Shown: one piece after another, positions 1 through 64,000 of the stretch
Layout: each line of letters opens with the position of its first letter
How positions within the stretch are numbered: position 1 is the first letter of the stretch
NCBI RefSeq assembly: GCF_000172155.1
Contig: NZ_ABIZ01000001.1
Coordinates: forward strand, 2,327,105-2,391,104
Length of the DNA stretch: 64,000 nucleotides
From: Verrucomicrobium spinosum DSM 4136 = JCM 18804
GTDB taxonomy: Bacteria > Verrucomicrobiota > Verrucomicrobiia > Verrucomicrobiales > Verrucomicrobiaceae
Reading direction: 5' to 3'
Notes under the pieces: model-generated
What the model was told of the DNA's origin: nothing
Databases searched by the model: none
What the model saw: the letters and a program-made list of their open reading frames with translations, nothing else
Translations under genes and position numbers: made by a program

Positions 1-2003
1 AAAAGGGCCTTGAGCCCCTGGCTGATTTCATCGAGCAGAATCAGACTGTCTCCAGCGCTGATCCGGCCAAGGAAGCTGCGAACTACATCAAGACCGAAGA
101 TGTGGCGGATGAGTTGAAAGTTGCCAGTGCAGATGAGGCTCTGGCAGGTGCCCGCGACATCATTGCGGAGCGGGTGAGCGATGCAGCCGAGGCCCGCGCG
201 GCGATCCGCAAGCTCATTGCGGAGCAGGCCACGATCAGCTCGAAGGTGATGTTTGGGAAGGAAGAGGACAAGGATGCCGCGAAGTTCCGTGACTACTTTG
301 ACTGGAGCGAGCCGCTCAAAGCCATTCCCTCGCACCGCATGCTGGCCATCCGCCGTGGGGAGAAGGAAGGCTTCCTCATGATGCGCATCACCGCGCCGGA
401 AGGTGAGGCCATCCGTCTGTTGGAATCCCAGTTTGTGAAAGGGCACACCGCCTGCGCCAGACAGGTATCCGAGGCTGTGCAGGACGGCTACAAGCGCCTT
501 CTGGCCCCCTCCATGGAGACCGAAGCCCGCCTGGAAGGCAAGAAGAAGGCGGATGCCGAGGCCGTGAAAGTGTTCGCAGATAATCTCCGCGAACTCCTTC
601 TGGCCGCCCCCCTGGGCCAGAAGCGTGTGATGGGCGTGGATCCCGGCTTCCGCACGGGTTGCAAGATCGTGTGTCTGGATGCCCAGGGCAAGCTGCTGCA
701 CAACGACGTGATCTACCTCCTGGGTGAGGGCAACTCTCTTGTGCAGGCGCGAACCCTGATTCTCAATCTTGTGGAGCGCTTCAAGATCGAGGCCGTGGCG
801 ATTGGCAACGGTACCGCCAGCCGCGAGACGGAAATGTTCTTCAACAAGATCGGACTGCCCAAGTCGATCCTCATCCTCATGGTGAATGAGAGCGGCGCAT
901 CCATCTACTCCGCCAGTGAGGTGGCTCGTGAAGAGTTCCCGAACCATGACGTCACCGTGCGTGGTTCCGTTTCCATCGCCCGCCGTCTCATGGATCCCCT
1001 TGCCGAGCTGGTGAAGCTTGATCCCAAGTCGATCGGGGTTGGTCAGTACCAGCACGACGTGGATCAGACCCTGCTGAAGGACGGCCTGGATGACGTGGTC
1101 ATGAGCAGCGTGAACGCCGTGGGCGTGGAAGTGAACACGGCCAGCAAGCAGCTGCTGTCCTACGTCTCCGGCTTGAACCAGAGCCTGGCCGCCAACATCG
1201 TGGCGTACCGCAACGAGAACGGTCCCTTCAAGAGCCGTGCCGAATTGCGCAACGTGCCGCGTCTGGGTGACAAAGCATTTGAGCAGGCCGCAGGTTTCCT
1301 GCGAATCCGAGCTGCGGAAAACCCGCTGGACTCCAGCGCCGTGCACCCGGAGCGCTATGAAGTCGTGACCCGCATGGCCAAGGATCTCTCCTCGGATGTG
1401 AGCGACCTCCTCACGAAGGAAGAGCTGCGCAAGAAGATCGATCTCAAGAAGTATGTCACGGAGGATGTGGGGCTGCCCACCCTTCAGGATATCGTGAACG
1501 AACTCGCCAAGCCGGGCCGTGACCCGCGCAAACAGTTTGAGGTGTTCAAGTTCCAGGAAGGCGTGGAAAAGCCCGAAGACCTTAAGGTGGGCATGAAGCT
1601 CCCCGGCATCGTCACCAACGTGACCGCCTTTGGCGCCTTTGTGGACATTGGCGTGCACCAGGACGGTCTCGTTCACGTGAGCCAGCTCTCGGATCACTTT
1701 GTGAAGGATGCGAGCGAGGTGGTGAAGGTGCAGCAGAAGGTGCAGGTGACCGTGACCGAGGTGGATCTGCAGCGCAAGCGCATCGCTCTCTCCATGAAGT
1801 CGAAGCCGGACTTTGAGAAGAAGTCTGGCGGTGGCGGTGCGGGTGGCGGGAATCGTCAAGGCCCCGGTGGCCCCGGTGGTGGCGGCGGAAACCGCAGCTT
1901 TGGCGGCGGTGGCGGTAACCGTGGCAGTGGTGGTTTTGGCGGCGGCTCCGGTGGCGGTGGTGTGGACTGGTTCTCCGCAGCCGTGTCCAAGGGCAAGAAG
2001 TAA
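1..2003 (+). CDS. tex: Tex-type S1 RNA-binding transcription accessory protein (5' partial)
   Basis: The frame is open from base 3, so the gene begins before the window; the ATG at 102 is internal. What remains covers the YqgF/RNase H-like core (about 620-1000), the helix-hairpin-helix region (about 1150-1320) and a C-terminal S1 domain (about 1580-1800). Tex proteins bind nucleic acid and affect transcription and stress tolerance; the exact biochemical role is not settled. The sequence ends in a low-complexity Gly/Asn/Arg tail of about 55 residues after the S1 domain, as in RGG-type RNA-binding proteins; this extension is unusual for Tex. A strong terminator follows 40 bases downstream. Confidence 0.95.
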   Translation, partial: KGLEPLADFIEQNQTVSSADPAKEAANYIKTEDVADELKVASADEALAGARDIIAERVSDAAEARAAIRKLIAEQATISSKVMFGKEEDKDAAKFRDYFDWSEPLKAIPSHRMLAIRRGEKEGFLMMRITAPEGEAIRLLESQFVKGHTACARQVSEAVQDGYKRLLAPSMETEARLEGKKKADAEAVKVFADNLRELLLAAPLGQKRVMGVDPGFRTGCKIVCLDAQGKLLHNDVIYLLGEGNSLVQARTLILNLVERFKIEAVAIGNGTASRETEMFFNKIGLPKSILILMVNESGASIYSASEVAREEFPNHDVTVRGSVSIARRLMDPLAELVKLDPKSIGVGQYQHDVDQTLLKDGLDDVVMSSVNAVGVEVNTASKQLLSYVSGLNQSLAANIVAYRNENGPFKSRAELRNVPRLGDKAFEQAAGFLRIRAAENPLDSSAVHPERYEVVTRMAKDLSSDVSDLLTKEELRKKIDLKKYVTEDVGLPTLQDIVNELAKPGRDPRKQFEVFKFQEGVEKPEDLKVGMKLPGIVTNVTAFGAFVDIGVHQDGLVHVSQLSDHFVKDASEVVKVQQKVQVTVTEVDLQRKRIALSMKSKPDFEKKSGGGGAGGGNRQGPGGPGGGGGNRSFGGGGGNRGSGGFGGGSGGGGVDWFSAAVSKGKK

Positions 2004-2043
2004 GCGGGTGCCCGGTGCCGAGCTGAAATAGAAATGATCTATG

Positions 2044-2083
2044 AAAACCCCGGTCCGTATGAGGCGGCCGGGGTTTTCTTTTT
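2044..2083 (+). terminator. Intrinsic terminator of tex
   Basis: A perfect 10-bp stem (AAAACCCCGG at 2044-2053 with CCGGGGTTTT at 2068-2077) is followed by a T-rich run. It lies just downstream of the tex stop codon. Confidence 0.9.
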
Positions 2084-2188
2084 GGGAGAGCAACGAGGGC
2101 CAGTGGCTCGTTTGAACTCGTCCAGGTGGAGCACAGCGCTTCCGTGTTGGGCGGCCAGGATGCTGTTAGTTTGACAAGTCGTGCCCTC

Positions 2189-2263
2189 TGCTCCCGCACC
2201 GACGGGGGCCGTCGGACTACTGTGCAGCGTCGCTTCGGGTGTAGTCCGGATGTGTCATCCGGC
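2189..2263. repeat. REP-like palindromes in the tex-VOC gap
   Basis: The gap 2084-2393 has no convincing gene. It holds a hairpin with arms CCGACGG (2199-2205) and CCGTCGG (2209-2215) followed by GACTAC, so the complement reads GTAG directly before the hairpin, as in REP elements. A second palindrome, CCGGATG/CATCCGG, lies at about 2245-2262. About 35 bases around the first hairpin recur almost unchanged at 41749-41783. Confidence 0.6.
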
Positions 2264-2393
2264 TCGGTCGCCGCAGAAACGCACGATCAGAGCACCGATC
2301 CGCTTTCGCCGCAGTGATCAGTATAATTTGGTCCTGCTGACGGATTTATCCACCCCGGTTGACAACCAGTCATTCGGCGGTTTGTCTGCCACG

Positions 2394-2750
2394 ATGAAAG
2401 CCCAACAGTCCGCCGCGGTGTTTCAGGTGTCCAACCTGGAGGTGGCACTCCAACACTACGTGGAGGTGCTGGGCTTCAAGGAGGATTTCCGATTTGGCGA
2501 GTACGCGGGAGTCATGATCGGTGACGTGAGTTTGCACCTCTGTGAGCATGCCATTCACCAGCGTCCCGTGGGGGGCGGCACGGTGTGCATCTTTGCCGAT
2601 GAGGTTGATTCCTATTACCGGGAAATTCTGGCAAGAGGGGCGCAGATCAAAGCGGAGCCTCGCGATTATCCCTATGGCATGCGGGACTTCATGGTGGTGG
2701 ACCTGGACGGGAACCACCTGTCCTTTGGCTGTGAGGTGACAGGCTCATAA
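2394..2750 (+). CDS. VOC (glyoxalase/bleomycin-resistance-like) family protein
   Basis: A 118-residue single-domain VOC-fold protein. The N-terminal strand around residues 8-20 (VSNLEVALQHYVEVLGF) and the C-terminal DLDGNHLSF are typical of the family, and both the His and Glu-type positions needed for a metal site are plausible. The substrate cannot be told. The start at 2394 is chosen because the family begins just before the first strand; the open frame continues upstream to 2181, but that part overlaps REP-like DNA. A perfect TATAAT lies at 2322-2327 without a good -35 box, so promoter assignment is weak. Confidence 0.8.
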   Translation: MKAQQSAAVFQVSNLEVALQHYVEVLGFKEDFRFGEYAGVMIGDVSLHLCEHAIHQRPVGGGTVCIFADEVDSYYREILARGAQIKAEPRDYPYGMRDFMVVDLDGNHLSFGCEVTGS

Positions 2751-2941
2751 AGCTCTCTATGTCTGAATGACCGTCAACCACCTCCCCAAAAACCGAACCA
2801 GCCCCGGGCCACAGGCACTGGACCTGTGGGCAGCCGACGCAAGGCCGACTCTTTCCGGGACTGGTTTAATGGTCTAAATCTTGGATGGGGGCAGTGACAA
2901 TTCTACTTCCCCTGTTCATCAAGTGATTCGTCTGCCAAGCG

Positions 2942-3958
2942 TTACTGGATGCCCAGGGATTCGAGGAGGTAACTGTCCACGCGTCCGGTCACGGGCAGGT
3001 TGTAGTCCTGCTGGTAGTTGATGATGGCGGAGCGGGATCCAGGACCGATCTGGCCGTCGATCTCACCATAGTAATAGCCCGCGTTGGCCAGTTCTACCTG
3101 CACGGCATAGAGGGTCTCCAGATCATATCCGTAGCCATCATAGGCCGGGCGTGCCGGGTAGCTGTAACCTGAGTTGTAGGCCGGACCGCTGGTGTCAAAG
3201 ATAAAGGTGGCCATCAGGTCATTGTAGTAGCGGTGCTGGCGATGAACGCGGTAGTAGTCGTAGTCATAGTCCCAGCCGTTGTTGCGATACCAGTCATGCG
3301 AGTGGTGCTCATGACGGCTGTGATAGTGTCCCCGATCGCGTTGGCGGACATTGTGGCTGTGGCGCGGTTCTCGGTGGCTGCTGACGTAGCGATTGCGGTC
3401 ATGGTCGCGGTCGCTGCGCACCACATGCTTCCTGTCCGAATCTCTGCGGACCGGGGCGCGGCGGATGTCGTGATGGCGGTCAGCGCTGCGGGCGATGGCA
3501 CGGCTCCTGGCATCTCTTTCGCGCTGGGAGATGGAAGAGGATCGCCTGACAGGCGAACTCTTTGTCACTCGGTGATCACGGTTGCGATCATTGTCATGGC
3601 GATGGACGGAAGCTGAGGCCAGACGTTGCTGCGGCACCCGACTGCGGGACGAAGAACGCGATGCGATGTGCTTCTTTACAGGCTTGCGCTGAATGGTTCG
3701 CGACGGGCTCGGCCGGTGTCGGCTGCTGGCCACGGCGCGGCTCTTTGAACTGTGGCTGCGAGACGGGGCAGACCTGCGGGCCACTTGGGCATTCCGGGGG
3801 GTGCCCCGATTTTCCCGGTGCTGCACGCTGGACCGGCTTTTCTTCTTGCTGCGGTCATCATCCTTCTTCTTCGCTTCCGCCGCAGGAGGGACGCTCAGTC
3901 CCAGCGCCAGCATGGCCGCCAGAGCTGGCGTGAGATATCGTGAGGGGGTCGTTTTCAT
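2942..3958 (-). CDS. Secreted Arg/His/Ser-rich protein with C-terminal peptidoglycan-binding-like domain
   Basis: Starts with a clear Sec signal peptide ending near PPAAEA. The next ~190 residues are low complexity and strongly basic/polar (many R, S, H, D, K). A Tyr-rich stretch follows, and the last ~65 residues resemble PG_binding_1 (ETLYAVQVELANAGYYYGEI, then GPGSRSAIINYQ). The protein is probably exported and held at the wall by the C-terminal domain while the charged region binds polyanions or acts as a spacer; this role is inferred. The upstream ATG at 3970 is an alternative start; neither has a good ribosome binding site. It is monocistronic. Confidence 0.7.
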   Translation of the reverse strand: MKTTPSRYLTPALAAMLALGLSVPPAAEAKKKDDDRSKKKSRSSVQHRENRGTPRNAQVARRSAPSRSHSSKSRAVASSRHRPSPSRTIQRKPVKKHIASRSSSRSRVPQQRLASASVHRHDNDRNRDHRVTKSSPVRRSSSISQRERDARSRAIARSADRHHDIRRAPVRRDSDRKHVVRSDRDHDRNRYVSSHREPRHSHNVRQRDRGHYHSRHEHHSHDWYRNNGWDYDYDYYRVHRQHRYYNDLMATFIFDTSGPAYNSGYSYPARPAYDGYGYDLETLYAVQVELANAGYYYGEIDGQIGPGSRSAIINYQQDYNLPVTGRVDSYLLESLGIQ

Positions 3959-4164
3959 GTGAGTCATCATCTTGGTTCACAGGTTTCGACTCCCTCTCGT
4001 CACGAGGTATTCAAGGATGGGGAAAGATAGAGAGACATTTTGGCACCAAAAAAGAGGGCCGTTTGCAGGCGGCATACGTATCGCCGATAAATTGTGGATC
4101 GGGAATAATTGACCAGGGTTGAGTGAGTGTGACTCCTTGAACCGGTGGGGGTAGATGTCACCAT

Positions 4165-4196
4165 GAAAAAGCCGCTCCCCGGGTGGAGGGAACGGC
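4165..4196 (-). terminator. Intrinsic terminator of the DJ-1/PfpI gene
   Basis: Read on the minus strand, a 10-bp stem with two G-U pairs (4187-4196 with 4171-4180, 6-base loop) is followed by TTTTT. It lies 30 bases after the stop codon of the PfpI-like gene. Confidence 0.8.
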
Positions 4197-4226
4197 TCAG
4201 AAACGGCGGACGGAGTCTGGTGGTGA

Positions 4227-4808
4227 TCAGAGGCTGATCTTGGTGCCCAGCACTTCCAGGAACTTGGCCAGGAAGGCCGGATGGGCTGGCCAGGCGGGGG
4301 CGGTGACCAGATTGCCTTCCACAAAAGCCCCGTCCACGGCGATGTTTTGGAATTCCCCGCCAGCCAGAGTCACTTCCGGCCCGCAGGCATAGTAGCCAGC
4401 GCACTTGCGCCCTTTGAGTCCACCCGCGGCGGAGAGCAACTGGACGCCGTGACAGACTGCGGCGATCGGTTTACCTGACTCGGTAAAGTGACGGACGGTG
4501 TTGAGAACGATTTCGTGAAGGCGGAGGTACTCCGGGGCGCGACCGCCGGGGATGAGCAGGGCGTCATAGTCAGCTGGATTGATCTCGGCAAAGGTCGCAT
4601 TGAGCGTGAAGTTGTGACCGGGCTTTTCAGAGTAGGTTTGGTCGCCTTCAAAGTCGTGGATGGCCGTGCGCACCTTGTCGCCAGCCTTTTTGTCCGGGCA
4701 GACGACATCGACCTGATGACCCACCATGACGAGAGCCTGATAGGGCACCATCAGTTCGTAGTCTTCGACGAAATCACCAGCCAGACAGAGAATCTTTTTT
4801 GCGCTCAT
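4227..4808 (-). CDS. DJ-1/PfpI family protein
   Basis: A 193-residue class I glutamine-amidotransferase-like protein. The nucleophile elbow AAVCHG places the reactive Cys at about residue 119, with the following His, and an acidic residue near 15-18 (DFVEDYE) is where DJ-1 members keep the Glu that polarises the Cys. The [13 protein letters not shown] motif is typical of PfpI/YhbO-type proteins. Members act as deglycases, glyoxalases or chaperones; which applies here is unknown. The start at 4808 ([11 protein letters not shown]) fits the family; an upstream extension to 4871 has no homology support. No clear Shine-Dalgarno. Confidence 0.88.
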
Positions 4809-4966
4809 AGATGGCAGGAGATTACGAAACGGCGACCCGGTTGGGCGCGGTTGAAAAGCGTCCTGTTTCAAATGTCACAGAAATCGCGGGGGACAGTGGT
4901 CCAGAGAAGTCAAATCCCTGCTGAAGTGGTGAAGGATGATTTGGGGAAGTGGCGTTTGTGAGAATT

Positions 4967-5872
4967 ATGCATCGCCACTTCGCCGCCGTCATTGTCGTCC
5001 TACAGGTCTTTTCCATCGTGGCTTCCGCAGACAACGCGGTCGCCGTGAAGGACCAGTTGATCGCATTGGGTGGCAAGCTGGTGGAGAAGGGCGGTGCCAT
5101 CACGGAGCTTACGATCACGGACTGCAAGAAGCTGGGGCCAGCGGAGTTCAAGCTGATCGGCCAAGTGACGACGTTGAAGAAACTGACTCTCTACGGGGGC
5201 TGCCATGGGCTGAACGATGAAACCCTGCCCAGTCTGGCGGGACTGAAAGAGCTTGAGGCCATCGGCACGGATGGCTTGAAAGTCACCGATGACGGACTCA
5301 AGCATTTTGCCGCCTTCGGGAACCTCAAACAGGCGTCATTCTTTCACACCTCCTTTGGCATGCCGGGCTTCACTGGTGTGGGCTTTGGACATTTGAAGGC
5401 CTGTCCCAAACTGGAGCGGCTGACGGTCGCAGGCATCTCCATGGGTGACGAGGGATTCGCGGCCATTGCGACCATCTCCCAGATCAAGGACTTCTCCACC
5501 TGGCACACGTATCAGACGGAGGCAGGAAATGCCCACATTGCCAAGCTCCCCAATCTCCGCTCTCTGAAGCTGGGGCAGCGTCTCCCTGGCAAGGACCGGA
5601 AAGCCACCAGCCTGAGCGATGCCTCGCTGCCGACCCTCGTTGGCATAAAGACGCTGGAGGATCTGAAGATCGGTGAAGCACGCTTCACCCTGGAAGGGGT
5701 GAAGGTGCTGAAGGGGCTTCCCTCTCTGAAAACCCTGTTGCTCTACGAAACCGATTTTCCTGTAACGGGACTGGAACCCCTGAAACAGGCACTGCCCAAT
5801 GTCAGGGTGACGCTCGAGCCGCTCACGGAGCCGCAGCGGAAAAAGCTGGATCAGTATGTGCCTCTGCACTGA
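4967..5872 (+). CDS. Secreted leucine-rich-repeat-like protein
   Basis: About 301 residues with a signal peptide (AAVIVVLQVFSIVASA). The mature part carries irregular LRR-like units: TTLKKLTLYGG, LKELEAIGTDGL, PKLERLTVAG, PNLRSLKLGQ, KTLEDLKIGEA, PSLKTLLLYETDF, with 'TDDGLKHFA'-type connectors. Such proteins are abundant in Planctomycetes and Verrucomicrobia and probably bind protein or glycan partners outside the cytoplasm; the ligand is unknown. The start is uncertain: GTG codons at 4949 and 4958 are in frame, and the GGGGA at 4943-4947 would suit GTG 4958 best. Confidence 0.75.
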   Translation: MHRHFAAVIVVLQVFSIVASADNAVAVKDQLIALGGKLVEKGGAITELTITDCKKLGPAEFKLIGQVTTLKKLTLYGGCHGLNDETLPSLAGLKELEAIGTDGLKVTDDGLKHFAAFGNLKQASFFHTSFGMPGFTGVGFGHLKACPKLERLTVAGISMGDEGFAAIATISQIKDFSTWHTYQTEAGNAHIAKLPNLRSLKLGQRLPGKDRKATSLSDASLPTLVGIKTLEDLKIGEARFTLEGVKVLKGLPSLKTLLLYETDFPVTGLEPLKQALPNVRVTLEPLTEPQRKKLDQYVPLH

Positions 5873-5942
5873 TTGCCTGGCCACCCTTCGCAGAACTTGC
5901 TGGATGGGGTGAAGCTCCTCCAGAGGGACTTGCGGTGCCCCG

Positions 5943-6263
5943 TTATGACTTGGTGGACTGGGGCAATTCAGCCTCAACCAGTTTCAGCAGCCCGGGGAAA
6001 CGCTGGTCCAGCTCCTTCTTGCGGAGGGAAGTCATGCACTTGGTCCCCTCTGACTGCGTGTGAATGATGCCAGCCTGACGGAGCACGTCGAAGTGGTGGG
6101 AGCGGGTGGCTTTTGAAACCTCCAGCGGCACCTCGTGGCAGGCCAGAGAGACGTCGCGGGTGAGAAGTTCCCGCACAATCGCCACCCGGCACGGGTCCGC
6201 CAGTGCTTGCATCACAGCAGGCAGAGTGACGTCTTCCATGGGAGGATGGTGGTAGGTCTTCAT
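5943..6263 (-). CDS. ArsR-family winged-helix repressor
   Basis: A 106-residue protein with a winged-helix fold: VMQALADPCRVAIVRELL, then the recognition helix VSKATRSHHFDVLRQAGII. The SHHFDVLR signature is ArsR/SmtB-like. Cys residues near 42 and 77 could sense metal or redox state, but no full metal-site motif is evident. It is transcribed away from the ene-reductase gene with 121 bases between the start codons, so it most likely represses that gene and itself; this is inferred from position. Confidence 0.88.
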   Translation of the reverse strand: MKTYHHPPMEDVTLPAVMQALADPCRVAIVRELLTRDVSLACHEVPLEVSKATRSHHFDVLRQAGIIHTQSEGTKCMTSLRKKELDQRFPGLLKLVEAELPQSTKS

Positions 6264-6346
6264 TTCTCTGGGGCGTTTGATTTACCACTGGGCGTGGGGT
6301 TCGACAATGGATGGAAGTATTTTCATGCAAAAGAATGCGTCCATGG

Positions 6347-6362
6347 TTCGACGAAGCTCGAA
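6347..6362. promoter_or_regulatory. Possible operator: TTCGA-N6-TCGAA inverted repeat
   Basis: A perfect 5-bp inverted repeat with a 6-base spacer lies in the divergent region between arsR-type and ene-reductase genes, 23 bases before the chosen ene-reductase start. Position suits repressor binding, but the repeat is short and could be chance. Confidence 0.3.
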
Positions 6363-6384
6363 CTTGCTGGGAATTCATCACCAT

Positions 6385-7455
6385 ATGCCTTCCCTTCAAG
6401 ATCCTCTCCAAGTCGGCGCCTGGACGCTGCCCAACCGCATTATCATGGCCCCGCTCACACGGTGCCGTTCCAGCGAGGGCCGGGTGCCCAACGCGATGAT
6501 GCAGGAATACTACGCGCAGCGGGCTGACGCGGGACTCATCATCTCAGAAGCCACGTCCGTCACCCCTATGGGGGTGGGCTATCCCGACACTCCGGGCATC
6601 TGGTCAGACGCCCAAGTGGAAGGCTGGAAAGGCGTGACCGATGCGGTTCACGCGAAGGGTGGGCGCATTCTTCTACAGCTCTGGCACGTGGGGCGTGTCT
6701 CGGACCCAGTGTATTTAAACGGGGAACTGCCCGTGGCTCCCAGTGCTGTCCAGCCGGCTGGGCATGTCAGCCTCATTCGCCCGGAGAAGGCCTTTGTCAC
6801 CCCGCGCGCGCTGGAGCTTGATGAAATCCCCGGGATCATTGAGGCCTACCGCAAAGGCGCGGAGAATGCCAAGGCGGCGGGCTTTGATGGGGTGGAGATC
6901 CATGGTGCCAATGGCTACCTTTTGGACCAGTTCCTTCAAGACAAAACGAACCTGCGCACGGACGAGTACGGTGGGAGCGTGGAGAATCGCGCCCGCCTCA
7001 TGCTGGAGGTGACGGACGCCGTGATCTCCGTGTGGGGGGCAGATCGCGTAGGCATGCATCTGGCTCCGCGTGGAGACGCTCATGACATGGGGGACAGCCA
7101 CCCACTGTCCACCTTTGCCTATGTGGCCAAAGAGTTGGGAGCTCGAGGGATCGCTTTCATTTGCGCCCGCGAGTCTCTGGGAGAGAAACGCAGTGGCCCG
7201 GCCCTCAAGCGGACCTTCGGCGGCGTGTACATCTCCAATGAGCGCTTTACGAAAGAAACGGCCGAGCAGGTGCTGGCTGCTGGCGAGGCTGATGCAGTGG
7301 CCTTTGGCGTGGCTTTCATTGCCAACCCCGATCTTGTGGAACGCTTCCGCCAGGATGCTCCGCTGAACGCACCGGATCCCTCCACTTTCTACGGCAAGGG
7401 ACCCAAGGGCTACACCGACTATCCCACGCTGAAAGAAGTGGCAGCACTGGCCTGA
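6385..7455 (+). CDS. Old yellow enzyme family alkene reductase (NemA-like)
   Basis: A 356-residue FMN-dependent TIM-barrel enzyme that would reduce activated C=C bonds, using NAD(P)H. Visible motifs: NRIIMAPLTRCRS near the N-terminus, QLWHVGRVS, GVEIHGANGYLLDQFLQ (substrate His/Asn-type region is HGAN), TDEYGGSVENRARL and the FMN-binding C-terminal AFGVAFIANPDLVER. The start at 6385 matches the family; the open frame runs up to 6277. DUF5069 follows after 45 bases in the same direction and the ArsR gene is divergent, suggesting an electrophile- or metal-responsive unit. Confidence 0.93.
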   Translation: MPSLQDPLQVGAWTLPNRIIMAPLTRCRSSEGRVPNAMMQEYYAQRADAGLIISEATSVTPMGVGYPDTPGIWSDAQVEGWKGVTDAVHAKGGRILLQLWHVGRVSDPVYLNGELPVAPSAVQPAGHVSLIRPEKAFVTPRALELDEIPGIIEAYRKGAENAKAAGFDGVEIHGANGYLLDQFLQDKTNLRTDEYGGSVENRARLMLEVTDAVISVWGADRVGMHLAPRGDAHDMGDSHPLSTFAYVAKELGARGIAFICARESLGEKRSGPALKRTFGGVYISNERFTKETAEQVLAAGEADAVAFGVAFIANPDLVERFRQDAPLNAPDPSTFYGKGPKGYTDYPTLKEVAALA

Positions 7456-7500
7456 TCCCATCGCGATCCCTTAAAGAGCAACAAAGACAATTGCCACACC

Positions 7501-7956
7501 ATGAGCACACTCTCTCACGCGCCTGACCTCTCCCAGCGCCCGCCGCGCAGTCCCCGAGTCCGCCTTGGCGGATATGTCATCCTGCCCCGAATGCTCGACA
7601 AAGGACGCGCCTCCCTCATCGGCAAAAATGGCGAATACCACTATGCCTGCCCGCTGGATCAGCGATTTCTGGCCTTCGCCGGCATCGATGCCGAGAAGCT
7701 GAAAGAGCAACTCGCGACCGGTGCGGGCGATGAAGAGGTGTTGAACTGGATCACGCAAAACAGCAGCACGAAGCCCCAGGACTGGGAGATTGCCCACTGG
7801 ACCACCTATCAGGAGCAGCGCACCCCCTCGGATGTGGAGACGAAAGGTTATTTCGCGAAACTTCAGTCTTCCGTGAGCGAGACGCGGGAAGACATCCTGA
7901 CGTGGTTCGACCTGCTGGATGCGGACGATTTCGTCAGCTACGGCGGCAAACCTTGA
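7501..7956 (+). CDS. DUF5069 domain protein
   Basis: A 151-residue cytosolic protein without signal peptide or membrane segment. The segment LGGYVILPRMLDKGRASL, followed by GEYHYACPLD and a C-terminal DDFVSYGGK, matches the DUF5069 family. No function is established. It sits 45 bases after the ene-reductase and is followed by a strong hairpin, so the two are probably co-transcribed. Confidence 0.8.
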   Translation: MSTLSHAPDLSQRPPRSPRVRLGGYVILPRMLDKGRASLIGKNGEYHYACPLDQRFLAFAGIDAEKLKEQLATGAGDEEVLNWITQNSSTKPQDWEIAHWTTYQEQRTPSDVETKGYFAKLQSSVSETREDILTWFDLLDADDFVSYGGKP

Positions 7957-7964
7957 CCCGACTG

Positions 7965-7998
7965 CTCCGGGCTTCATGCCACAGCATGAAGTCCGGAG
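7965..7998 (+). terminator. Strong hairpin after DUF5069
   Basis: A 15-bp stem with one G-U pair (7965-7979 with 7984-7998) and a 4-base loop lies 9 bases after the DUF5069 stop codon. There is only CTTTG after it, not a full U-run, so it may end transcription weakly or protect the 3' end. Confidence 0.6.
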
Positions 7999-8092
7999 CT
8001 TTGCCTGGTCAATAACCGAGCTGTCTGCTTTTTTGTCTTTGGTTGCCCCCCCCTTCCCAGAATCCCTCCTGAACTCCTCGATCGCACCTCCT

Positions 8093-9154
8093 ATGAAAGC
8101 TGCCCGTGGTTACGCCGCCCAAAGTGCCGAAAGCCCGCTGAACTCCTATTCGTTCGAACGTCGGGATCCCCAGCCCCACGATGTGCAGATGGAGGTTCTT
8201 TACTGTGGGGTCTGCCATTCAGATCTTCATCAGGCCCGTAATGAGTGGCAGAACACGATCTACCCCTGTGTGCCCGGGCATGAGATCGTAGGGCGGGTGA
8301 CGGCGGTGGGGGGCAGTGTGACGAAGTTCAAGGAGGGGGATCTGGCCGCTGTGGGCTGCATGGTGGACTCCTGTCGCGAATGTGAAAACTGTAGGGCAGG
8401 GGAGGAGCAATACTGTGATCAAGCGCCAGTATTCACCTACAATGGGCCTGACAAACACACCGGCACCCAGACCTTTGGCGGCTACTCGGACAGCATCGTG
8501 GTGGATGAAGCCTTTGTTCTGAAGGTTCCCGCCAATCTGGACCTTGCTGCAGTGGCTCCGCTGCTCTGTGCGGGCATCACCACGTACTCCCCTCTACGCC
8601 ACTGGAACGTGAAGAAAGGGCAGAAGGTCGGCATCGTGGGCCTGGGCGGATTGGGCCACATGGGGTTGAAGTTCGCCCATGCCTTTGGTGCCCACACCGT
8701 CCTCTTCACCACCTCTCCGAACAAGGTGGAGGATGCTCTGAAGCTCGGCGCAGATGAGGTCATCATCTCCAAGGATGAGGACGCGATGAACAAGCACGCC
8801 CTGAGCTTTGACTTTATCCTGGATGCGGTGTCCGCCCAACATGATCTGAATGCCTACCTGAACCTGCTCAAGCGAGACGGCACTCTGACGTTGGTGGGCG
8901 CCCCGGAGCACCCACTGCCGGTGTCTTCCTTCAGCCTGCTGTTCAAGCGTCGTCAACTGGCCGGGTCCCTGATTGGCGGCATTGCAGAAACTCAGGAGAT
9001 GCTGGATTTCTGCGGCACCCACAACATCACGTCAGAGATCGAACTGATCAAGATTCAGCAGGTGAATGAAGCCTATGACCGGCTGCTGAAGAGCGATGTG
9101 AAGTATCGATTCGTCATCGACATGGCTTCGCTCAAGGAGAGCGCTGCGGCATAG
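8093..9154 (+). CDS. Zinc-dependent NAD(P) alcohol dehydrogenase (YahK/cinnamyl-alcohol type)
   Basis: A 353-residue medium-chain dehydrogenase. GVCHSDLHQ carries the catalytic zinc Cys (about residue 41), PGHEIVGRV the zinc His and Glu, the structural zinc site is the C-x2-C-x2-C-x7-C set in DSCRECENCRAGEEQYC, and the Rossmann motif is GIVGLGGLGHMG. The family reduces aldehydes to alcohols, usually with NADPH. The start at 8093 fits; upstream codons belong to the spacer and the hairpin region. Following the ene-reductase unit, it suggests a local group handling reactive carbonyls. Confidence 0.93.
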   Translation: MKAARGYAAQSAESPLNSYSFERRDPQPHDVQMEVLYCGVCHSDLHQARNEWQNTIYPCVPGHEIVGRVTAVGGSVTKFKEGDLAAVGCMVDSCRECENCRAGEEQYCDQAPVFTYNGPDKHTGTQTFGGYSDSIVVDEAFVLKVPANLDLAAVAPLLCAGITTYSPLRHWNVKKGQKVGIVGLGGLGHMGLKFAHAFGAHTVLFTTSPNKVEDALKLGADEVIISKDEDAMNKHALSFDFILDAVSAQHDLNAYLNLLKRDGTLTLVGAPEHPLPVSSFSLLFKRRQLAGSLIGGIAETQEMLDFCGTHNITSEIELIKIQQVNEAYDRLLKSDVKYRFVIDMASLKESAAA

Positions 9155-9265
9155 GCTGGGCCTGTAGAGGGCGAGGATGGAGACCTGCCTGTCCAGTCTC
9201 GGAAATCCTCCTTGCCTACTGCGGAAGTGGTGTAAGAAGAGGACGCACGCAACTCGTGTGAACCG

Positions 9266-10450
9266 ATGATCCGTCCCTCCTCCTCTCGCACTTCTGTCAC
9301 CCTGCATCGATCCACTTTGTGGATGATGGCGGCAGCGTGTGGGGCATCGGCGGCGAACATTTTCTACAACCAGCCCCTGCTGGGAAAGTTCGCGCTCGCC
9401 TATCAGGCCAGCCCTTCCAAGGCCGGGTTGGTGGCGACCGCGGCGCAGGTCGGCTACGGCATCGGGCTGTTCCTCTTTGTGCCATTGGGGGATCTGCTGA
9501 ACCGCCGCAAGGTGGTCTTGCTCCTCATGAGCTTGTGTACAGCTCTGCTGGCCGCCACGGCTGCCGCGCCAGGGCTGCTGACGTTGATCTGGCTGCACCT
9601 GCTCATTGGCATCACCACCATGAACGCGCAGATCCTCATTCCCTTCGGCATGGAGCTTTCTCCGCCGAAAGAACGGGGGCGCACGGTGGGGGTGCTCATG
9701 GCCGGTCTGCTGTGCGGAGTGCTGCTGGCGAGGGTCGTCTCAGGCTTTGTCGGGGAGCACATCGGCTGGCGCATGGTGTACGTCCTGGCCGCGGTGATCA
9801 TGCTCGTGATCCTCGTTTCCTTGTACCGGGGGCTGCCTCATCGCCCTCCGGTGGCGGCGCACATGAGCTACGGGAGGTTCATGAAAGAAATGTTCCAGCT
9901 CTGGGGACGGCTTCCGGCCCTGTGGACCGCCTCTGCGGTAGGCGGCTTGTCGTTTGGGTGCTTCACCGCGTTCTGGACCACGCTTTCTTTCCTTCTGATG
10001 GATCGTTTCGGGATGGGCGCGTCGGCCGCTGGCACCTTTGGAGTGATCGGCCTGGCCGGAGTACTGGCTGCACCGCTGGCTGGCAGGGTCTCAGACCGTC
10101 GCGGCCCCCGCTTCACGGTGACCGTTTCGCTGTTGCTGATTGCCCTTTCATTTGTCGGCATGTCCTTTTGGCTTACCCTGCCCATGCTGGTGTTGGGCGT
10201 GATCTTCATGGACCTGGGAGTACAGGCCATTCAAGTGGCCGCTCAGACCCGCGTCATCTCCCTCGTGCCTGATGCCGGGAGCAGGCTGAACACCTTTTAC
10301 ATGGTGATGCGATTTGTCGGGGGAGCGTTGGGTTCCTTCCTGGGGGCGACGGCGTGGGCCCACTGGCAATGGCCCGGCGTCTGCTGCGTGGCGGTGGGGT
10401 TGGTGTTGGCGGCGTTAGTTGTGCATACCGTGGACCGGGGAGGTCGGTGA
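9266..10450 (+). CDS. MFS transporter
   Basis: A 394-residue, 12-helix major facilitator. ANIFYNQPLLGKFA in the first helix is typical of a bacterial drug/metabolite exporter group, and the loop 2-3 motif is PLGDLLNRRKVVLL with its counterpart PLAGRVSDRRGPRFT in the second half. Substrate unknown. It sits alone after the alcohol dehydrogenase with a 111-base gap. Its stop codon (10448-10450) falls inside the first unit of an 8-bp tandem repeat. Confidence 0.9.
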   Translation: MIRPSSSRTSVTLHRSTLWMMAAACGASAANIFYNQPLLGKFALAYQASPSKAGLVATAAQVGYGIGLFLFVPLGDLLNRRKVVLLLMSLCTALLAATAAAPGLLTLIWLHLLIGITTMNAQILIPFGMELSPPKERGRTVGVLMAGLLCGVLLARVVSGFVGEHIGWRMVYVLAAVIMLVILVSLYRGLPHRPPVAAHMSYGRFMKEMFQLWGRLPALWTASAVGGLSFGCFTAFWTTLSFLLMDRFGMGASAAGTFGVIGLAGVLAAPLAGRVSDRRGPRFTVTVSLLLIALSFVGMSFWLTLPMLVLGVIFMDLGVQAIQVAAQTRVISLVPDAGSRLNTFYMVMRFVGGALGSFLGATAWAHWQWPGVCCVAVGLVLAALVVHTVDRGGR

Positions 10451-10508
10451 CTCGGTAAATCAGTAATTCGGTGAACCGGTAAGCCAGTAGCCCAGTGGGC
10501 AGTTGAAG
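10445..10508 (+). repeat. Degenerate 8-bp tandem repeat (RGT core)
   Basis: Eight consecutive units, seven of 8 bp and one of 7 bp, all with CGGT, CAGT or AGT at the same phase (CGGTGACT, CGGTAAAT, CAGTAATT, CGGTGAAC, CGGTAAGC, CAGTAGCC, CAGTGGGC, AGTTGAAG). The first unit contains the MFS stop codon. Confidence 0.8.
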
Positions 10509-10546
10509 TCTCAGGGCGAAGGGAAAGGCAGGTGACAGATGGACGC

Positions 10547-10578
10547 AAAAAAACGGCGACCCGGTGAAGGCCGCCGTT
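10547..10578 (-). terminator. Intrinsic terminator of pyruvate carboxylase
   Basis: On the minus strand an AACGGCGGCC...GGGTCGCCGTT stem is followed by seven T residues, 34 bases after the pyc stop codon. Confidence 0.88.
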
Positions 10579-10611
10579 CTCTGAAACTGATGAGGAGCAG
10601 TTGTCTTCCGC

Positions 10612-13600
10612 TTACTTCTCCAGCCGCACCATGAGGTCCTTGCTCTCGACCGTGCTGCCCACGGCCACGAGGATTTCCTTCACCACGCCGGTGACCGGGG
10701 AGGTGACGGTGGTAAACATCTTCATGGCCTCGAGCGTAAGGAGGGCGTCGCCTTCCTTGACTTTGGCTCCGGGATTGACAGCGATGCTAGCCACCATGCC
10801 GGGCATGGGGGCACCCACCTGCAACGAATCTGCCGGATCCGCCTTGAGGTTGGTCTTCACTTCCTTGCCCAGAGATTTGTCCCGGATCTGGACGTGGCGG
10901 GGATAGCCGTTGAGTTCGAAGATGGCCGTGCGCTGCCCGGCCTGGTCGGCCTCGGTGATGTTGAGCAGGCGTGCGAACAGGGTTTTGCCCGCCTCGAGGT
11001 TGATGGTGATCTCTTCCTTGTCCTTCAGCCCGTAGAAGTATGCCGAGGTGGGCAGGACGCTGATGTCGCTGTACGAGTCGCGGAACTTCACGAAGTCTGC
11101 GAAGACCTGTGGGTACATGAGGTGGCTGTACAGATCGTCGTCGGTGACGGCGTCTTCGGCCACCCCGAGGCTGGTGGCGAGCCCGGCACGGGTCTTGGCC
11201 AGATCCACCTTCTCGGCGCGTTCGCCGGGGCGGTTGGTGAAGGGCTTGCGCTTGCCGAGGATGATCTTTTGCACATCCGCAGGCCAACCGCCCATGGGCT
11301 GGCCGAGGCCACCCTGGAGCATGTCGATGACGCTCTCCGGGAAGCTGGTGCCAGGCGGGAGGCTGTGCAGGTAGCTTCGCGCCTCTCCGGACTTCACGCC
11401 ACGGGTCACCATGAACATGCACATGTCTCCCACCACTTTGCTGGAAGGGGTGACCTTGACGATGTCGCCAAAGAGCTCGTTCACCTCTGCATACATGCGG
11501 GCGATCTCTGGCCAGCGATGCCCGATGCCCATGCTTTCGGCCTGTTCCTTGAGGTTGGTGTATTGACCGCCGGGCATCTCATGGAGATACACCTCAGCGG
11601 TGCCGTAAGGCTCGGCGGTGTCGAAGGGCTTGTAGAAGGCTCGAACCGCGGCCCAGTAGTCGCTGAACTCCTGAAGCGCGTCAGAATCCAGTCCGGTGTC
11701 GCGTGGCGTGTGCTGAAGGGCGGCGACGATGCTGTTGAGGTTGGGCTGGCTGGTGCAGCCGGAGAGGCTGGAAAGAGCGGCATCGCAAACGTCCACTCCC
11801 GCCTCGGCGGCCATGAGAATGCTGCTGGCGTTCAGCCCGCTGGTGTCATGCGTGTGGAAGTGGATGGGGATGCCGATCTCTTCCTTGAGGGCTTTGACGA
11901 GCTTCTTGGCGGCCATGGGGCGGCAGAGGCCGGCCATGTCCTTGATGCAGAGCATGTGGGCTCCCATCTTTTCCAGCTCCTTGGCCAGCTTCACATAGTA
12001 CTGCAGGGAGTACTTGTCGCGCTTGGGATCGAGGATGTTGCCGGTGTAGCAGATAGTGCCTTCGCAGATGGACTGCGTTTCTTCACGGACCGCCTGCATG
12101 GCCTCAGTGAGGTTCGGCAGATAGTTGAGGCTGTCGAAGATTCGGAAGATGTCCATCCCGTTCTGCGCCGCGTGCTTGATGAAGCCGCGCACCACGTTGT
12201 CGGGATAGTTCGTGTAGCCAACCGCATTGCTGCCGCGGAAGAGCATCTGGAAGCAGATGTTCGGGATGCGCTCACGCAGATCGCGCAAGCGTTCCCAGGG
12301 GCACTCCCGCAGGAAGCGCATGGCGGTGTCGAAGGTGGCACCTCCCCACATTTCCATGGAGAAGAGCTGGGGTGCCCGGTGCGCCACGGCATCGGCGATG
12401 GCCAGCATGTCATAGCTGCGCACGCGGGTGGCGAGGAGGGACTGGTGCGCATCGCGCATGGTGGTGTCCGTCAGGAGCAGTCGCTTCTGCTTGCCCACCC
12501 ACTCGGCGAATTTCTCCGGCCCGAGCTTGGTCAGGAGCTGCTTGGTGCCCTCCTGCGGAGCGGTGAGGTGGTCGTAGGCCACTTTGGGCGCGGAGACGAA
12601 GGCCTTGGCAGGCTTGTAGCCTTTGGCATTGGGGTTTCCGTTCACTGTGACATCCGCAAGGTAGCTCAGGAGCTTGGTGGCGCGGTCTTTGCGCTTTTCA
12701 AACTGGAACAGCTGCGGGTTGGTGTCGATGAAGCGGGTCGTGGCCTTGCCTTCCGAGAAGATGGGGTTGGAGATGACGTTCTCCAGGAAGGGGATGTTCG
12801 TCTTCACCCCGCGGATGCGGAACTCGCGCAGGGCGCGGTCCATCCGGCTGAGGCTCTGCTGGTAGGTGCGGCCGAAGGTGGTGACCTTCACCAGCATGGA
12901 GTCATAGTACGGCGTGATGACGGCGTTGTTCGTGCCCAGGGCACCGTCCAGACGTACGCCGAAGCCGCCCGCGCTGCGGTAAGTGAGGATCTTGCCAAAG
13001 TCTGGCGTGAAGTTGTTTTCCGGATCCTCGGTGGTGATGCGGCACTGAATGGCGTAGCCGCTCTTTTCCACCTGATCCTGTGCGGGCAGGCCAATGGGCT
13101 CCTCGTGAAGCTTGTGCCCCTGCGCGATGAGGATCTGACAGCGCACGATGTCGATGCCGGTGACTTCCTCCGTCACGGTGTGCTCCACCTGGATGCGGGG
13201 GTTCATTTCGATGAAATACCAGTCGCCGGTATCCACATCCACGAGGTATTCCACCGTGCCGGCGTGAGAGTAGTTCACCTCTCTGGCGATGTTCACCGCG
13301 GAGGCACAGAGGCCGTCGATGATGTTCTGGTCAATGCCGTAGCTGGGGGCCTGCTCAATGACCTTCTGGTGGCGACGTTGCACTGAGCAGTCGCGCTCAT
13401 GCAGGTGCAGCACGTTGCCGTGCTTGTCTGCGAGGATCTGCACTTCGATGTGCTTGGCGCGGCCCACGAACTTCTCCAGGAAGACGGCTCCATTGCCAAA
13501 GGCGCGCTTGGCCTCGGTCTGGGCTTCGTCGAGCAGGCGCTCCAGTTCCTCAGGCTTCTGCACGACGCGCATGCCGCGACCACCACCACCGAAGGCTGCC

Positions 13601-14142
13601 TTGATGATGAGGGGGAAGCCGATCTTTTTGGCGGCGGAGAGGGCTTCCTTGCGGTTGTCGATCGGGTCATGCGTGCCCTGCAGGGTGGGGACCTTGAGCT
13701 TGTCCGCCACGTTGCGGGCGGCGGTCTTGTCACCCATCATGTTCAGCACCTTGGGATCGGGGCCGATGAAGATGATGCCTTCGCGGGCACAGGCGGCGGC
13801 GAAGTCAGGGTTCTCGGAGAGAAAGCCGTAGCCTGGGTGGATGGCATCCACGCCTTTTTCCTTGGCCAGGGCGACGATGCCTTCGATGTCGAGATAGGCT
13901 CCGAGCGGTCCTTTTTCGGTGTTGAGCTGGTAGGCTTCGTCTGCCTTGAAGCGGTGGGGGCAGAAGCGGTCCTCATTGGCGTAGATCGCCACCGTACGGA
14001 TGCCCAGTTCCGTGGCTGCCCGCATCACGCGGATAGCGATTTCTGACCGGTTGGCCACCATCAGCTTTTTGATCGGCCGGATCGCTGGGGCGGCGGACTC
14101 GGCGACGGGTGCGGCAGTCTTGGTCTTGGCAGTCTTGGGCAT
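10612..14142 (-). CDS. pyc: Pyruvate carboxylase
   Basis: A single-chain enzyme of 1176 residues, the normal length for the family, that carboxylates pyruvate to oxaloacetate for anaplerosis. Domain order: ATP-grasp biotin carboxylase (about 25-480; KKLMVANRSEIAIRVMRA, FGGGGRGMRVV), carboxyltransferase TIM barrel (about 555-830; TDTTMRDAHQSLLATRVR), central PYC/OADA domain, and a C-terminal biotinyl domain whose EAMKM puts the biotinylated Lys near residue 1141. The start at 14142 is chosen because upstream sequence is not conserved and overlaps the divergent SDR promoter region. The first ~22 residues are a Lys/Ala/Thr-rich tail. Confidence 0.97.
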   Translation of the reverse strand: MPKTAKTKTAAPVAESAAPAIRPIKKLMVANRSEIAIRVMRAATELGIRTVAIYANEDRFCPHRFKADEAYQLNTEKGPLGAYLDIEGIVALAKEKGVDAIHPGYGFLSENPDFAAACAREGIIFIGPDPKVLNMMGDKTAARNVADKLKVPTLQGTHDPIDNRKEALSAAKKIGFPLIIKAAFGGGGRGMRVVQKPEELERLLDEAQTEAKRAFGNGAVFLEKFVGRAKHIEVQILADKHGNVLHLHERDCSVQRRHQKVIEQAPSYGIDQNIIDGLCASAVNIAREVNYSHAGTVEYLVDVDTGDWYFIEMNPRIQVEHTVTEEVTGIDIVRCQILIAQGHKLHEEPIGLPAQDQVEKSGYAIQCRITTEDPENNFTPDFGKILTYRSAGGFGVRLDGALGTNNAVITPYYDSMLVKVTTFGRTYQQSLSRMDRALREFRIRGVKTNIPFLENVISNPIFSEGKATTRFIDTNPQLFQFEKRKDRATKLLSYLADVTVNGNPNAKGYKPAKAFVSAPKVAYDHLTAPQEGTKQLLTKLGPEKFAEWVGKQKRLLLTDTTMRDAHQSLLATRVRSYDMLAIADAVAHRAPQLFSMEMWGGATFDTAMRFLRECPWERLRDLRERIPNICFQMLFRGSNAVGYTNYPDNVVRGFIKHAAQNGMDIFRIFDSLNYLPNLTEAMQAVREETQSICEGTICYTGNILDPKRDKYSLQYYVKLAKELEKMGAHMLCIKDMAGLCRPMAAKKLVKALKEEIGIPIHFHTHDTSGLNASSILMAAEAGVDVCDAALSSLSGCTSQPNLNSIVAALQHTPRDTGLDSDALQEFSDYWAAVRAFYKPFDTAEPYGTAEVYLHEMPGGQYTNLKEQAESMGIGHRWPEIARMYAEVNELFGDIVKVTPSSKVVGDMCMFMVTRGVKSGEARSYLHSLPPGTSFPESVIDMLQGGLGQPMGGWPADVQKIILGKRKPFTNRPGERAEKVDLAKTRAGLATSLGVAEDAVTDDDLYSHLMYPQVFADFVKFRDSYSDISVLPTSAYFYGLKDKEEITINLEAGKTLFARLLNITEADQAGQRTAIFELNGYPRHVQIRDKSLGKEVKTNLKADPADSLQVGAPMPGMVASIAVNPGAKVKEGDALLTLEAMKMFTTVTSPVTGVVKEILVAVGSTVESKDLMVRLEK

Positions 14143-14313
14143 GGTTGGTTGAGGAAGGAGGATGGGAGTCCAAATGGGAAGCTCGCGATTGTCGGATTGG
14201 ATACCGGGGTTTGCAAACGGATCATGGGAAACGTCAGTAACCGGCGATATTTTGAGCAGGATTGGCACAAGTTGGCGATTGGCATTTGCGTCTGGGCGCG
14301 CTTGAATGGCGGG

Positions 14314-15003
14314 ATGAAGACGCCTGCAGTTGCCCTGGTCACTGGAGCTGGAAAAGGGATCGGCCGGGAGGTGGCCCGGTTGCTGGTGGAAAAGGGGCTG
14401 GAAGTATGGGTGGCAGCGCGCAATGCGGGACAAGCTGCGGAGGTGGCAGAGGCTCTGGGACCTCAGGCGCATGCCGTGACGTTGGATGTTACGCATGAAG
14501 GTTCGGTGCAGGCCGCCGCAGCGGAAGTGGAGCAACGGTCTGGCCGGCTTGATGTGCTGATTAACAACGCCGCCGTCCTGCTGGACCGGGCAGATGACAT
14601 CGCTGCCGTGCCGGTGGAAGTCCTACGGCACACGCTGGAAACCAACGTGCTCGGGGTGTGGCGGGTCGTTCAGGCCTTCCTGCCCCTGCTGGAGAAGAGT
14701 GCGGCTCCACGAATCGTCAATGTCTCCAGTGGAGCCGGGCAACTCAGCGACCCTGGCAACTGGGCTCCGGCCTACAGTGTCTCCAAGACGGCCCTCAATG
14801 GCGTGACCACTCAGCTCGCGGTGGCGCGCCCGCACATGGCGGTGAACGCCGTATCTCCCGGATGGTGCCGTACGGACATGGGCGGACCTGGCGCGACGAA
14901 GTCTGCCGAGGAAGGTGCGGACAGCATTGTCTGGTTGGCGGTAGAGGCACCCCAGAACCTGACCGGGAAGTTTATCTCAGACCGGCGGGAGATGGCTTGG
15001 TAG
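14314..15003 (+). CDS. Short-chain dehydrogenase/reductase
   Basis: A 229-residue classical SDR. It has TGAGKGIG for NAD(P) binding near the N-terminus, LINNAAV, the active-site Ser in NVSSGAG, and YSVSK with the catalytic Tyr and Lys. The later SPGWCRTDMGG is typical of carbonyl-reductase-like SDRs. Substrate unknown. It is divergent from pyc, with 171 bases between start codons. Nothing ties it to pyruvate metabolism beyond position. Confidence 0.92.
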   Translation: MKTPAVALVTGAGKGIGREVARLLVEKGLEVWVAARNAGQAAEVAEALGPQAHAVTLDVTHEGSVQAAAAEVEQRSGRLDVLINNAAVLLDRADDIAAVPVEVLRHTLETNVLGVWRVVQAFLPLLEKSAAPRIVNVSSGAGQLSDPGNWAPAYSVSKTALNGVTTQLAVARPHMAVNAVSPGWCRTDMGGPGATKSAEEGADSIVWLAVEAPQNLTGKFISDRREMAW

Positions 15004-15028
15004 TCAGGGGTGAGAGGGCGTTTTTTTA

Positions 15029-15068
15029 GACAGGATTGACAAGATTTCTGAAGGATTAACAAAAGGGG
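15029..15068 (+). repeat. 9-bp-unit repeat (ACAGGATTR type), solo copy
   Basis: Begins 25 bases after the SDR stop codon with GACAGGATTGACAAGATTT, then a spacer and GGATTAACAAAAGGGG. The same pattern occurs at 57433-57473 and, as A-rich variants, on both sides of the GxxExxY gene at 30926-31377. Confidence 0.6.
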
Positions 15069-15160
15069 ATTTAGGTTGCATCTTGAGGGGCGGGGAGACT
15101 AACGGTTGGTCGCCCTCCGAGCCAGCGCTGGTCACGTCTTTGAAGGTCACAAGGCCCTTC

Positions 15161-17692
15161 TTACTCCAGGTAGATGTCGTCTCCCAGGAGGAGTTTATCG
15201 AGGTAATAGCTCTTCAGGTAACCAAGGGTGGGGTGCGTATCGAGATCGCCCGTGTATTTAAAGTGGACCGGCACCCATGGGTCACCGGTAGAGGGGAGCT
15301 GCACCGGGGATTCCAAGGAGCGGCTCGTCTGCGTCAGTTCCACCGGAGTTGAGAGCAGCGGGGAGGTGACAGTGAGGGAGGACTGGCTGCGGTTCTCTCC
15401 CATAAACCGCACGCGCAACTTCAGCACAGGTTCACCTTCCAGATTGCGGGGCAGCTTCAGCCACAGGGTGCCCTCTTGTTTGCCCCAAATGAGCAGATGA
15501 CCATCTTTGGTCCTGGGTTTGGTTGAAGCAAAGTCACCCCAGTGGATCTGGGGCTGTAGCCCCAGGTTTTGAGTCAGCGTGGGGGGCGGCAGACGAAAGA
15601 GGCGTTCCTCACCCAGCTGGACTTGGTAGGCGGTGCCAGGGGTCTTGCGGAAGAAGAAGAGACTGTCTCCAGCTTCGCCTTTCACCGGAGGCACGAGCTC
15701 AACGAGAGACATCTGGGGGTGCAACGCTTTCAGGGTGGATTCCTGCCATTGGCGGGTGGCAATGATGAACCCTCTTTCAGCGGCGCTCTCAAGCACGGCG
15801 GTGCGTGAGAGCGCTTCGCCTTGAGGGCTGGGCACCAACCTGATATAGCTGCCGTTCAGTTCGAGATAGGGCGTTTTATCAGGGGCCTCCGAGTAGGTGA
15901 ATAGAGGGAAATCGGCAGCTGGCTTGCTGGGGCCTTCCTTGAGCGTGGTGCTGATCTGGCTGAGGACTGCTTTCGAATAAAGCGACATTTCGAGATGGCG
16001 ATGGCCTCCCGCGTCGCTGAAATGGGCACCTTGATCAAGGCGGAACATCATAATGCCCCGGCCCAGGCCAAACTGATGCCACCCCAGTGCCGCCAGAAGC
16101 ACGAAGCTCAGGCTGCCCGCGAGCGGTGGCAGCCAACGTTCTGATTTGACCAGAATCCTGCTGCCGCGATCCACGACAACCAGCAGGCCTCCGAGTGCGG
16201 AGAACGTGGCCAGCGGCCCCCAGCACCAGTTGGGGATATCCTTGGCCAAATCCCAGAGGTGCTGGGGATGGAAAGGCAGGGGGACGTGGGGCAGATGGGC
16301 CACGACCAGCGACGGCAGCAGCGCCGCAAACGGGAATACAAGTATGGCAGCCAGGCCAGGCTGCCAGGGCTGGCGACGCCAGTGCATCAGCATCACGAGC
16401 ATGCCCGCCAGGGCCACCGCGCCCACATATGGACGTGTCGCCCAGTGGTTCAAAAAGAAAACGTGCGCGAAATCCGACTTCCCGTCCAGGGGCGAGCGGG
16501 CGCAGGGCGTGAACTCCACTGGCAGCAGCAGCCAGCAGGCTGCCATGGAGGAAACGAGTGCCGCCAGGCCCACGCCAGCTTGTTTTCCTTGAACCCGCTG
16601 ATGCCAGTAGCCAAGGATGGAGTCGATGGGTTTGTTCAGGTTCCAGAGGGCTGCCATCCCAACCACGGTGCCCACACCGGCAAGCCATTGAGGCTGGTGC
16701 AGCATGGTGGCCAGTGAGAAGGAGAGGGGGAGCCCACACCACCACGCGACGGCGAGCAGATGCCGGCCCGGCCGCATCAGAGGCTGGAGCACAAGCACGA
16801 GACAGAGGAACACCGCCAGATAGGGGATGGTGATGGCTCCAAACCCAAAGGCCAAACTGAAGAGGGCCCCGGCCTCCACCCCGGCCTGGCCTGACTCACC
16901 CCGGGCAGCCGCCCAAACCCATCGGGCCATTCCGGCAAACAGGAAGAACACGGCGAAGGCAGTCTCCTTGGCACTGATGAAGAGCCCGTAGTCACCCATC
17001 ATGGTCGTCAGGAAAAGGATGTAGAGGACGAACGGGGCCCATGCGCTGCTGGCACCGGGAAGGAAGGCGCACAGGCGTTTGGAACAAAAGAATGCCAGAA
17101 GATTGAGCACCAGTTTGCTCCCGGCTGCGACCGTGGCAGCAGGGATGGTTGGAGCCAATAACACTGAGGGCCAGTAGAGCCAGGCGATGTAACCCGGTGA
17201 ACCCTGGGCCGTCAGAAAGCTCACGCCGGGCTTCATCACCGCACCCGCCATCCAATACAGGGCGGCGTTGTCCGAAGCGTAAGGGAACTGGAAAATGGCA
17301 AAGGCGGCAAATGACAGTGCGAGGGCCATCCCTGCCAGGTTGAGCGGCTGGCAAAGCTGTCTCACCAGACCCGTCAGCAGCGTGATGTAGTTCTTCCAGA
17401 ATCCTGGGCTGGACAGGCTGCAAAACGCGATCAAGGCCGCATCCGTCCCTTGTTTGACAAGCCATGCGGTCGCAGGCTGGCCTTTGAGATCCAGCGCCAG
17501 GGCATGCACCACGAAGAATTGCAACGTGGACCAGAGCAGACCGAGGGCCATGGCGTGCACTGCGGTGTCTCCGGCCGCGGAGGAGAAGGGGATCCATTTT
17601 GCGCACCGGATCCGGAGGGCGTATCCAGGCAGCATCAATCCTGCGAGAAACCAAAAGACGGTAAGCGATGACGCAAGAATGAGAGCGGACAT
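15161..17692 (-). CDS. Large polytopic membrane protein, unknown function
   Basis: 843 residues. The first ~560 contain about 11-13 hydrophobic segments (for example FWFLAGLMLPGYAL, ALSFAAFAIF, PYLAVFLCLVLVL), and the last ~280 residues are soluble with an EPVLKLRVRF-type beta-rich end. The shape recalls GT-C-like membrane glycosyltransferases, but no defining motif (such as an early loop DD/ED pair) was confirmed, so no enzyme activity is claimed. It is monocistronic and divergent from the Tat oxidoreductase gene. Confidence 0.65.
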   Translation of the reverse strand: MSALILASSLTVFWFLAGLMLPGYALRIRCAKWIPFSSAAGDTAVHAMALGLLWSTLQFFVVHALALDLKGQPATAWLVKQGTDAALIAFCSLSSPGFWKNYITLLTGLVRQLCQPLNLAGMALALSFAAFAIFQFPYASDNAALYWMAGAVMKPGVSFLTAQGSPGYIAWLYWPSVLLAPTIPAATVAAGSKLVLNLLAFFCSKRLCAFLPGASSAWAPFVLYILFLTTMMGDYGLFISAKETAFAVFFLFAGMARWVWAAARGESGQAGVEAGALFSLAFGFGAITIPYLAVFLCLVLVLQPLMRPGRHLLAVAWWCGLPLSFSLATMLHQPQWLAGVGTVVGMAALWNLNKPIDSILGYWHQRVQGKQAGVGLAALVSSMAACWLLLPVEFTPCARSPLDGKSDFAHVFFLNHWATRPYVGAVALAGMLVMLMHWRRQPWQPGLAAILVFPFAALLPSLVVAHLPHVPLPFHPQHLWDLAKDIPNWCWGPLATFSALGGLLVVVDRGSRILVKSERWLPPLAGSLSFVLLAALGWHQFGLGRGIMMFRLDQGAHFSDAGGHRHLEMSLYSKAVLSQISTTLKEGPSKPAADFPLFTYSEAPDKTPYLELNGSYIRLVPSPQGEALSRTAVLESAAERGFIIATRQWQESTLKALHPQMSLVELVPPVKGEAGDSLFFFRKTPGTAYQVQLGEERLFRLPPPTLTQNLGLQPQIHWGDFASTKPRTKDGHLLIWGKQEGTLWLKLPRNLEGEPVLKLRVRFMGENRSQSSLTVTSPLLSTPVELTQTSRSLESPVQLPSTGDPWVPVHFKYTGDLDTHPTLGYLKSYYLDKLLLGDDIYLE

Positions 17693-17844
17693 GACAGCGC
17701 GCCCCCTCTACCCCTGGGAAGGCCAAACGTGTCAACGCCTGGTGTGGAGATTCAGCAGTCTCTTGCAGGCCGGTTTAGCGGCATGACTTTGGAATATTTG
17801 GCGGACTCTTTCGTATGGTGGTTGTTCGCAACCTCCCATACACC

Positions 17845-19032
17845 ATGACGCGCCGACACTTCCTCGCCACCACCTCCGCCGCTGCTGCATCCCTCCCTTC
17901 TCTTCAGGCTGCCCAGGGGGGCAAACTGAAGGTGGCGGTAATCGGGCACTCCGGTCGCGGTGCGTACGGGCATGGGCTGGACACGATGTGGCTGCAAGTG
18001 CCAGAGACGGAAATCGTGGGCGTGGCGGATGCGGATGAAAAAGGGCTGGCTGGCGCGGTGACGAAGCTCAAGCTCAAGAGCGAGCAGGGATTTGCAGAAT
18101 ACGCAAAGATGCTGGCGACGGTGAAGCCCGACATCGTGGCCATTGGTCCGCGTCACGTTGACCAGCATCGCGACATGTTGCTGGCTGCGATCAACTCGGG
18201 GGCGAAGGGCATCTACATTGAGAAGCCGTTCGTTCGCACGCTGGCCGAGGCCGATGAGGTGCTGGCTGCGGCGAAGGCGAAGAACGTGAAGATTTCGATC
18301 GCTCATCGCAACCGCTTTCACCCTGTGCTGCCTGTGGTGCAGAAGCTCATCGACGACGGCACGGTGGGCCAGGTGCTGGAGATGCGCGGTCGTGGGAAGG
18401 AAGACCAGCGTGGGGGCGGACTGGACCTCTGGGTGCTGGGCACTCATGTGATGAATCTGGCCTGTTACTTCGGGGGCAAACCGTTGGAGTGCTCCGCCGT
18501 CGTTTTGCAGAACGGCAAGCCGGTCACCAAGGCTGACGTGGCGGAAGGAGCGGAGGGCATTGGTCTGCTCGCCGGGAATGAAGTGCATGCCCGTTACCAG
18601 ATGGAGCGCGGCATGCCGGTCTATTTTGACTCCATTCAGAATGCGGGGGTGAAGGAGGCAGCTTTCGGGCTGCAGATCATCGGCACCAAGGGCATCGTCG
18701 ATTTTCGCATTGATGTGGAACCCCTTGCGCACTTCCTGCCGGGGAATCCTTTCCGTCCCGTGAAGGAGCCCCGAGTGTGGCAGCCTATCACTACCGGTGG
18801 CATTGGCCAACAGGAGCCGATTGCGAACCTCGGGAAGAATGTCGGTGGACACCTCACTGCGGCGGCAGACCTGATCGCTGCCGTCCGGGAGAACCGAGAG
18901 CCGCTTTGCAGTGGCGAAGAGGGGCGCACTACTGTGGAAATCGTGGCCGGAGCGTTCGAGTCCCACCGGCTGGGGGGGGCTAGAGTGGCCCTGCCGCTGA
19001 GTGACCGCGGAAATCCTCTGGCGAAGTTGTAG
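17845..19032 (+). CDS. Tat-exported Gfo/Idh/MocA-family oxidoreductase
   Basis: About 395 residues. The N-terminus MTRRHFLATTSAAAASLP is a twin-arginine signal, so the folded enzyme with bound nucleotide is probably moved across the membrane. The Rossmann fold starts at KLKVAVIGHSGRGAYG, and IEKPFVRT carries the family's Lys-Pro motif (EKP). These enzymes oxidise or epimerise sugars and inositols with NAD(P). Exported copies are common in Planctomycetes and Verrucomicrobia. The start at 17845 gives a proper Tat signal; the frame extends 10 codons upstream. Confidence 0.9.
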   Translation: MTRRHFLATTSAAAASLPSLQAAQGGKLKVAVIGHSGRGAYGHGLDTMWLQVPETEIVGVADADEKGLAGAVTKLKLKSEQGFAEYAKMLATVKPDIVAIGPRHVDQHRDMLLAAINSGAKGIYIEKPFVRTLAEADEVLAAAKAKNVKISIAHRNRFHPVLPVVQKLIDDGTVGQVLEMRGRGKEDQRGGGLDLWVLGTHVMNLACYFGGKPLECSAVVLQNGKPVTKADVAEGAEGIGLLAGNEVHARYQMERGMPVYFDSIQNAGVKEAAFGLQIIGTKGIVDFRIDVEPLAHFLPGNPFRPVKEPRVWQPITTGGIGQQEPIANLGKNVGGHLTAAADLIAAVRENREPLCSGEEGRTTVEIVAGAFESHRLGGARVALPLSDRGNPLAKL

Positions 19033-19136
19033 GGACCGCACCGAGTGTTCCAGAATTTATCGACTCAGAGAGACGATCTTGTGCACCTTCTCAAAACTCG
19101 CGTTTGACAGGGCCGCCAAAATGAATTTCATCGCCT

Positions 19137-20594
19137 ATGGGCGAAATCTCATTGTCTCTCTCTTTCGACGACGTGCTTCTGCTGCCTGGCAGAAGTGAAG
19201 TGCTTCCTGGTGAAGTTTTTCTGGGTACGCAGCTGACCAAGGCGCTGCCTCTGAACATTCCCGTGCTGTCCTCCGCCATGGACACTGTCACGGAAAGCGA
19301 ACTGGCCATCGCACTGGCCCGTGAAGGTGGCATGGGAGTCATCCACCGCGCCTGCACCATCGACTTTCAGGCTGAGCAGGTGGCCCGGGTGAAGCGGTCG
19401 GAGAACACGGTCATTCAGAAGCCCCTGACTGTCCGCCCCGACACCACCCTGGCCGAACTCGCCCGCCTCATGCGGGAGAAGGGCGTCAGCGGCTTCCCGG
19501 TGGTCGATGAAAAGAACGTTCTCGTGGGCATGGTGACCAGCCGTGACATGTGGTACCTCGAAGACGAGTCCACCCCGGCACACAAGATGATGACGCCTCG
19601 CGAAAAGCTGGCGGTGGGTGAGCCGGATACGAACTGGGAAGAGGCGCTCAAGATCCTCTATATCAATCGCATTGAGAAGCTTCCCCTGGTGGATGCGGCC
19701 GGACACCTGGCTGGTCTGATCACCAAGCAGGATATCGAGAAGCGCCAGATGTTCACCAGCGCCGCCAAGGACGGCCAGGGCCGTCTCCGGGCCGGTGCTG
19801 CGGTGGGCGTGAGCGAAGACTGCGTGGATCGCGCACTGGCCATGCAGGCGGCAGGGGCGGATGCCATCTTCATTGATGCCGCCACGGGACACACCTCCCG
19901 TGTCATGAACGTGATCAGCCGACTGCGTGAAGCGCTGGGCGACGGCACCCCAGTTGTCGCTGGCAACGTGGTCACCAAAGACGGCGCGAAGGATCTCTGC
20001 GACGCGGGTGCCTCCGCCATCAAAGTGGGCGTGGGACCAGGGTCTATCTGTACCACGCGCATCATCTCCGGCGTGGGCATGCCGCAGTTCAGCGCGGTGC
20101 AGGAGGTGGCCGAAATCTGCCGCCCCCGCGGTGTGACAGTCATTTCTGACGGTGGGATTCGTTTTTCTGGTGACGTGGTCAAAGCCATCGCCGCTGGCGC
20201 GGATCTGGTGATGTTGGGCTCACTTCTCGCTGGTACCGCGGAAAGCCCGGGGGCCATGGTCAAGTGGCAGGGCCGCACCTTCAAGGAGTACCGTGGCATG
20301 GGCTCCCTCAAGGCCATGCGCAAGGGGGCAGGCGACCGCTACGGTCAGAACTCCTCTGGCAAACTGGTTCCTGAAGGCGTCGAGGCCCGAGTGCCCTACA
20401 AGGGGCCGCTTGCCGACGTCGTCTTCCAGCTCATGGGCGGCCTCCGCTCCGGCATGGGCTACGTAGGCGCGGACAACCTTCAGCAACTGCGCGACAAAGC
20501 CCGCTTCGTCCGCATCACCGCTGGCGGTCTCAAGGAAAGCCATCCTCACGACATCGTGATCACGGAAGAGCCCGTGAACTACGAAGTGGGTTGA
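19137..20594 (+). CDS. guaB: IMP dehydrogenase
   Basis: 485 residues; oxidises IMP to XMP with NAD+, the committed step of GMP synthesis. The catalytic Cys lies in GPGSICTTR at residue 305, as in well-studied bacterial enzymes. Two CBS domains (about 90-205) are present between the two halves of the TIM barrel (VSGFPVVDE, IEKLPLVDAAGH), and the flap carries EYRGMGSLKAM. GYVGADNLQQL is typical of the C-terminus. A TTGACA lies at 19104-19109, but no good -10 is seen at the right spacing. Confidence 0.97.
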   Translation: MGEISLSLSFDDVLLLPGRSEVLPGEVFLGTQLTKALPLNIPVLSSAMDTVTESELAIALAREGGMGVIHRACTIDFQAEQVARVKRSENTVIQKPLTVRPDTTLAELARLMREKGVSGFPVVDEKNVLVGMVTSRDMWYLEDESTPAHKMMTPREKLAVGEPDTNWEEALKILYINRIEKLPLVDAAGHLAGLITKQDIEKRQMFTSAAKDGQGRLRAGAAVGVSEDCVDRALAMQAAGADAIFIDAATGHTSRVMNVISRLREALGDGTPVVAGNVVTKDGAKDLCDAGASAIKVGVGPGSICTTRIISGVGMPQFSAVQEVAEICRPRGVTVISDGGIRFSGDVVKAIAAGADLVMLGSLLAGTAESPGAMVKWQGRTFKEYRGMGSLKAMRKGAGDRYGQNSSGKLVPEGVEARVPYKGPLADVVFQLMGGLRSGMGYVGADNLQQLRDKARFVRITAGGLKESHPHDIVITEEPVNYEVG

Positions 20595-20631
20595 TGGGAA
20601 AGCAAAGACTGTAGACAGAGATCTAAGTTTG

Positions 20632-20683
20632 AAGCCTCCCGCATCGGTGCCGCTTGTTGGCTGGTGCGGGAGGCTTTGTGTTT
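20632..20683 (+). terminator. Terminator of guaB
   Basis: A perfect 12-bp stem (20632-20643 with 20665-20676; AAGCCTCCCGCA) ends in CTTTGTGTTT. The U-run is interrupted, but position and stem strength fit. Confidence 0.75.
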
Positions 20684-20793
20684 AGAGCTTGCTCGCCAGA
20701 CATTGAACTGCTGGTTCGCGAGTGGAGTGAAGAACTTGAGTGTTCTCCGATGCGGCAGTTCCCATTTGTTCGTGAAATGCTTTGGTGCCTCCT

Positions 20794-21255
20794 ATGGAAC
20801 AGAACGCTTCTCCTGACGCTTTTGAGTTTGCCTCGCTCTGGGAGCGACTGGCCGCGCATCTCATTGATGGCGTGATCATGATCGCCATTTTTCTTGCTCT
20901 CATGTTCATGTTTACCCAGCTGGGCTCTTACAGTCCGCTTCCGGAAAACGCTGCATTGGTAGGGACGATGGTCTTGGTAGTGGGGTATCGGCTCTTCGGG
21001 GATGCTGCAATGGGTGGGCGCGCGATTGGGAAGAGGCGGATGGGAATTAAGGTCGTTGACGCAACCACTCGGAAAGCTTGCACTTTCTGGCAGGGTGCAC
21101 TTCGGAACGTGCTGTTCTTCATCCCACTGCTGAATGTCCTTGATCTGCTCTTTCTGTTGCTGGGGAGGCAGGAGCGGCTTGGCGACAGACTCGCCCGTAC
21201 CTATGTGATCCGGAATGAACTTCTAGGGCCCCGACCTCAGAAATCCCTGTATTGA
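20794..21255 (+). CDS. RDD family membrane protein (paralogue 1)
   Basis: 153 residues with three hydrophobic segments. RDD hallmarks are WERLAAHLIDGVIM (Arg and Asp in helix 1), GRAIGKRRMGIKVVD and DRLARTYVI near the end. RDD proteins are small envelope proteins, some linked to transport of ions or osmolytes; the role here is unknown. ATG 20794 is used; an in-frame TTG at 20782 is less likely. Two further RDD genes lie at 24458 and 25098, with two membrane paralogues between on the opposite strand. Confidence 0.85.
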   Translation: MEQNASPDAFEFASLWERLAAHLIDGVIMIAIFLALMFMFTQLGSYSPLPENAALVGTMVLVVGYRLFGDAAMGGRAIGKRRMGIKVVDATTRKACTFWQGALRNVLFFIPLLNVLDLLFLLLGRQERLGDRLARTYVIRNELLGPRPQKSLY

Positions 21256-21394
21256 AAGTGCTCCCACCTGGTAAGGTTCGGCGTAGTGACGGGCTTTACC
21301 TCTCACAAAGGGGCTGGGCTCTCGGGAGCCATTCGGGCCTTAATACCTTTCAAACAAGCCTGGATACGTATCTCGCCGGACCTCGGTAACTCAC

Positions 21395-22795
21395 TTATCC
21401 CCTCCCCAACGCCTGATTCAGAGCCGCAATGGCAGACGTCAGTTCCTGGAGATTACATCCTCCGCCGAAGCCAATCACGCGGTCGCTGAGGACAATGACG
21501 CCACGGTGTTGGACCTCGGTGGTCTGCTGGTTTCCAGAATTGGATTGGATGGATTGGAAGATGCCGGTGCGGATGTCCTGAACCTCTGCGGCGGGAACGA
21601 GGGTTTCATGCTGGGTAGCTCCGCAGGTTTCCACGACTTGCAGCGCCTCAGGCGTGGCCGTGATCTGGTGATGCGTGCGATTCATACGCCAGCCTGTGAT
21701 CATGACCCCCAGTCCCATGACGCCGAAGGTGGCAACTCCGCCGCACCAGAAGAGGCAGAATCCGTTCCACAGGAGTCTGAAGAACAGTGGTGGACCATCT
21801 GAAGAGTTAATCCACATGCGTGCTCCCATCACGATCATGAAGGTGGCCACCGCCACGAAGACTGTCCCCATGATCAGAATGCCCTTGCCGATCTTTCCAG
21901 GAGAGATGTGGACCACGCTGCCATGACCCCGGCGTTCCACTTTGATCCGTGAGCGTGGGGCGGAGCCCAGTATGGAAGTGTTATCGCGCAGAGGGGCCTC
22001 GGCAGATGCTGATAAGGGGGCGGCAGTGTGACGGAGGCTCACGGCTTGACGCAGTTCCTCACAAAGCCAGGCCTTCTCCTCCGCTGTCAGCGCGCTGCCA
22101 AACTTGATCTTCCTGGGGCCAGCCTTGATTTCAATGCCGTGGACCGGTTTGTAGTTTTCAGTGTAGAAGACCACAAGCTCGATGCTCGATATATCCTGAC
22201 GAGGTAGTGATCTGCGCTTCAGCCGGCCCAACGTCCGTCGTTCATGGATGAGTTCCACCGCATCCACCTGTAGAATGTGAAAGCTGTGGGATTGGCACAA
22301 ACCGGCATAGATCAACCCGACGCCGATCAGAACAAAGGTGCCGACGATCAAGATCGCTCCGAGTTCAATGCCGCCCGGTTTATTCGCCGACAGCATGGAG
22401 ACCACGAAGAAGGAAGAGAACAGGAACCAGATGATGCCGAACAGAAGTATGCCGCTGCATCCGCCCTTCGCTGGAACCGTCCAGGTACGGGTGGTGCCGT
22501 TGACTTCGACAGTGATCCTGGAACTGGGCGGCAGGACGGATTGGAGCCGTCCTTCTCCCAGCAAGTCCTCGGGAGTCTTGTCGCGATCTGCGGCGATTTC
22601 CATGAGCGATGTCGTGTGGCCACAGTGGGGGCAGGTCACCAGCATGTCCCACAGGGCGTCGTTCAGCCGTTGTGGGAGGGGTACGTGTCCCTGGCATTGG
22701 GGACAAGGGAGAGAGCGTTTTCCTTTCCGGATTTTACGTTCGAGGAACCAGCGCAACAGAGCGCGCTGCCAACGGGGCAGAGTTTGGACTGACAT
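21395..22795 (-). CDS. Zinc-ribbon, four-helix membrane protein with duplicated PH-like module (copy A)
   Basis: 466 residues. The N-terminus has a CPQC...CPHC zinc ribbon after a basic amphipathic start (PRWQRALLRWFLERKIRKG). Two helix pairs follow at about 130-200 and 300-370. Each pair is followed by a ~90-residue beta-rich segment resembling a bacterial PH domain (ILQVDAVELIHERR... and ITATPEALQVVETCG...), so the protein looks internally duplicated. It is a clear paralogue of the gene at 22945-24330, with matching order and motifs. Function unknown; membrane anchoring with two cytoplasmic PH-like domains is inferred. Confidence 0.7.
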   Translation of the reverse strand: MSVQTLPRWQRALLRWFLERKIRKGKRSLPCPQCQGHVPLPQRLNDALWDMLVTCPHCGHTTSLMEIAADRDKTPEDLLGEGRLQSVLPPSSRITVEVNGTTRTWTVPAKGGCSGILLFGIIWFLFSSFFVVSMLSANKPGGIELGAILIVGTFVLIGVGLIYAGLCQSHSFHILQVDAVELIHERRTLGRLKRRSLPRQDISSIELVVFYTENYKPVHGIEIKAGPRKIKFGSALTAEEKAWLCEELRQAVSLRHTAAPLSASAEAPLRDNTSILGSAPRSRIKVERRGHGSVVHISPGKIGKGILIMGTVFVAVATFMIVMGARMWINSSDGPPLFFRLLWNGFCLFWCGGVATFGVMGLGVMITGWRMNRTHHQITATPEALQVVETCGATQHETLVPAAEVQDIRTGIFQSIQSNSGNQQTTEVQHRGVIVLSDRVIGFGGGCNLQELTSAIAALNQALGRG

Positions 22796-22944
22796 AGGAG
22801 TCAGATGAATGACTTGTTACTGAAATGATGATCCTCATGGGAGGGATCCAGCAGGTTTGCTGGGAGACCATGGGGGATGGATTGGATCTGCTGGCAGAAC
22901 CGCTGTGGCCCGGGGATGGCTCGCAGGGATCGGTCAGGGGAAGG

Positions 22945-24330
22945 TCACTCATGTCCCAGCGCTTGCTTGAGCGCGGTCGTGGTGGCGGTGAGTTCAGGCA
23001 GACTGCACTCACCGCCAAAGCTGATCACGCGATCTTGCAGGACGATGAGGGCGCAGTGGTTCACCTTGGTGGCTCTATGGGGGCCTGAACCGGAAGCCAT
23101 GGTGAAATAGATGCTGGTGCGGATGTCCCTCACCCCTGAGGCGGGGACGAGTGTTTCATGTTGCCAGTTCCCATGGCTCTCCAGCACCTGTAGAGCCTGG
23201 GGAGTGGCGGTGATCTTGAAGTGGGTGCGCAGCATGCGATAACCCGTGAGAAGGGTGCCCAGCCCCAAACCCACGAAGAGGATGACGCTGAGGCACCATA
23301 GGATGAAGAGGCCATTCCAAATCAGAACCAACGGCAGGGGCCAGGTTCCCGAGAATGGCAACCACAGGCTCCGTGCCATGATCAGCAAGAAGGTCGCGAA
23401 GGCGAAGATCACGCAGCCGAAGATCATGATCCCCTTGCCCAAGTTCCCCGGGGCCACGTGAACGACGCATCCCTGTCCGGGAGCCTCGATAACTATGCGG
23501 GGTGCTGGTGCTGACCCGGCGCTGTCTGTGGTTGTCACCTCTGACGAGATGGGGTCCCGTCGCTGCCCAAGGAGGGTGCGACGAAGATCGCCGCAGAGCC
23601 CTGATTTTTCGTTGGGAGGGAGCGCGCTTCCGAACCGAATCCTCCCTGATTGACCCTTGATTTCGATCACATAGACGGGACGACGGTTCTGGGAGTACAG
23701 GCGCTCCAACTCCACGCTGACGATGTCCTCACGGGGAAGAAACTGGCGTTTGGTGGAGCCAAACACGTTTCTCTCGTGGACCAGTCCCGAAGCATCCAGC
23801 GACAAGACATGGCTTGAGAAACTCTGGAGCATGCCGGCGATGAGCAGTCCGACGCCGAGCAGGACAAACCCCACCGCGATCAGGGGAGGTGCGTACCCCT
23901 GACTGGCGGCTTTTTCAGAAGAGAGAACGGCAAACGCGACGAAGGCGCAGAACGCCGTCCAAAGGGTGCCGAACCTGAGCAGCGGGTTCCAACTCTTGGG
24001 CGCGGGCAGCGTCCAGGTGTGAGTTGCCCCGTTGTGCTCGTGATGGATGTGCGAGGTGGCTGGAGGGCTCTCTTCTATGTGCTCCCCGGCAAATTCTTCT
24101 TTGACGCTCTTGTGGCGGTAGGAGGCGGTTTCCAGGACGGAGCACGCATGACCGCATGCTGGACAGGTAACGACTGCCTCCCACAGGATATCATCGCTCA
24201 ACCGATGGGGGGTGGGAATATCTCCCTGGCACTGGGGACAGGGCAGAGAACGCACTCCTTTTCGGAGTTGTCGCTCTAAAAACCAGCGCAACACGGTGCG
24301 CTGCCAACGGGGCACTAGGTGTACTGACAT
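22945..24330 (-). CDS. Zinc-ribbon, four-helix membrane protein with duplicated PH-like module (copy B)
   Basis: 461 residues, same architecture as the gene at 21395-22795: PRWQRTVLRWFLERQLRKG, CPQC/CPAC ribbon, helix pair, PH-like domain (LSLDASGLVHERNVFG), helix pair, PH-like domain (ITATPQALQVLESHG), then SFGGECSLPELT. It lies upstream of copy A with 149 bases between them, so the pair may be one transcript. The two copies have diverged across their whole length, which argues for an old duplication. Start ATG at 24330; no clear Shine-Dalgarno. Confidence 0.7.
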   Translation of the reverse strand: MSVHLVPRWQRTVLRWFLERQLRKGVRSLPCPQCQGDIPTPHRLSDDILWEAVVTCPACGHACSVLETASYRHKSVKEEFAGEHIEESPPATSHIHHEHNGATHTWTLPAPKSWNPLLRFGTLWTAFCAFVAFAVLSSEKAASQGYAPPLIAVGFVLLGVGLLIAGMLQSFSSHVLSLDASGLVHERNVFGSTKRQFLPREDIVSVELERLYSQNRRPVYVIEIKGQSGRIRFGSALPPNEKSGLCGDLRRTLLGQRRDPISSEVTTTDSAGSAPAPRIVIEAPGQGCVVHVAPGNLGKGIMIFGCVIFAFATFLLIMARSLWLPFSGTWPLPLVLIWNGLFILWCLSVILFVGLGLGTLLTGYRMLRTHFKITATPQALQVLESHGNWQHETLVPASGVRDIRTSIYFTMASGSGPHRATKVNHCALIVLQDRVISFGGECSLPELTATTTALKQALGHE

Positions 24331-24457
24331 GCATTGCCGGACCCTCCGGCGCGGCTAGCAACGCGCATGGACGGAAAAAATCAACTCCTTCCTCGCGAAA
24401 CCTTTGTCACTTGGTGATGGATTCCCTGGGCGGTCGGTGGGACGGTGGGACCCCACC

Positions 24458-24934
24458 ATGCGAAGAAAAGCCCGTTCGGATGCCGAGATTGCCACGCTTT
24501 ACCAGCGGTTGGCGGCTCATTTTATTGATAGCTGCATCATGGTGGCGCTGATGCTCGTGTTTGTGATTCTTGCGGCAATGATGGAGAATGTGAGCAGCCA
24601 TCTCGCAGGAGCCATGCGAGTTCTGGGAGGCCTGGCGGCGCTCGCCTACCGGCTGCTGGTGGATGGATTCAGGCAAGGCCAGGGGGTGGGAAAGAGACGC
24701 ATGGGCATTCGGGTGGTGGCCAGCTCAACGGGGCATCCCTGCGGGTTGGGACAGTCTGTGGTGAGGGCGTTGCCGATTTTCATCCCCTTCATCGGTCCGG
24801 CGGATGTGTTCCTACTTTTGGTAAACAAGCGTCGACGTCTGGGGGATTTCCTCGCCCGAACAGAGGTGCTACAGGGCAACCCTCCGCCACCACCCGCGCG
24901 GAAAAAGAGACAGCGGGCAAAGAAGAAGGGCTGA
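24458..24934 (+). CDS. RDD family membrane protein (paralogue 2)
   Basis: 158 residues. LYQRLAAHFIDSCIMVALML is the RDD first helix, GQGVGKRRMGIRVVASS the middle motif, and RLGDFLARTEVL the third. The C-terminus is a Pro run followed by a basic tail (PPPPPARKKRQRAKKKG), which the other two paralogues lack. The start at 24458 precedes the first helix; the open frame reaches 24404. It is divergent from copy B of the zinc-ribbon gene (127 bases between start codons). Confidence 0.82.
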   Translation: MRRKARSDAEIATLYQRLAAHFIDSCIMVALMLVFVILAAMMENVSSHLAGAMRVLGGLAALAYRLLVDGFRQGQGVGKRRMGIRVVASSTGHPCGLGQSVVRALPIFIPFIGPADVFLLLVNKRRRLGDFLARTEVLQGNPPPPPARKKRQRAKKKG

Positions 24935-25097
24935 GGGTTTCAAGGGTGGTTTCGGAGTGTAGGCAACAAAATTGCTGCAACATGCCGCCAATCTGTAGAG
25001 AATCGGCGATGAAAAAGGTCAGCGGGGGAGGGCCTATCGTGTGTTAGGCCGTTGCCCGTGATCAGATAGCAATGCCCTGCCACCTGCGATTTTCCCC

Positions 25098-25622
25098 ATG
25101 ACTGAGATCATCAAACCGACTGAACTGGAAACCGCGTCTGTTGCCCAACGGGTGGTGGCGCATCTCATTGATTTGGCGGTGATGTTTGGGGCAATGATGT
25201 TGCCGGTGATGCTAAACCCAGGTGGGAATGTGGAGGTGCTGATGCTCTTTTGCAGCATGTTCGCCGTTTTGGGCTACCGGTTGTTCGGCGACGCGGTCTT
25301 TGGCGGAGCGGCATTGGGCAAGCGCCTGCTGGGACTGCGGGTGGTGGATGCGGAGACTCGCCATCCCTGTTCCTACATGCAGTGTGCCATCCGTACCGGC
25401 ATCACGCTCATACCCCTGGCTCCGGTGGTGGAGTTCATCCTCCTGGCCATTGATGGTCAACAGCGCTGGGGTGACCAGCTTGCCCGCACCTATGTGCTGC
25501 GCCGTCACGCGAAGGCGGAGCCCTATCACGCTCCTTCGCATCCCATTGATTTCGCTGGATTGAAAGAAACGGTCAGTCACCTGCATCCTCACGGGCATGC
25601 GGAGGATGAGGTGAAGCGGTAG
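25098..25622 (+). CDS. RDD family membrane protein (paralogue 3)
   Basis: 174 residues: SVAQRVVAHLIDLAVMFGAM, AALGKRLLGLRVVDAETRHP and DQLARTYVLRRH are the RDD motifs, with three hydrophobic segments. The hydrophilic C-terminus is His-rich (HLHPHGHAEDEVKR). It lies 163 bases after paralogue 2. The stop codon is inside the first unit of an 8-bp tandem repeat. Confidence 0.85.
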   Translation: MTEIIKPTELETASVAQRVVAHLIDLAVMFGAMMLPVMLNPGGNVEVLMLFCSMFAVLGYRLFGDAVFGGAALGKRLLGLRVVDAETRHPCSYMQCAIRTGITLIPLAPVVEFILLAIDGQQRWGDQLARTYVLRRHAKAEPYHAPSHPIDFAGLKETVSHLHPHGHAEDEVKR

Positions 25623-25648
25623 GTCAGTGCGTCAGTGCGTCAGTTTTT
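25617..25648 (+). repeat. 8-bp tandem repeat (CAGTGCGT)
   Basis: Four units in exact 8-bp phase: CGGTAGGT, CAGTGCGT, CAGTGCGT, CAGTTTTT. The first unit contains the TAG stop codon of the RDD gene, as at 10445. Confidence 0.8.
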
Positions 25649-25823
25649 GGGTTCGAGGTAAGTTTATGGTGTGTTTGATGCTGGTCTCCCAGGAAATCAC
25701 TTCTGCTGTGCCCTCGTGGCGGGCTCACGCCCCAGATATCCGCCCACTGGTGTTTGATCGCCAACCATCCATCGCCCTGTAGTTGTCGACGGGAGGAGAA
25801 CGGACCAGCCGCGCGCGTTTTTT

Positions 25824-25938
25824 GGGGTGGCCGCCAGGGAGCCACCTTGAGGCGGCCGCCCCAGATCGAAGTTGATCCCCAGCGGGGATCTCTAACACAG
25901 CCCAACGTTGGACGAGCCCTAAGCGAGTCAACGTTGGG
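25824..25938. repeat. Cluster of palindromes in a 660-base gap
   Basis: No credible gene was found in 25649-26284. It holds an inverted repeat with arms 25824-25835 and 25851-25862 (GGGG..GGCCGCC type), a palindrome at 25874-25890 around GATCCCCAGCGGGGATC, and CCCAACGTTG (25901-25910) facing CAACGTTGGG (25929-25938). A CCGGCAAGATGCCGG palindrome at 26050-26064 recurs within the element at 58426-58444. These look like REP-type intergenic elements. Confidence 0.6.
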
Positions 25939-26284
25939 TGCCTCCCAGAATGATGATCAGGTGGGTAGGCCGACAGCATCTGCTTTCTCCCCACCGCCAT
26001 CAACACCCCCACGTCAATGGGACCCGATGTCATGCGCTGACTGACGTTCCCGGCAAGATGCCGGAAACAGCAAGCAGGATGCGTGCGCTCCCCTGAGGAT
26101 CCCTGGCAGGCACTAGCCTCTGCGTCGGCAACCTTCGCGTTCGCGTCATGTCACCAAGATTCGAAAGACGCTGGGGCTCCATGAAGAGGATTAGAGGCAA
26201 GTTTGACGAAGTCCAGCTCTCGTCAAGGCCGGGCTAGAGCTCTGGACAGCTCTTACAGACAAGTCTTGAATGCGAGCGAGTGCT

Positions 26285-26707
26285 TTAGGAGGGCGAACTG
26301 CGTGAATCTGAACCGACCGTTAGACGGTTGATTTCCTGCCGCAGAGCTTCGTTCTCACTTTCAAGTATTCGAATCTGTTCGTGAATGGGGAGAGGCGGCG
26401 GGCCGGAACCTGGTTGCACAACCCTCTCGTGGCGGATCAGGACATGATGATGGGGGCCAGTCTGCGCAAGTGCTTCATGAATCCGGCCAGTCTGATCTTG
26501 ATATCTGATCCTGTAGGTGCGATACAGACTCCTTCCATTAAGGAATGCTTCGGAACTGCATGACAGGAGGGTGTACCCCAAGGCTGTCACATGTCGAGCG
26601 ATCAATCGGCGGCTTCTTCGACTCAATTCGCTGTAGCAGAGAATTGCCACGGCTGCCATGAACAACGAGCATGCAGGAAACCACACATAGAGAACGTCAA
26701 CTGTCAT
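26285..26707 (-). CDS. Small single-pass membrane protein with C-terminal coiled coil
   Basis: 140 residues, not recognised. One N-terminal membrane segment (FPACSLFMAAVAILCY), a basic stretch, a small beta domain (LYRTYRIRYQDQTGRIHEA) and a short coiled coil at the end (IRILESENEALRQEINRL). Its ATG overlaps the stop codon of the upstream gene (ATGA), so translation is probably coupled. Layout and spaced residues match that gene, suggesting a tandem duplication that has diverged. Base composition is lower in GC than its neighbours. Confidence 0.6.
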   Translation of the reverse strand: MTVDVLYVWFPACSLFMAAVAILCYSELSRRSRRLIARHVTALGYTLLSCSSEAFLNGRSLYRTYRIRYQDQTGRIHEALAQTGPHHHVLIRHERVVQPGSGPPPLPIHEQIRILESENEALRQEINRLTVGSDSRSSPS

Positions 26708-27219
26708 GCCGTTGTGGAGTGGAGTCGAGATTCCTCGTTGCTCTGCAACTCTGCCAGACGGTGTTTCAAGAGGCGATTCTCCTCCTGAAGTTTGAGGAGA
26801 TGTCGCAAATCCGATTCTGAGAGCAGGTCAATGGTGTTGGTAGGCGTGTAGATGGGGGTCCAGTGTTCTTGAGGTGCCTGAACCGGGGTTGCTGCATCTT
26901 TAGAGTTGAGGGGCTTCTGTTCACCGATGAACACACCAGCGATAGGCGTCACGGCCGCGACAGCTTCATATTCCTGCCCTTCTGCATCGCAGTAACGGAT
27001 GGCATAGAGGGCGCCGTCCAAGGCCACGTGAGCACGCTGTGAGCGCTTTCCTGCTGTCAGTGTCAGGCCTCTGAGAGCCAGATACTCGCCGATGCGTCGA
27101 AGGTTCTTCGGTTTGCCAACGCCGTATTTCCAGTAGAGAAAGAGGGGCAAGATCGCGATGGTTGCCAAAAGGAGCCAGCCAATCGTGCAGATGAAATTCC
27201 TGGCGAGCTCCGGAGACAT
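26704..27219 (-). CDS. Small single-pass membrane protein with C-terminal coiled coil, upstream partner
   Basis: 171 residues from the chosen start (MSPELARNF). One membrane segment (IGWLLLATIAILPLFLYW), then a small beta domain (GALYAIRYCDAEGQEYEA) and a C-terminal coiled coil (LRHLLKLQEENRLLKHRLAEL). Same plan as the gene at 26285-26707, to which it is joined by an ATGA overlap. The frame is open up to 27297, giving an alternative 197-residue form. Function unknown; the pair could form a membrane-bound hetero-oligomer through the coiled coils (inference). Confidence 0.55.
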   Translation of the reverse strand: MSPELARNFICTIGWLLLATIAILPLFLYWKYGVGKPKNLRRIGEYLALRGLTLTAGKRSQRAHVALDGALYAIRYCDAEGQEYEAVAAVTPIAGVFIGEQKPLNSKDAATPVQAPQEHWTPIYTPTNTIDLLSESDLRHLLKLQEENRLLKHRLAELQSNEESRLHSTTA

Positions 27220-27557
27220 GGTTTGGTCGAACACCTTAAGGAATGCGAGTGACGGGGTCAAGATGTACCGGCCAGGCTGTCCTTTGCAAGTCGTCAACTA
27301 AGAGAGAGGACTTGCTGAGTTCAGGGGAACTTGAGATATGCAAGCTGGGAGCCGACGGTATCTTCTTGGCAATACTGGATGCTCATCAGGAGAGCTTTTT
27401 CGAAATGCATAAAAGCCCACGGCTTTTGAGAAAAAAATCAGCAAGAATGAACCCAAGGGAGGCGTAAAAACCCGCAGGATGTTTTGCCGATACATGCTAA
27501 AAGTGTGGAGGTCTCATTCGCCTTATCCAGTATAATCATCTCCCCCCAATCAAAATC

Positions 27558-28070
27558 ATGCGCTGCTTGCTTTCTGTTGCCCTATTGAGTCTAGCCTTTG
27601 CCTCTGTTTGCGCGGGGCAATCGATTGGCCATTTCGACCAAAAAACGGCTAAGGGGGCTTTCTATGTGTCGGTCGATGATCGGGCGACTCTTTACATCAA
27701 TGGGATGCTCATTCACCGATGGTCGGTGGGGGAAGAACGTTCTCCTGAAATTGAAATTCGCACAGGAGATCGAATCACCGTGAAGCTGGAAGATGACGGT
27801 GGAGAAAAGAGGTTCATGATGATCTTCGCTTCCACAGATGGTCAGACGGTAGTGAGCTTTCGGAACCGGGATTTCAAAATCATCCCGGAACTTGATGCTA
27901 CGGATTTCACTCCTGAAGAGTTTGAGAAGTGGAAGAAGTTTGCCGTCCAGTTCAAACACAAAGACCGCTTGCCCATAAAGAGTTATTCGGATTGGGTGTG
28001 GGGGGATTTGAAGAACTCGATTCTGGGTTGCGTGCTCATGCCCAAGATGTTCACGCAGAAGCCCAGGTAA
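27558..28070 (+). CDS. Secreted protein of unknown function
   Basis: 170 residues with a signal peptide ending around VCAGQ. The mature N-terminal half, AFYVSVDDRATLYINGMLIH, reads like a small beta-sandwich of the kind found in PA14 or carbohydrate-binding proteins ('x-LYINGxxI'), but the match is only suggestive. A TATAAT sits at 27531-27536, 21 bases before the start, without a good -35. No other gene is nearby on the same strand. Confidence 0.6.
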   Translation: MRCLLSVALLSLAFASVCAGQSIGHFDQKTAKGAFYVSVDDRATLYINGMLIHRWSVGEERSPEIEIRTGDRITVKLEDDGGEKRFMMIFASTDGQTVVSFRNRDFKIIPELDATDFTPEEFEKWKKFAVQFKHKDRLPIKSYSDWVWGDLKNSILGCVLMPKMFTQKPR

Positions 28071-28218
28071 CTTTTGGCAGCCTCGTTTTCTTGTCCTCGG
28101 GCGGAAATGTCTGGCGCTTTGGATTGAGTCACTGCCGACGGTCGCCTGTGACATGAGGCATGGGTGGCCACTGAGTGCCTATTTTAATATTGCGTCGATA
28201 AACCATCTCGACAAAATA

Positions 28219-28259
28219 AAACCGCTCCGCCGGAGCAAAGCTCAACAGCAGAGCGGTTT
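28219..28259 (-). terminator. Terminator downstream of pheT region
   Basis: On the minus strand, AAACCGCTC (28251-28259) pairs with GAGCGGTTT (28219-28227) and is followed by TATTTTGT. A second palindrome, GCTCCGCCGGAGC, overlaps the inner arm. It is 250 bases beyond the pheT stop, directly after the possible gene remnant at 28280. Confidence 0.7.
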
Positions 28260-28279
28260 AGAGTCCCACCTGTGTCGTC

Positions 28280-28390
28280 TCAGAAGCTGGCTGCCGTTCC
28301 CAAGGAAAGCGACAGGGTGGAGACCCGCATAAAGTGCGTTTGCCGTCCAGTGAAGGCGTGGCAGCGGCACCCAAAGCGCAGTCTCCGGTG
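28280..28390 (-). pseudogene. Possible 3' remnant of an outer-membrane beta-barrel gene
   Basis: A 36-codon minus-strand frame ends RVSTLSLSLGTAASF and stop, with alternating hydrophobic residues and a terminal Phe as expected for the last strand of an outer-membrane beta-barrel. It is preceded by in-frame stops and followed at once by a terminator. It may be the end of a gene lost from this site. Evidence is composition only. Confidence 0.3.
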
Positions 28391-28508
28391 CTATCAATTA
28401 TCGGTTCGGGCCATGTGCGTCTGCAAAAACGAACACCGCAGGAGAGGGGATTCCGTTTCCGGAAAAGTTGATGTCAAAGATCGAAAGAAAAAGCTCCAAG
28501 AAGGGCTG

Positions 28509-30908
28509 TTACCGGATGGTAGCGGGGAGCGTGCCAACCAGCGTTTTCAGCACACGGGCGTGCGCTTCATCCACTTCTTTCGCCGCCAACGTGCGGTCGG
28601 ACGCACGATACGTCAAGCACCACGCCACGGACTTTTTGTCACTGGCGAGCTTTTGTCCCGTGGTGTCTGTGAACACGTCGAAGAGCGAGGCTCCAGCGAA
28701 CAAGGGCTCCTTGAGCGTGCTGAAAAATGCGGCCACTTTGGCGGTCGCCAGATCGGCAGGCACCTCGAGCGCGACGTCGCGTGTTATGCTGGGGAAGCGG
28801 GGCAGATCACTGAACTTGGCCACGCCTTGGGCACCTTGTTGGAGGGCGCTGATGGCGAGCTCTGCGACGAAGACGGGGCTGCGGGCATCCAGCTCGCGAG
28901 CGCGGGAGGGATGGAGCTGGGCCACCCAGCCGAGCGTCTTGCTGCCGCGTTTCACCTCGGCGCTCAGGAGCCAGCCGGGGAGGGGCTTGGGCACCAACTC
29001 CAGGCCCAGGCCAGCCAGACCGGGCAGCGCTTCCAGAAGGCCGCGGAGGTCTGTGAATTCCAGCGCGGGGCTTTCTTTGGTGTGCCAACTGGGCGGCAGA
29101 GAAGGGCCGCTCAGGAGCAGGGCGAGGCGTTCTTCCTCACGAGTGCTGCCATTGGGATTTTTCAAGAAGACGCGACCGATCTCGAAGAAGCGCAGGCGCT
29201 GAAGGCTCTGCCGGATGTTGAGGGCGGCGGTGGCGATCAGTCCGGGGACAAGGCTGGGGCGCAGGGTGGTGTGATCTTCGCTGAGGGGATTCTTCACTCC
29301 CACGGCTTTGTCCGGCGTCAGGGCAGGCCCGAGGACGTCGGTGAGCTGGGAGCCGGAGATGAGGCGCAGGGTCTGGGCCTCAAAGACGTCCCGGTTCACC
29401 AAGGCCTGGCGCAGGGTCATGGTGAAGTCATAGGTACGGTCGGGGGCGAGGCTCGGGGAGAAGGCGGCGGCGGTGCGGCTGGGCACACGGTCCAGACCGA
29501 TCACGCGAGCGACTTCCTCGACCAAGTCCACGGAGCGCTGGAGATCCCCACGGTAGGAGGGGATGTGCCAGAGGGAGGTGGTATCCGTCTCACTCTTCTT
29601 CGCCAGGCCCAGACCGGTGAGCACGCCGTGCATCTCTTCACGGCTCAGGTCGGGGATGCCGATGAGATTGCGGGCGCGGGTTTCGTCAAAGGTGACGTCC
29701 TGGGTGAGCTGGGGGGCGGTGCCCGCCACGAGGACCTCGGCCTCAGCCGTGCCGCCGGCAATGTCGAGGATGAGTTTCACTGCCAGGTCTGATCCAGCCA
29801 GGGGACCCTGCGGGTCCACGCCACGCTCAAAGCGGTAGCTGGAGTCAGAACTGATGCCCAGACGCCGGGCGGTGCGTCGAATGAAGCTGGGGGTGAAGTA
29901 GGCTGACTCCAGCAGGAGATCGGTGGTTGTCTCCGTGACGCTGGAGGCTTCGCCACCCATGACTCCGGCGATGGCCACCGGGGCACTCGTATCTGCGATG
30001 ACGAGGTCGTCGGTGGTGAGCTCATAGGTGGCCGCATCGAGAGCCACGATCTTCTCACCCTCCATCGCCTGGCGGACGATGATCCCGCCGTTCAGCTTGT
30101 CGAGATCGAACGCGTGCAGCGGCTGGCCCACCTCGAGCAGGACGAAGTTCGTGATGTCCACCACGTTGTTGATGGGGCGCAGACCTACGCTCTGAAGACG
30201 GCGCTGGAGCCACTCGGGGCTCGGGCCCACCTTCACGCCCTTGATGATGCGGGCGCTGTAGAGAGGGCAGCGCTCGGTCGTGTCCAGACGCACCTGATCG
30301 GGTGTCGCCTCCTTCACTGTTGCCTGCGGGACGGGGGGCTTGGGTTCGAGACCTTTCTTGGTCAAGGCGGCCAGTTCGCGGGCCAGACCAGTGTGGCTCA
30401 GCAGATCAGGGCGGTTGGGGGTGATTTCCAGATCGAACACCACATCTGGCGGCACCACTTCCGTGAAGGGCGTGCCCACCTTCAAAGCAGGATCCAGGAT
30501 CATGAGGCCGGCGTGGTCATCGCCGATGCCAAGCTCGCGACCGCTGCACATCATGCCATTGGAGACCACATCGCGGAGCTTGCCCGCCTTGATCTCCAGT
30601 CCGCCGGGGAGAATGGCTCCCGGCAGTGCCAGCGGGACCTTGTCGCCCACCTTGTAGTTCTTCGCCCCGCAGACAATCTGGCGCGGCGTGCCGCTGCCGT
30701 CATCCACCTGGCAGACACTCAGGCGGTCCGCATTGGGATGCTGGAGGGACTCAAGGACCTGCGCGACCACGATCTTGTCGGAGTCAACACCCCGAACCTC
30801 AATGTCCTCCACCTCAATGCCCGCAAACGTGAGGAGGTCACGCATGCTGTCCACGGTGTTGCCGGAGAGGTCGAGGTGCGTTTTAAGCCAGGAGAGGGAG
30901 ACTTTCAT
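28509..30908 (-). CDS. pheT: Phenylalanine-tRNA ligase beta subunit
   Basis: 799 residues; with PheS forms the (alpha-beta)2 enzyme that charges tRNA-Phe. Domain order is as expected: N-terminal tRNA-binding (EMAP/OB-like) domain around 40-150 (KIVVAQVLESLQHPNADRLS), B3/B4 editing domain (PLYSARIIKGVKVGPSP), B5, the core domain (about 470-680), and a C-terminal ferredoxin-fold anticodon-binding domain (FPSITRDVALEVPAD). It follows pheS, with an intervening GxxExxY cassette instead of direct contact. No strong Shine-Dalgarno precedes the ATG. Confidence 0.97.
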   Translation of the reverse strand: MKVSLSWLKTHLDLSGNTVDSMRDLLTFAGIEVEDIEVRGVDSDKIVVAQVLESLQHPNADRLSVCQVDDGSGTPRQIVCGAKNYKVGDKVPLALPGAILPGGLEIKAGKLRDVVSNGMMCSGRELGIGDDHAGLMILDPALKVGTPFTEVVPPDVVFDLEITPNRPDLLSHTGLARELAALTKKGLEPKPPVPQATVKEATPDQVRLDTTERCPLYSARIIKGVKVGPSPEWLQRRLQSVGLRPINNVVDITNFVLLEVGQPLHAFDLDKLNGGIIVRQAMEGEKIVALDAATYELTTDDLVIADTSAPVAIAGVMGGEASSVTETTTDLLLESAYFTPSFIRRTARRLGISSDSSYRFERGVDPQGPLAGSDLAVKLILDIAGGTAEAEVLVAGTAPQLTQDVTFDETRARNLIGIPDLSREEMHGVLTGLGLAKKSETDTTSLWHIPSYRGDLQRSVDLVEEVARVIGLDRVPSRTAAAFSPSLAPDRTYDFTMTLRQALVNRDVFEAQTLRLISGSQLTDVLGPALTPDKAVGVKNPLSEDHTTLRPSLVPGLIATAALNIRQSLQRLRFFEIGRVFLKNPNGSTREEERLALLLSGPSLPPSWHTKESPALEFTDLRGLLEALPGLAGLGLELVPKPLPGWLLSAEVKRGSKTLGWVAQLHPSRARELDARSPVFVAELAISALQQGAQGVAKFSDLPRFPSITRDVALEVPADLATAKVAAFFSTLKEPLFAGASLFDVFTDTTGQKLASDKKSVAWCLTYRASDRTLAAKEVDEAHARVLKTLVGTLPATIR

Positions 30909-30925
30909 AGAAGAAAAAGGGTTTG

Positions 30926-30954
30926 GACAGAATTAACAGAATTTACAAAATTAG
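30926..30954 (+). repeat. Left inverted-repeat arm of the GxxExxY cassette
   Basis: Three 9-bp units (ACAGAATTA, ACAGAATTT, ACAAAATTA) after an initial G. It lies between the pheT start codon (30908) and the GxxExxY stop codon (30966). Confidence 0.75.
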
Positions 30955-30965
30955 ATTTCTTGAGA

Positions 30966-31346
30966 TCAGGCTCTGGGGTTGATGCGGGCCTTCTTCTTAA
31001 ACTCGAGCGAACGGGAGCCGAAGTTCAGCAGCAATCCATCGTCAATGCCGGTGGCTGAGAGGTAGTTCACGACTTGGACTTCGTGGGCAGCACTCAACTT
31101 CTCGATGGCTTTTAGCTCGATGATGAGTTTGCCCTCGACAAAGACGTCCGCGAAGTAGCTGCCGACTTCGATGCCGCGGTAGCGGACCTTGATGGGCTCT
31201 TCGGTCACGTACTTGATCCCGGCTTCTTTGAGCTCCACGCAAAGGGCATTGCGATAGATAATCTCCAAGAACCCAGGGCCGAGCGTGCGGTGTACCCGCA
31301 TGGCGCATCCAATCACCTCTCCGGCAAGATCGTAGTCCCGACTCAT
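30966..31346 (-). CDS. GxxExxY protein (PD-(D/E)XK nuclease superfamily)
   Basis: 126 residues. The defining motif is GFLEIIY near residue 25, and VFVEGKLIIELKA supplies the E-x-K of a PD-(D/E)XK core with the Asp just before it (FADVF). QVVNYLSATG is typical of the C-terminal helix. The family (TIGR04256/PDDEXK_3-like) has no proven biochemical role; a nuclease activity is inferred from the fold. It sits between pheS and pheT, same strand. The start codon has no clear ribosome binding site: the bases upstream are the inverted-repeat arm. Confidence 0.9.
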   Translation of the reverse strand: MSRDYDLAGEVIGCAMRVHRTLGPGFLEIIYRNALCVELKEAGIKYVTEEPIKVRYRGIEVGSYFADVFVEGKLIIELKAIEKLSAAHEVQVVNYLSATGIDDGLLLNFGSRSLEFKKKARINPRA

Positions 31347-31348
31347 AC

Positions 31349-31377
31349 CTAATTCCGTTAATTCTGTTAATTCTGTC
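31349..31377 (-). repeat. Right inverted-repeat arm of the GxxExxY cassette
   Basis: Reads on the minus strand as G then ACAGAATTA, ACAGAATTA, ACGGAATTA. It ends 2 bases before the GxxExxY start codon and begins 14 bases after the pheS stop codon. Confidence 0.75.
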
Positions 31378-31391
31378 TGAATGAATTCGAA

Positions 31392-32408
31392 TTAGAATTG
31401 GGACAAGAACCGGACGTCGTTCTCAATGAGATGGCGGATGTCGGTGATGCCGTGCAGGATCATCGCGAGGCGGTCGAGGCCCATGCCGAAGGCGAAGCCG
31501 GTGACTTCCTCGGGATTGAAGAGGTTGTCACCGCGCATCTGGGACACCGCCTGGAAGACGGCGGGGTCCACCATGCCGCAGCCTGCGATCTCGATCCAAC
31601 GGGCCTCCTGGCCTTTCACCTCGAGCTTGATGTCGATCTCAAAGCTGGGCTCGGTGAAAGGGAAGAAGTGAGGGCGGAAACGGACCTGGGTCTGGGGGCC
31701 AAAGATCTCCTGGAAGAAGACTTCCAGGGTGCCTTTGAGGTCGGCGAGGCTGACATTCTTGTCCACGTACAGGCCTTCGAGCTGATTGAAGACGCTGAGG
31801 TGGGTGGCATCGATCTCATCGCGGCGGTAGGCGGCACCGGGAGCGATGATGCGCACGGGGAGGGCCTTCACGGACTCCATGGTGCGGATCTGCACGGAGG
31901 AGGTGTGCGTGCGCAGCAGACGGCCGTCCGGAAGATAGAAGGTGTCCTTCTCATTGCGGGCCGGGTGGTCGGCCGGCGTGTTCAGAGCGTCGAAGCAGTG
32001 CCACTCCGTTTCAATCTCCGGGCCGTCTGCGACGGCGAAGCCCATGCGGCGGAGGGTCTGGATGGCGCGGTCACGAATGCGGGACAGCGGGTGGAGCGTG
32101 GCGCTGGGTGAGGGGCGGCCAGGAAGCGTGATATCGATCCCCTGAACGGAAGCCGCGTCTTTTTCGGCCTGAAGGGAGAGGAGTTTTTGCTCGATGCCAG
32201 CCGTCAGGGCGGTGCGGACTTCGTTGAGTTTGGCACCGACGGCGGCTTTCTGGTCGGGAGGGACGTCCCGCATCTGGGAGGCGACTGCGGTGAGGCGGCC
32301 TTTTTTGCCCAGGAAGTTCACTCGCAGGGCTTCGAGAGCGGTTTCATCGCCCACGGAGGCCAGCAGGGTGAGACCTTCGAGCTGGATGGTGTCGAGTTCT
32401 GAGAGCAT
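31392..32408 (-). CDS. pheS: Phenylalanine-tRNA ligase alpha subunit
   Basis: 338 residues, normal length. N-terminal coiled coil (EALRVNFLGKKGRLT), then the class II catalytic core: motif 2 region RIIAPGAAYRRDEIDATH, FNQLEGLYVD, RFRPHFFPFTEPSFE, and motif 3 GFAFGMGLDRLAMI. It catalyses phenylalanine activation and transfer together with PheT. A terminator lies 48 bases upstream, between it and rplT. Confidence 0.97.
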   Translation of the reverse strand: MLSELDTIQLEGLTLLASVGDETALEALRVNFLGKKGRLTAVASQMRDVPPDQKAAVGAKLNEVRTALTAGIEQKLLSLQAEKDAASVQGIDITLPGRPSPSATLHPLSRIRDRAIQTLRRMGFAVADGPEIETEWHCFDALNTPADHPARNEKDTFYLPDGRLLRTHTSSVQIRTMESVKALPVRIIAPGAAYRRDEIDATHLSVFNQLEGLYVDKNVSLADLKGTLEVFFQEIFGPQTQVRFRPHFFPFTEPSFEIDIKLEVKGQEARWIEIAGCGMVDPAVFQAVSQMRGDNLFNPEEVTGFAFGMGLDRLAMILHGITDIRHLIENDVRFLSQF

Positions 32409-32455
32409 GGGAAAGGGGAGGAGTGCGGGAAAATCAGGTCAGGTCAGACCGGTTA

Positions 32456-32493
32456 AAAAAACAAAAAAGCCGGAGCAAAGCTGCCCCGGCTTT
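32456..32493 (-). terminator. Intrinsic terminator between rplT and pheS
   Basis: Minus-strand stem AAAGCCGG/CCGGCTTT (32486-32493 with 32466-32473) followed by TTTG and seven T. It ends the rpmI-rplT transcript, or acts as an attenuator ahead of pheS if transcription reads through. Confidence 0.85.
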
Positions 32494-32569
32494 CGTAGAA
32501 TTTTTTGGAGGGGTAAAGTGTGCTTTTCGTCGCGAAACCGACACACCTTACGGGGTTGGCTCCGGATGC

Positions 32570-32941
32570 TTAGGCAGCGGCCTTCTTCTCCAGGGCTGTT
32601 TTGGCTTGCTGGATGATGGCGTTGAAAGCAGCGGCGTCCTTGATGGCGATATCGGAGAGGACCTTGCGGTCAAGCTCGATGCCCGCGGCCTTCAAGCCCT
32701 CGGTAAATCGGCTGTAGCTCAGGCCCTGGGCGCGAGTGGCGGCGTTGATACGCTGGATCCACAGCTTGCGGAACTCACGCTTGCGGACCTTGCGGTCACG
32801 GTAGGCGTAGGTCATCGCCTTGCGGACAGCGTCCTTGGCGTAACGGAACAATTTCGAACGGAAACCGCGGAAACCCTTGGCTTTCTGAAGGGTACGCTTG
32901 CGGCGGGCGCGACTGGCGGGTGCGTTGGTGGCTCTTGGCAT
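32570..32941 (-). CDS. rplT: 50S ribosomal protein L20
   Basis: 123 residues, standard length and sequence: [63 protein letters not shown]. It binds 23S rRNA early in 50S assembly. It follows rpmI by 140 bases. AGGAAAG lies about 10 bases before the ATG. The C-terminal Ala/Lys tail is slightly longer than average. Confidence 0.98.
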
Positions 32942-33081
32942 TTTCTTCTTTCCTGGATCAAGCTGTTGGTTTGGAACTCGACGGTGGCCTCACTTGATCG
33001 AAGGTCCCGCTAAAAGAAGCGAAACCAGGCCGGGTCGTCGTGGCTGCATAAGCAGCCTTCATGGTCACTTGGAAGCGAGCA

Positions 33082-33291
33082 TCAGGACCAAGGCATGTTG
33101 GCCTTGACTGCTGCGGCGTCCGTGTGGTCCACGAGGACGGTCTTACCGAGGGAGCGTTTCCGTTTGCGGCTCTTGTTCTGGAGCAAGTGACGCTTGCCCT
33201 GCCGGCGACGGAGCACTTTGCCCGTTCCGGTGATTTTGAACCGCTTGGAAACTGCTTTCCGCGTTTTGGCGATGCCTGCGTTTTTGGACAT
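33082..33291 (-). CDS. rpmI: 50S ribosomal protein L35
   Basis: 69 residues: KTRKAVSKRFKITGTGKVLR, RRQGKRHLLQNKS, RKRSLGKTVLV. First gene of the rpmI-rplT pair. In most bacteria infC lies just upstream; here the next gene upstream is a divergent histidine kinase, so infC must be elsewhere. Confidence 0.97.
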   Translation of the reverse strand: MSKNAGIAKTRKAVSKRFKITGTGKVLRRRQGKRHLLQNKSRKRKRSLGKTVLVDHTDAAAVKANMPWS

Positions 33292-33511
33292 AGGGGTCGC
33301 GAGGATACGGGAAAAGCAGGGCGACGCAAGGGAATTCTGCCTTGCTCGCCAAGAACCTTGTCACCAGTTTGGCGGGATTGGAGACTGTTTCCATAAAAAT
33401 CGCGCACTTCAATAACCCCTGCGTGCCATTTACCATAATATGGGTGAGACTGAAAAAATGGCTTTGCTGAAAAGCTCGCAACATGCTAAAAGCTAAGGAC
33501 TGTTAACTATT

Positions 33512-35203
33512 ATGGCCGACATGTCCGCCCTCGCCGTCGAAACTCCCCGCTCGCGCGTCTGCGCAGCTCCCGACACGGGCGCAGATCCGCTGAAGACGGC
33601 CCATCTGGCCAACTCCTTTTTGCGTACCGCGCTCGATCAAGCGAGCGAGGGCATCATGATTGTGGAGGCCAACCTCTCCCACCGTCTGGGTCCCCGTATT
33701 CTGCTCCACAACACCCGTATGGCTGCCATGGTAGGAGCCGAACCCGAGAGCGGGCTGCGGGAGCGCTTCGTCACGCAACTGGTGGCCTCCCAGGCCGAGG
33801 CAGACGATCTCATGCAAACCCTGCGTGGAGCGGTGAAACAGGGTGGGGCTTCCCAGTGGGAAGGCAGCCTGAAGACGCTCTATGGTGGTGGTGCGCAGCG
33901 CTGTGTGTGGCGTATCCGCGCGGTGCAGGACGAGCACGGCAGCGTCTATAATTACACCCTCACGGTGGCACCCGCTCTCGCGGCTCCGGCGGCGAGTCCT
34001 GCTGGTGGACCAGGAGTAGTGGAGGTGGATGACAGTCGGCGCCTGCGCAATGACAACCTTGCGACGCTTTCCCTTGGGGTGTTCCACGATCTGAACAACC
34101 TGCTGGGCATCATGATGACCAATCTCTCCGAGGCGGCCCGGCTTTCCCCGGGTGGCGTCCCGGCCGTGGGGCATCACGTGGATGAGGCCTTGGCAGCCTC
34201 CCAGCAGGCGCGTGCCTTTATTCAGCAGACTATGAAGATGGCCAAGGACATTCCCGCCTCCCGTGAGCCGGTGGACATGGCTGATCTGATTCGCGAGACT
34301 GCCCGCGTCGCCCAGAGTGGCAGTGGCGTGACCCTGCACATGCATCTGCCCAAGGACCTTTGGTGGTCGGTCGTGGATGGCGCAAAGATCACCCAAGTCC
34401 TGCAGAACCTGATCATCAATGCGATCCAAGCTATGAACAATCATGGCTACATGGATGTGCTGGCCCGCAATGTGGTGGTGCCCCAGGGCCATCACCAGTT
34501 GCAGCCCGGGCCCTATGTCGAGCTGCTGGTGCGAGACCGCGGGTGCGGCATGGATCCTGACGTGGCCCGTCGCGTCTTCCAGGAATCCTTCACCACCAAG
34601 CCGGATGGCAACGGCATCGGCCTCACCACCTGCCGTCGCATCATTCTGGAGCACGCTGGCCACATTGTGGCTTCCTCGATGAAGAATGTCGGCACGGAAA
34701 TCACCTTCTGGCTCCCAGCGACGCAGCCACGCGCCAAGCAGGCTGCCACTGCACCCTCCAAGCCCGCCTCACGTGGTCTGCAGTCGGGCGTGGGAACGGT
34801 CCTCGTGGTGGACGACGAAAATCGCCTGCGGCAGGTGATTCTGGCCGTGCTTAAACAGTGCGGATACAAGGTTTACGAAGCAGAGAGCGGTGAACAAGCT
34901 GTCTCCACCTACCGGAGCCTTCTTCTGGAAGGAGAGCAGGTGGACATCGTGATCATGGATCTGACGCTGAAAGGCGGACTCAATGGCGAGGAATCCATGA
35001 AGGCCATCAAGGCCCTCGATCCCGCAGCCCGCGTCATCGCCTCCAGTGGTGGCATGGTGGAGGAGACACGCGAAAGCTACATCTGCCAGGGCTTCGACGA
35101 CATTCTCCCGAAGCCCTACCTCGCGCCCGATGTGGCTGCAGTGGTGCATCGTGTGCTGCATCAGGGCAAAAGCGCCTCAAAAGGCAACATGGTGGCTGCG
35201 TGA
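33512..35203 (+). CDS. Hybrid sensor histidine kinase/response regulator
   Basis: 563 residues, no membrane segment, so a cytoplasmic sensor. An N-terminal PAS-like region (about 35-145; SEGIMIVEANLSHRLG) is followed by a linker, an H-box with the phosphorylated His at about residue 192 (GVFHDLNNLLGIMM), an HATPase_c domain (LQNLIINAIQAM as N-box; DRGCGMDPD; GNGIGLTTCRRI) and a C-terminal receiver (VLVVDDENRLRQ; Asp483 in VIMDLTLKGG; Lys in LPKPY). The fused receiver implies a phosphorelay or feedback. No output protein is encoded next to it, so the target is unknown. It is divergent from rpmI. Confidence 0.93.
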   Translation: MADMSALAVETPRSRVCAAPDTGADPLKTAHLANSFLRTALDQASEGIMIVEANLSHRLGPRILLHNTRMAAMVGAEPESGLRERFVTQLVASQAEADDLMQTLRGAVKQGGASQWEGSLKTLYGGGAQRCVWRIRAVQDEHGSVYNYTLTVAPALAAPAASPAGGPGVVEVDDSRRLRNDNLATLSLGVFHDLNNLLGIMMTNLSEAARLSPGGVPAVGHHVDEALAASQQARAFIQQTMKMAKDIPASREPVDMADLIRETARVAQSGSGVTLHMHLPKDLWWSVVDGAKITQVLQNLIINAIQAMNNHGYMDVLARNVVVPQGHHQLQPGPYVELLVRDRGCGMDPDVARRVFQESFTTKPDGNGIGLTTCRRIILEHAGHIVASSMKNVGTEITFWLPATQPRAKQAATAPSKPASRGLQSGVGTVLVVDDENRLRQVILAVLKQCGYKVYEAESGEQAVSTYRSLLLEGEQVDIVIMDLTLKGGLNGEESMKAIKALDPAARVIASSGGMVEETRESYICQGFDDILPKPYLAPDVAAVVHRVLHQGKSASKGNMVAA

Positions 35204-35307
35204 CAGGCTTCGCGTGAGGCAGAGGTCGAAAGACATGAGGCCCAACGGCAGGGCGACTGAACCGGGAAGGAATGTCTCGCTGATCGCGCCACACCCTGCG
35301 TCAGCTC

Positions 35308-35347
35308 AAGTCTTCTGTCCTGAGTCTTCTAGTCTTGGGTCTTTTTT
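35308..35347 (+). repeat. Short AGTCTTN repeat upstream of plsY
   Basis: Units AGTCTTC, TGTCCTG, AGTCTTC, TAGTCTTGG and GTCTTTTTT follow one another with a 7-9 bp period in the 182-base gap after the kinase gene. Similar in style to the RGT repeats at 10445 and 25617. Confidence 0.45.
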
Positions 35348-35385
35348 GAACTTGCTGCCTGCGGTCTCGCTGCGATAGAGACGCC

Positions 35386-36057
35386 ATGAATATCTGGGTT
35401 GCCGCCATCACTGCCATCACTCTGGCCTACTTGAGCGGTTCGCTGCCATTTGGCTATTGGGCGGGGTTGATGAAGGGGGTGGATATCCGCAAGCATGGGA
35501 GCGGCAATATTGGCGCGACCAATGTGATCCGCGTGCTGGGCAAGAAGACTGGCATTCCCGTTTTCATCCTTGATATGTTGAAGGGGTTGTTGCCGACACT
35601 GTTTGCGCAGGCATGGCTCAGCAGCCTTGGGGCTTCCAGCACCATGGTCACCACGGTGGCGGTGTTGTGTGCGGCGGCGTCGGTCATCGGGCACAGCTTC
35701 ACCTTCTGGCTGGGTTTCAAGGGGGGGAAAGGCGTGGCCACCTCTGCGGGGGCTTTTCTCGGGCTGGCACCTTGGGCACTGTTGGTGGCGTTTCTAGTGT
35801 GGCTGGTTCTTTTCTTCACGACCCGCTATGTGGCGCTGGCCTCGATCGGGGCCGCCATCAGCCTGCCGATCTCCATGTATGTCATCATGCTGGTAGGGGG
35901 CGGGCTCAATGTAGGGGCCTACATCCTGCTTGCCCTCGGGCTGGTGATGGGCGTTCTAGTGGTGGTGCGGCACCGCTCCAACATCAAGCGGATGATGGCC
36001 GGGACTGAGAGCCGGTTCAATCGGAAGTCCAAGGGCAAAAAAGGGGGCGTGAATTAG
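35386..36057 (+). CDS. plsY: Glycerol-3-phosphate acyltransferase PlsY
   Basis: 223 residues with five hydrophobic segments. It acylates glycerol-3-phosphate from acyl-phosphate, the first step of phospholipid synthesis. The three family motifs are present: SGSLPFGY, KHGSGNIGATN and GFKGGKGVAT. RHRSNIKRMMAG marks the C-terminus, which ends in a basic tail. gpsA follows after 5 bases, so both steps (making and acylating glycerol-3-phosphate) are in one operon. Confidence 0.97.
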   Translation: MNIWVAAITAITLAYLSGSLPFGYWAGLMKGVDIRKHGSGNIGATNVIRVLGKKTGIPVFILDMLKGLLPTLFAQAWLSSLGASSTMVTTVAVLCAAASVIGHSFTFWLGFKGGKGVATSAGAFLGLAPWALLVAFLVWLVLFFTTRYVALASIGAAISLPISMYVIMLVGGGLNVGAYILLALGLVMGVLVVVRHRSNIKRMMAGTESRFNRKSKGKKGGVN

Positions 36058-36062
36058 CAGTC

Positions 36063-37082
36063 ATGGGTGAGCGAATCGTGAAGATGGAGCGTGCGATTGT
36101 CATGGGTGCAGGCAGCTGGGGGACGGCCCTGGCGGCGATGCTGGCCCAGCGGGGGCTGCGAGTGCAGTTCTGGGGGAGGGATGAGGCTCTCATGCAGGAG
36201 ATTGCCTCCACCCGGAGCAATGAGAGGTATCTGCCCGGTCTGATCATCGAAGGGGAGCTGGAAGCCACGCACGAACTCAACCGACTACAGCCGGCAGATC
36301 TCGTCTTGTTTGTCACCCCATCCAAGGCCATGCGCACCGTCGCGGGGGCATTGCGAGACGCTTCGGTGCTCGGCGGAGACGAGGTGCTGGTCTCCTGCAC
36401 GAAGGGGATTGAGCTTGCCACGGGGCGGCGCATGTCGCAGCTCCTGGAGGAGTACTTCCCGCAGCACCATCTGGCGGCGCTCTCCGGGCCGAATCATGCG
36501 GAGGAGGTCTCGCGAAAGATGCCTTCGGCTGCCGTGGTGGCCTGTGCGGACGCTGTCTCTGGAGTAGCGCTCCAGAGCTGCTTCACCCTGCCGTGGTTTC
36601 GCTGCTATACCAGCGAAGATGTTCCGGGCGTGGAGTGGGCGGGTGCTTTGAAAAATGCTTACGCGATCGCGGCCGGGATTGCCCAGGGATTGAATCTTGG
36701 TGATAACGCCATTGCGGCGCTGGTGACGCGTGGGCTGGCTGAGATGGTGCGTCTCGGGGTAGCCTCGGGGGGGCAGGTGGAGACCTTTTACGGCTTGAGC
36801 GGCGTCGGGGATCTGGTGGCGACATGCTATTCAGAGCACAGCCGCAACCACCGGGTGGGCAAGTTGCTTGGCCAGGGCATGCCCCTGGCGGAGATCGTCT
36901 CCAGCACCCGCATGGTGGCAGAGGGCGTGCCGAACACTGAGAGTCTCTGGCATGCTGCCCGTGCGGCGGAGGTTCGCACTCCGCTGCTGGATGAGGTGTA
37001 TGCGGTGCTCTACCAAAATAAATCTCCCAAGCTCGCACTACGGGAATTGCTTGGTCGGGATCCGCGTCCAGAAGTAGATTAA
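36063..37082 (+). CDS. gpsA: Glycerol-3-phosphate dehydrogenase (NAD(P)+)
   Basis: 339 residues; reduces dihydroxyacetone phosphate to glycerol-3-phosphate for lipid synthesis. Rossmann motif VMGAGSWGTALA, then LFVTPSKAM, LSGPNHAEEVSRKMPSA, the catalytic Lys in WAGALKNAYAIAAG, and GLSGVGDLVATC. Linked to plsY by a 5-base gap. A second possible start at 36084 (MERAIV) is close to the usual family N-terminus. Confidence 0.97.
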   Translation: MGERIVKMERAIVMGAGSWGTALAAMLAQRGLRVQFWGRDEALMQEIASTRSNERYLPGLIIEGELEATHELNRLQPADLVLFVTPSKAMRTVAGALRDASVLGGDEVLVSCTKGIELATGRRMSQLLEEYFPQHHLAALSGPNHAEEVSRKMPSAAVVACADAVSGVALQSCFTLPWFRCYTSEDVPGVEWAGALKNAYAIAAGIAQGLNLGDNAIAALVTRGLAEMVRLGVASGGQVETFYGLSGVGDLVATCYSEHSRNHRVGKLLGQGMPLAEIVSSTRMVAEGVPNTESLWHAARAAEVRTPLLDEVYAVLYQNKSPKLALRELLGRDPRPEVD

Positions 37083-37456
37083 AACCGCATGATCCATATT
37101 TTGTCGATGGCGAGGACAAGGAGTGATCATTCAGGGTGCCAGTGTGACTGTTTTCTGCTCTAGAGTGCGGGAAAAGAGCGTCGTCGCTTTCGTGATTTAG
37201 TGGGATCAAGCGCTTGCAAGATGTGCTTGCATGTTTCAAGCTCCCCGCGCTCCGCCTTGGAGCTCTCTGAGTTTTCTCCATGCACGACTTCAGCCCCAAG
37301 CCCGGTAATTCTCATACTCCGCCAGACCACCACTATATGTGTGCTTTGGGAGGTATGTACAGGGTACAAACGGTGCGCTAAAGTTCCGCGGTGGGTGTCA
37401 CCCGTGTGTCGCTACACCTGTCATAAATGTATCATTCGAAATTAACTGTTCATCCC
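37083..37456. other. Gap between gpsA and the ExbB-like operon
   Basis: No gene, tRNA or strong hairpin was seen. Near-direct repeats GCTTGCAAGATGTGCTTGCA occur at about 37211-37230. It probably holds the operon promoter, but no consensus box pair stood out. Confidence 0.4.
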
Positions 37457-37462
37457 AGGAGG
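37457..37462 (+). promoter_or_regulatory. Ribosome binding site setting a GTG start
   Basis: AGGAGG, 8 bases before GTG 37471. It is one of the few consensus Shine-Dalgarno sites in the window and fixes the start of the ExbB-like gene, rejecting the 44-codon upstream extension. Confidence 0.85.
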
Positions 37463-37470
37463 TCCCCAAC

Positions 37471-38889
37471 GTGAAGTTCAAGTGCCCATCATGTGACATG
37501 AGTCTGAAGGCCGAGCCGGAATGGGCTGGCAAAGTGGTCCGCTGCCCCGGCTGCAACACCAAGCTGCAGATTCCTGAGAACATCGGTGGTGCGCCGCCTG
37601 CGGCAGAGGCTCCCGCTCCTGGTCCTGCTCCGTCCTTCAGCAGCTCTGCGCCGCTGCCAGATGCTGCTCCGCCTCCGCCTATTGGCGGCGGTTTGGATAG
37701 TTTCGTGCAGCGTCCAGAGCGCCTCGGTTGGAAGGAAAGCGATCCCACCAACCCCAACGGTTACCTCAGCTTTGCCATCGGTGTCGTGCTGACCGTTGCG
37801 TGGTTTGGCATTGTCTATCCCTTCCAGGCACCAGCCGCCAAGGCGGTGGCGGAGTACAGCTCGATGGAAACGATCGCGAACGTGTTCTTCAAGCACTTCC
37901 TGATCAGCTTCATCAACACGATGTTCTTCTTCTGGGCTGCGGCGATTCTTTATCTCAAGCTGGGCAAGTTGAAGCATCAGCGTGAAGCCTTGTTCTTGGA
38001 CGTCCTCCCGGCAGAGTTGGGCCGTGAGATCAACGGCCAAAACGTCGGCAACTTCATCGATCACCTCTACAATATGCCTGTCCGTCTGCGTGACAGCTTG
38101 ATGGTGAACCGCATCCGCAAGGCGCTGGAACTCTTCGAAGTTCGCCAGAACACGCCGGATGTCGGCTCCATGATGTCCAGCCAGTCCAGCATCGATGGTG
38201 CCCGTATCGGCGGCAGTTACATCATGCTGAAGGCGTTCCTTTGGGCCATTCCGCTCATGGGCTTCATTGGTACGGTTATCGGTCTTTCCCACGCCATCGG
38301 GGGCATGAGTTTTGCCAACATGGATGACGTGAGCGCGATTGTGGGTTCCATCAGTGCGGTGACGAGCGGTCTCGGTACCGCTTTCGACGCGACGCTGTTG
38401 GGCCTTGTGCTTGCGGTGTTCCTGAATTTCCCAATGAACGCCCTCGCCAAGAACGAGGACGAGATGCTCAACGAGATCGACGCCTTCTGCAACGAAGTGC
38501 TCCTGCCCCGCCTGAACGACGGTGCTGGCGCGGGTGGTGGCGATGTGGCGGCAATCGCCGACTCCGTGATGCGCGGCCTGGCCGGCGCTCAGAAGGAGTT
38601 CCTTGTGGACCTCAATGAGCTGTCGAAGCGGATGAACGAATACGCCAGCAATCTGGACAAACGCTCTGACGCCTTCCAGCAGGTGGTCACCAAGGAGTTC
38701 ATCAACAACACGACCCAGATGCGCACGGAGATGCAGGAGTCGCTCAAAGATTCCCTCAAGGTTGTCACCCAGTACATGGGCGCGCTTGAGACGGGTGTGC
38801 GTGGCTTGAACACCGTGCTCAAGGAGCTGGGTGAAAAGCAAATTCTCGTACAGCAGGTGAAGAAGAAGGGCTGGTTCGGCCGCGACTGA
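37471..38889 (+). CDS. Zinc-ribbon MotA/TolQ/ExbB-type proton channel subunit
   Basis: 472 residues from GTG. A zinc ribbon (CPSC at residues 4-7, CPGC about 20 residues on) is followed by a Pro/Ala linker, a membrane segment (about 100-120), a second (FINTMFFFWAAAILYL), a long cytoplasmic part, and the ExbB/TolQ signature: AFLWAIPLMGFIGTVIGLSHAIGGM and AVTSGLGTAFDATLLGLVLAVFLNF, where the Thr and Ser/Ala positions line the ion path. A C-terminal cytoplasmic helix region of ~130 residues follows. Two ExbD-like genes come next on the same strand. A proton-driven envelope machine is inferred; the cargo is unknown. The zinc ribbon is not part of classical ExbB or TolQ. Confidence 0.85.
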   Translation: MKFKCPSCDMSLKAEPEWAGKVVRCPGCNTKLQIPENIGGAPPAAEAPAPGPAPSFSSSAPLPDAAPPPPIGGGLDSFVQRPERLGWKESDPTNPNGYLSFAIGVVLTVAWFGIVYPFQAPAAKAVAEYSSMETIANVFFKHFLISFINTMFFFWAAAILYLKLGKLKHQREALFLDVLPAELGREINGQNVGNFIDHLYNMPVRLRDSLMVNRIRKALELFEVRQNTPDVGSMMSSQSSIDGARIGGSYIMLKAFLWAIPLMGFIGTVIGLSHAIGGMSFANMDDVSAIVGSISAVTSGLGTAFDATLLGLVLAVFLNFPMNALAKNEDEMLNEIDAFCNEVLLPRLNDGAGAGGGDVAAIADSVMRGLAGAQKEFLVDLNELSKRMNEYASNLDKRSDAFQQVVTKEFINNTTQMRTEMQESLKDSLKVVTQYMGALETGVRGLNTVLKELGEKQILVQQVKKKGWFGRD

Positions 38890-38954
38890 TTTCCTCCTGC
38901 GTGCCTGTGCTGACTCTTTCAACCCTACAACTCTGAGCCGCTGACCGCTGATCC

Positions 38955-39941
38955 ATGAGCCGCCGCCGCCACAAGACTGAGGAGCTTCTCCTGATTCCCT
39001 TCCTGGACATTCTGTGTTCCCTGATTGGGGTGCTGATCCTCATCATCGTGGTGCTGTGCGTGGCCCAGTCCCAGCAGACCAACGGACGCACGCCGGAAGA
39101 ACTGGCGATGTCCAAGGAGTTCGTGGAGCTTCAGAAGAAGCAGAAGGAAGACGTCAGCACGGAGACGCTTATCAAGGAAAAACTCGCCGCCTTGGAGAAG
39201 CTCAAGAAAGAGCTCCAGGAAAAAGAGGAGCGGTCGGCCAAGCTGCGCAAGCTCCTAAGCACCGGGGCGGACATTCAAAAGATGAACGAGGAGTTGAGCC
39301 AGAACCTGATGAAGGAACTCGACAATCTTCTCCTCGAAATCGAAGGCCTCACCAAGACTCAGACGGAGATGAAAAAGGAGATCGCGGTGCTCATGGAAGA
39401 ACTCAAGAAGCTCCAGATCCCGCCGGACAAAAAGCCCCCGCCAGTGATGGTGCAACCGGGCGGTTCCGGTTTGGCAAAGGGCTCCAAGGTCTTCTTTGTT
39501 GAAGCGGGTGGTGGTCGTATCATCATTTATTGGGATGCCAAGCAGCGCACGCAGGTGAGTGCATCCGCTGAAGTCATCGTGGCAGATGCAGCCTACAATC
39601 ACTTCCTCAAAGAGGTGAAGAACGTGCCCAACTCCAAGATCATCTTCCTCATGAGGGATGATGGCACGGGGGCTTTCAATAACGCGGCAGGTTGGGCCCA
39701 GACGACCTATAATTATCAAGTCACCCAGATCGGGAAACTGCTGCTTCCGGGCCGTGGCGATGTGGACCTCCAGATGTTCAAGGATTTCCTCGGCACCCTG
39801 CCTCCGCCACCGGAGGCCAAGCTCATGCCCCCCGCTGGTGCCGCTCCTGCGGCGGCACCGAAGCCAGCAGCTGCCGCTGCTCCTGCTGCATCCGCAATGG
39901 CCCCTGCTCCTGTCGCAGGAGCCCAGCCCCCCAAGCCTTAA
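38955..39941 (+). CDS. ExbD/TolR-like coiled-coil stator protein (first)
   Basis: 328 residues. N-terminal cytoplasmic RRRHKTEE, then one membrane helix, LLIPFLDILCSLIGVLILII, with Asp18 at the place of the proton-carrying Asp of ExbD/TolR/MotB. About 100 residues of coiled coil follow (KLAALEKLKKELQEKEERS...), then a small alpha/beta periplasmic domain (KVFFVEAGGGRIIIYW; SKIIFLMRDDGTGAF), and a Pro/Ala-rich tail of about 50 residues. 65 bases after the channel gene. The periplasmic domain resembles that of the next gene. Function unknown beyond the stator inference. Confidence 0.75.
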   Translation: MSRRRHKTEELLLIPFLDILCSLIGVLILIIVVLCVAQSQQTNGRTPEELAMSKEFVELQKKQKEDVSTETLIKEKLAALEKLKKELQEKEERSAKLRKLLSTGADIQKMNEELSQNLMKELDNLLLEIEGLTKTQTEMKKEIAVLMEELKKLQIPPDKKPPPVMVQPGGSGLAKGSKVFFVEAGGGRIIIYWDAKQRTQVSASAEVIVADAAYNHFLKEVKNVPNSKIIFLMRDDGTGAFNNAAGWAQTTYNYQVTQIGKLLLPGRGDVDLQMFKDFLGTLPPPPEAKLMPPAGAAPAAAPKPAAAAAPAASAMAPAPVAGAQPPKP

Positions 39942-39976
39942 GCCCAGTCTGATCGAAGCCTCAGCCCCTTACTGCC

Positions 39977-41122
39977 ATGGCCAAACGCAGAGAAGCTCAT
40001 GACGAAGAATTGCCCTTCGTCGCCCTCATGGACACCATGACCAACGTGGTGGGCGTGTTGATCATCGTGCTGGTGATGATCGGCATCAGCCTTGCCCAAG
40101 CGGTGCGCAAGGTGCTTTCTGATCTGCCGCCCGTCACCAAAGAACAGCTGGAAGAGCTGAAGAAGGTGGTGGTCAAGGATACCCCCAAGGAAGATCCCAA
40201 GAAGCTTGAGGAAGAGATGAAGGAGACTCAGCAGGCTCTCAAAAAGGCCAGCGAGGAACTCAAGACCATGGATCTTTCCATGGATAAGAGCTCGCCCAAG
40301 CACATGGACTTGGACGAGTTGCGCAAGCAGCTTGAGGAGCGCAAGAAGGTGCGCGACACCAGCAAGGAAGAGGTGGACAAGCTCCTGGCCGAAGTGGACA
40401 AGCTCAAGAAAGCGATTGATTCCACGCCGCGGTACGTGCCACCGCCCGCGACAGTGGTGAAGTTGCCCAATCCACGTGAAATTCCTGAAAATGCCACGGT
40501 ACAGCGCTTCATCGTCACTGGCGGCAAGGTGTACTATCTGAACGACATTGAGTTCATGAAGTACGTCGTGCAGGAAATCGAGAAGAATCAGAAGAGTCTC
40601 GTCTTCGGTGAAGTGCCCGTGAAAGACACGTTTGGCAATCCGGTCATGGAGAAGGTGCGCGGCAAGGATGTGCCCAAGATGAAGACCGTGTTCGACCAGA
40701 AGAAGATTGTTCAACATTTCGTGAACCTTCGGCTTCCAGTGCGTGATCTGAAAATGGAACTGGTGGAGGCACCCAACGCCCCTCGTATGCCCATGCGACT
40801 GACCCCCAATCCCCAAGGAGGGGAAGGCATTGAGCAGTTCAAGAACCCCGCTTCCACGTATCAACGTGCGGTCCGCAAATTTAAAAGCGAGCCCAACACC
40901 GTGATGTGGTTCTATGTGTTTAAGGATTCGGTGGAAGCCTTTCTTGCCGCTCGTGACTATGCTGACACCGAAGGTGTGCCTGTGGTGTGGGAGCTCTACG
41001 GCAATCCCTTCTATCAGAGGAACGTGGCTGAGTTCGAGGTGAACTTCACCCCGCCCAAGCCGCAACCGCCTCCGCCACCTGGTACAGTGAAGATCGCTGC
41101 ACCGAAGATGACGGCGGACTGA
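39977..41122 (+). CDS. ExbD/TolR-like coiled-coil stator protein (second)
   Basis: 381 residues. KRREAHDEE precedes a membrane helix LPFVALMDTMTNVVGVLIIV with Asp19 at the ExbD proton site. A coiled coil (about 60-150; KKLEEEMKETQQALKKASEE) joins a larger periplasmic part with KVYYLNDIEF and a closing alpha/beta segment (NTVMWFYVFKDSVEAFLAAR, VPVVWELYG) that matches the pattern in the preceding gene. Ends in a Pro run. 35 bases after its partner. The two stators differ enough to be used together rather than as spare copies (inference). Confidence 0.75.
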   Translation: MAKRREAHDEELPFVALMDTMTNVVGVLIIVLVMIGISLAQAVRKVLSDLPPVTKEQLEELKKVVVKDTPKEDPKKLEEEMKETQQALKKASEELKTMDLSMDKSSPKHMDLDELRKQLEERKKVRDTSKEEVDKLLAEVDKLKKAIDSTPRYVPPPATVVKLPNPREIPENATVQRFIVTGGKVYYLNDIEFMKYVVQEIEKNQKSLVFGEVPVKDTFGNPVMEKVRGKDVPKMKTVFDQKKIVQHFVNLRLPVRDLKMELVEAPNAPRMPMRLTPNPQGGEGIEQFKNPASTYQRAVRKFKSEPNTVMWFYVFKDSVEAFLAARDYADTEGVPVVWELYGNPFYQRNVAEFEVNFTPPKPQPPPPPGTVKIAAPKMTAD

Positions 41123-41167
41123 TGACCGCCCGGTGTGCGGGAGAGGAAAGGCCAAAGACTTCTGCTG

Positions 41168-41192
41168 CTGGGACGACGAGGAGTCGTCCCAG
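41168..41192 (+). terminator. Hairpin after the ExbB/ExbD-like operon
   Basis: Perfect 10-bp stem CTGGGACGAC/GTCGTCCCAG with a 5-base loop, 45 bases after the last stop codon. Followed by TTTGCGTTT rather than a clean U-run, so it could be a REP element instead. Confidence 0.5.
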
Positions 41193-41350
41193 TTTGCGTT
41201 TGGGCGCGATGTCGATTGACCCGCCTGAAGGCCGGAACTCCAACCACGGTGCGGGCATTGAAGGAAGTATTCGAGTCCATCTCGCTGTTCGAGATTTCAC
41301 ATCATCAGGAGCAAAGCGTACCCAAAATACGCAACGGCGTTCGAAGCAGC

Positions 41351-41394
41351 GTTGGAGTTTCGTCCCGCATGCGGGACCAATGCCATCAGGGAAA
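41351..41394 (+). repeat. Direct repeat, copy 1
   Basis: GTTGGAGTT, a variable part with a CCCGCATGCGGG palindrome, then GACCAATGCCATCAGGGAAA. The two outer blocks recur at 41802-41839. The stretch 41123-41852 contains no credible gene; it is made of this pair and the palindromes listed separately. Confidence 0.7.
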
Positions 41395-41477
41395 ACGCAT
41401 TGTCTTGCTGTTTTGCCTTCGCGCGCCTCGGAGCCGCGATGGTGCAACCGCCACGACTGTAACTGGTGAGCCCCATT

Positions 41478-41695
41478 CAGAAGGGCCGAAAGTCCGGGTT
41501 CATACCAGCCTGGGGCAACGCCCCAGGGATAGATGGCCAAACTACCCATGAGGGCTGTAGGCCCGGTGTCATCAAGTCTGCCTATGACGAGCATCCCTGA
41601 ATGACGTCGGGCCTACAGCCCTCAACATCTAAAACGAGCGCCTACCTTGGGCGTTGCCCAAGGCTGCAATGATGCCGGACCTTCGGCCCTCAATG
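41478..41695. repeat. ~97-bp imperfect inverted-repeat element made of three mini-hairpins per arm
   Basis: Arm 1 spans about 41478-41573 and arm 2 about 41599-41695 (complement), roughly three quarters identical by eye. Each arm carries in the same order a GGCCGAARGTCCGG block, a CCTNGGGCAACGCCCNAGG palindrome and a TGAGGGCTGTAGGCCCG block. The innermost 24 bases of the two arms match at 22 positions, and the central loop is about 26 bases. Confidence 0.7.
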
Positions 41696-41748
41696 CTTTC
41701 ACAAAAGGGAGATGCTCGACACTTTCCGCAATCCAACACGTTCCCCTC

Positions 41749-41783
41749 CGCTCCCACTACCGACGGGGACCGTCGGACTACAC
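41749..41783 (+). repeat. REP-like hairpin, second copy
   Basis: CCGACGG/CCGTCGG hairpin followed by ACTAC, with GCTCCC upstream, as at 2189-2220. On the complement GTAG directly precedes the hairpin. Confidence 0.6.
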
Positions 41784-41801
41784 CCTGCGCCCCGCCACAG
41801 G

Positions 41802-41839
41802 GTTGGAGTTGCGCTTTTAGACCAATGCCATCAGGGAAA
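41802..41839 (+). repeat. Direct repeat, copy 2, at the antiporter breakpoint
   Basis: GTTGGAGTT then GACCAATGCCATCAGGGAAA, as in 41351-41394 but 6 bases shorter between the blocks. It ends 13 bases from the point where antiporter homology stops. Confidence 0.7.
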
Positions 41840-41852
41840 GCTGGCGAGGTTT

Positions 41853-42393
41853 TACAAACAGGAGGCCAAGCGTGGAGTAAGCGAGCCGTTTACTGATGGC
41901 TCTGTCATAGAGACGGCGCTTGAGAATGAGGGCTAGCAGAGTCATCGCGGCTGGCTCCGGTAATGAGACTTCCCAACAGGGGCCCTACGGCGAGCGAAGC
42001 GCAGTAGAATGCCAAATTGGCATTGATGGGGAGAAGCCGGGCTATGAATACAATGAACCGCTCCGCGAGCTGCACAACGGGTCGTGTGGCTGCCACCACC
42101 ATGACCACCAGCACAAATTTGGGTTCAGTGAAGTTGAGTCCCTCTATATAGTGCACCGCTTCTGCGACAGAGCGGTTGAAGGCGGCGATTCCCACAAAAA
42201 GAGCTGCTGCCCAAAGGCCGAAGACGACTTCTGTTTCGGCCAGGAAGTGCAGGGCGTTTTCACGCACGGACCCTTTGGGATAGCGGTGTGCCCAGTGCGC
42301 GAAGCGCTTCACGCAGAAAGTATGGACGACGGCCAGGGCGAAGATGGCAGTGGCGAGGATCTCGTCAGGAGTGGGGTTCATGGATGGAGGCAC
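41853..42393 (-). pseudogene. Truncated, frameshifted putative Na+/H+ antiporter (PF07399-like)
   Basis: The first ~145 residues (ATAIFALAVVHTFCVKRFAH, FGLWAAALFVGIAAF, YIEGLNFTEPKFVLVVMVVA, LAVGPLLGSLIT) match the N-terminal third of the putative Na+/H+ antiporter family. After GSLIT an extra G near 41958 shifts the frame; the other frame continues EPAAMTLLALILKRRLYD and LAYSTLGLLFV, the family's next segment. Homology then stops near 41853, and the remaining two thirds are replaced by repeat DNA. It is therefore broken twice. Uninterrupted translation would give a 162-residue product with an unrelated tail. Confidence 0.85.
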
Positions 42394-42572
42394 GGAGTCA
42401 GATCACGAATGGCGACCCTACCACCCAAACTGTGTCACTCCTGGTCGGAACACGCCCAGACCAGAAACCTTTCCAAGGTGTATAGTTTCCTGCGAATCGA
42501 AGTCAACCGAGAGCGGAGACCGTGACAGGATTTCGATCCCAGCGAGACGATAGCTTCAGTCTGATGGAGGGG

Positions 42573-43532
42573 CTATTTGGGCCAGATATAGCCCAGATAG
42601 ACGAAATAGGATAGCAACAGGACTCCTCCCTCCCAGCGGCGGATGATCAGGCCGCTCCAGAGCATGGGGATCATCAAGACTGCCACGGCGGTCATGTAGA
42701 TCAGGTCGAGCTGGCTGATGCCGGGCCCATGCAAAGGTGTGGCCAAGCCCGAGATGCCGAGAATGGCGAACAAATTGAAGATGTTGGAGCCAATGATGTT
42801 GCCCACGGCGACATCTGCTTGTTTACGAAGGGCAGCGACGACGGATGACGCCAGCTCGGGAAGGCTGGTGCCTGCGGCGACAATGGTGAGTCCGATGATG
42901 GCCTCTGGTACTTGAAGCGTTCTGGCGATGTTGACCGCCCCCGACACAAAGGCCTGCGAGCCGCAGGCCAGAGTGAGAAGCCCACCCCCGATCAGCAGGA
43001 TGATCATGGCGATACTGAGCTGAGGCTTCGCCTCGACATCGATCATCTCCTGGGCAAATTCCTCTTTCACTTCGCGTGAGGCCTGCCGTTTGGCCAGCCA
43101 GATATTCAGCGCCAAGTAGAGGATGATAAGGATGACAAATCCCGCGGCCTCACCTTGTGACACTGTCCGGTCTGAGAAAGCCCAGAGGAACAGAAGGGTT
43201 GCCACCACCATGAAGGGGGTGTCGAACTTGAGGAGTTGGAACTGCACCTTCAGCGGTACGATCAATGCCGTCACCGCGAGGATGAACGCGATGTTGAAAA
43301 TGTTGGACCCAACGACATTTCCCAATGCGATATCCCCCTGGCCGCCAAGGCTGGCGGTGAGGCTTACCACCAGTTCCGGGCTGCTTGTCCCAAACGCCAC
43401 GACGGTGAGTCCCGCGATTAATGGGGACATCCCAAGCTTCAATGCCAGAGAGGTTGCTCCCCGGACGAGCCATTCGGCTCCAAAATAGAGAGCAAGCAGT
43501 CCTATGCCAATCAGTGACCAGCTCAGTATCAT
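42573..43532 (-). CDS. Calcium/sodium antiporter (CaCA family, YrbG-like)
   Basis: 319 residues with ten or so hydrophobic helices. The two alpha-repeats are obvious: VVAFGTSSPELVVSLTASLG then GNVVGSNIFNIAFIL, and VAAGTSLPELASSVVAALR then GNIIGSNIFNLFAIL; the Glu/Asn residues in them form the cation site. It would exchange Ca2+ for Na+ or H+. AGGAGG lies 17 bases before the chosen ATG, and an in-frame TTG start at 43565 is possible. It is the middle of three cation-exchanger genes. Confidence 0.93.
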   Translation of the reverse strand: MILSWSLIGIGLLALYFGAEWLVRGATSLALKLGMSPLIAGLTVVAFGTSSPELVVSLTASLGGQGDIALGNVVGSNIFNIAFILAVTALIVPLKVQFQLLKFDTPFMVVATLLFLWAFSDRTVSQGEAAGFVILIILYLALNIWLAKRQASREVKEEFAQEMIDVEAKPQLSIAMIILLIGGGLLTLACGSQAFVSGAVNIARTLQVPEAIIGLTIVAAGTSLPELASSVVAALRKQADVAVGNIIGSNIFNLFAILGISGLATPLHGPGISQLDLIYMTAVAVLMIPMLWSGLIIRRWEGGVLLLSYFVYLGYIWPK

Positions 43533-43608
43533 AGGGCAATATCCGGGACACCTCCTTTTGGGCAAGGTAAACCGTCGAAAAACGGCGGTTTTTCACGTGA
43601 CTGGGAAG

Positions 43609-44937
43609 TCACCTGATGGTCAGCCAACCGACGATCGCCAGAATCGGAACCAAGATGGGGATGGAGAAGCAGAAGAGGTAGCCGAGAAAACCGGGGGTGT
43701 GGATTTTTGCTTTGTCTGCAATGGCCTTGACCATAAAATTGGGGCCGTTTCCAATGTAGCTGCCTGCCCCAAAAAAGACGGCCCCCAGAGAAATGGCAAC
43801 AACATAAGATGCATGACTGGAGAGGTAGGAGACCACATCTCCGGGATTCCCCACATCCAGATGGGCATTGCCCATGGCTGCGGCCAGGAAGGTAAGGTAA
43901 GTTGGGGCGTTGTCGAGGAATGCAGACAGGGAGCCGCTGGCGAAGTAGTACTGGAGGGGGGCGGTAAGTGTGATCCCTTTGCCTGAACCGAGGAGTTCCA
44001 GAGCGGGCACCATGGTGAGAAAGATGCCGATAAAAAGGTAACCCACCTCTTTGACCGGCCCAAAATTGAAGTCGTTGGCTTCATGAACCGGTTTTGAGGT
44101 GGTCAGGTAGGATGCAACTGCTGCCGCGACCATGATGAGGGCGGTCACGCTGATGGAGAACTGTTCGGTACCGATTTTCCAGGATTGGGGGAGGAAGACC
44201 GCAATGAGAACGACCAGCAGGAACCCAACATTATGCAGCCCCCGGAAGAGCCAGGTTTCATTGGCAGCCTCTTTAGCGGCAACTTCTTTGGGGGCGCGTG
44301 CAAAGTTCTTTTTGTCCAGGACAAAGAATACGCCGAGCAACAGTGCCATGGCCCAAAGCCAGGTAGTCCACACGTGCTGGATGACCCACCAGAACGGAAC
44401 GCCGCGCAAGAAGCCCAGAAAGAGCGGTGGATCGCCGATGGGAGTAAGGGCTCCTCCGACATTGCTGACGATGAAGATGAAGAAAACAATGTGGAACTTG
44501 GTAATACGATACTTGTTCATCTTGATCCATGGGCGGATCAAAAGCATCGAGGCTCCGGTGGTGCCAATCAGGTTGGCGAGGACACCGCCAATGAGAAGGA
44601 ATACCGTGTTCACAAATGGCGTGGCTTCGCCCTTGACCCGGATGTTGATGCCACCGGAGATGACGAAGAGTGAACCGATGAGGGCCATGAAACTCACATA
44701 CTCCATCATGGAATGCAGCACCGCTGCGCCATGATGCAGACCGAACAGATAGTAGGCTGCTGTGACCAAGCCGAGTCCTATGGCCACCTTGGGGTACTGA
44801 TGTTCCCAGAAGTGGCTGGCGAACAGGGGCATGAGCGCGATGCAGAGGAGCAGCAGGGCAAATGGGGCGACCATCCAGGGTGAAGGAAGAGCCGTGGTAT
44901 GAGCCGCACTGCTGGCGGAGGAGAAGAGGGGCGTCAT
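43609..44937 (-). CDS. NhaD/CitMHS_2-type sodium:proton antiporter-like protein
   Basis: 442 residues, about 11 helices. IGTTGASMLLIRPWIKMN and SNVGGALTPIGDPPLFLGFL are characteristic of the ion transporter superfamily group annotated as CitMHS_2 or sodium:proton antiporters; the C-terminal repeat SAFLDNAPTYLTFLAAAMG and FGAGSYIGNGPNFMVKAIAD mirrors it. Na+/H+ exchange is the likely role, though anion transport cannot be excluded by sequence. It lies 76 bases upstream of the CaCA gene on the same strand. Confidence 0.88.
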   Translation of the reverse strand: MTPLFSSASSAAHTTALPSPWMVAPFALLLLCIALMPLFASHFWEHQYPKVAIGLGLVTAAYYLFGLHHGAAVLHSMMEYVSFMALIGSLFVISGGINIRVKGEATPFVNTVFLLIGGVLANLIGTTGASMLLIRPWIKMNKYRITKFHIVFFIFIVSNVGGALTPIGDPPLFLGFLRGVPFWWVIQHVWTTWLWAMALLLGVFFVLDKKNFARAPKEVAAKEAANETWLFRGLHNVGFLLVVLIAVFLPQSWKIGTEQFSISVTALIMVAAAVASYLTTSKPVHEANDFNFGPVKEVGYLFIGIFLTMVPALELLGSGKGITLTAPLQYYFASGSLSAFLDNAPTYLTFLAAAMGNAHLDVGNPGDVVSYLSSHASYVVAISLGAVFFGAGSYIGNGPNFMVKAIADKAKIHTPGFLGYLFCFSIPILVPILAIVGWLTIR

Positions 44938-45298
44938 GTTGAAGGTCGTCGGTAGGTCCGCACCGTGTCTCAGGTAGCCTCGGAGTTACTGTGAATCAAG
45001 GAGCCGACGGGCTGACAGGGACGTTTTTGTCCGCTCATCGAACTCGGTCTCGGGGCTGTTCCGGGCAGTTGCCCCCATGGGGTCGGGGGGGCGAGGGAAC
45101 CCCAGCCGTTGTCAACGCCTGCCTCTGGCTGCCGCCCTTCGGAGTAGTGGAAATAACAGGTTGTTCCGTGGGCATGGCCCGGCTGCCATCTGCGATGCCT
45201 TCGGCAGGGAGACGGGGAATCGGCATCCCTGGCTTTTTGCGCACCCCCGAATTTTCTGTGGGGCAAACGCTGCGACAGCGGCGAGTGTTCCCCGAACC

Positions 45299-45560
45299 TG
45301 CGCGGGTCCCCTCCACCTCGTCTGGGAGGACGTGATAGAGCCACCTGCGACACCATCGACACCCTTTTTGGACTTTTTGCCAAAATCGCATTTGTTGCGA
45401 TTTATTGTGTATGCTTCTGGCGGTGAGCAAGATGTGATGGAAAAAGTGCGCGTGTTCGATGGATTGAGTTTATCATCAGACTGGCCCGTGGGTCCGGTAT
45501 GCCGAAGGCCTTGCAGAAGGTAGCCAGGGAAGTAATCGCAGCGATACCCTGGAAAGCCGC
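45299..45560 (+). repeat. ~265-bp duplication, copy 1
   Basis: Nearly identical to 45756-46030: only a handful of single-base differences over the first ~220 bases, then a short gap and a common end at AAAGCCGC. The whole interval 44938-46257 has no gene that looks real in codon use or family; frames present are short and inconsistent between the two copies. Confidence 0.8.
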
Positions 45561-45755
45561 CAGTCATTCGCTGGCGTGGGCATGATCCTTTGCTTAACTG
45601 TTGTCGTGTTTCTTGGTGAAGCACGGTCAGAAAACGGTGCCGAGCCACCGTACTCCAAGACGCTTCGCGAGGATTGGGAGTGCCGGGCGGGGCTGGGCCG
45701 AGGGTGGTTTGGTTCTACAACCCAGAATGGGAAGAGGCCAGGGGGGTGGAGAAGG

Positions 45756-46030
45756 TGCGCGGGTCCCCTCCACCTCGTCTGGGAGGACGTGATAGAGCCA
45801 CCTGCGACACCATCGACACCCTTTTTGGACTTTTTGCCAAAATCGCATTTGTTGCGATTTATTGTGTATACTTCTGGCGGTGAGCAAGATGTGATGGAAA
45901 AGTGCGCGTATTCGATGGATTGAGTTTATCATCAGACTGGCCCGTGGGCCCGGTATGCCGAAGGCCTTGCAGAAGGCATTGTAGAAGGTGAACGCCATGA
46001 TGAGCGCAGCGATACCCTTGGAAAGCCGCT
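45756..46030 (+). repeat. ~265-bp duplication, copy 2
   Basis: Second copy of 45299-45560, 457 bases further on, with about 13 extra bases near the end. Contains the same 40-base block that recurs inverted at 46200-46239. Confidence 0.8.
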
Positions 46031-46199
46031 CCCTCTTTGGCAACCGTGGAGGGTGCTTGATCGTCTTTCAGTCGGTGGCATGGGTGCCCTCCTCCGGCAC
46101 CCTGTAGGCGGACCAAACATCGTTTGTAAGTGTTTCGCAAAATTCTGGAGTATGTCGCTCACGCTCAGAGAGATGTGCCAAAAACACATAACTTTTCGT

Positions 46200-46239
46200 T
46201 TTTGGCAAAAAGTCCAAAAAGGGTGTCGATGGTGTCGCA
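46200..46239 (-). repeat. Inverted third copy of a 40-base block
   Basis: Exact complement of 45346-45385 and 45803-45842, the block beginning TGCGACACCATCGACACCC. Flanking bases differ. The three copies bound a ~900-base region next to an IS630-like remnant. Confidence 0.8.
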
Positions 46240-46257
46240 CCTAGGCTCTCTCGAGCC

Positions 46258-46290
46258 AAAAAAAGCCCCGCACCGGGTGAGGTGCAGGGC
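46258..46290 (-). terminator. Intrinsic terminator of the HTH gene
   Basis: Minus-strand stem GCCCTGCACC/GGTGCGGGGC (one mismatch or wobble) with a 6-base loop, followed by seven T. It lies 43 bases after the HTH gene's stop codon. Confidence 0.88.
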
Positions 46291-46332
46291 GGAAATCAGC
46301 AGCAAAGGCGCGGCACGGCCGCGCGCGGTGGC

Positions 46333-46905
46333 TTACAGGAGGGCTCGCATGGTCACGGGAAGTGTTGCTGCAAGGCGGTCGCGGCGGCTGACGGGTAGCG
46401 GGGTGGTGAGGGTACGCTGGCCGGGAAGAACGATGCGGCGGGTCGGGGCGTCGGCATTCAGGTCGTTGTCCATGGCTGCAGGGGCGACGAAGTTCGCACC
46501 GGCTGTCTCCACGATCATCCAATAGCGCAGTGCTCGCAAGGGGATGGAGACTTCGAACTGGTCGAGGAGCCACTTGCGGGTTTCCGTGACGTTCTGCCAT
46601 TGATGCCGCTCGATGCCTTCTCGGAAGGCCCGCACCACATGCTGAGGCAGGCGGGAAACGGCGGTGCTGTCCAGTAGCTTGGCAAAGCCACCATTGCGCC
46701 ACGCGGCCAGACAGCCGGCCACGCTCGCGCGGGACATGGTGCCAGCTTCGGCCAGGCGGGTAAGACTGCGCTCGCCCATAAGGGCAAGGCGGAGGACGTT
46801 CAGGCGTTCCCTGTGGCGACGGGGACTGCGGGCGGCGCACAAAAGGCGTTCGACGGCAACGGCTTCACGGGATGGGGTGGGATGGGGGGACCGGATTCGA
46901 GTCAT
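46333..46905 (-). CDS. Helix-turn-helix protein resembling the N-terminus of IS630-type transposases
   Basis: 190 residues from the chosen start. The middle (RERLNVLRLALMGERSLTRL, TMSRASVAGCLAAWRNGGF, then QNVTETRKWLLDQFEVSIPL) matches the paired winged-helix DNA-binding region of IS630/Tc1-like transposases. No DDE catalytic domain follows; the protein ends in an unrelated basic tail. It has its own terminator, so it may be kept as a regulator instead of being dead. Alternative starts at 46929 and 46947. It sits among repeats. Confidence 0.65.
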   Translation of the reverse strand: MTRIRSPHPTPSREAVAVERLLCAARSPRRHRERLNVLRLALMGERSLTRLAEAGTMSRASVAGCLAAWRNGGFAKLLDSTAVSRLPQHVVRAFREGIERHQWQNVTETRKWLLDQFEVSIPLRALRYWMIVETAGANFVAPAAMDNDLNADAPTRRIVLPGQRTLTTPLPVSRRDRLAATLPVTMRALL

Positions 46906-47192
46906 GAGCAAAGGGGTTCGGGTTGTCATGCTCAGAGCACCGGCCATGCCATTAATGAAGTATTGATGGAGGACCTTAGTGAAAATGATTCTTTTGTGAT
47001 CGAAAAATTGGAATGTTTTTCCATTGCACGTGTCTCTACAAGCATTTCTGTATCAGATCAAGTCACATTCCTGTTGCACAGGACATGGGTTTGTTCGCTC
47101 TTGCTCAATGGGTTGTGATTTTTGCACGGGAGGCTGTGATGGATGCTTTATTTGGCCTGTATTTGATCTGGAAGTGATGTTAAAACGGAGGA

Positions 47193-47798
47193 GTGAAATC
47201 ACTTTTCGTCGCTACCGGCAACCCGCACAAAACGGGCGAGATTCGCAGCATGCTTGGAGACGCTTATGACGTTTCGGACATGACTGCGCACCCACATCTG
47301 CCCCTACCTGAGGAAACGGGCGAGACGTTTGAGGCCAATGCCACGATCAAGGCTCTGGCGGCCAGCTCGGCACTCCCTGATGCACTTGTGCTCTCTGACG
47401 ATTCAGGGCTGGAGGTGGATGCTCTGGGTGGGGCACCTGGCGTCATCTCCGCGAGGTACGCAGGTGCCAATGCTACGGACTCAGACAATCGCAGGCTCTT
47501 GAAGGAACAACTTGCCCAACTGGCGAAGCAGACGGAAACACCACTTTTCAACGGTCGATTCCGTTGCTGCATGGTGCTGGCACAGAATGGGCGCGTTCTG
47601 GGCGTGTTCGACGGAGCTGTGGAAGGGTGTCTCCTGCTGGCGGAGGATGGGGGAGGCGGCTTCGGCTATGATCCGTTGTTTGTTCCCGAAGGTTATGAGA
47701 ACAGCTTCGGCGTGCTGCCACTGGAAGTGAAGAATCAACTCAGTCATCGGTCCCGCGCCCTGGCCAAGGTGGTGGCATGGCTGGCGGAGCAGGCCTGA
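47193..47798 (+). CDS. rdgB: XTP/dITP diphosphatase
   Basis: 201 residues; hydrolyses XTP, dITP and related non-standard nucleotides to the monophosphates. FVATGNPHKTGEI, FEANATIKA, SDDSGLEVDALGGAPGVISARYAG, GFGYDPLFVPEG and LSHRSRALAKV are the family motifs. GTG 47193 is the only suitable start; GGAGGA lies almost touching it, which is closer than usual. Probably leads an operon with the two glycosidase genes, the first only 30 bases on. Confidence 0.95.
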   Translation: MKSLFVATGNPHKTGEIRSMLGDAYDVSDMTAHPHLPLPEETGETFEANATIKALAASSALPDALVLSDDSGLEVDALGGAPGVISARYAGANATDSDNRRLLKEQLAQLAKQTETPLFNGRFRCCMVLAQNGRVLGVFDGAVEGCLLLAEDGGGGFGYDPLFVPEGYENSFGVLPLEVKNQLSHRSRALAKVVAWLAEQA

Positions 47799-47828
47799 TC
47801 TGCAGATCTTGACTTGGAGGACAGTGGC

Positions 47829-48605
47829 ATGACCTGGCGACTCGCATTGATCCTGCTGCTGGCCACAGGACTGCCTGGCGGCGGCAGACTCCCGGCGCAG
47901 GATGTTGTTGTTTCCTTGGGCCATGGAGTGGTGTGGAGCCGCAAGGACATCAGTGCTCCACTGGAAGGATGGTTGCAGGTAGTAACTTTTGATGCCTCCA
48001 AAGTGAAGGTGGAGGTGCTGGCGAGGCAGGACAGGGAGACTGCGCTCCCCATGCATCGCTGGATGACGGAGGCGCGGGCGATCGCCGGTTGCAATGGGGG
48101 GTATTTTGATCCCGCCACCTTTGCTCCTTCAGGGCTCCAGGTGGTGGAAGGTCTGGCCACGGGCAAGTACCAGCAGTTCGGAGAGTGGGGTGGCGGATTC
48201 GGGGTGCGGTCAGGGAAAGCCCAGATCTGGACGGAGCAGGAAATACTCGCGATGCCAACGTTTGAAGCGGAATCCTTTGTTCAGTGCAGTCCCGTGCTGG
48301 TCGATGGAGTTCGTCGATTTACAGGTGCTGGGGAGGATGTTCGCGCACGCAGGACATTCATCGCCCACGACGGTGGGGCACGCTGGGCCCTGGGGGTGAC
48401 GTCAGGGATCGGATTGAGAGAGCTGGCCGAATTGCTGGTCAACCAAGGGGCTGGACTTTTGGGGTTCAAGGTGAGCCGCGCACTGAATCTTGATGGTGGT
48501 CCCTCCACAGGGCTGTGGGGCAGAGATGAAAAAGGGAAAGTGGTGGTCCACGAGAAGGAGATGTGGTCTGTGAAAAACTGTGTGGTGATCCGCCCTCTGC
48601 AGTGA
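47829..48605 (+). CDS. Secreted phosphodiester glycosidase (NAGPA family), copy 1
   Basis: 258 residues with a signal peptide (LALILLLATGLPGGGRLP). GCNGGYFDPATFAPSGL and the C-terminal ALNLDGGPSTGLWG are the NAGPA hallmarks; RRTFIAHDGG lies between. The family removes N-acetylglucosamine from phosphodiester-linked substrates in animals and in bacteria is thought to act on cell-surface polymers. GGAGG stands 8 bases before ATG 47829. The gene downstream is a paralogue with overlapping stop/start codons. Confidence 0.85.
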   Translation: MTWRLALILLLATGLPGGGRLPAQDVVVSLGHGVVWSRKDISAPLEGWLQVVTFDASKVKVEVLARQDRETALPMHRWMTEARAIAGCNGGYFDPATFAPSGLQVVEGLATGKYQQFGEWGGGFGVRSGKAQIWTEQEILAMPTFEAESFVQCSPVLVDGVRRFTGAGEDVRARRTFIAHDGGARWALGVTSGIGLRELAELLVNQGAGLLGFKVSRALNLDGGPSTGLWGRDEKGKVVVHEKEMWSVKNCVVIRPLQ

Positions 48606-48661
48606 GAGAGAGCGTTCTCAAGATCTTCTTGAGTTTCCGGGGCGGAATCGTTCTGTGCCTC

Positions 48662-49468
48662 ATGGTTTCCTCCTTCCGGCTCATTTCGCATCTTGCTCCG
48701 TTATTTCTGGTGATGGGGGTGATCGTTGAGACGCTGCCTGCGCAGTGGACGGTGCGATCTCAAGCCGGGCCCGTTAAACTGCCCGGTGGTGCGATACAGG
48801 TGAAGAAGCAGCTTGCGGGCCCCACCGAGGCGGAGTTGAACCTGATCCTTTTCACCGCTGGCAAGTATGAGATGCGGGTGGTTCATCAGCCTGAGCGTGA
48901 CAAGGGGGTGTCTCTGGCCACGAAGATGCGTGAACTGGGGGCCATTGCGGGGTGCAACGGAGGATACTTTACGCCAGATTTTTTGCCCCTCGGGTTGGAA
49001 GTGAGTGATGGGGTGCGCAGTGGAACGTTTCAGCGCAGTTCCCTGCTAGGGGGCGTCTTTTTGGTGAGGCACGGCAGGCCAGCCATGGTCTGGAAGGATG
49101 AATACATCGAGCAGAAGGGGGTCACCCAGCTCTTACAGGCGGGACCGCGCCTGGTTCACGCGGGACTGCCCGTGGCGGGCCTGGAGGCGACGAAGCGCCG
49201 TGCACGAACCTTCATCCTGACCGACCAGGCAGGGAACTGGGCGCTCGGCACCTGCAAAAGTGTCACTCTCCGGGAACTCTCGGATCTGCTCTCGACCCGC
49301 GCTCTGCTGCCGGAGGTCACGGTGAAGCGGGCCTTGAACTTCGATGGTGGCAACTCCACCGGGCTGTGGTGGCGGGCGGAGGGTGGCCAGGAGCACGGTG
49401 AAAGGGAGTATGCCCGGGTTCGAAACTTCCTGGTGCTTATGCCCAAGACGCCCGTGGCCGCCCGTTGA
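48662..49468 (+). CDS. Secreted phosphodiester glycosidase (NAGPA family), copy 2
   Basis: 268 residues. Signal-like start (HLAPLFLVMGVIVETLPAQ), then GCNGGYFTPDFLPLGLEV, RRARTFILTDQAGNWALG and ALNFDGGNSTGLWW, parallel to copy 1. The GTG at 48602 overlaps the stop codon of copy 1 (GTGA) and is in frame; if used, translation is coupled and the protein gains 20 residues. The paralogues share order and motifs but have diverged, so substrate difference is possible. Confidence 0.82.
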   Translation: MVSSFRLISHLAPLFLVMGVIVETLPAQWTVRSQAGPVKLPGGAIQVKKQLAGPTEAELNLILFTAGKYEMRVVHQPERDKGVSLATKMRELGAIAGCNGGYFTPDFLPLGLEVSDGVRSGTFQRSSLLGGVFLVRHGRPAMVWKDEYIEQKGVTQLLQAGPRLVHAGLPVAGLEATKRRARTFILTDQAGNWALGTCKSVTLRELSDLLSTRALLPEVTVKRALNFDGGNSTGLWWRAEGGQEHGEREYARVRNFLVLMPKTPVAAR

Positions 49469-49641
49469 GCGTAGCGTGATTTGAGGATTTCTGGCGCGCG
49501 GTCTGCGAAGCTGTCGCGCTTGATTGATCCCTGTACTTGTGCCCTCTGTCAGGATCTGGTTCTAATTGGACCCCGTCGATCTGGGCTCAACCACGATCCA
49601 GTAGAACTTCTCCAACCCTTCTCTTCACCGCCCTCAGTCCC

Positions 49642-50721
49642 ATGCTTGAAGCACCTGCCAAAGAATTCCTCCTCGACTATCTCAACACTCCCAGCCCGAC
49701 CGGGTTCGAATGGCGGGGCCAGCGCAAGTGGGCCGACTACGTGCGCAAGTTTTCCGATCGTGTGGAGAGCGATGCGTACGGCACCGCCTGGGCCACGCTG
49801 GAAGGCAGCGCCAAGAAGCCCAAGCAGATCATGCTGGAGTCCCATGCTGATGAGATTGGCTTCATGGTGAAGATGATCACCAAGGACGGGTTCCTCTACC
49901 TTGATCGTGTGGGCGGGTCTGATGCGGCTACGGCCCGGGGGCGTCGTCTGGACATCTTGGGCGACAAAGGGGTGGTGCGCGGCATCATTGGCAACACGGC
50001 GATTCACATCCGTGAACGGGAAAATGAAAAGGCACCCCAGGTGCACGAGCTGTATGTGGATATTGGCGCCTCGAACCCCAAGGAAGTCGCTGAAGCAGGC
50101 ATCCGCGTGGGCCATCCGGCTGTGTATTCCTACGGTGCCGAGTTCATGGGCAAGGAGTTGCTTCTGGGCCGGGCGCTGGACAACCGCATCGGTGGCTTCA
50201 TCATCGCGCAGGTCATGAAGCGCCTGAGTGCGAAGAAAAAGCGCCCTGGTGCCACGGTGGTGGCGGTGAACGCCATCCAGGAGGAAATCGGCGGCAACGG
50301 GGCCAAGATGATCGCCAACCGGCTCATGCCGGACGTGGCGGTGGTTCTGGATGTCACGCATGCCACGGACACGCCGGGCATCGACAAGGCCAAGCACGGT
50401 GATGTGACTCTGGGAGGCGGCCCCAGCATCACCCACGGCACTTGCAACCATCCCATGGTGGTGCAACGCCTCCTTGACTCCGCGGAGAAGGTCAAGGTGG
50501 AGATCCAGCACGAGTCCTCCTCCCGGTACAGCGGGACGGACACGGACAGCATCTTCACGGTGGGCAACGGGATTCCCAGCGGATTGATCTCCCTGCCGCT
50601 GCGCTACATGCACTCCGTGGTGGAGATGGCCAATCTCAAGGACGTGCAACAGGTCATTGACGTGCTGGTGGCGTTCGTGGAGAGCGTGGGGCCTGACGAC
50701 GAGTTCAAGATCAAGATCTAG
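49642..50721 (+). CDS. M42 family metallopeptidase
   Basis: 359 residues. A co-catalytic dinuclear metal aminopeptidase: ESHADEIGFMV, RALDNRIGGF (bridging Asp), AIQEEIGGNGA (catalytic Glu pair), LDVTHATDTPG and YMHSVVE give the metal and catalytic residues. M42 enzymes form large tetrahedral aminopeptidase particles in the cytoplasm that trim peptides. The start at 49642 is the family start; the frame extends upstream without support. Stands alone after the glycosidases. Confidence 0.93.
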   Translation: MLEAPAKEFLLDYLNTPSPTGFEWRGQRKWADYVRKFSDRVESDAYGTAWATLEGSAKKPKQIMLESHADEIGFMVKMITKDGFLYLDRVGGSDAATARGRRLDILGDKGVVRGIIGNTAIHIRERENEKAPQVHELYVDIGASNPKEVAEAGIRVGHPAVYSYGAEFMGKELLLGRALDNRIGGFIIAQVMKRLSAKKKRPGATVVAVNAIQEEIGGNGAKMIANRLMPDVAVVLDVTHATDTPGIDKAKHGDVTLGGGPSITHGTCNHPMVVQRLLDSAEKVKVEIQHESSSRYSGTDTDSIFTVGNGIPSGLISLPLRYMHSVVEMANLKDVQQVIDVLVAFVESVGPDDEFKIKI

Positions 50722-50796
50722 TCTTGAGGCCCGGTCTGGTGTAGGAAAGAGTCAGAATCTGGATCTGGATCCCGGTCTGAACCTCCCACTCCACCT

Positions 50797-51414
50797 GTGA
50801 CGCCTCCGCCCGCCCCTCGTCTGCTTTTGAGCCTCCGCGATGGCACACCCGTGTTGTTGCGGATGTTCACCCCGGCCGATCGGGCGGCGGTGCAGGAGGC
50901 CTTCCGCCGCCTGTCGCTGGATTCCCATTACTACCGGTTTTGGACTCAGCATCGCGACTTGCCCGACTCGCTGCTCACGCGATTTCTCAACCCTGAACCG
51001 GGGCTGCATGAAACCTGGGCGGTGCTCGATCCTGCCCTGCCAGACGAGCCGGGTCAGGGAGGTGGGTCTTTTTGGAGGCTGGAAGAAGAGCCCTGGCGGG
51101 CTGAGATCTCCTTCACGGTGGCAGACGAGGTGCAGCACCGTGGGGTGGGCAGCTTGCTCCTCGCCCTTCTCTGGATGCGCGCATGCGGAGCTGGCATCAC
51201 CGAGTTCTTCGGCGTGGTGTTGCCAGACAACTACACCGTGTTGGACTGGTTTCGCGCTCTCGGTGCACGGATGACGCTACATGGGGGACAGTATGTTTTT
51301 GAGCTGGATCTGAATGAGGCAAAGCTTAAACCGACTCCCACGACGGAGCGCTTCAAGCAGCGATTGCGGGAGGTGGAAGCGGCGCTGACGGGGGCCGAAG
51401 ACCAGGGGCCCTGA
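50797..51414 (+). CDS. GNAT family N-acetyltransferase
   Basis: 205 residues. LRDGTPVLLRMFTPADRAAV begins a GNAT domain of the PatZ/Pat type, and DEVQHRGVGSLLLALLWMRA is the acetyl-CoA binding motif (Q/R-x-x-G-x-G). The segment ITEFFGVVLPDNYTVLDWFR is also as in protein lysine acetyltransferases. The substrate may be proteins, but the N-terminal regulatory domain of Pat is missing. Start GTG 50797 without a clear ribosome binding site. Confidence 0.85.
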   Translation: MTPPPAPRLLLSLRDGTPVLLRMFTPADRAAVQEAFRRLSLDSHYYRFWTQHRDLPDSLLTRFLNPEPGLHETWAVLDPALPDEPGQGGGSFWRLEEEPWRAEISFTVADEVQHRGVGSLLLALLWMRACGAGITEFFGVVLPDNYTVLDWFRALGARMTLHGGQYVFELDLNEAKLKPTPTTERFKQRLREVEAALTGAEDQGP

Positions 51415-51434
51415 ACGGGATCGACTTTTCCGGC

Positions 51435-51611
51435 TCAGGCCCCAAGCCCGTAGGCCTCCGCCAGGATCTCCTCGTCTTCCTCCCAGAAGGAGATGCTCAT
51501 GGGGCGACAGCAGACCTCACAGTCATAGTCCACCGTGCACGGTACCTCTGAGAAGTGCGGGGCCGGGACCTCGAACTCCTCAAAACAAGTGGGGCAGGTG
51601 ACGGAGGGCAT
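51435..51611 (-). CDS. CPXCG-motif cysteine-rich protein
   Basis: 58 residues. TCPTCFEEFEV followed by DYDCEVCCRPMSI gives the two Cys pairs expected for a zinc knuckle of the Cys_rich_CPXCG family, with an acidic C-terminus (WEEDEEILAEA). Function not established. The upstream open frame to 51728 is ignored because the family protein begins at this Met and an RGT repeat lies just before it. It is 76 bases downstream of the L,D-transpeptidase gene. Confidence 0.85.
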   Translation of the reverse strand: MPSVTCPTCFEEFEVPAPHFSEVPCTVDYDCEVCCRPMSISFWEEDEEILAEAYGLGA

Positions 51612-51619
51612 GGGTGTGA

Positions 51620-51647
51620 AGTGCTTGGTGCTTGGTTTGAGTGGAGC
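51620..51647 (+). repeat. 7-bp repeat (RGTGCTT)
   Basis: AGTGCTT, GGTGCTT, GGTTTGA, GTGGAGC in exact 7-base phase, immediately upstream of the CPXCG start codon. Confidence 0.55.
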
Positions 51648-51687
51648 ATGAGGCTCGCGAGTTTCGCACGAAGCACTCGGAACTTTC

Positions 51688-52452
51688 TCACGGCAACTTC
51701 CACGCTGAGCGCATTTTCTGGTACTCACTCTGCGGGAGGAGCACGTAGTAGGGGTACTTGTCCGTCTTGATCCAGCGGATCATGGACTCGAGATTCTCCA
51801 CGGCCATGGTGGTGCAGCCTGCGCTGGGGCGGGTAGGGCCGCGGCGGACATGAAAGAAGATGGCGCTGCCGTATCCCGGGGAGGCGGGATTGGTGTTGTG
51901 GCGGATTTCCAGGAGCCACTTGTAGGCGTCATCGCCCAGGCGCATGCGCTGGCTTTCAAACCACGGGGGCACATTCTGAGGATCTACCCGCACGTGCTGA
52001 TTGTAGTGGGGAAGCCGAGGGTCATCCACCCATGCGTCCCATGGGCCCACTTGCAGGTATGGCCAGGAGGCCCCTTTCGGTGGGGTGGCAGCGGCTCCAT
52101 GCAGTCGTCCCAGCTCAAACACGCCTGCCGGTGCCTTACCGTCCTTTTCCACCTTCCAGGGGATTTCTGGATTGCTCGGTTGGAATACTCCACGCCCCCA
52201 TGCCAGTCCGTGCCGGCCTAAGTTCACTGGCCAGGCATTCTTAAAGACGGGACGCCACGGGCTCTCAGCGGAGGGGCGTTCCCAGCACTGGAGGGTGGCG
52301 GTAGCGCTTTCCCAGCTGGGGGCCACGGCCACAATGACCTGCCTCGCAGAGCTGGGAATCTGGGAATAGGCTGATCCAGGAGATAAAAAATTCGCGATCG
52401 CCAACAAAACAGCGATGCATGTAATTACGGAGTGGTTACAATGGAAGGTCAT
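51688..52452 (-). CDS. Secreted L,D-transpeptidase (YkuD-like) family protein
   Basis: 254 residues with a signal peptide ending near SAYSQ. The active-site region FFHVRRGPTRPSAGCTTM carries the His and the Ser-x-Gly-Cys-Thr motif of YkuD enzymes, with Cys as nucleophile. It would cross-link or edit peptidoglycan in the periplasm. The preceding PGYGSAIF is typical of the proteobacterial-like form. Not linked to other wall genes here. Confidence 0.85.
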   Translation of the reverse strand: MTFHCNHSVITCIAVLLAIANFLSPGSAYSQIPSSARQVIVAVAPSWESATATLQCWERPSAESPWRPVFKNAWPVNLGRHGLAWGRGVFQPSNPEIPWKVEKDGKAPAGVFELGRLHGAAATPPKGASWPYLQVGPWDAWVDDPRLPHYNQHVRVDPQNVPPWFESQRMRLGDDAYKWLLEIRHNTNPASPGYGSAIFFHVRRGPTRPSAGCTTMAVENLESMIRWIKTDKYPYYVLLPQSEYQKMRSAWKLP

Positions 52453-52531
52453 TGGCGGAAAATCTTTGGTTTAATTGCTGCGTTGTAGAGATTTTTCTTT
52501 GCACAGAGAGGGTAAGTAGGTATTTTTGCAC

Positions 52532-52611
52532 AAAGCGATCCCGTTGGATCATTGTCCTCTAGGTTTTGGGGGTTTTTTTTCCTAGAGTCAACCCAGCGGG
52601 ATCGCTTTTTT
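52532..52611 (+). terminator. Orphan two-stem terminator-like hairpin between divergent genes
   Basis: 16-bp stem with one G-U pair (52532-52547 with 52593-52608), an inner CTCTAGG/CCTAGAG stem (52557-52563, 52581-52587), and TTTTTT at the end. Both flanking genes point away (52452 on minus, 52785 on plus), so it terminates neither. It may end a short RNA from 52453-52531 or act as a leader attenuator for the gene at 52785. The 332-base gap holds nothing else recognisable. Confidence 0.7.
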
Positions 52612-52784
52612 ATGCCTAAATGCCATTTTCTTGGGTTTCATGAGGGTGGGAGAGACGGGCATGCCTAGATACGCAGCCACTTTCGGCACGGACGGCGGCA
52701 GGTAGCAACAAATGCGGTAGGCAAGAATGCTCCCGTTGAGACGTACTTCTGCCTCCTCATTCAAGCGATTTCCGCGTTCTTCCC

Positions 52785-55700
52785 ATGATGGCTATTCAGA
52801 TGCCTGCGCTGGTGTCCGCCCTGCTGGTGGCATCCTCCGCTGCCCTATCCGCAGCAGGTGACGCCCCTGTCAGGCGCATCAGCTTCAACCGGGATATCCG
52901 GCCCATCCTTTCCGACAACTGCTTTGCGTGTCACGGCTTTGACGCAAAACATCGGAAGGCAGGACTGCGGCTGGATATCGAGGACGGTGCCCGGCAGCCC
53001 AATGACGACGGACGTGTGGCAGTGAAACCAGGCGATCTGGCCTCCAGTGAGGTGTGGCAACGCATCATCACGGACGATGCAGATGAGTTGATGCCGCCAC
53101 AGGATTCTCACAAGACTCTCAAGCCTGCGCAGCGCGAATTGATCCGCCGTTGGATTGAGGAGGGGGGCGAGTATGAGATCCACTGGTCATTTATCGCGCC
53201 AAGTTTACCCAAGGTGCCGGATCTGCTACGGTCGGAGAACTTGGGGCCAAGCGGGGCAGTGGATGCCTTTGTCACATCCCGGCTTAAGTCTGAGGGGCTC
53301 CAGCCGTCTCCAGAGGCAGATCGTGCGACGCTGATCCGTCGCGTGACCTTTGATCTCACTGGCCTGCCGCCGACTCCGTCAGAGGTGGATGACTATTTGC
53401 GGGACGCTTCGCCACAGGCCTATGAACGAGTGGTGGATCGCCTCCTGAATGGCTCTGCCTTTGGCGAACAGATGGCGCGTTACTGGCTGGACCTGGCGCG
53501 CTATGCGGATACCCACGGGCTGCATCTGGACAATGAGAGATCCATGTGGCCCTATCGGGACTGGGTGGTGCGGGCGTTTAACGAGAATCTGCCCTTTGAC
53601 CAATTCACGGAGTGGCAGCTTGCTGGTGATCTTATTCCCCAAGCATCTCGGGATCAGGAGATCGCCTCGGGGTTCAATCGGTGCAATGTCACCACCAGTG
53701 AGGGGGGCAGCATCAATGAGGAGTTCGTCTTCCGCTATGCAGTGGATCGCGCCTCCACCGCTGTGGAGGTGTGGATGGGGCTGACGGCTGGCTGTGCCGT
53801 CTGCCACGATCACAAGTTTGATCCTATTTCGCAGAAAGAGTTTTATTCCCTCTACGCCTTCTTCAACAGCGCGGCGGACCCGGCGATGGATGGCAATATC
53901 CTGCTCACCCCACCGGTGCTGAAGCTGAGCAGTGCAGAGCAGGCCCGCCAGTTGAAGGAGTACGATGAGAAGCTGGCTTCCCTGAGCGCGCGCATGACAT
54001 CGATGCTGGCGCAGATGCCGTACACGGATCCCGCCACCGTTCAGCCCCGTCCTCCGGTTCAGGAGTCGGAGACCGTGTGGGTGGAGGATGATTTCCCTGC
54101 CGGTGTGACGGCCCAGCATGCGGGGCAGCATCCGCTCCAGTGGATCGCAGATGCTGCGGGCAAGATCTTCAGCGGCAAGAGAGTCATCATGCGGAAGGAC
54201 ACTGGTCTGGCGCAGGATTTCTTTTCCGGCCTGAGGGAGCCGTTTGTCCTCCCTGCCGGTGGGCGGATTTTCGTGCACGTCTATCTTGAACCTGAGAATC
54301 TGCCCAAGGCAGTGATGCTGCAACTGCACTTGGATGGCTGGTCGCACCGGGCGGTATGGGGTGACGTTGAAGCGATTCCGTTTGGAGAGGTGAATACAGA
54401 GCAGCGCAAGAGCATGGGGCCTTTGCCGAAGGCGGGCGAATGGGTGCGCTTGGAAGTGCCCATGGAGGCGCTCAAGCTCAAGGCGGGGACGAAGGTGACG
54501 GGGCTGGCCTTCACACAGCAGGGGGGCACCGTGTACTGGGACAAGGCGGGCGTGAAGAGCCGGGTGGATCCCGTGACGGCTGAGGAAGAGTCTGAGACTG
54601 CGTGGCTGACGAAATGGCAGGGCAAACGCCATCCTGAGGCACCCGACGATGTGCGTGACATTCTGCGCACCAAGAAGCCAGAGGAGCGCGCAGACGCTCA
54701 GAAACAGCGGCTGCGTGCCTACTGGCTTGAGAAAGTGAGTCGGGCGGGCCGGGCTCTGGTGGCGGACCTTCAGGCGGAACGCGCCCCCGTGGAGCAGGCC
54801 AGGAAGCAACTGGATGAGGCCATACCTGCTACGCTGATGATGAAGGACCTGCCCACACCGCGGGACAGCTTTGTCATGAAACGCGGCCAGTATGATCAGC
54901 CAGGGGAGAAGGTGCAGCGCGGTACACCTGCGGTCTTTCCAGGTCTGAAGAAGCGCGATGGGGATGCCAAAGCGGACTACGACCGCCTGGACCTTGCCCG
55001 GTGGCTGGTGAGTCCAGACCATCCGCTCACAGCACGGGTTGCTGTGAATCGGCTCTGGCAGCAGTTCTTTGGAATCGGGCTGGTGAAGACGAGCGCGGAC
55101 TTCGGTTCCCAAGGTGAACCGCCCAGCCACCCGGAACTGCTGGACTGGCTCGCGGTCACCTATCGCGAAAGTGGGTGGGACACGAAGGCTTTTGTCCGCC
55201 TGCTGGTAACCTCCCAGACCTATCGTCAGAGCAGCCGCGTGACGCCAGAGTTGCTGGCCCGGGATCCGGAAAACCGTCTGCTGGCGCGGGGGCCCCGCTT
55301 CCGCCTGGATGCGGAGCAGCTTCGAGACAACGCGCTGTATGTCAGTGGCCTCCTCGATCCCACGATGGGCGGCAAAGGGGTGAAGCCCTACCAGCCGGAG
55401 AACATCTGGGAGCCGGTGGGCTTTGGCGGCAGCAACACCCGCAACTACAAGCAGGATGCCGGCAGTGCGTTGTATCGCCGCACGCTCTACACCTTTCTCA
55501 AACGCACCGCCCCGCCGCCAAGCATGACCACGTTCGATGCGCCGAACCGCGAGCAGAGCTGCACCCGGCGGGAACGGAGCAATACGCCCCTGCAGGCGCT
55601 GCAGCTCATGAATGATGTGCAGCACTTCGAGGCTGCGCGCCACTTCGGTCAGAGGATGATCAAGGAAGGCGGCCGTGCTAATTGGGAGCGTCTCTCCTGG

Positions 55701-55931
55701 GGCTGGAAGGTGGCCACGTCGCGCCTGCCTACGGATGATGAAATGGCCGTGGTTCAGGAAACGCTCAAGTTGCATCTGGAGCGCTACCGCTCCAGCCCGG
55801 ACGCGGCGAAGCTGGTAATGAGCGCTGGCGAGTCAAAGCCCGACCCCGCCCTGGAGCCCGGAGAGCTGGCAGCCTACACCATGGTGGCGAACCTGCTGCT
55901 GAACCTGGACGAAACCCTCACCCGGAACTGA
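52785..55931 (+). CDS. PSCyt1/DUF1549/DUF1553 (PSD1) secreted protein
   Basis: 1048 residues with a signal peptide. A planctomycete-type cytochrome c domain has CFACH at about residue 46, a single haem-c site. DUF1549 (about 165-370; [15 protein letters not shown]) and DUF1553 at the end ([53 protein letters not shown]) follow. Between them (about 420-600) is a ~180-residue module with [10 protein letters not shown] and a LamG-like beta pattern. Such proteins are paired with DUF1501 proteins, as here (8-base gap), and are proposed to act in polysaccharide breakdown; this is not proven. Confidence 0.93.
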
Positions 55932-55939
55932 TTGCCTCC

Positions 55940-57415
55940 ATGAACCCGTTTGTTGACTATCACCAGCAGACCACCCGGCGTCGGTTTTTTCAGGGCACCG
56001 GGTTGCGGTTGGGCGCGCTCAGCCTGAGCTACTGTTTGGGGGATCGCCTGTTGTTGGGGGCTTCTGGCGCGGGTCCCGTGGCCCAGGTGCATCCTCCCCA
56101 GCCAGGTTTTCCGCACTTTGCGCCGAAGGCCAGGCGGCTGATCTACCTGCACATGAACGGGGCGCCGTCGCAGCTGGATCTTTTCGACTACAAGCCAGGG
56201 TTGCGGGAGTACTTTGACAAGGATCTGCCGGACAGTGTGCGCAACGGACAGCGCATCACGGGGATGACCAGTGGGCAGTCTCGCCTGCCGGTGGCACCCA
56301 GCATGTTTAAGTTCAGCCAGTGTGGTCAGAGTGGCACCTGGATGAGCGAGCTGGTGCCGCACATGCAGACTGTGGCAGACGACCTGGCGATGATCCGCAC
56401 CGTGCACACCTCCGCCATCAATCATGACCCGGCCTGTACCTTTGTCATGACGGGCAGTGAGGTGCCGGGCAAGCCCAGCCTGGGCTCGTGGCTGAGCTAC
56501 GGCCTGGGCAGCGTGAGCAACAATCTGCCAGCGTTTGTCGTCTTCACGCCCACCTTTCCGTCCACAGGCAATGCGCAGGCGCTGTTCACGCGCATGTGGT
56601 CCAGCGGGTTCCTCCCAACGAGTCACAATGGCGTGGCGTTGCGCGGGCAGGGCGATCCGGTGTTGTACATCAAGAACCCACCCGGAGTGGAAGGCGGAGA
56701 CCGCCGCACGATGCTGAACGCGCTGAACAAGCTCAATCAGCAGAGCTTTGACCGCTTTGGTGATCCGGAGATTCAGACGCGCATTTCCCAGTATGAGATG
56801 GCGTTCCGCATGCAAACGAGTGTGCCGGAGCTAACCGACCTGAGCACGGAGAGCAAGGCCACGCTGGATCTGTACGGGCCGGATGTGCAGCGCATGGGCT
56901 CCTTTGCCTCCAGCGCGCTCCTGGCCCGTCGTCTGGTGGAGCGTGGCACACGAGTGGTGCAGATCCTGCACCGCGGTTGGGATCAGCACAGCGGCCTGCC
57001 CAAGAACATCAAGGCGCAGTGCCTGGATGTCGATCAGGCTTGCGCCGGCCTGATCAAGGATCTCAAGCAGCGCGGTCTGCTCGATGACACCCTCGTGGTG
57101 TGGGGTGGGGAGTTTGGTCGCACGGTGTACTCCCAAGGCACCCTGACCAAGGACAACTACGGTCGCGACCACCATCCGCGGAATTTCTGCATGTGGATGG
57201 CCGGCGGCGGCGTGAAAGCCGGGACGACCTATGGCGAGACGGATGACTTCAGCTACAACATCGTGAAGGACCCTGTGCACATCAATGACCTCAACGCTAC
57301 GATTTTGCACCAGATGGGGGTGGATCACTCCAAGTTCAGCTTCAAGTTCCAGGGGCTCGATCAGCGGCTGACCGGCGTGGAAGAGGCGAAGGTGGTGAAG
57401 GGCGTGCTGGGGTGA
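55940..57415 (+). CDS. DUF1501 family Tat-exported protein
   Basis: 491 residues. [18 protein letters not shown] is a twin-arginine signal. The rest is an alkaline-phosphatase/sulfatase-like fold: [45 protein letters not shown]-type core, [38 protein letters not shown]. These are the usual DUF1501 blocks with conserved Asp/His residues that could bind metal. No sulfatase Cys/Ser active-site motif is seen. Partner of the preceding PSD1 gene. Confidence 0.93.
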
Positions 57416-57432
57416 GAGGCGGGGGCTCTTGA

Positions 57433-57473
57433 GACAGGATTAACAAGATTTTTAGAAGATTAACAAGATGGGG
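57433..57473 (+). repeat. 9-bp-unit repeat (ACAGGATTA type), solo copy
   Basis: GACAGGATTAACAAGATTT, spacer, GATTAACAAGATGGGG, 17 bases after the DUF1501 stop codon; same type as 15029-15068. The rest of the gap 57474-57912 has no gene. Confidence 0.6.
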
Positions 57474-57714
57474 TGTGAGGATGGCGGGTTTGGTTTAGCC
57501 TGGCCGGGGATGTGCAGTACATGTGAGGATGGAGGCCTGTTGAGGGTTCAAGCCTTCACAAGCTGTCCATCACCTGGATGCGAAGCATCTTGGGGAATGC
57601 GGCGAGATTCGCCGCTTTGGGGAGTTCTGTGTCGGGCTGCCAAGAAAGAGCTGCAACGGAGTTCCTGACTTCATTGCGGTTGACGATAGCTTCGAGCTTG
57701 TCACAAGGCGTAGC

Positions 57715-57763
57715 CAAAGCGGTGATGCGCACCGCAGTCCAAAATCCTGCTGCGCAGGATCAG
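57715..57763. repeat. REP-like palindromes
   Basis: GCGGTG/CACCGC (57719-57724, 57730-57735) and ATCCTGC/GCAGGAT (57744-57760), separated by 8 bases. Both palindromes resemble those at 58343-58444. Confidence 0.5.
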
Positions 57764-57912
57764 GTGGAGGAGGTGATGGGAGAGGGGGGGGCGTTTCAGG
57801 CTTTCGATGTCGGAGGGACGGCACTCAGACCATCAGGGTAATGCATGAGGCAATAATGCCCAGGAAGGTGTCGAATGCGTCGCGCATAAGGAGGCAAAGT
57901 GACGGTGGAGAC

Positions 57913-58299
57913 TCAGACTTTGATCTTTATCGACTGGCCGGTGGCGGGATCCAGTTCGTAGGTCTTGCCTTCCTCGTTGGTGACTCGAAGGGTGGCGTTC
58001 CCGCTGGAGGGGCTTCCTGTAGGCCAGTGGACCTCCATCTTCTTGATGAAGACCCACTGAACGTCTTGCTCGATGAGAGGATTCGTCTGAACGGTGTACA
58101 GTTGCTTTTCCCACCGCTTCTTGCCGGTGCGGATGTCCGTTGCCGTGACAACCCCCATGGTGTCGGGGCAATTGTTGACAGTGAACTGAATTCCTTTGAG
58201 GGTGATTGGCGGAACCTGAGGCAGAGCGGCGCGCTTGGCGTGGAGGGCAGTGGTGCTTGCTGCCGCGATGAGGAGAAGGAGAAAGAATGCGGTCGGCAG
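57913..58299 (-). CDS. Small secreted protein of unknown function, start codon unclear
   Basis: About 128 residues if it begins at a CTG at 58299. A signal peptide follows (LPTAFFLLLLIAAASTTALHA). The mature part contains TATDIRTGKKRWEKQLY, VQWVFIKKMEVHWP and a closing LRVTNEEGKTYELDPATG; I know similar short Verrucomicrobia proteins but no function. The open frame goes on to 58554, but that part runs through a hairpin-rich repeat and through the helicase terminator, so it is not coding. No ATG, GTG or TTG lies between the repeat and the signal peptide, so the original start may have been lost. Confidence 0.5.
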   Translation of the reverse strand: MPTAFFLLLLIAAASTTALHAKRAALPQVPPITLKGIQFTVNNCPDTMGVVTATDIRTGKKRWEKQLYTVQTNPLIEQDVQWVFIKKMEVHWPTGSPSSGNATLRVTNEEGKTYELDPATGQSIKIKV

Positions 58300-58342
58300 C
58301 TGGCGGCGAGAGTGGTGCGAATTGCTCAGACCGCGGACTGAA

Positions 58343-58444
58343 GCAGGATGAAATCCTGCAATGCCGACAGGTTGGGAAACCTGTCCTACCAATGCGGACT
58401 GAACTGGCGGGACGCCAGTACCACGCACCGGCAAGATGCCGGTG
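58343..58444. repeat. Four-hairpin REP-type element
   Basis: Four palindromes in 100 bases: GCAGGAT/ATCCTGC, GACAGGTT/AACCTGTC, ACTGGCG/CGCCAGT and CACCGGCA/TGCCGGTG. The last recurs as a 15-base palindrome at 26050. It abuts the signal peptide of the gene at 57913. Confidence 0.65.
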
Positions 58445-58456
58445 TCACTCGCAGGC

Positions 58457-58492
58457 AAAAAAAAGGCGTTGGACGATTCACGGTCCAACGCC
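58457..58492 (-). terminator. Intrinsic terminator of the helicase gene
   Basis: Minus-strand stem GGCGTTGGAC/GTCCAACGCC (10 bp, 8-base loop) followed by eight T. 95 bases after the helicase stop codon. Confidence 0.92.
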
Positions 58493-58548
58493 TTGACGCA
58501 CTGACAACTGGCGCACTGCCCACTGGCGCACTGCCCACTGGCACGCAA
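58493..58548 (-). repeat. 7/8-bp tandem repeat (AGTGGGC, AGTGCGCC)
   Basis: On the minus strand the units AGTGGGC, AGTGCGCC, AGTGGGC, AGTGCGCC, AGTTGTC, AGTGCGTC alternate 7 and 8 bases. It lies between the helicase stop and its terminator. Confidence 0.75.
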
Positions 58549-58587
58549 CATCAACGAGGCGTGCCAGCTTTCAAAACCACCCAGCGC

Positions 58588-60255
58588 CTACCGACGCCTT
58601 TTGGCCGTTTTCCGGCCGGTCATGATGGCCTTGGCTTTGTCTTCGTTGTCGAGGACGGTGGTGAACTTGTACTTGAAGCCGTCGAGCTTCCGGCGCTCGA
58701 TCTTCTGATCGATGAGGCGCTCGATGGAGTGGACGTAGGAGATCTCATCTGCGGCAAAGAGGGTGAAGGCATCGCCCTCTTTTTGCGCGCGACCGGTACG
58801 GCCAATGCGGTGCACGTAGTCTTCAGGATTCTCGGGCACCATGTAGTTGATCACATGGGTCACGCCGCTCACGTCAAGCCCACGGGCGGCAAGGTCGGTG
58901 GCGACAATGATGTCGAAGGCACCGTCGCGGAAGCCTTGAAGGGCTTTCTCACGGTCACGCTGATTGATGTCGGAGTGCATCACCGCCACCTTGTATTTCC
59001 CAGTCTGCTGAATGGCGGCGAAGAGACGGTCGGCATGCACTTTCATGCGGGTGAAGATCATCACGCTGTGGAACTCCGTGCTCTGCAGCAGGGCCAGCAG
59101 CAGTTCCTCACGTTGATCGCTCGCGACGGGATACATGTAGTGGCTCACCGTCTCCGCAGGGGAGAAGCGCAGGCCCACTTCGATGCTCTCAGGCTCACGC
59201 AGGGCCCATTCGGCCAAGCCCTTGATCTGAGGGGGCATGGTGGCAGAGAAGAAAAGCGTCTGTCGTGATTTAGGGGTCTCACTCACGATGCGGCGCACAT
59301 CAGGCAGGAAGCCCATGTCGAGCATGCGGTCCACTTCATCCAGAATGAGCACTTCGATGTCGGCGAGGTTCACGGTGCCATCGCTCATGAAATCGAGGAG
59401 GCGCCCAGGGGTGGCCACCACGATGTCCACGCCGCGCTGCAGGCCTTCGCGCTGCTTGCCGTAACCCACGCCGCCATGCACGAGAAGCGTGCGGAGGCCG
59501 GTGTGCCGGTTGAACTTGTCGAATGCTTCCACGACCTGGGCGGCGAGTTCGCGGGTGGGCTCCAGGATCAGGCAGCGCAGTTTGCCAGGAGCGCCAAGGC
59601 GGGAAAGAGTGGGCAGACCAAAGGCGGCAGTTTTGCCCGTACCTGTCTGGGAGGCGCCGATGACATCTTTACCGGCGAGAACTACGGGGGCGGTGCGGGC
59701 TTGAATTTCAGTGGGCTTTTCATAGCCCATATCGCGCACACCGGAGAGAACAGCGGGGGAGAGCCCCAAGATTTCAAAAGCTTCTGGATAAGGACCTTCA
59801 GGAACGGGCGGTGCGGGCGGCGGGGGTACGGCGGCAACGGCGGGGGCGTGGCGGCGGTCTCCAGCTTCGCGTTCCTCGCGCGGGGCCCGGTCCCGGTCGC
59901 GTTCACGACCTCCCCGGCCCTGGCGACGGTCTCCGTCGCGGCCGGAACGGGGGCGCTCACGGTCGCGTTCCCCAGTGCGGGGTGGACGGCCAGCCCCGGC
60001 TCCGCCTCCTTCTCGCTGGCGGTCGCGATCGCGTCCACGATTGCCATCGCGGTCCCGCTCACGCTCCACTTTGGGGCGATGTTCGGCGGCATCTCTGCGG
60101 GTGGCGGCCTTCGCGGCATGCAGCTTCTCCGGGTGCTTTTCGTGATGTTTCGCGCTGTCGTCAGCGGTTTTCTTCTTGCCCAGGCCCGTGAGGCGTTTCA
60201 GCCCTGACGTGATTCGTTGAAGCAGGGAGGGTTTGGTCTTGGTCGATTGGCTCAC
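58588..60255 (-). CDS. DEAD-box-type RNA helicase (RhlE-like) with a charged N-terminal tail
   Basis: 555 residues from GTG. The first ~150 residues are low complexity, rich in Arg, Asp, Glu and Gly (many RDRD and GR runs). The helicase core has the Q motif (GYEKPTEIQARTAPVV), ASQTGTGKTAA (Walker A), EPTRELAAQV, TPGRLLDF, SAT, and HRIGRTGRAQ. Motif II reads DEVD, not DEAD. Family members unwind short RNA duplexes in ribosome assembly or mRNA decay; at low temperature they are often required. Its own terminator follows. Confidence 0.93.
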   Translation of the reverse strand: MSQSTKTKPSLLQRITSGLKRLTGLGKKKTADDSAKHHEKHPEKLHAAKAATRRDAAEHRPKVERERDRDGNRGRDRDRQREGGGAGAGRPPRTGERDRERPRSGRDGDRRQGRGGRERDRDRAPREEREAGDRRHAPAVAAVPPPPAPPVPEGPYPEAFEILGLSPAVLSGVRDMGYEKPTEIQARTAPVVLAGKDVIGASQTGTGKTAAFGLPTLSRLGAPGKLRCLILEPTRELAAQVVEAFDKFNRHTGLRTLLVHGGVGYGKQREGLQRGVDIVVATPGRLLDFMSDGTVNLADIEVLILDEVDRMLDMGFLPDVRRIVSETPKSRQTLFFSATMPPQIKGLAEWALREPESIEVGLRFSPAETVSHYMYPVASDQREELLLALLQSTEFHSVMIFTRMKVHADRLFAAIQQTGKYKVAVMHSDINQRDREKALQGFRDGAFDIIVATDLAARGLDVSGVTHVINYMVPENPEDYVHRIGRTGRAQKEGDAFTLFAADEISYVHSIERLIDQKIERRKLDGFKYKFTTVLDNEDKAKAIMTGRKTAKRRR

Positions 60256-60389
60256 GAGCGATAGATGGGGAAGAACAGGGGGGCACTAGATAGAAGAACC
60301 CCTAATCCGATGTCATCCCACTTTTTTACACCTTTTGCAAACGGAGATGTGCCCCGGAGCGGGAATCGCCCCGGGGGACGGGCGTTTTT

Positions 60390-61328
60390 CTAGTGCATTT
60401 CCACCGAGCAGGATCCCAGGCCGCCACGGAAGTAGTTGAACTGGACGTTGGGGTGGTCAGCGAGCAGGGACATCGGCACGGCAGAGTCCGCCAGGCCTTT
60501 GGAGATCATGAGGGCGGTGAGCCGCTGCCCCAGCGGGTTGTCATGCGTGCCCGCCTGCCAGATGCTGACCTTCTCTGCGAGCCAGGTCTCTTTGGGGCCC
60601 ACGGTGATGGCGGTCTTGGGAACCATGGTGATGTTGCCACCACCGCTGGTGCGGGCGTTCTGCGCCAGGGTGATCGGATGCAGTTCTACGATGCGGGTGC
60701 CCAGCTTCCGGTATTCCTCGGGTGTGGGGGGCTCGTTCTTGTACTTGCCCGTACGCTTGAGGGGATCGTTGAAGGCCCAGTGCTTGATGTCGCCCTGCCC
60801 TCCCTGCATGACGGCGCAACGCACGCCGGCGCTCCAGCTCTGCACGTACTCCTTCACATCCCCCTTCGGGAAATGGAGGTTGGCATCTGGCATGGCGAGC
60901 TTCTTCTGGATGCGGTTGAAGAGCAGCTCACGGTCGGCTTTTTCAAAGGAGAGGGGGTGAGTGATGGGCACCTCCTTCTTGGTCTCCACGTCGTACCACT
61001 CGTCCATGCCCCAGAAGTGGGAGGTCTTGAGGCTGAGGCCCAGTTCGTTGACGAGGCGGGCCACCAGGGGGAGCTGTTCGGTCGGCCCGATGGGGCCGCA
61101 GACACCCACGGGATTGTCGGCCGTGGATTGGCGCCAGGCGGAGATGTATTCCAGCGCCTCAGCCAGGTAGAAGTCCTCCAGCGTGTCATACATCACGACC
61201 TTGAACCCCGGACGGGAGAGCTGGCGAAGATCCTTCTCCGTGAGCTTGGCGGCGTCGTTGATGAGGCTGCTGTCCAGGGTGGTGTAGTCCCACCAGTCGG
61301 GGGCGATGTGGCTGAGTTTGCGAGGCAT
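60390..61328 (-). CDS. Glucosamine-6-phosphate deaminase-like (NagB family) protein
   Basis: 312 residues. [31 protein letters not shown] and the C-terminal [20 protein letters not shown] place it in the NagB/RpiA superfamily; DEW carries the catalytic Asp of the deaminase. The ring-opening His region (NPDLxx[13 protein letters not shown]) is present in altered form ([12 protein letters not shown]). The start at 61328 follows a heptad repeat; the frame runs to 61583 through DNA of the PIG-L gene. Last of a minus-strand set with PIG-L, lipoprotein and oxidoreductase genes; probably converts an amino-sugar phosphate. Confidence 0.85.
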
Positions 61329-61337
61329 TTGGGGAAC

Positions 61338-61386
61338 AGTGAAAAGTTTAGAGTGAGAAGTGAAAAGTGAGGAGTCTGAGGTCGGG
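61338..61386 (+). repeat. Seven perfect-phase heptads (AGTGAAA type)
   Basis: AGTGAAA, AGTTTAG, AGTGAGA, AGTGAAA, AGTGAGG, AGTCTGA, GGTCGGG. Two further units (AGTTTGG, AGTTTGA) stand at 61422-61435. The run fills most of the spacer between the PIG-L stop (61459) and the NagB-like start (61328). Confidence 0.85.
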
Positions 61387-61458
61387 GGACGATTGTGAGT
61401 CTTGGCGGGAGAAATGAGTGAAGTTTGGAGTTTGAATTTTCGACAGCGGAGGTGTCGC

Positions 61459-62250
61459 CTACTCTTCGAGCCAGCGTTCGTAGGCCTCGTTGATGAGGCA
61501 GTCGTCGCCGAGGGTTTCTTTGAGAGGGTCGGAGTCGGTGGCGCTGAAGCCGAGGTGGAGGTGGCGACGCCAGCCTTCGGCATGGGTGAAATTGCCGGAG
61601 AGGGTGCCGACTTTTTGAGCGGCCTCGTCCATGGAGATGAGGTAGGAGTCCATGCCCTGGCTCACATCCAGCCAGTGCTTCTGGCTCTCGTGCGCGGCGA
61701 GGGCCTGACGCTTGATTTCATGAACCGGGTCGGTGTTCACATAGGATCCGGCGTGGATGCGTTTGCGCAGCGGGTCCCGCAGACCGTGGGGCATGGCGTG
61801 ATACACGGTGACGTCATGAAAGTAGGCGTCGCGCGGGGGATCGGTGATGAAGTTGGGGATGCCGTGGGTGAAGGCCGCAGTCACGGCCAGGCGGGAGGCG
61901 GCCATGTGATCCTCCATGTAGTCGCTGGGCGCGTGGGTGAGCACGATGCGCGGCTGGGCCTCGCGTACAATGGCGGCGACTTTTTTGAGTGCCTCCGGGT
62001 TGTAGGTAAGAACCAGGTCGTCACTGATGGGAGGGTAGAATGCAGCCCCGAGGATGCGGGCTGCCTCCTGGGCCTCTTCGAGGCGCTTGCGGGCGGTGGT
62101 GGGGCCGTCCATCTGCACGGAGCCGCCGTGGCCGTTGCAGAGGTTCACATAATGCAGGTCCCAGCCACGGGCCTTGAGCTGGAGCATGGTGCCGGCGGCG
62201 ACGAATTCGATGTCATCAGGATGGGCGAAAATGGCGAGGACGGAAGGCAT
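61459..62250 (-). CDS. PIG-L family deacetylase
   Basis: 263 residues. AHPDDIEF near the N-terminus gives the zinc-binding His and the catalytic Asp, and [16 protein letters not shown] the second zinc His pair. The family removes N-acetyl groups from GlcNAc-containing compounds or similar. With the NagB-like deaminase 130 bases downstream it makes a plausible de-N-acetylation plus deamination route for an amino sugar. The start overlaps a G-rich heptad array upstream. Confidence 0.92.
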
Positions 62251-62251
62251 G

Positions 62252-62307
62252 GGGAGAGGGAAAAGGAAAAACGAAAAAGGGAAGAGGGGGAAGGGATAAG
62301 GGCTACG
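62252..62307 (+). repeat. Eight G-rich heptads spanning a stop-to-start spacer
   Basis: GGGAGAG, GGAAAAG, GAAAAAC, GAAAAAG, GGAAGAG, GGGGAAG, GGATAAG, GGCTACG, in unbroken 7-base phase. The array begins 1 base from the PIG-L start codon and contains the lipoprotein stop codon (CTA at 62303-62305 in its last unit), so it is the entire spacer. Confidence 0.85.
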
Positions 62308-62749
62308 GCTTCCGTCGCAGATCTGAAATGCAGAGGACGGTGTCCTGTGGATGTTCGCGGGAGGGAACCCACCCGCCAGTTGCCGTGTCCTTGGCGAGGA
62401 TCATCAGATCAATGTCATCCAAATCAGCGTCCGCCTGGGCGCGATGGTATGGCACCCCGACCAAGCGCCCATCCTGAAGTGGGTGGTGTTCCAGGGCCTT
62501 TGAGCGGAATGGGCCCCGGAAACTGTTATGGGGGACCAGGGTGAGAGGGGGGCTCGAAGGGGGCAGTGTTGCATAGAGCTCCTTGCGAGAGATGTCCGGC
62601 CGGATGCTCTTCAGTGCCTCTTTCGTTTGCGAGAGGGAGGGCGCTGCTGCTGTCTCAGGTTTGGAGGCGCAGGACACCGTGGCCCCCGCAAAAACTGCCA
62701 CAGCCAGCGCCTTGATGAGGGGCCGCGTGGTCTGTGGCAGTCGGATCAT
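62303..62749 (-). CDS. Small lipoprotein of unknown function
   Basis: 148 residues. A hydrophobic signal (LIKALAVAVFAGATVSC) ends in a Cys with VSC as a loose lipobox. The mature part includes SIRPDISRKELYATLPPSSP and, later, DIDLMILAKD, of no known family. It lies 27 bases after the oxidoreductase gene and is fused by a heptad spacer to PIG-L, so the four genes are probably one operon. ATG start assumed; no better candidate. Confidence 0.65.
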   Translation of the reverse strand: MIRLPQTTRPLIKALAVAVFAGATVSCASKPETAAAPSLSQTKEALKSIRPDISRKELYATLPPSSPPLTLVPHNSFRGPFRSKALEHHPLQDGRLVGVPYHRAQADADLDDIDLMILAKDTATGGWVPSREHPQDTVLCISDLRRKP

Positions 62750-62776
62750 TGCAGGAGGGTCGGGAAGGGAGCGGGG

Positions 62777-63811
62777 CTAGGCCAGCTCGCTGATTTTCAC
62801 GGGACGGCCGCCTTCCTCGGCGGACTTGTCGGCGGCGAAGAGGACCTCGAAGCTCTTCAGAGACTCGCGCAGGCTGGTGAGGGGCATGGCTTCCCCTTTT
62901 TCCAAGGAAGCGAAGAAGGTCTCAAACTGCGTCTGGTACGGGTGATCGCTCACGTCGCCGCTGTCGAGCATCTTCATGTTCAGGTTGCTCCAGCCCGCCT
63001 TGTTGGTGTGGAGCTTCATGGAGTGGAAGCGATTGTCCAGCAGGCTGCCCTCACTGCCGCACAGGTGGGTGTGGAAGTAGTAGGGCTGCAGGCAGTCCAC
63101 GACGGCGGAGCATTTGCCCACCTTGCCGTCCTTGAAATGGACGAGGGTGATGCTGGTGGTGTTGTACTCGTAGGGGGCGAAGATGTCGCTCTTGGATTTG
63201 GTGGAGAGGCTGGTCACGCTTTCCACCTCGCTGCCCATGACCATGAGCAGGGCGTCAAGTGCGTGGCAACCGGCGGTGAGCAGGGCGCTGCCACCATTTT
63301 CCTTGCCGATGTTCCAGCGGAACTGGCCGTACCAGGGCCCGATGCCGTGGTAGTAGTCCACTTCACCGTAGTGGAGCTCGCCCAGCAGACCCTGGTCAAG
63401 AATGGCCTTGGTGGACTGGAACTGGCCGGAGAAACGGCACTCGAAACAGACGCAGCCAAGCACCTTGTTGGCTTCTGCGGCGTTGACGATGTCCCGGCAT
63501 TCCTGGAGAGACATGCCGAGGGGTTTCTCGATGATGAGGTGCTTTCCCGCGCTGGCGGCGGCCACCGCCTGGTCGCGGTGCTGGGCAGGCATGGAGCAAA
63601 TGTCCACCACCTGGATGTTGGAAGCGAGGAACTCGTCGAAGTCCGTGTAAGTCTTGACCGGGCAGCCGTGGCGGGCGCTGACTTCCGCATTGTCGAGCTT
63701 GCGGGAAGAGAAGATGGCGGTGACCTGGGCGTGCGGGGTGGCGTTGATCGCCGCGATGTGGGCACCTGCGGCCCAGCCATATCCGATGATTCCGACGTTG
63801 TATTTCTTCAT
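62777..63811 (-). CDS. Gfo/Idh/MocA-family oxidoreductase
   Basis: 344 residues, cytoplasmic (no signal). GIIGYGWAAGAHIAAI begins the Rossmann fold and IIEKPLGMSLQEC has the EKP motif; TAGCHALDALLMVMG is the C-terminal-domain His motif. The enzyme would oxidise or epimerise a sugar with NAD(P). It heads the set with the lipoprotein, PIG-L and NagB-like genes, which fits catabolism of an amino sugar; substrate unknown. Confidence 0.93.
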   Translation of the reverse strand: MKKYNVGIIGYGWAAGAHIAAINATPHAQVTAIFSSRKLDNAEVSARHGCPVKTYTDFDEFLASNIQVVDICSMPAQHRDQAVAAASAGKHLIIEKPLGMSLQECRDIVNAAEANKVLGCVCFECRFSGQFQSTKAILDQGLLGELHYGEVDYYHGIGPWYGQFRWNIGKENGGSALLTAGCHALDALLMVMGSEVESVTSLSTKSKSDIFAPYEYNTTSITLVHFKDGKVGKCSAVVDCLQPYYFHTHLCGSEGSLLDNRFHSMKLHTNKAGWSNLNMKMLDSGDVSDHPYQTQFETFFASLEKGEAMPLTSLRESLKSFEVLFAADKSAEEGGRPVKISELA

Positions 63812-63874
63812 GTTGTTGCGTTAGAAAGGGCCTTGTGAGCGTGTTCTTTGTGACATCAAACTCATGTCCGCCTT

Positions 63875-64000
63875 ATGAAAAATGATACGCTTTTTAAGCC
63901 AACAATTTGTCAAGCGGGCAAGGGCCTGTTGACCCTGGGAATCGTGCTCTATGGGTGGTGTTTGCAAGGGCCGGCGCAGGAGCCCGTGCCGCCCCGCGCG
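63875..64000 (+). CDS. Exported protein, 3' partial
   Basis: 42 codons from ATG 63875 to the window end: KNDTLFKP, then a hydrophobic stretch (GLLTLGIVLYGWCL) and QGPAQEPVPPRA. It has the look of a signal peptide followed by a Pro-rich start, as in many large secreted Verrucomicrobia proteins. Divergent from the oxidoreductase gene with 63 bases between starts. Family unknown. Confidence 0.6.
   Translation, partial: MKNDTLFKPTICQAGKGLLTLGIVLYGWCLQGPAQEPVPPRA

Follow-up and report, generated by a model that had tools for sequence, protein, structure and literature searches.

Free-standing and intron homing endonucleases are small nuclease genes whose gain is site-specific and is accompanied by identity that spills into the flanks. 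In REPIN/REP-RAYT systems, RAYT is a tyrosine transposase, and the STRR repeats of cyanobacteria are heptamer repeats. We know of no settled function for GxxExxY genes or for the S23p-family genes found in the intervening sequences (IVS) of rRNA. According to the excerpt of PMC4990558 used here, the IVS of Coxiella burnetii measures 428 nt, has inverted ends that form a 28-bp stem, carries GACAGAT heptamers before its S23p ORF and is processed by RNase III; a mobile origin was proposed for it. The excerpt of PMC4679880 raises a TAACTGA-binding protein as the mobile element. GxxExxY genes are mentioned beside a reverse transcriptase (PMC8934634), in an algal virus gene list (PMC12085832) and as a family (PF13366/GxxExxY) expanded in Arctic algae (PMC9756366), and the excerpts of these three papers make no mention of inverted arms. 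The open-access PMC literature, with subscription papers and preprints outside it, yielded no account of arms around GxxExxY genes.

We analyzed a 64-kb stretch of the Verrucomicrobium spinosum genome (the stretch is called the window and the genome G000), in which a cassette lies between pheS and pheT (Table 1). As the earlier note had described, a 126-aa GxxExxY gene is located inside inverted arms of 29 nt each, of which 26/29 positions (90%) are complementary, and the coordinates reproduce the gaps of 2 bases at the start codon and 11 bases at the stop codon. Each arm, read from the sequence, is a direct array of three head-to-tail 9-bp units, and by the ORF list 17 bp separate the 3'-side arm from the pheT start downstream of it. 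The 23S rRNA IVS with S23p (TIGR02436) is similar in that a small ORF lies in inverted ends made of tandem short units. However, the IVS has 7-bp units, lies in rRNA and encodes S23p, whereas the window cassette has 9-bp units, is intergenic and encodes GxxExxY; it is not inside 23S rRNA, and no S23p four-helix protein is encoded. With homing endonucleases the cassette shares site-specific gain, a small nuclease gene and what looks like identity spilling into the flanks, but no intron or intein was seen, inverted unit arrays bracket a gene of this type, a gene-less cassette site keeps an arm, and the nuclease action of GxxExxY is putative. The cassette has terminal inverted repeats of the kind used to define insertion sequences and MITEs, and no transposase gene lies inside it. 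The family of elements also resembles REPIN/REP-RAYT systems and MITEs in having paired inverted repeats of about 100 bp in tens of copies, although the cassette arms are head-to-tail arrays and not imperfect palindromes, and the gene inside encodes a PD-(D/E)XK protein and not a RAYT. The TAACTGA repeats of Beggiatoaceae and the heptamer repeats of cyanobacteria are likewise intergenic and tandem, many of them upstream of ORFs; unlike the cassette arms, the TAACTGA repeats are not paired around a gene, as far as the excerpt of PMC4679880 goes.

Table 1. Features of the pheS-pheT cassette and solo arms in the window.
Feature	Position	Strand	Basis
GxxExxY gene, 126 aa, PD-(D/E)XK nuclease family	30966..31346	-	profiles, AlphaFold2, fold matches
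5'-side arm of gene, three tandem 9-bp units (AATTCTGTT type)	31349..31377	.	inverted-repeat search
3'-side arm of gene, three tandem 9-bp units, inverted	30926..30954	.	inverted-repeat search
Whole cassette, 452 bp	30926..31377	-	inverted-repeat search, RNA folding
pheS, upstream neighbour	31392..32408	-	ORF list; C-terminal query
pheT, downstream neighbour	28509..30908	-	ORF list
Solo arm, sister type (GACAGGATTGACAAGATT..AAGGATTAACAAAAG)	15029..15065	.	read from sequence
Solo arm, sister type (GACAGGATTAACAAGATT..AGAAGATTAACAAGATG)	57433..57470	.	read from sequence

The arm pair is not a product of chance. With up to three mismatches, the arm 17-mer AATTCTGTTAATTCTGT matched the window 5 times against 0.10 expected. 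Comparison of the window with itself gave three inverted pairs with a score of at least 36 and no more than 1.3 kb apart; one was the cassette, and the other two were parts of one unrelated duplication. Pairs of the same grade numbered 0, 1 and 0 in three shuffled windows. An RNA fold of the cassette and its margins (30910-31392) consisted of a single long stem that the arms close (z -4.98), and Rfam gave no match anywhere in the window. In a test with fixed windows at pheS-pheT, a cassette's two flanks were closer to one another than to those of other cassettes in 272 out of 306 cases, indicating that the two arms change together; a value of 276/306, obtained by excising self-aligned arms, was set aside in favour of this one because that method favours the result. 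The stem and the flank comparisons speak for arms that act as RNA, their transcript being processed as is reported for the rRNA IVS and RNase III, or tuning the next gene, with spread as a side effect; the C. burnetii IVS with its inverted ends of 28 bp, tandem heptamers and RNase III processing (excerpt of PMC4990558) fits as well. We consider this explanation improbable; it leaves unexplained both the unequal divergence of cassettes and flanks and the arm words that track the protein, which are described below. A general terminator was rejected as the sole explanation because the window holds no other such pair. By eye, some hairpins at the aligned element sites seemed to lie between convergent genes.

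The window protein scored 139 bits against the TIGR04256 profile (cut-off 35) and 134.4 bits against PF13366 (cut-off 22). Its AlphaFold2 model had a mean pLDDT of 91.6, and the best Foldseek match was 4ic1 (SSO0001; E 2.2e-4), with further matches to lambda exonuclease (E 1.2e-3) and MGME1 (E 1.6e-3), all at a TM by query of about 0.5-0.6. A second structural comparison gave Z 9.9 and rmsd 4.9 over 105 aligned residues for 4ic1, and Z 7.1 and rmsd 3.2 over 85 for Hjc (1gef); most Z values were middling, and a Z below 8 is weak by itself. The PDB sequence search returned a single match, at E 0.15, which was taken as chance. Judged by the model, the protein has a PD-(D/E)XK nuclease fold. Residues G25, E28, Y31, D67, E77 and K79 were invariant in 40 sequences; in a more diverse set of 17, E77 was not invariant and K79 was nearly so. 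We take the D..ExK residues to be catalytic. For the 11 of 14 GxxExxY pairs whose dS was finite (close to saturated in some), dN/dS was 0.02-0.15, pointing to strong purifying selection that keeps the protein working.

We surveyed 59 genomes of the family, of which 56 had a GxxExxY gene. Inverted arms (score of at least 29) were present at 77 of the 93 loci fetched, which came from the better-scoring part of the matches, and their units were tandem and mostly 8-10 bp long. The 93 genes were spread over at most 42 neighbourhoods, a number that short contigs may have inflated; by neighbourhood, arms were found on every fetched gene in 35/42 and on at least one gene in 37/42. In the shuffle control, which belongs to the GTDB survey described below, 99% of 1600 shuffles scored 27 or less and the maximum was 32. 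Random window spans (4902, at slightly other settings) scored no more than 25 in 99% and 31 in 99.9% of cases, with a maximum of 76, and one set of control spans for the family loci was small (n=46). Upstream and downstream flanks taken from different loci (1056 pairs) scored higher (median 19, 95% 41, 99% 67) because arm words recur. Beyond the family, arms with a score of at least 29 occurred at 67 of the best 80 GTDB loci out of at least 568 confirmed. These 80 spanned more than 10 phyla by record title, and two of them (L186 and L209) repeated family loci; other arm types are under-sampled there, the query having come from the window's own clade. In the Prevotella-group loci L227, L213 and L215, the arms were long irregular arrays of GACATAATAACATA or GACAGGAGTA with far more than three units. 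No arms were found at 16 of the 93 family genes, and 7 of these 16 formed one clade. This clade (L083, L142, L145, L146, L147, L150 and L169) occupied one neighbourhood with an adjacent second GxxExxY domain, which in L169 is only a fragment; it has possibly been tamed for a host task.

The arm words followed the protein. A pattern script, drawn up once the arms had been viewed, assigned the unit types; 11 types, together with 2 untyped arms and 16 armless genes, gave 13 labels. On a protein tree of 112 columns, in which 32 of 88 inner branches were open, the labelled rows required 16 changes, the least possible for 11 types being 10. All 13 labels required 27 changes, against a mean of 66.1 after shuffling, and 0/200 shuffles were as low; some words were nevertheless scattered on the tree, CACGAAG with 5 changes. 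For pairs from different neighbourhoods, the share with common arms (score of at least 27) rose with protein identity: 1% at 25-45%, 4% at 45-55%, 50% at 55-70% (107 pairs) and 77% at 70% and above (22 pairs). Short contigs may hide orthology in some of the close pairs. The rank correlation between sharing and protein identity was 0.145, and 0/500 permutations were as high. By these comparisons, each protein lineage tends to one arm word, also across neighbourhoods. The same correspondence would arise from linked inheritance alone.

In the whole G000 genome, an arm 19-mer gave 49+54 matches with up to three mismatches, against 0+1 for its reversed control. The earlier note had proposed a search for further arms and armed genes, and this search found, besides the many arms, 4 GxxExxY genes, all armed, with one each of the unit types AATTCTGTT (window), CACAGAG, CACTAAT and CACGAAG. 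We catalogued 30 arm groups, a list that excludes the window cassette and some solo arms: 19 were inverted pairs 83-117 bp long, one consisted of two 101-bp pairs, and the remainder were groups of 58, 214, 458 and 998 bp or single arms. The GxxExxY gene was absent from the sequences viewed among the catalogued AATT-type groups, whose interiors were read unsystematically. The single 9-bp units previously placed at 15029 and 57433 turned out instead to belong to solo arms that are longer, about 37 bp, and of a sister type (GACAGGATT..ACAAGATT..). With up to two mismatches, GACAGGATTNACAAGATT matched G000 26+30 times (control 0+0), a count that can include some AATT-type arms, and G000 carries both arm types, AATT and GGATT. 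An apparent lack of GGATT arms in G000 was an artefact of an exact pattern, which had given 0 matches. AATT-type elements were nested inside CACAGAG-type arms at L005, L013, L014, L019, L025, L031, L033, L041, L043 and L046; because these nested copies are many, they suggest that the composite was amplified via its outer arms. The long gene-less AATT elements L035:267-1264 and L038:1980-2437 hold passenger palindromes (CCGTCCCGCATGCGGGAC and the like).

AATT arms were present in 6 of the 59 family genomes. The relatives G001 and G012 had 43 and 53 AATT-type matches and three GxxExxY genes each, none of AATT type. G014 had 49 GGATT-type matches and a gene-free pheS-pheT spacer of 45 bp, and 2 of its 3 GxxExxY genes were in the fetched set; the GGATT arms examined there were solo. 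Arms thus abound in G001 and G012 without an AATT-type gene and in G014 without the pheS-pheT gene, and copy number was rejected as proof of a matched enzyme. Arms outlive genes. In G014, 24 of 28 GGATT matches (16 of 19 loci) faced a start codon within 90 nt, against 559/2000 random places, which is a further point in favour of arms acting at the RNA level. An AATCCGC heptamer run follows a solo GGATT arm at L346:1233-1290.

These arm copies without a matching gene, the excess of gene-less pairs over gene cassettes among the AATT-type elements of G000, and the gene-less elements of 214, 458 and 998 bp would also be expected if the arms were ends for another enzyme acting in trans, such as host recombination or an unseen transposase, the enclosed genes being cargo or accessory. 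We regard such an enzyme as rather unlikely. One shared enzyme would have no need of arm words that track protein lineage, 11 arm words in one bacterial family would seem to need as many enzymes, and no other gene was seen to recur between arms in the interiors viewed.

With the pheS C-terminal end (99 aa) as query, matches were obtained in 40/40 family genomes, and 30 pheS-pheT loci were fetched from these 40. A GxxExxY gene was present in 14 of the 30; a paired GCAGAGG-type hairpin occupied 2, a solo CACTAAT arm 1 and a single GCAGAGG-type arm 1, 9 had no arm, and in 3 no pheT adjoined pheS. All 18 fetched genes of the window clade (17 CAGRATT, 1 CAGGAGG) lay at pheS-pheT, as did 0 of the other 75 fetched genes, and several other clades also kept one neighbourhood. 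The apparent residence of the window clade at pheS-pheT fits homing to the site better than free transposition. The claim of the earlier note that the gene and its arms move as a unit therefore holds in part: lineage-matched arms, site replacement and copying support the unit, free transposition fits less well than homing, and the enzyme is a candidate.

Constant residence and strong purifying selection could be taken to mean that the gene is an ordinary host gene, immobile, inherited vertically and evolving fast, and that its arms evolve in concert. The same cassette in all relatives and the lack of a second copy had been named beforehand as the pattern pointing to such inheritance; the gene was found at 14/30 loci, in scattered fashion, and in 4 copies in the genome. 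The spread of 93 genes over as many as 42 neighbourhoods and the cassette dS values between G000 and G012 (0.013 and 0.073 at two sites, yet 2.6 at a third) also stand against this account, which was already disfavoured and which we hold to be very improbable.

Divergence between cassettes and flanks was unequal among the three congeneric genomes. At pheS-pheT, dS of the GxxExxY gene was 1.4-2.6 in three congeneric pairs (saturated and rough), whereas that of pheS was 0.35-0.45. The first 50 codons of pheT were unusually alike (dS 0.06-0.09), which may reflect copying or ordinary constraint near the start. The distance from the pheS stop to the left arm is about 17 bp greater in G000 than in G001. 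Among the 24 same-site pairs, which are all those in the fetched set and are not independent, the cassette gene was clearly more divergent than its flanks in 18; in the other 6 its identity exceeded that of either flank in 3 pairs, was intermediate in 2 and was lower than both in 1. Identity of the cassette gene was 0.66-0.79 in the 18 pairs and 0.88-0.997 in the 6, and that of the flanks was 0.86-0.97.

Two cassettes, in contrast, were far more alike than their flanks. The L003/L140 cassette had 2/564 differences against 91/1400 in the outer flanks (p 1.2e-11), and 6/764 when 100 bp on either side were added (p 1.0e-11); the 200 flanking bases closest to it had 4 mismatches, against 6.5% further outward. 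For L004/L153 the values were 12/504 against 148/1501 (p 3.7e-9) and, with 50 bp on either side, 16/604 against 148/1501 (p 1.5e-9), with 4 mismatches in 100 flanking bases against 9.9% outward. Tract margins were picked after the profile had been viewed, and the cassette-only tests are independent of them. The two tracts of excess identity look like recent cassette copying, with a clear 100-bp spill in L003/L140, as would be seen in co-conversion of the flanks.

Turnover of cassettes was examined at individual sites. In G000 and G012, the site of the G001 cassette L056 had neither the gene nor the left arm, and it kept a single matching right arm shortly before the next start codon; no exact junction was recovered that would show the target destroyed by insertion, as in homing elements. 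Presence and absence at a fixed site, as in homing elements, were thus found at this site as well as at pheS-pheT. Because G012 is slightly outside by pheS identity (0.928 between G000 and G001, and 0.908 for either against G012), gain beside a pre-existing arm would be the shorter account of L056, and loss that left an arm would be the alternative. Of the other two gene cassettes traced, L001 corresponded to another hairpin in relatives, and L004 was kept in G012 and corresponded in G001 to a solo arm beside other genes. Thirteen G000 elements were traced in G001 and G012, and seven of them were aligned and read by eye. At 5 of these 7 sites the relatives had a different heptamer-built hairpin (in both genomes at 3 sites, and in G001, the one genome aligned, at 2); at one of the remaining sites the outer arms alone were shared, and one element was shared with G012. 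No exact empty site was found among the aligned sites, the best (L056) keeping an arm, and no target duplication was seen by eye at the pheS-pheT loci or the aligned sites, none of which was a clean empty site. Eight plasmid records matched, all with less than 60% identity and with no empty site in the three regions read, and phages gave no match and hence no empty site.

The same anatomy was found in a second class of genes. Arms were present at 49 of 52 fetched TIGR02436 four-helix-bundle genes (S23p, the rRNA intervening-sequence family), and the highest score among 1040 shuffles was 28. By eye, their units were mostly of 7 bp (AGTGAAA, GTTGATA, CAGTGGG, AATTAGG and others). These arms tracked the protein more weakly (rank correlation 0.22, 0/500 permutations); at 55-70% identity, 15% of the 39 pairs had them in common. 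Four-helix cassettes diverged from their flanks as GxxExxY cassettes did; no excess cassette identity was seen in L298/L311 and L301/L312, the two four-helix pairs among the four close pairs profiled. To our knowledge, none of the four-helix-bundle genes is a nuclease. Since this class has the same anatomy and divergence, either a nuclease is unneeded or a shared third enzyme acts, and the occurrence of one anatomy in two unrelated protein families is again what an enzyme acting in trans would produce. Cassettes of this type may occur genome-wide, with the rRNA IVS as one of their placements, and the Coxiella IVS fits the cassette plan. The rRNA IVS is itself a known kind of element suspected of mobility, and the joint class with private unit words may be more than that.

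We see an evenly balanced case for site-specific, homing-like mobile cassettes that are recognized through their arms. The anatomy, the match between lineage and word, the unequal divergence of cassettes and flanks, and the two cassettes far more alike than their flanks are established directly. The unit would be a minimal mobile cassette without a transposase gene, consisting of a GxxExxY gene and inverted arrays of its lineage's short unit. Such cassettes would occupy particular intergenic sites, here pheS-pheT, where relatives gain, lose and replace them. The GxxExxY protein would bind its own arm array and cut either that array or a neighbouring site, and repair of the break would draw on a copy that bears the cassette, in the manner of a free-standing homing endonuclease. 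On this view, solo arms and hairpins that lack the gene would be either targets or products of decay. For the GxxExxY class, nuclease-driven homing is the simplest mechanism, and it is one that we infer. Because the four-helix class works without a known nuclease, serious rivals remain: a third, shared enzyme, or a binding protein that directs repair by the host.

Tentatively, and with somewhat less than even confidence, we suggest that minimal selfish cassettes form a superfamily that is widespread and undescribed. Each small protein in it (GxxExxY or S23p) would be locked to a private word of 7-10 bp, about three to each mirror-image arm. The protein would read the word and drive the homing of gene and arms to sites that bear it, and many of the tandem-oligomer repeats dispersed in bacterial genomes, rRNA intervening sequences included, would be the tracks of this process. 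Both kinds of gene, GxxExxY and S23p, turn up repeatedly across the genomes searched and have no settled function that we know of; tandem repeats of 7-10 bp are likewise unexplained, and the cassettes tie the genes and the repeats together. With 11 words in one family, the protein-word pairs lend themselves to testing for a new code of DNA or RNA recognition, and they suggest where rRNA intervening sequences are likely to have come from.

Elsewhere in the window, at 45334-46252, a direct repeat (45334 and 45791) is accompanied by an inverted 56-bp copy at 46197-46252 that is 91% alike.
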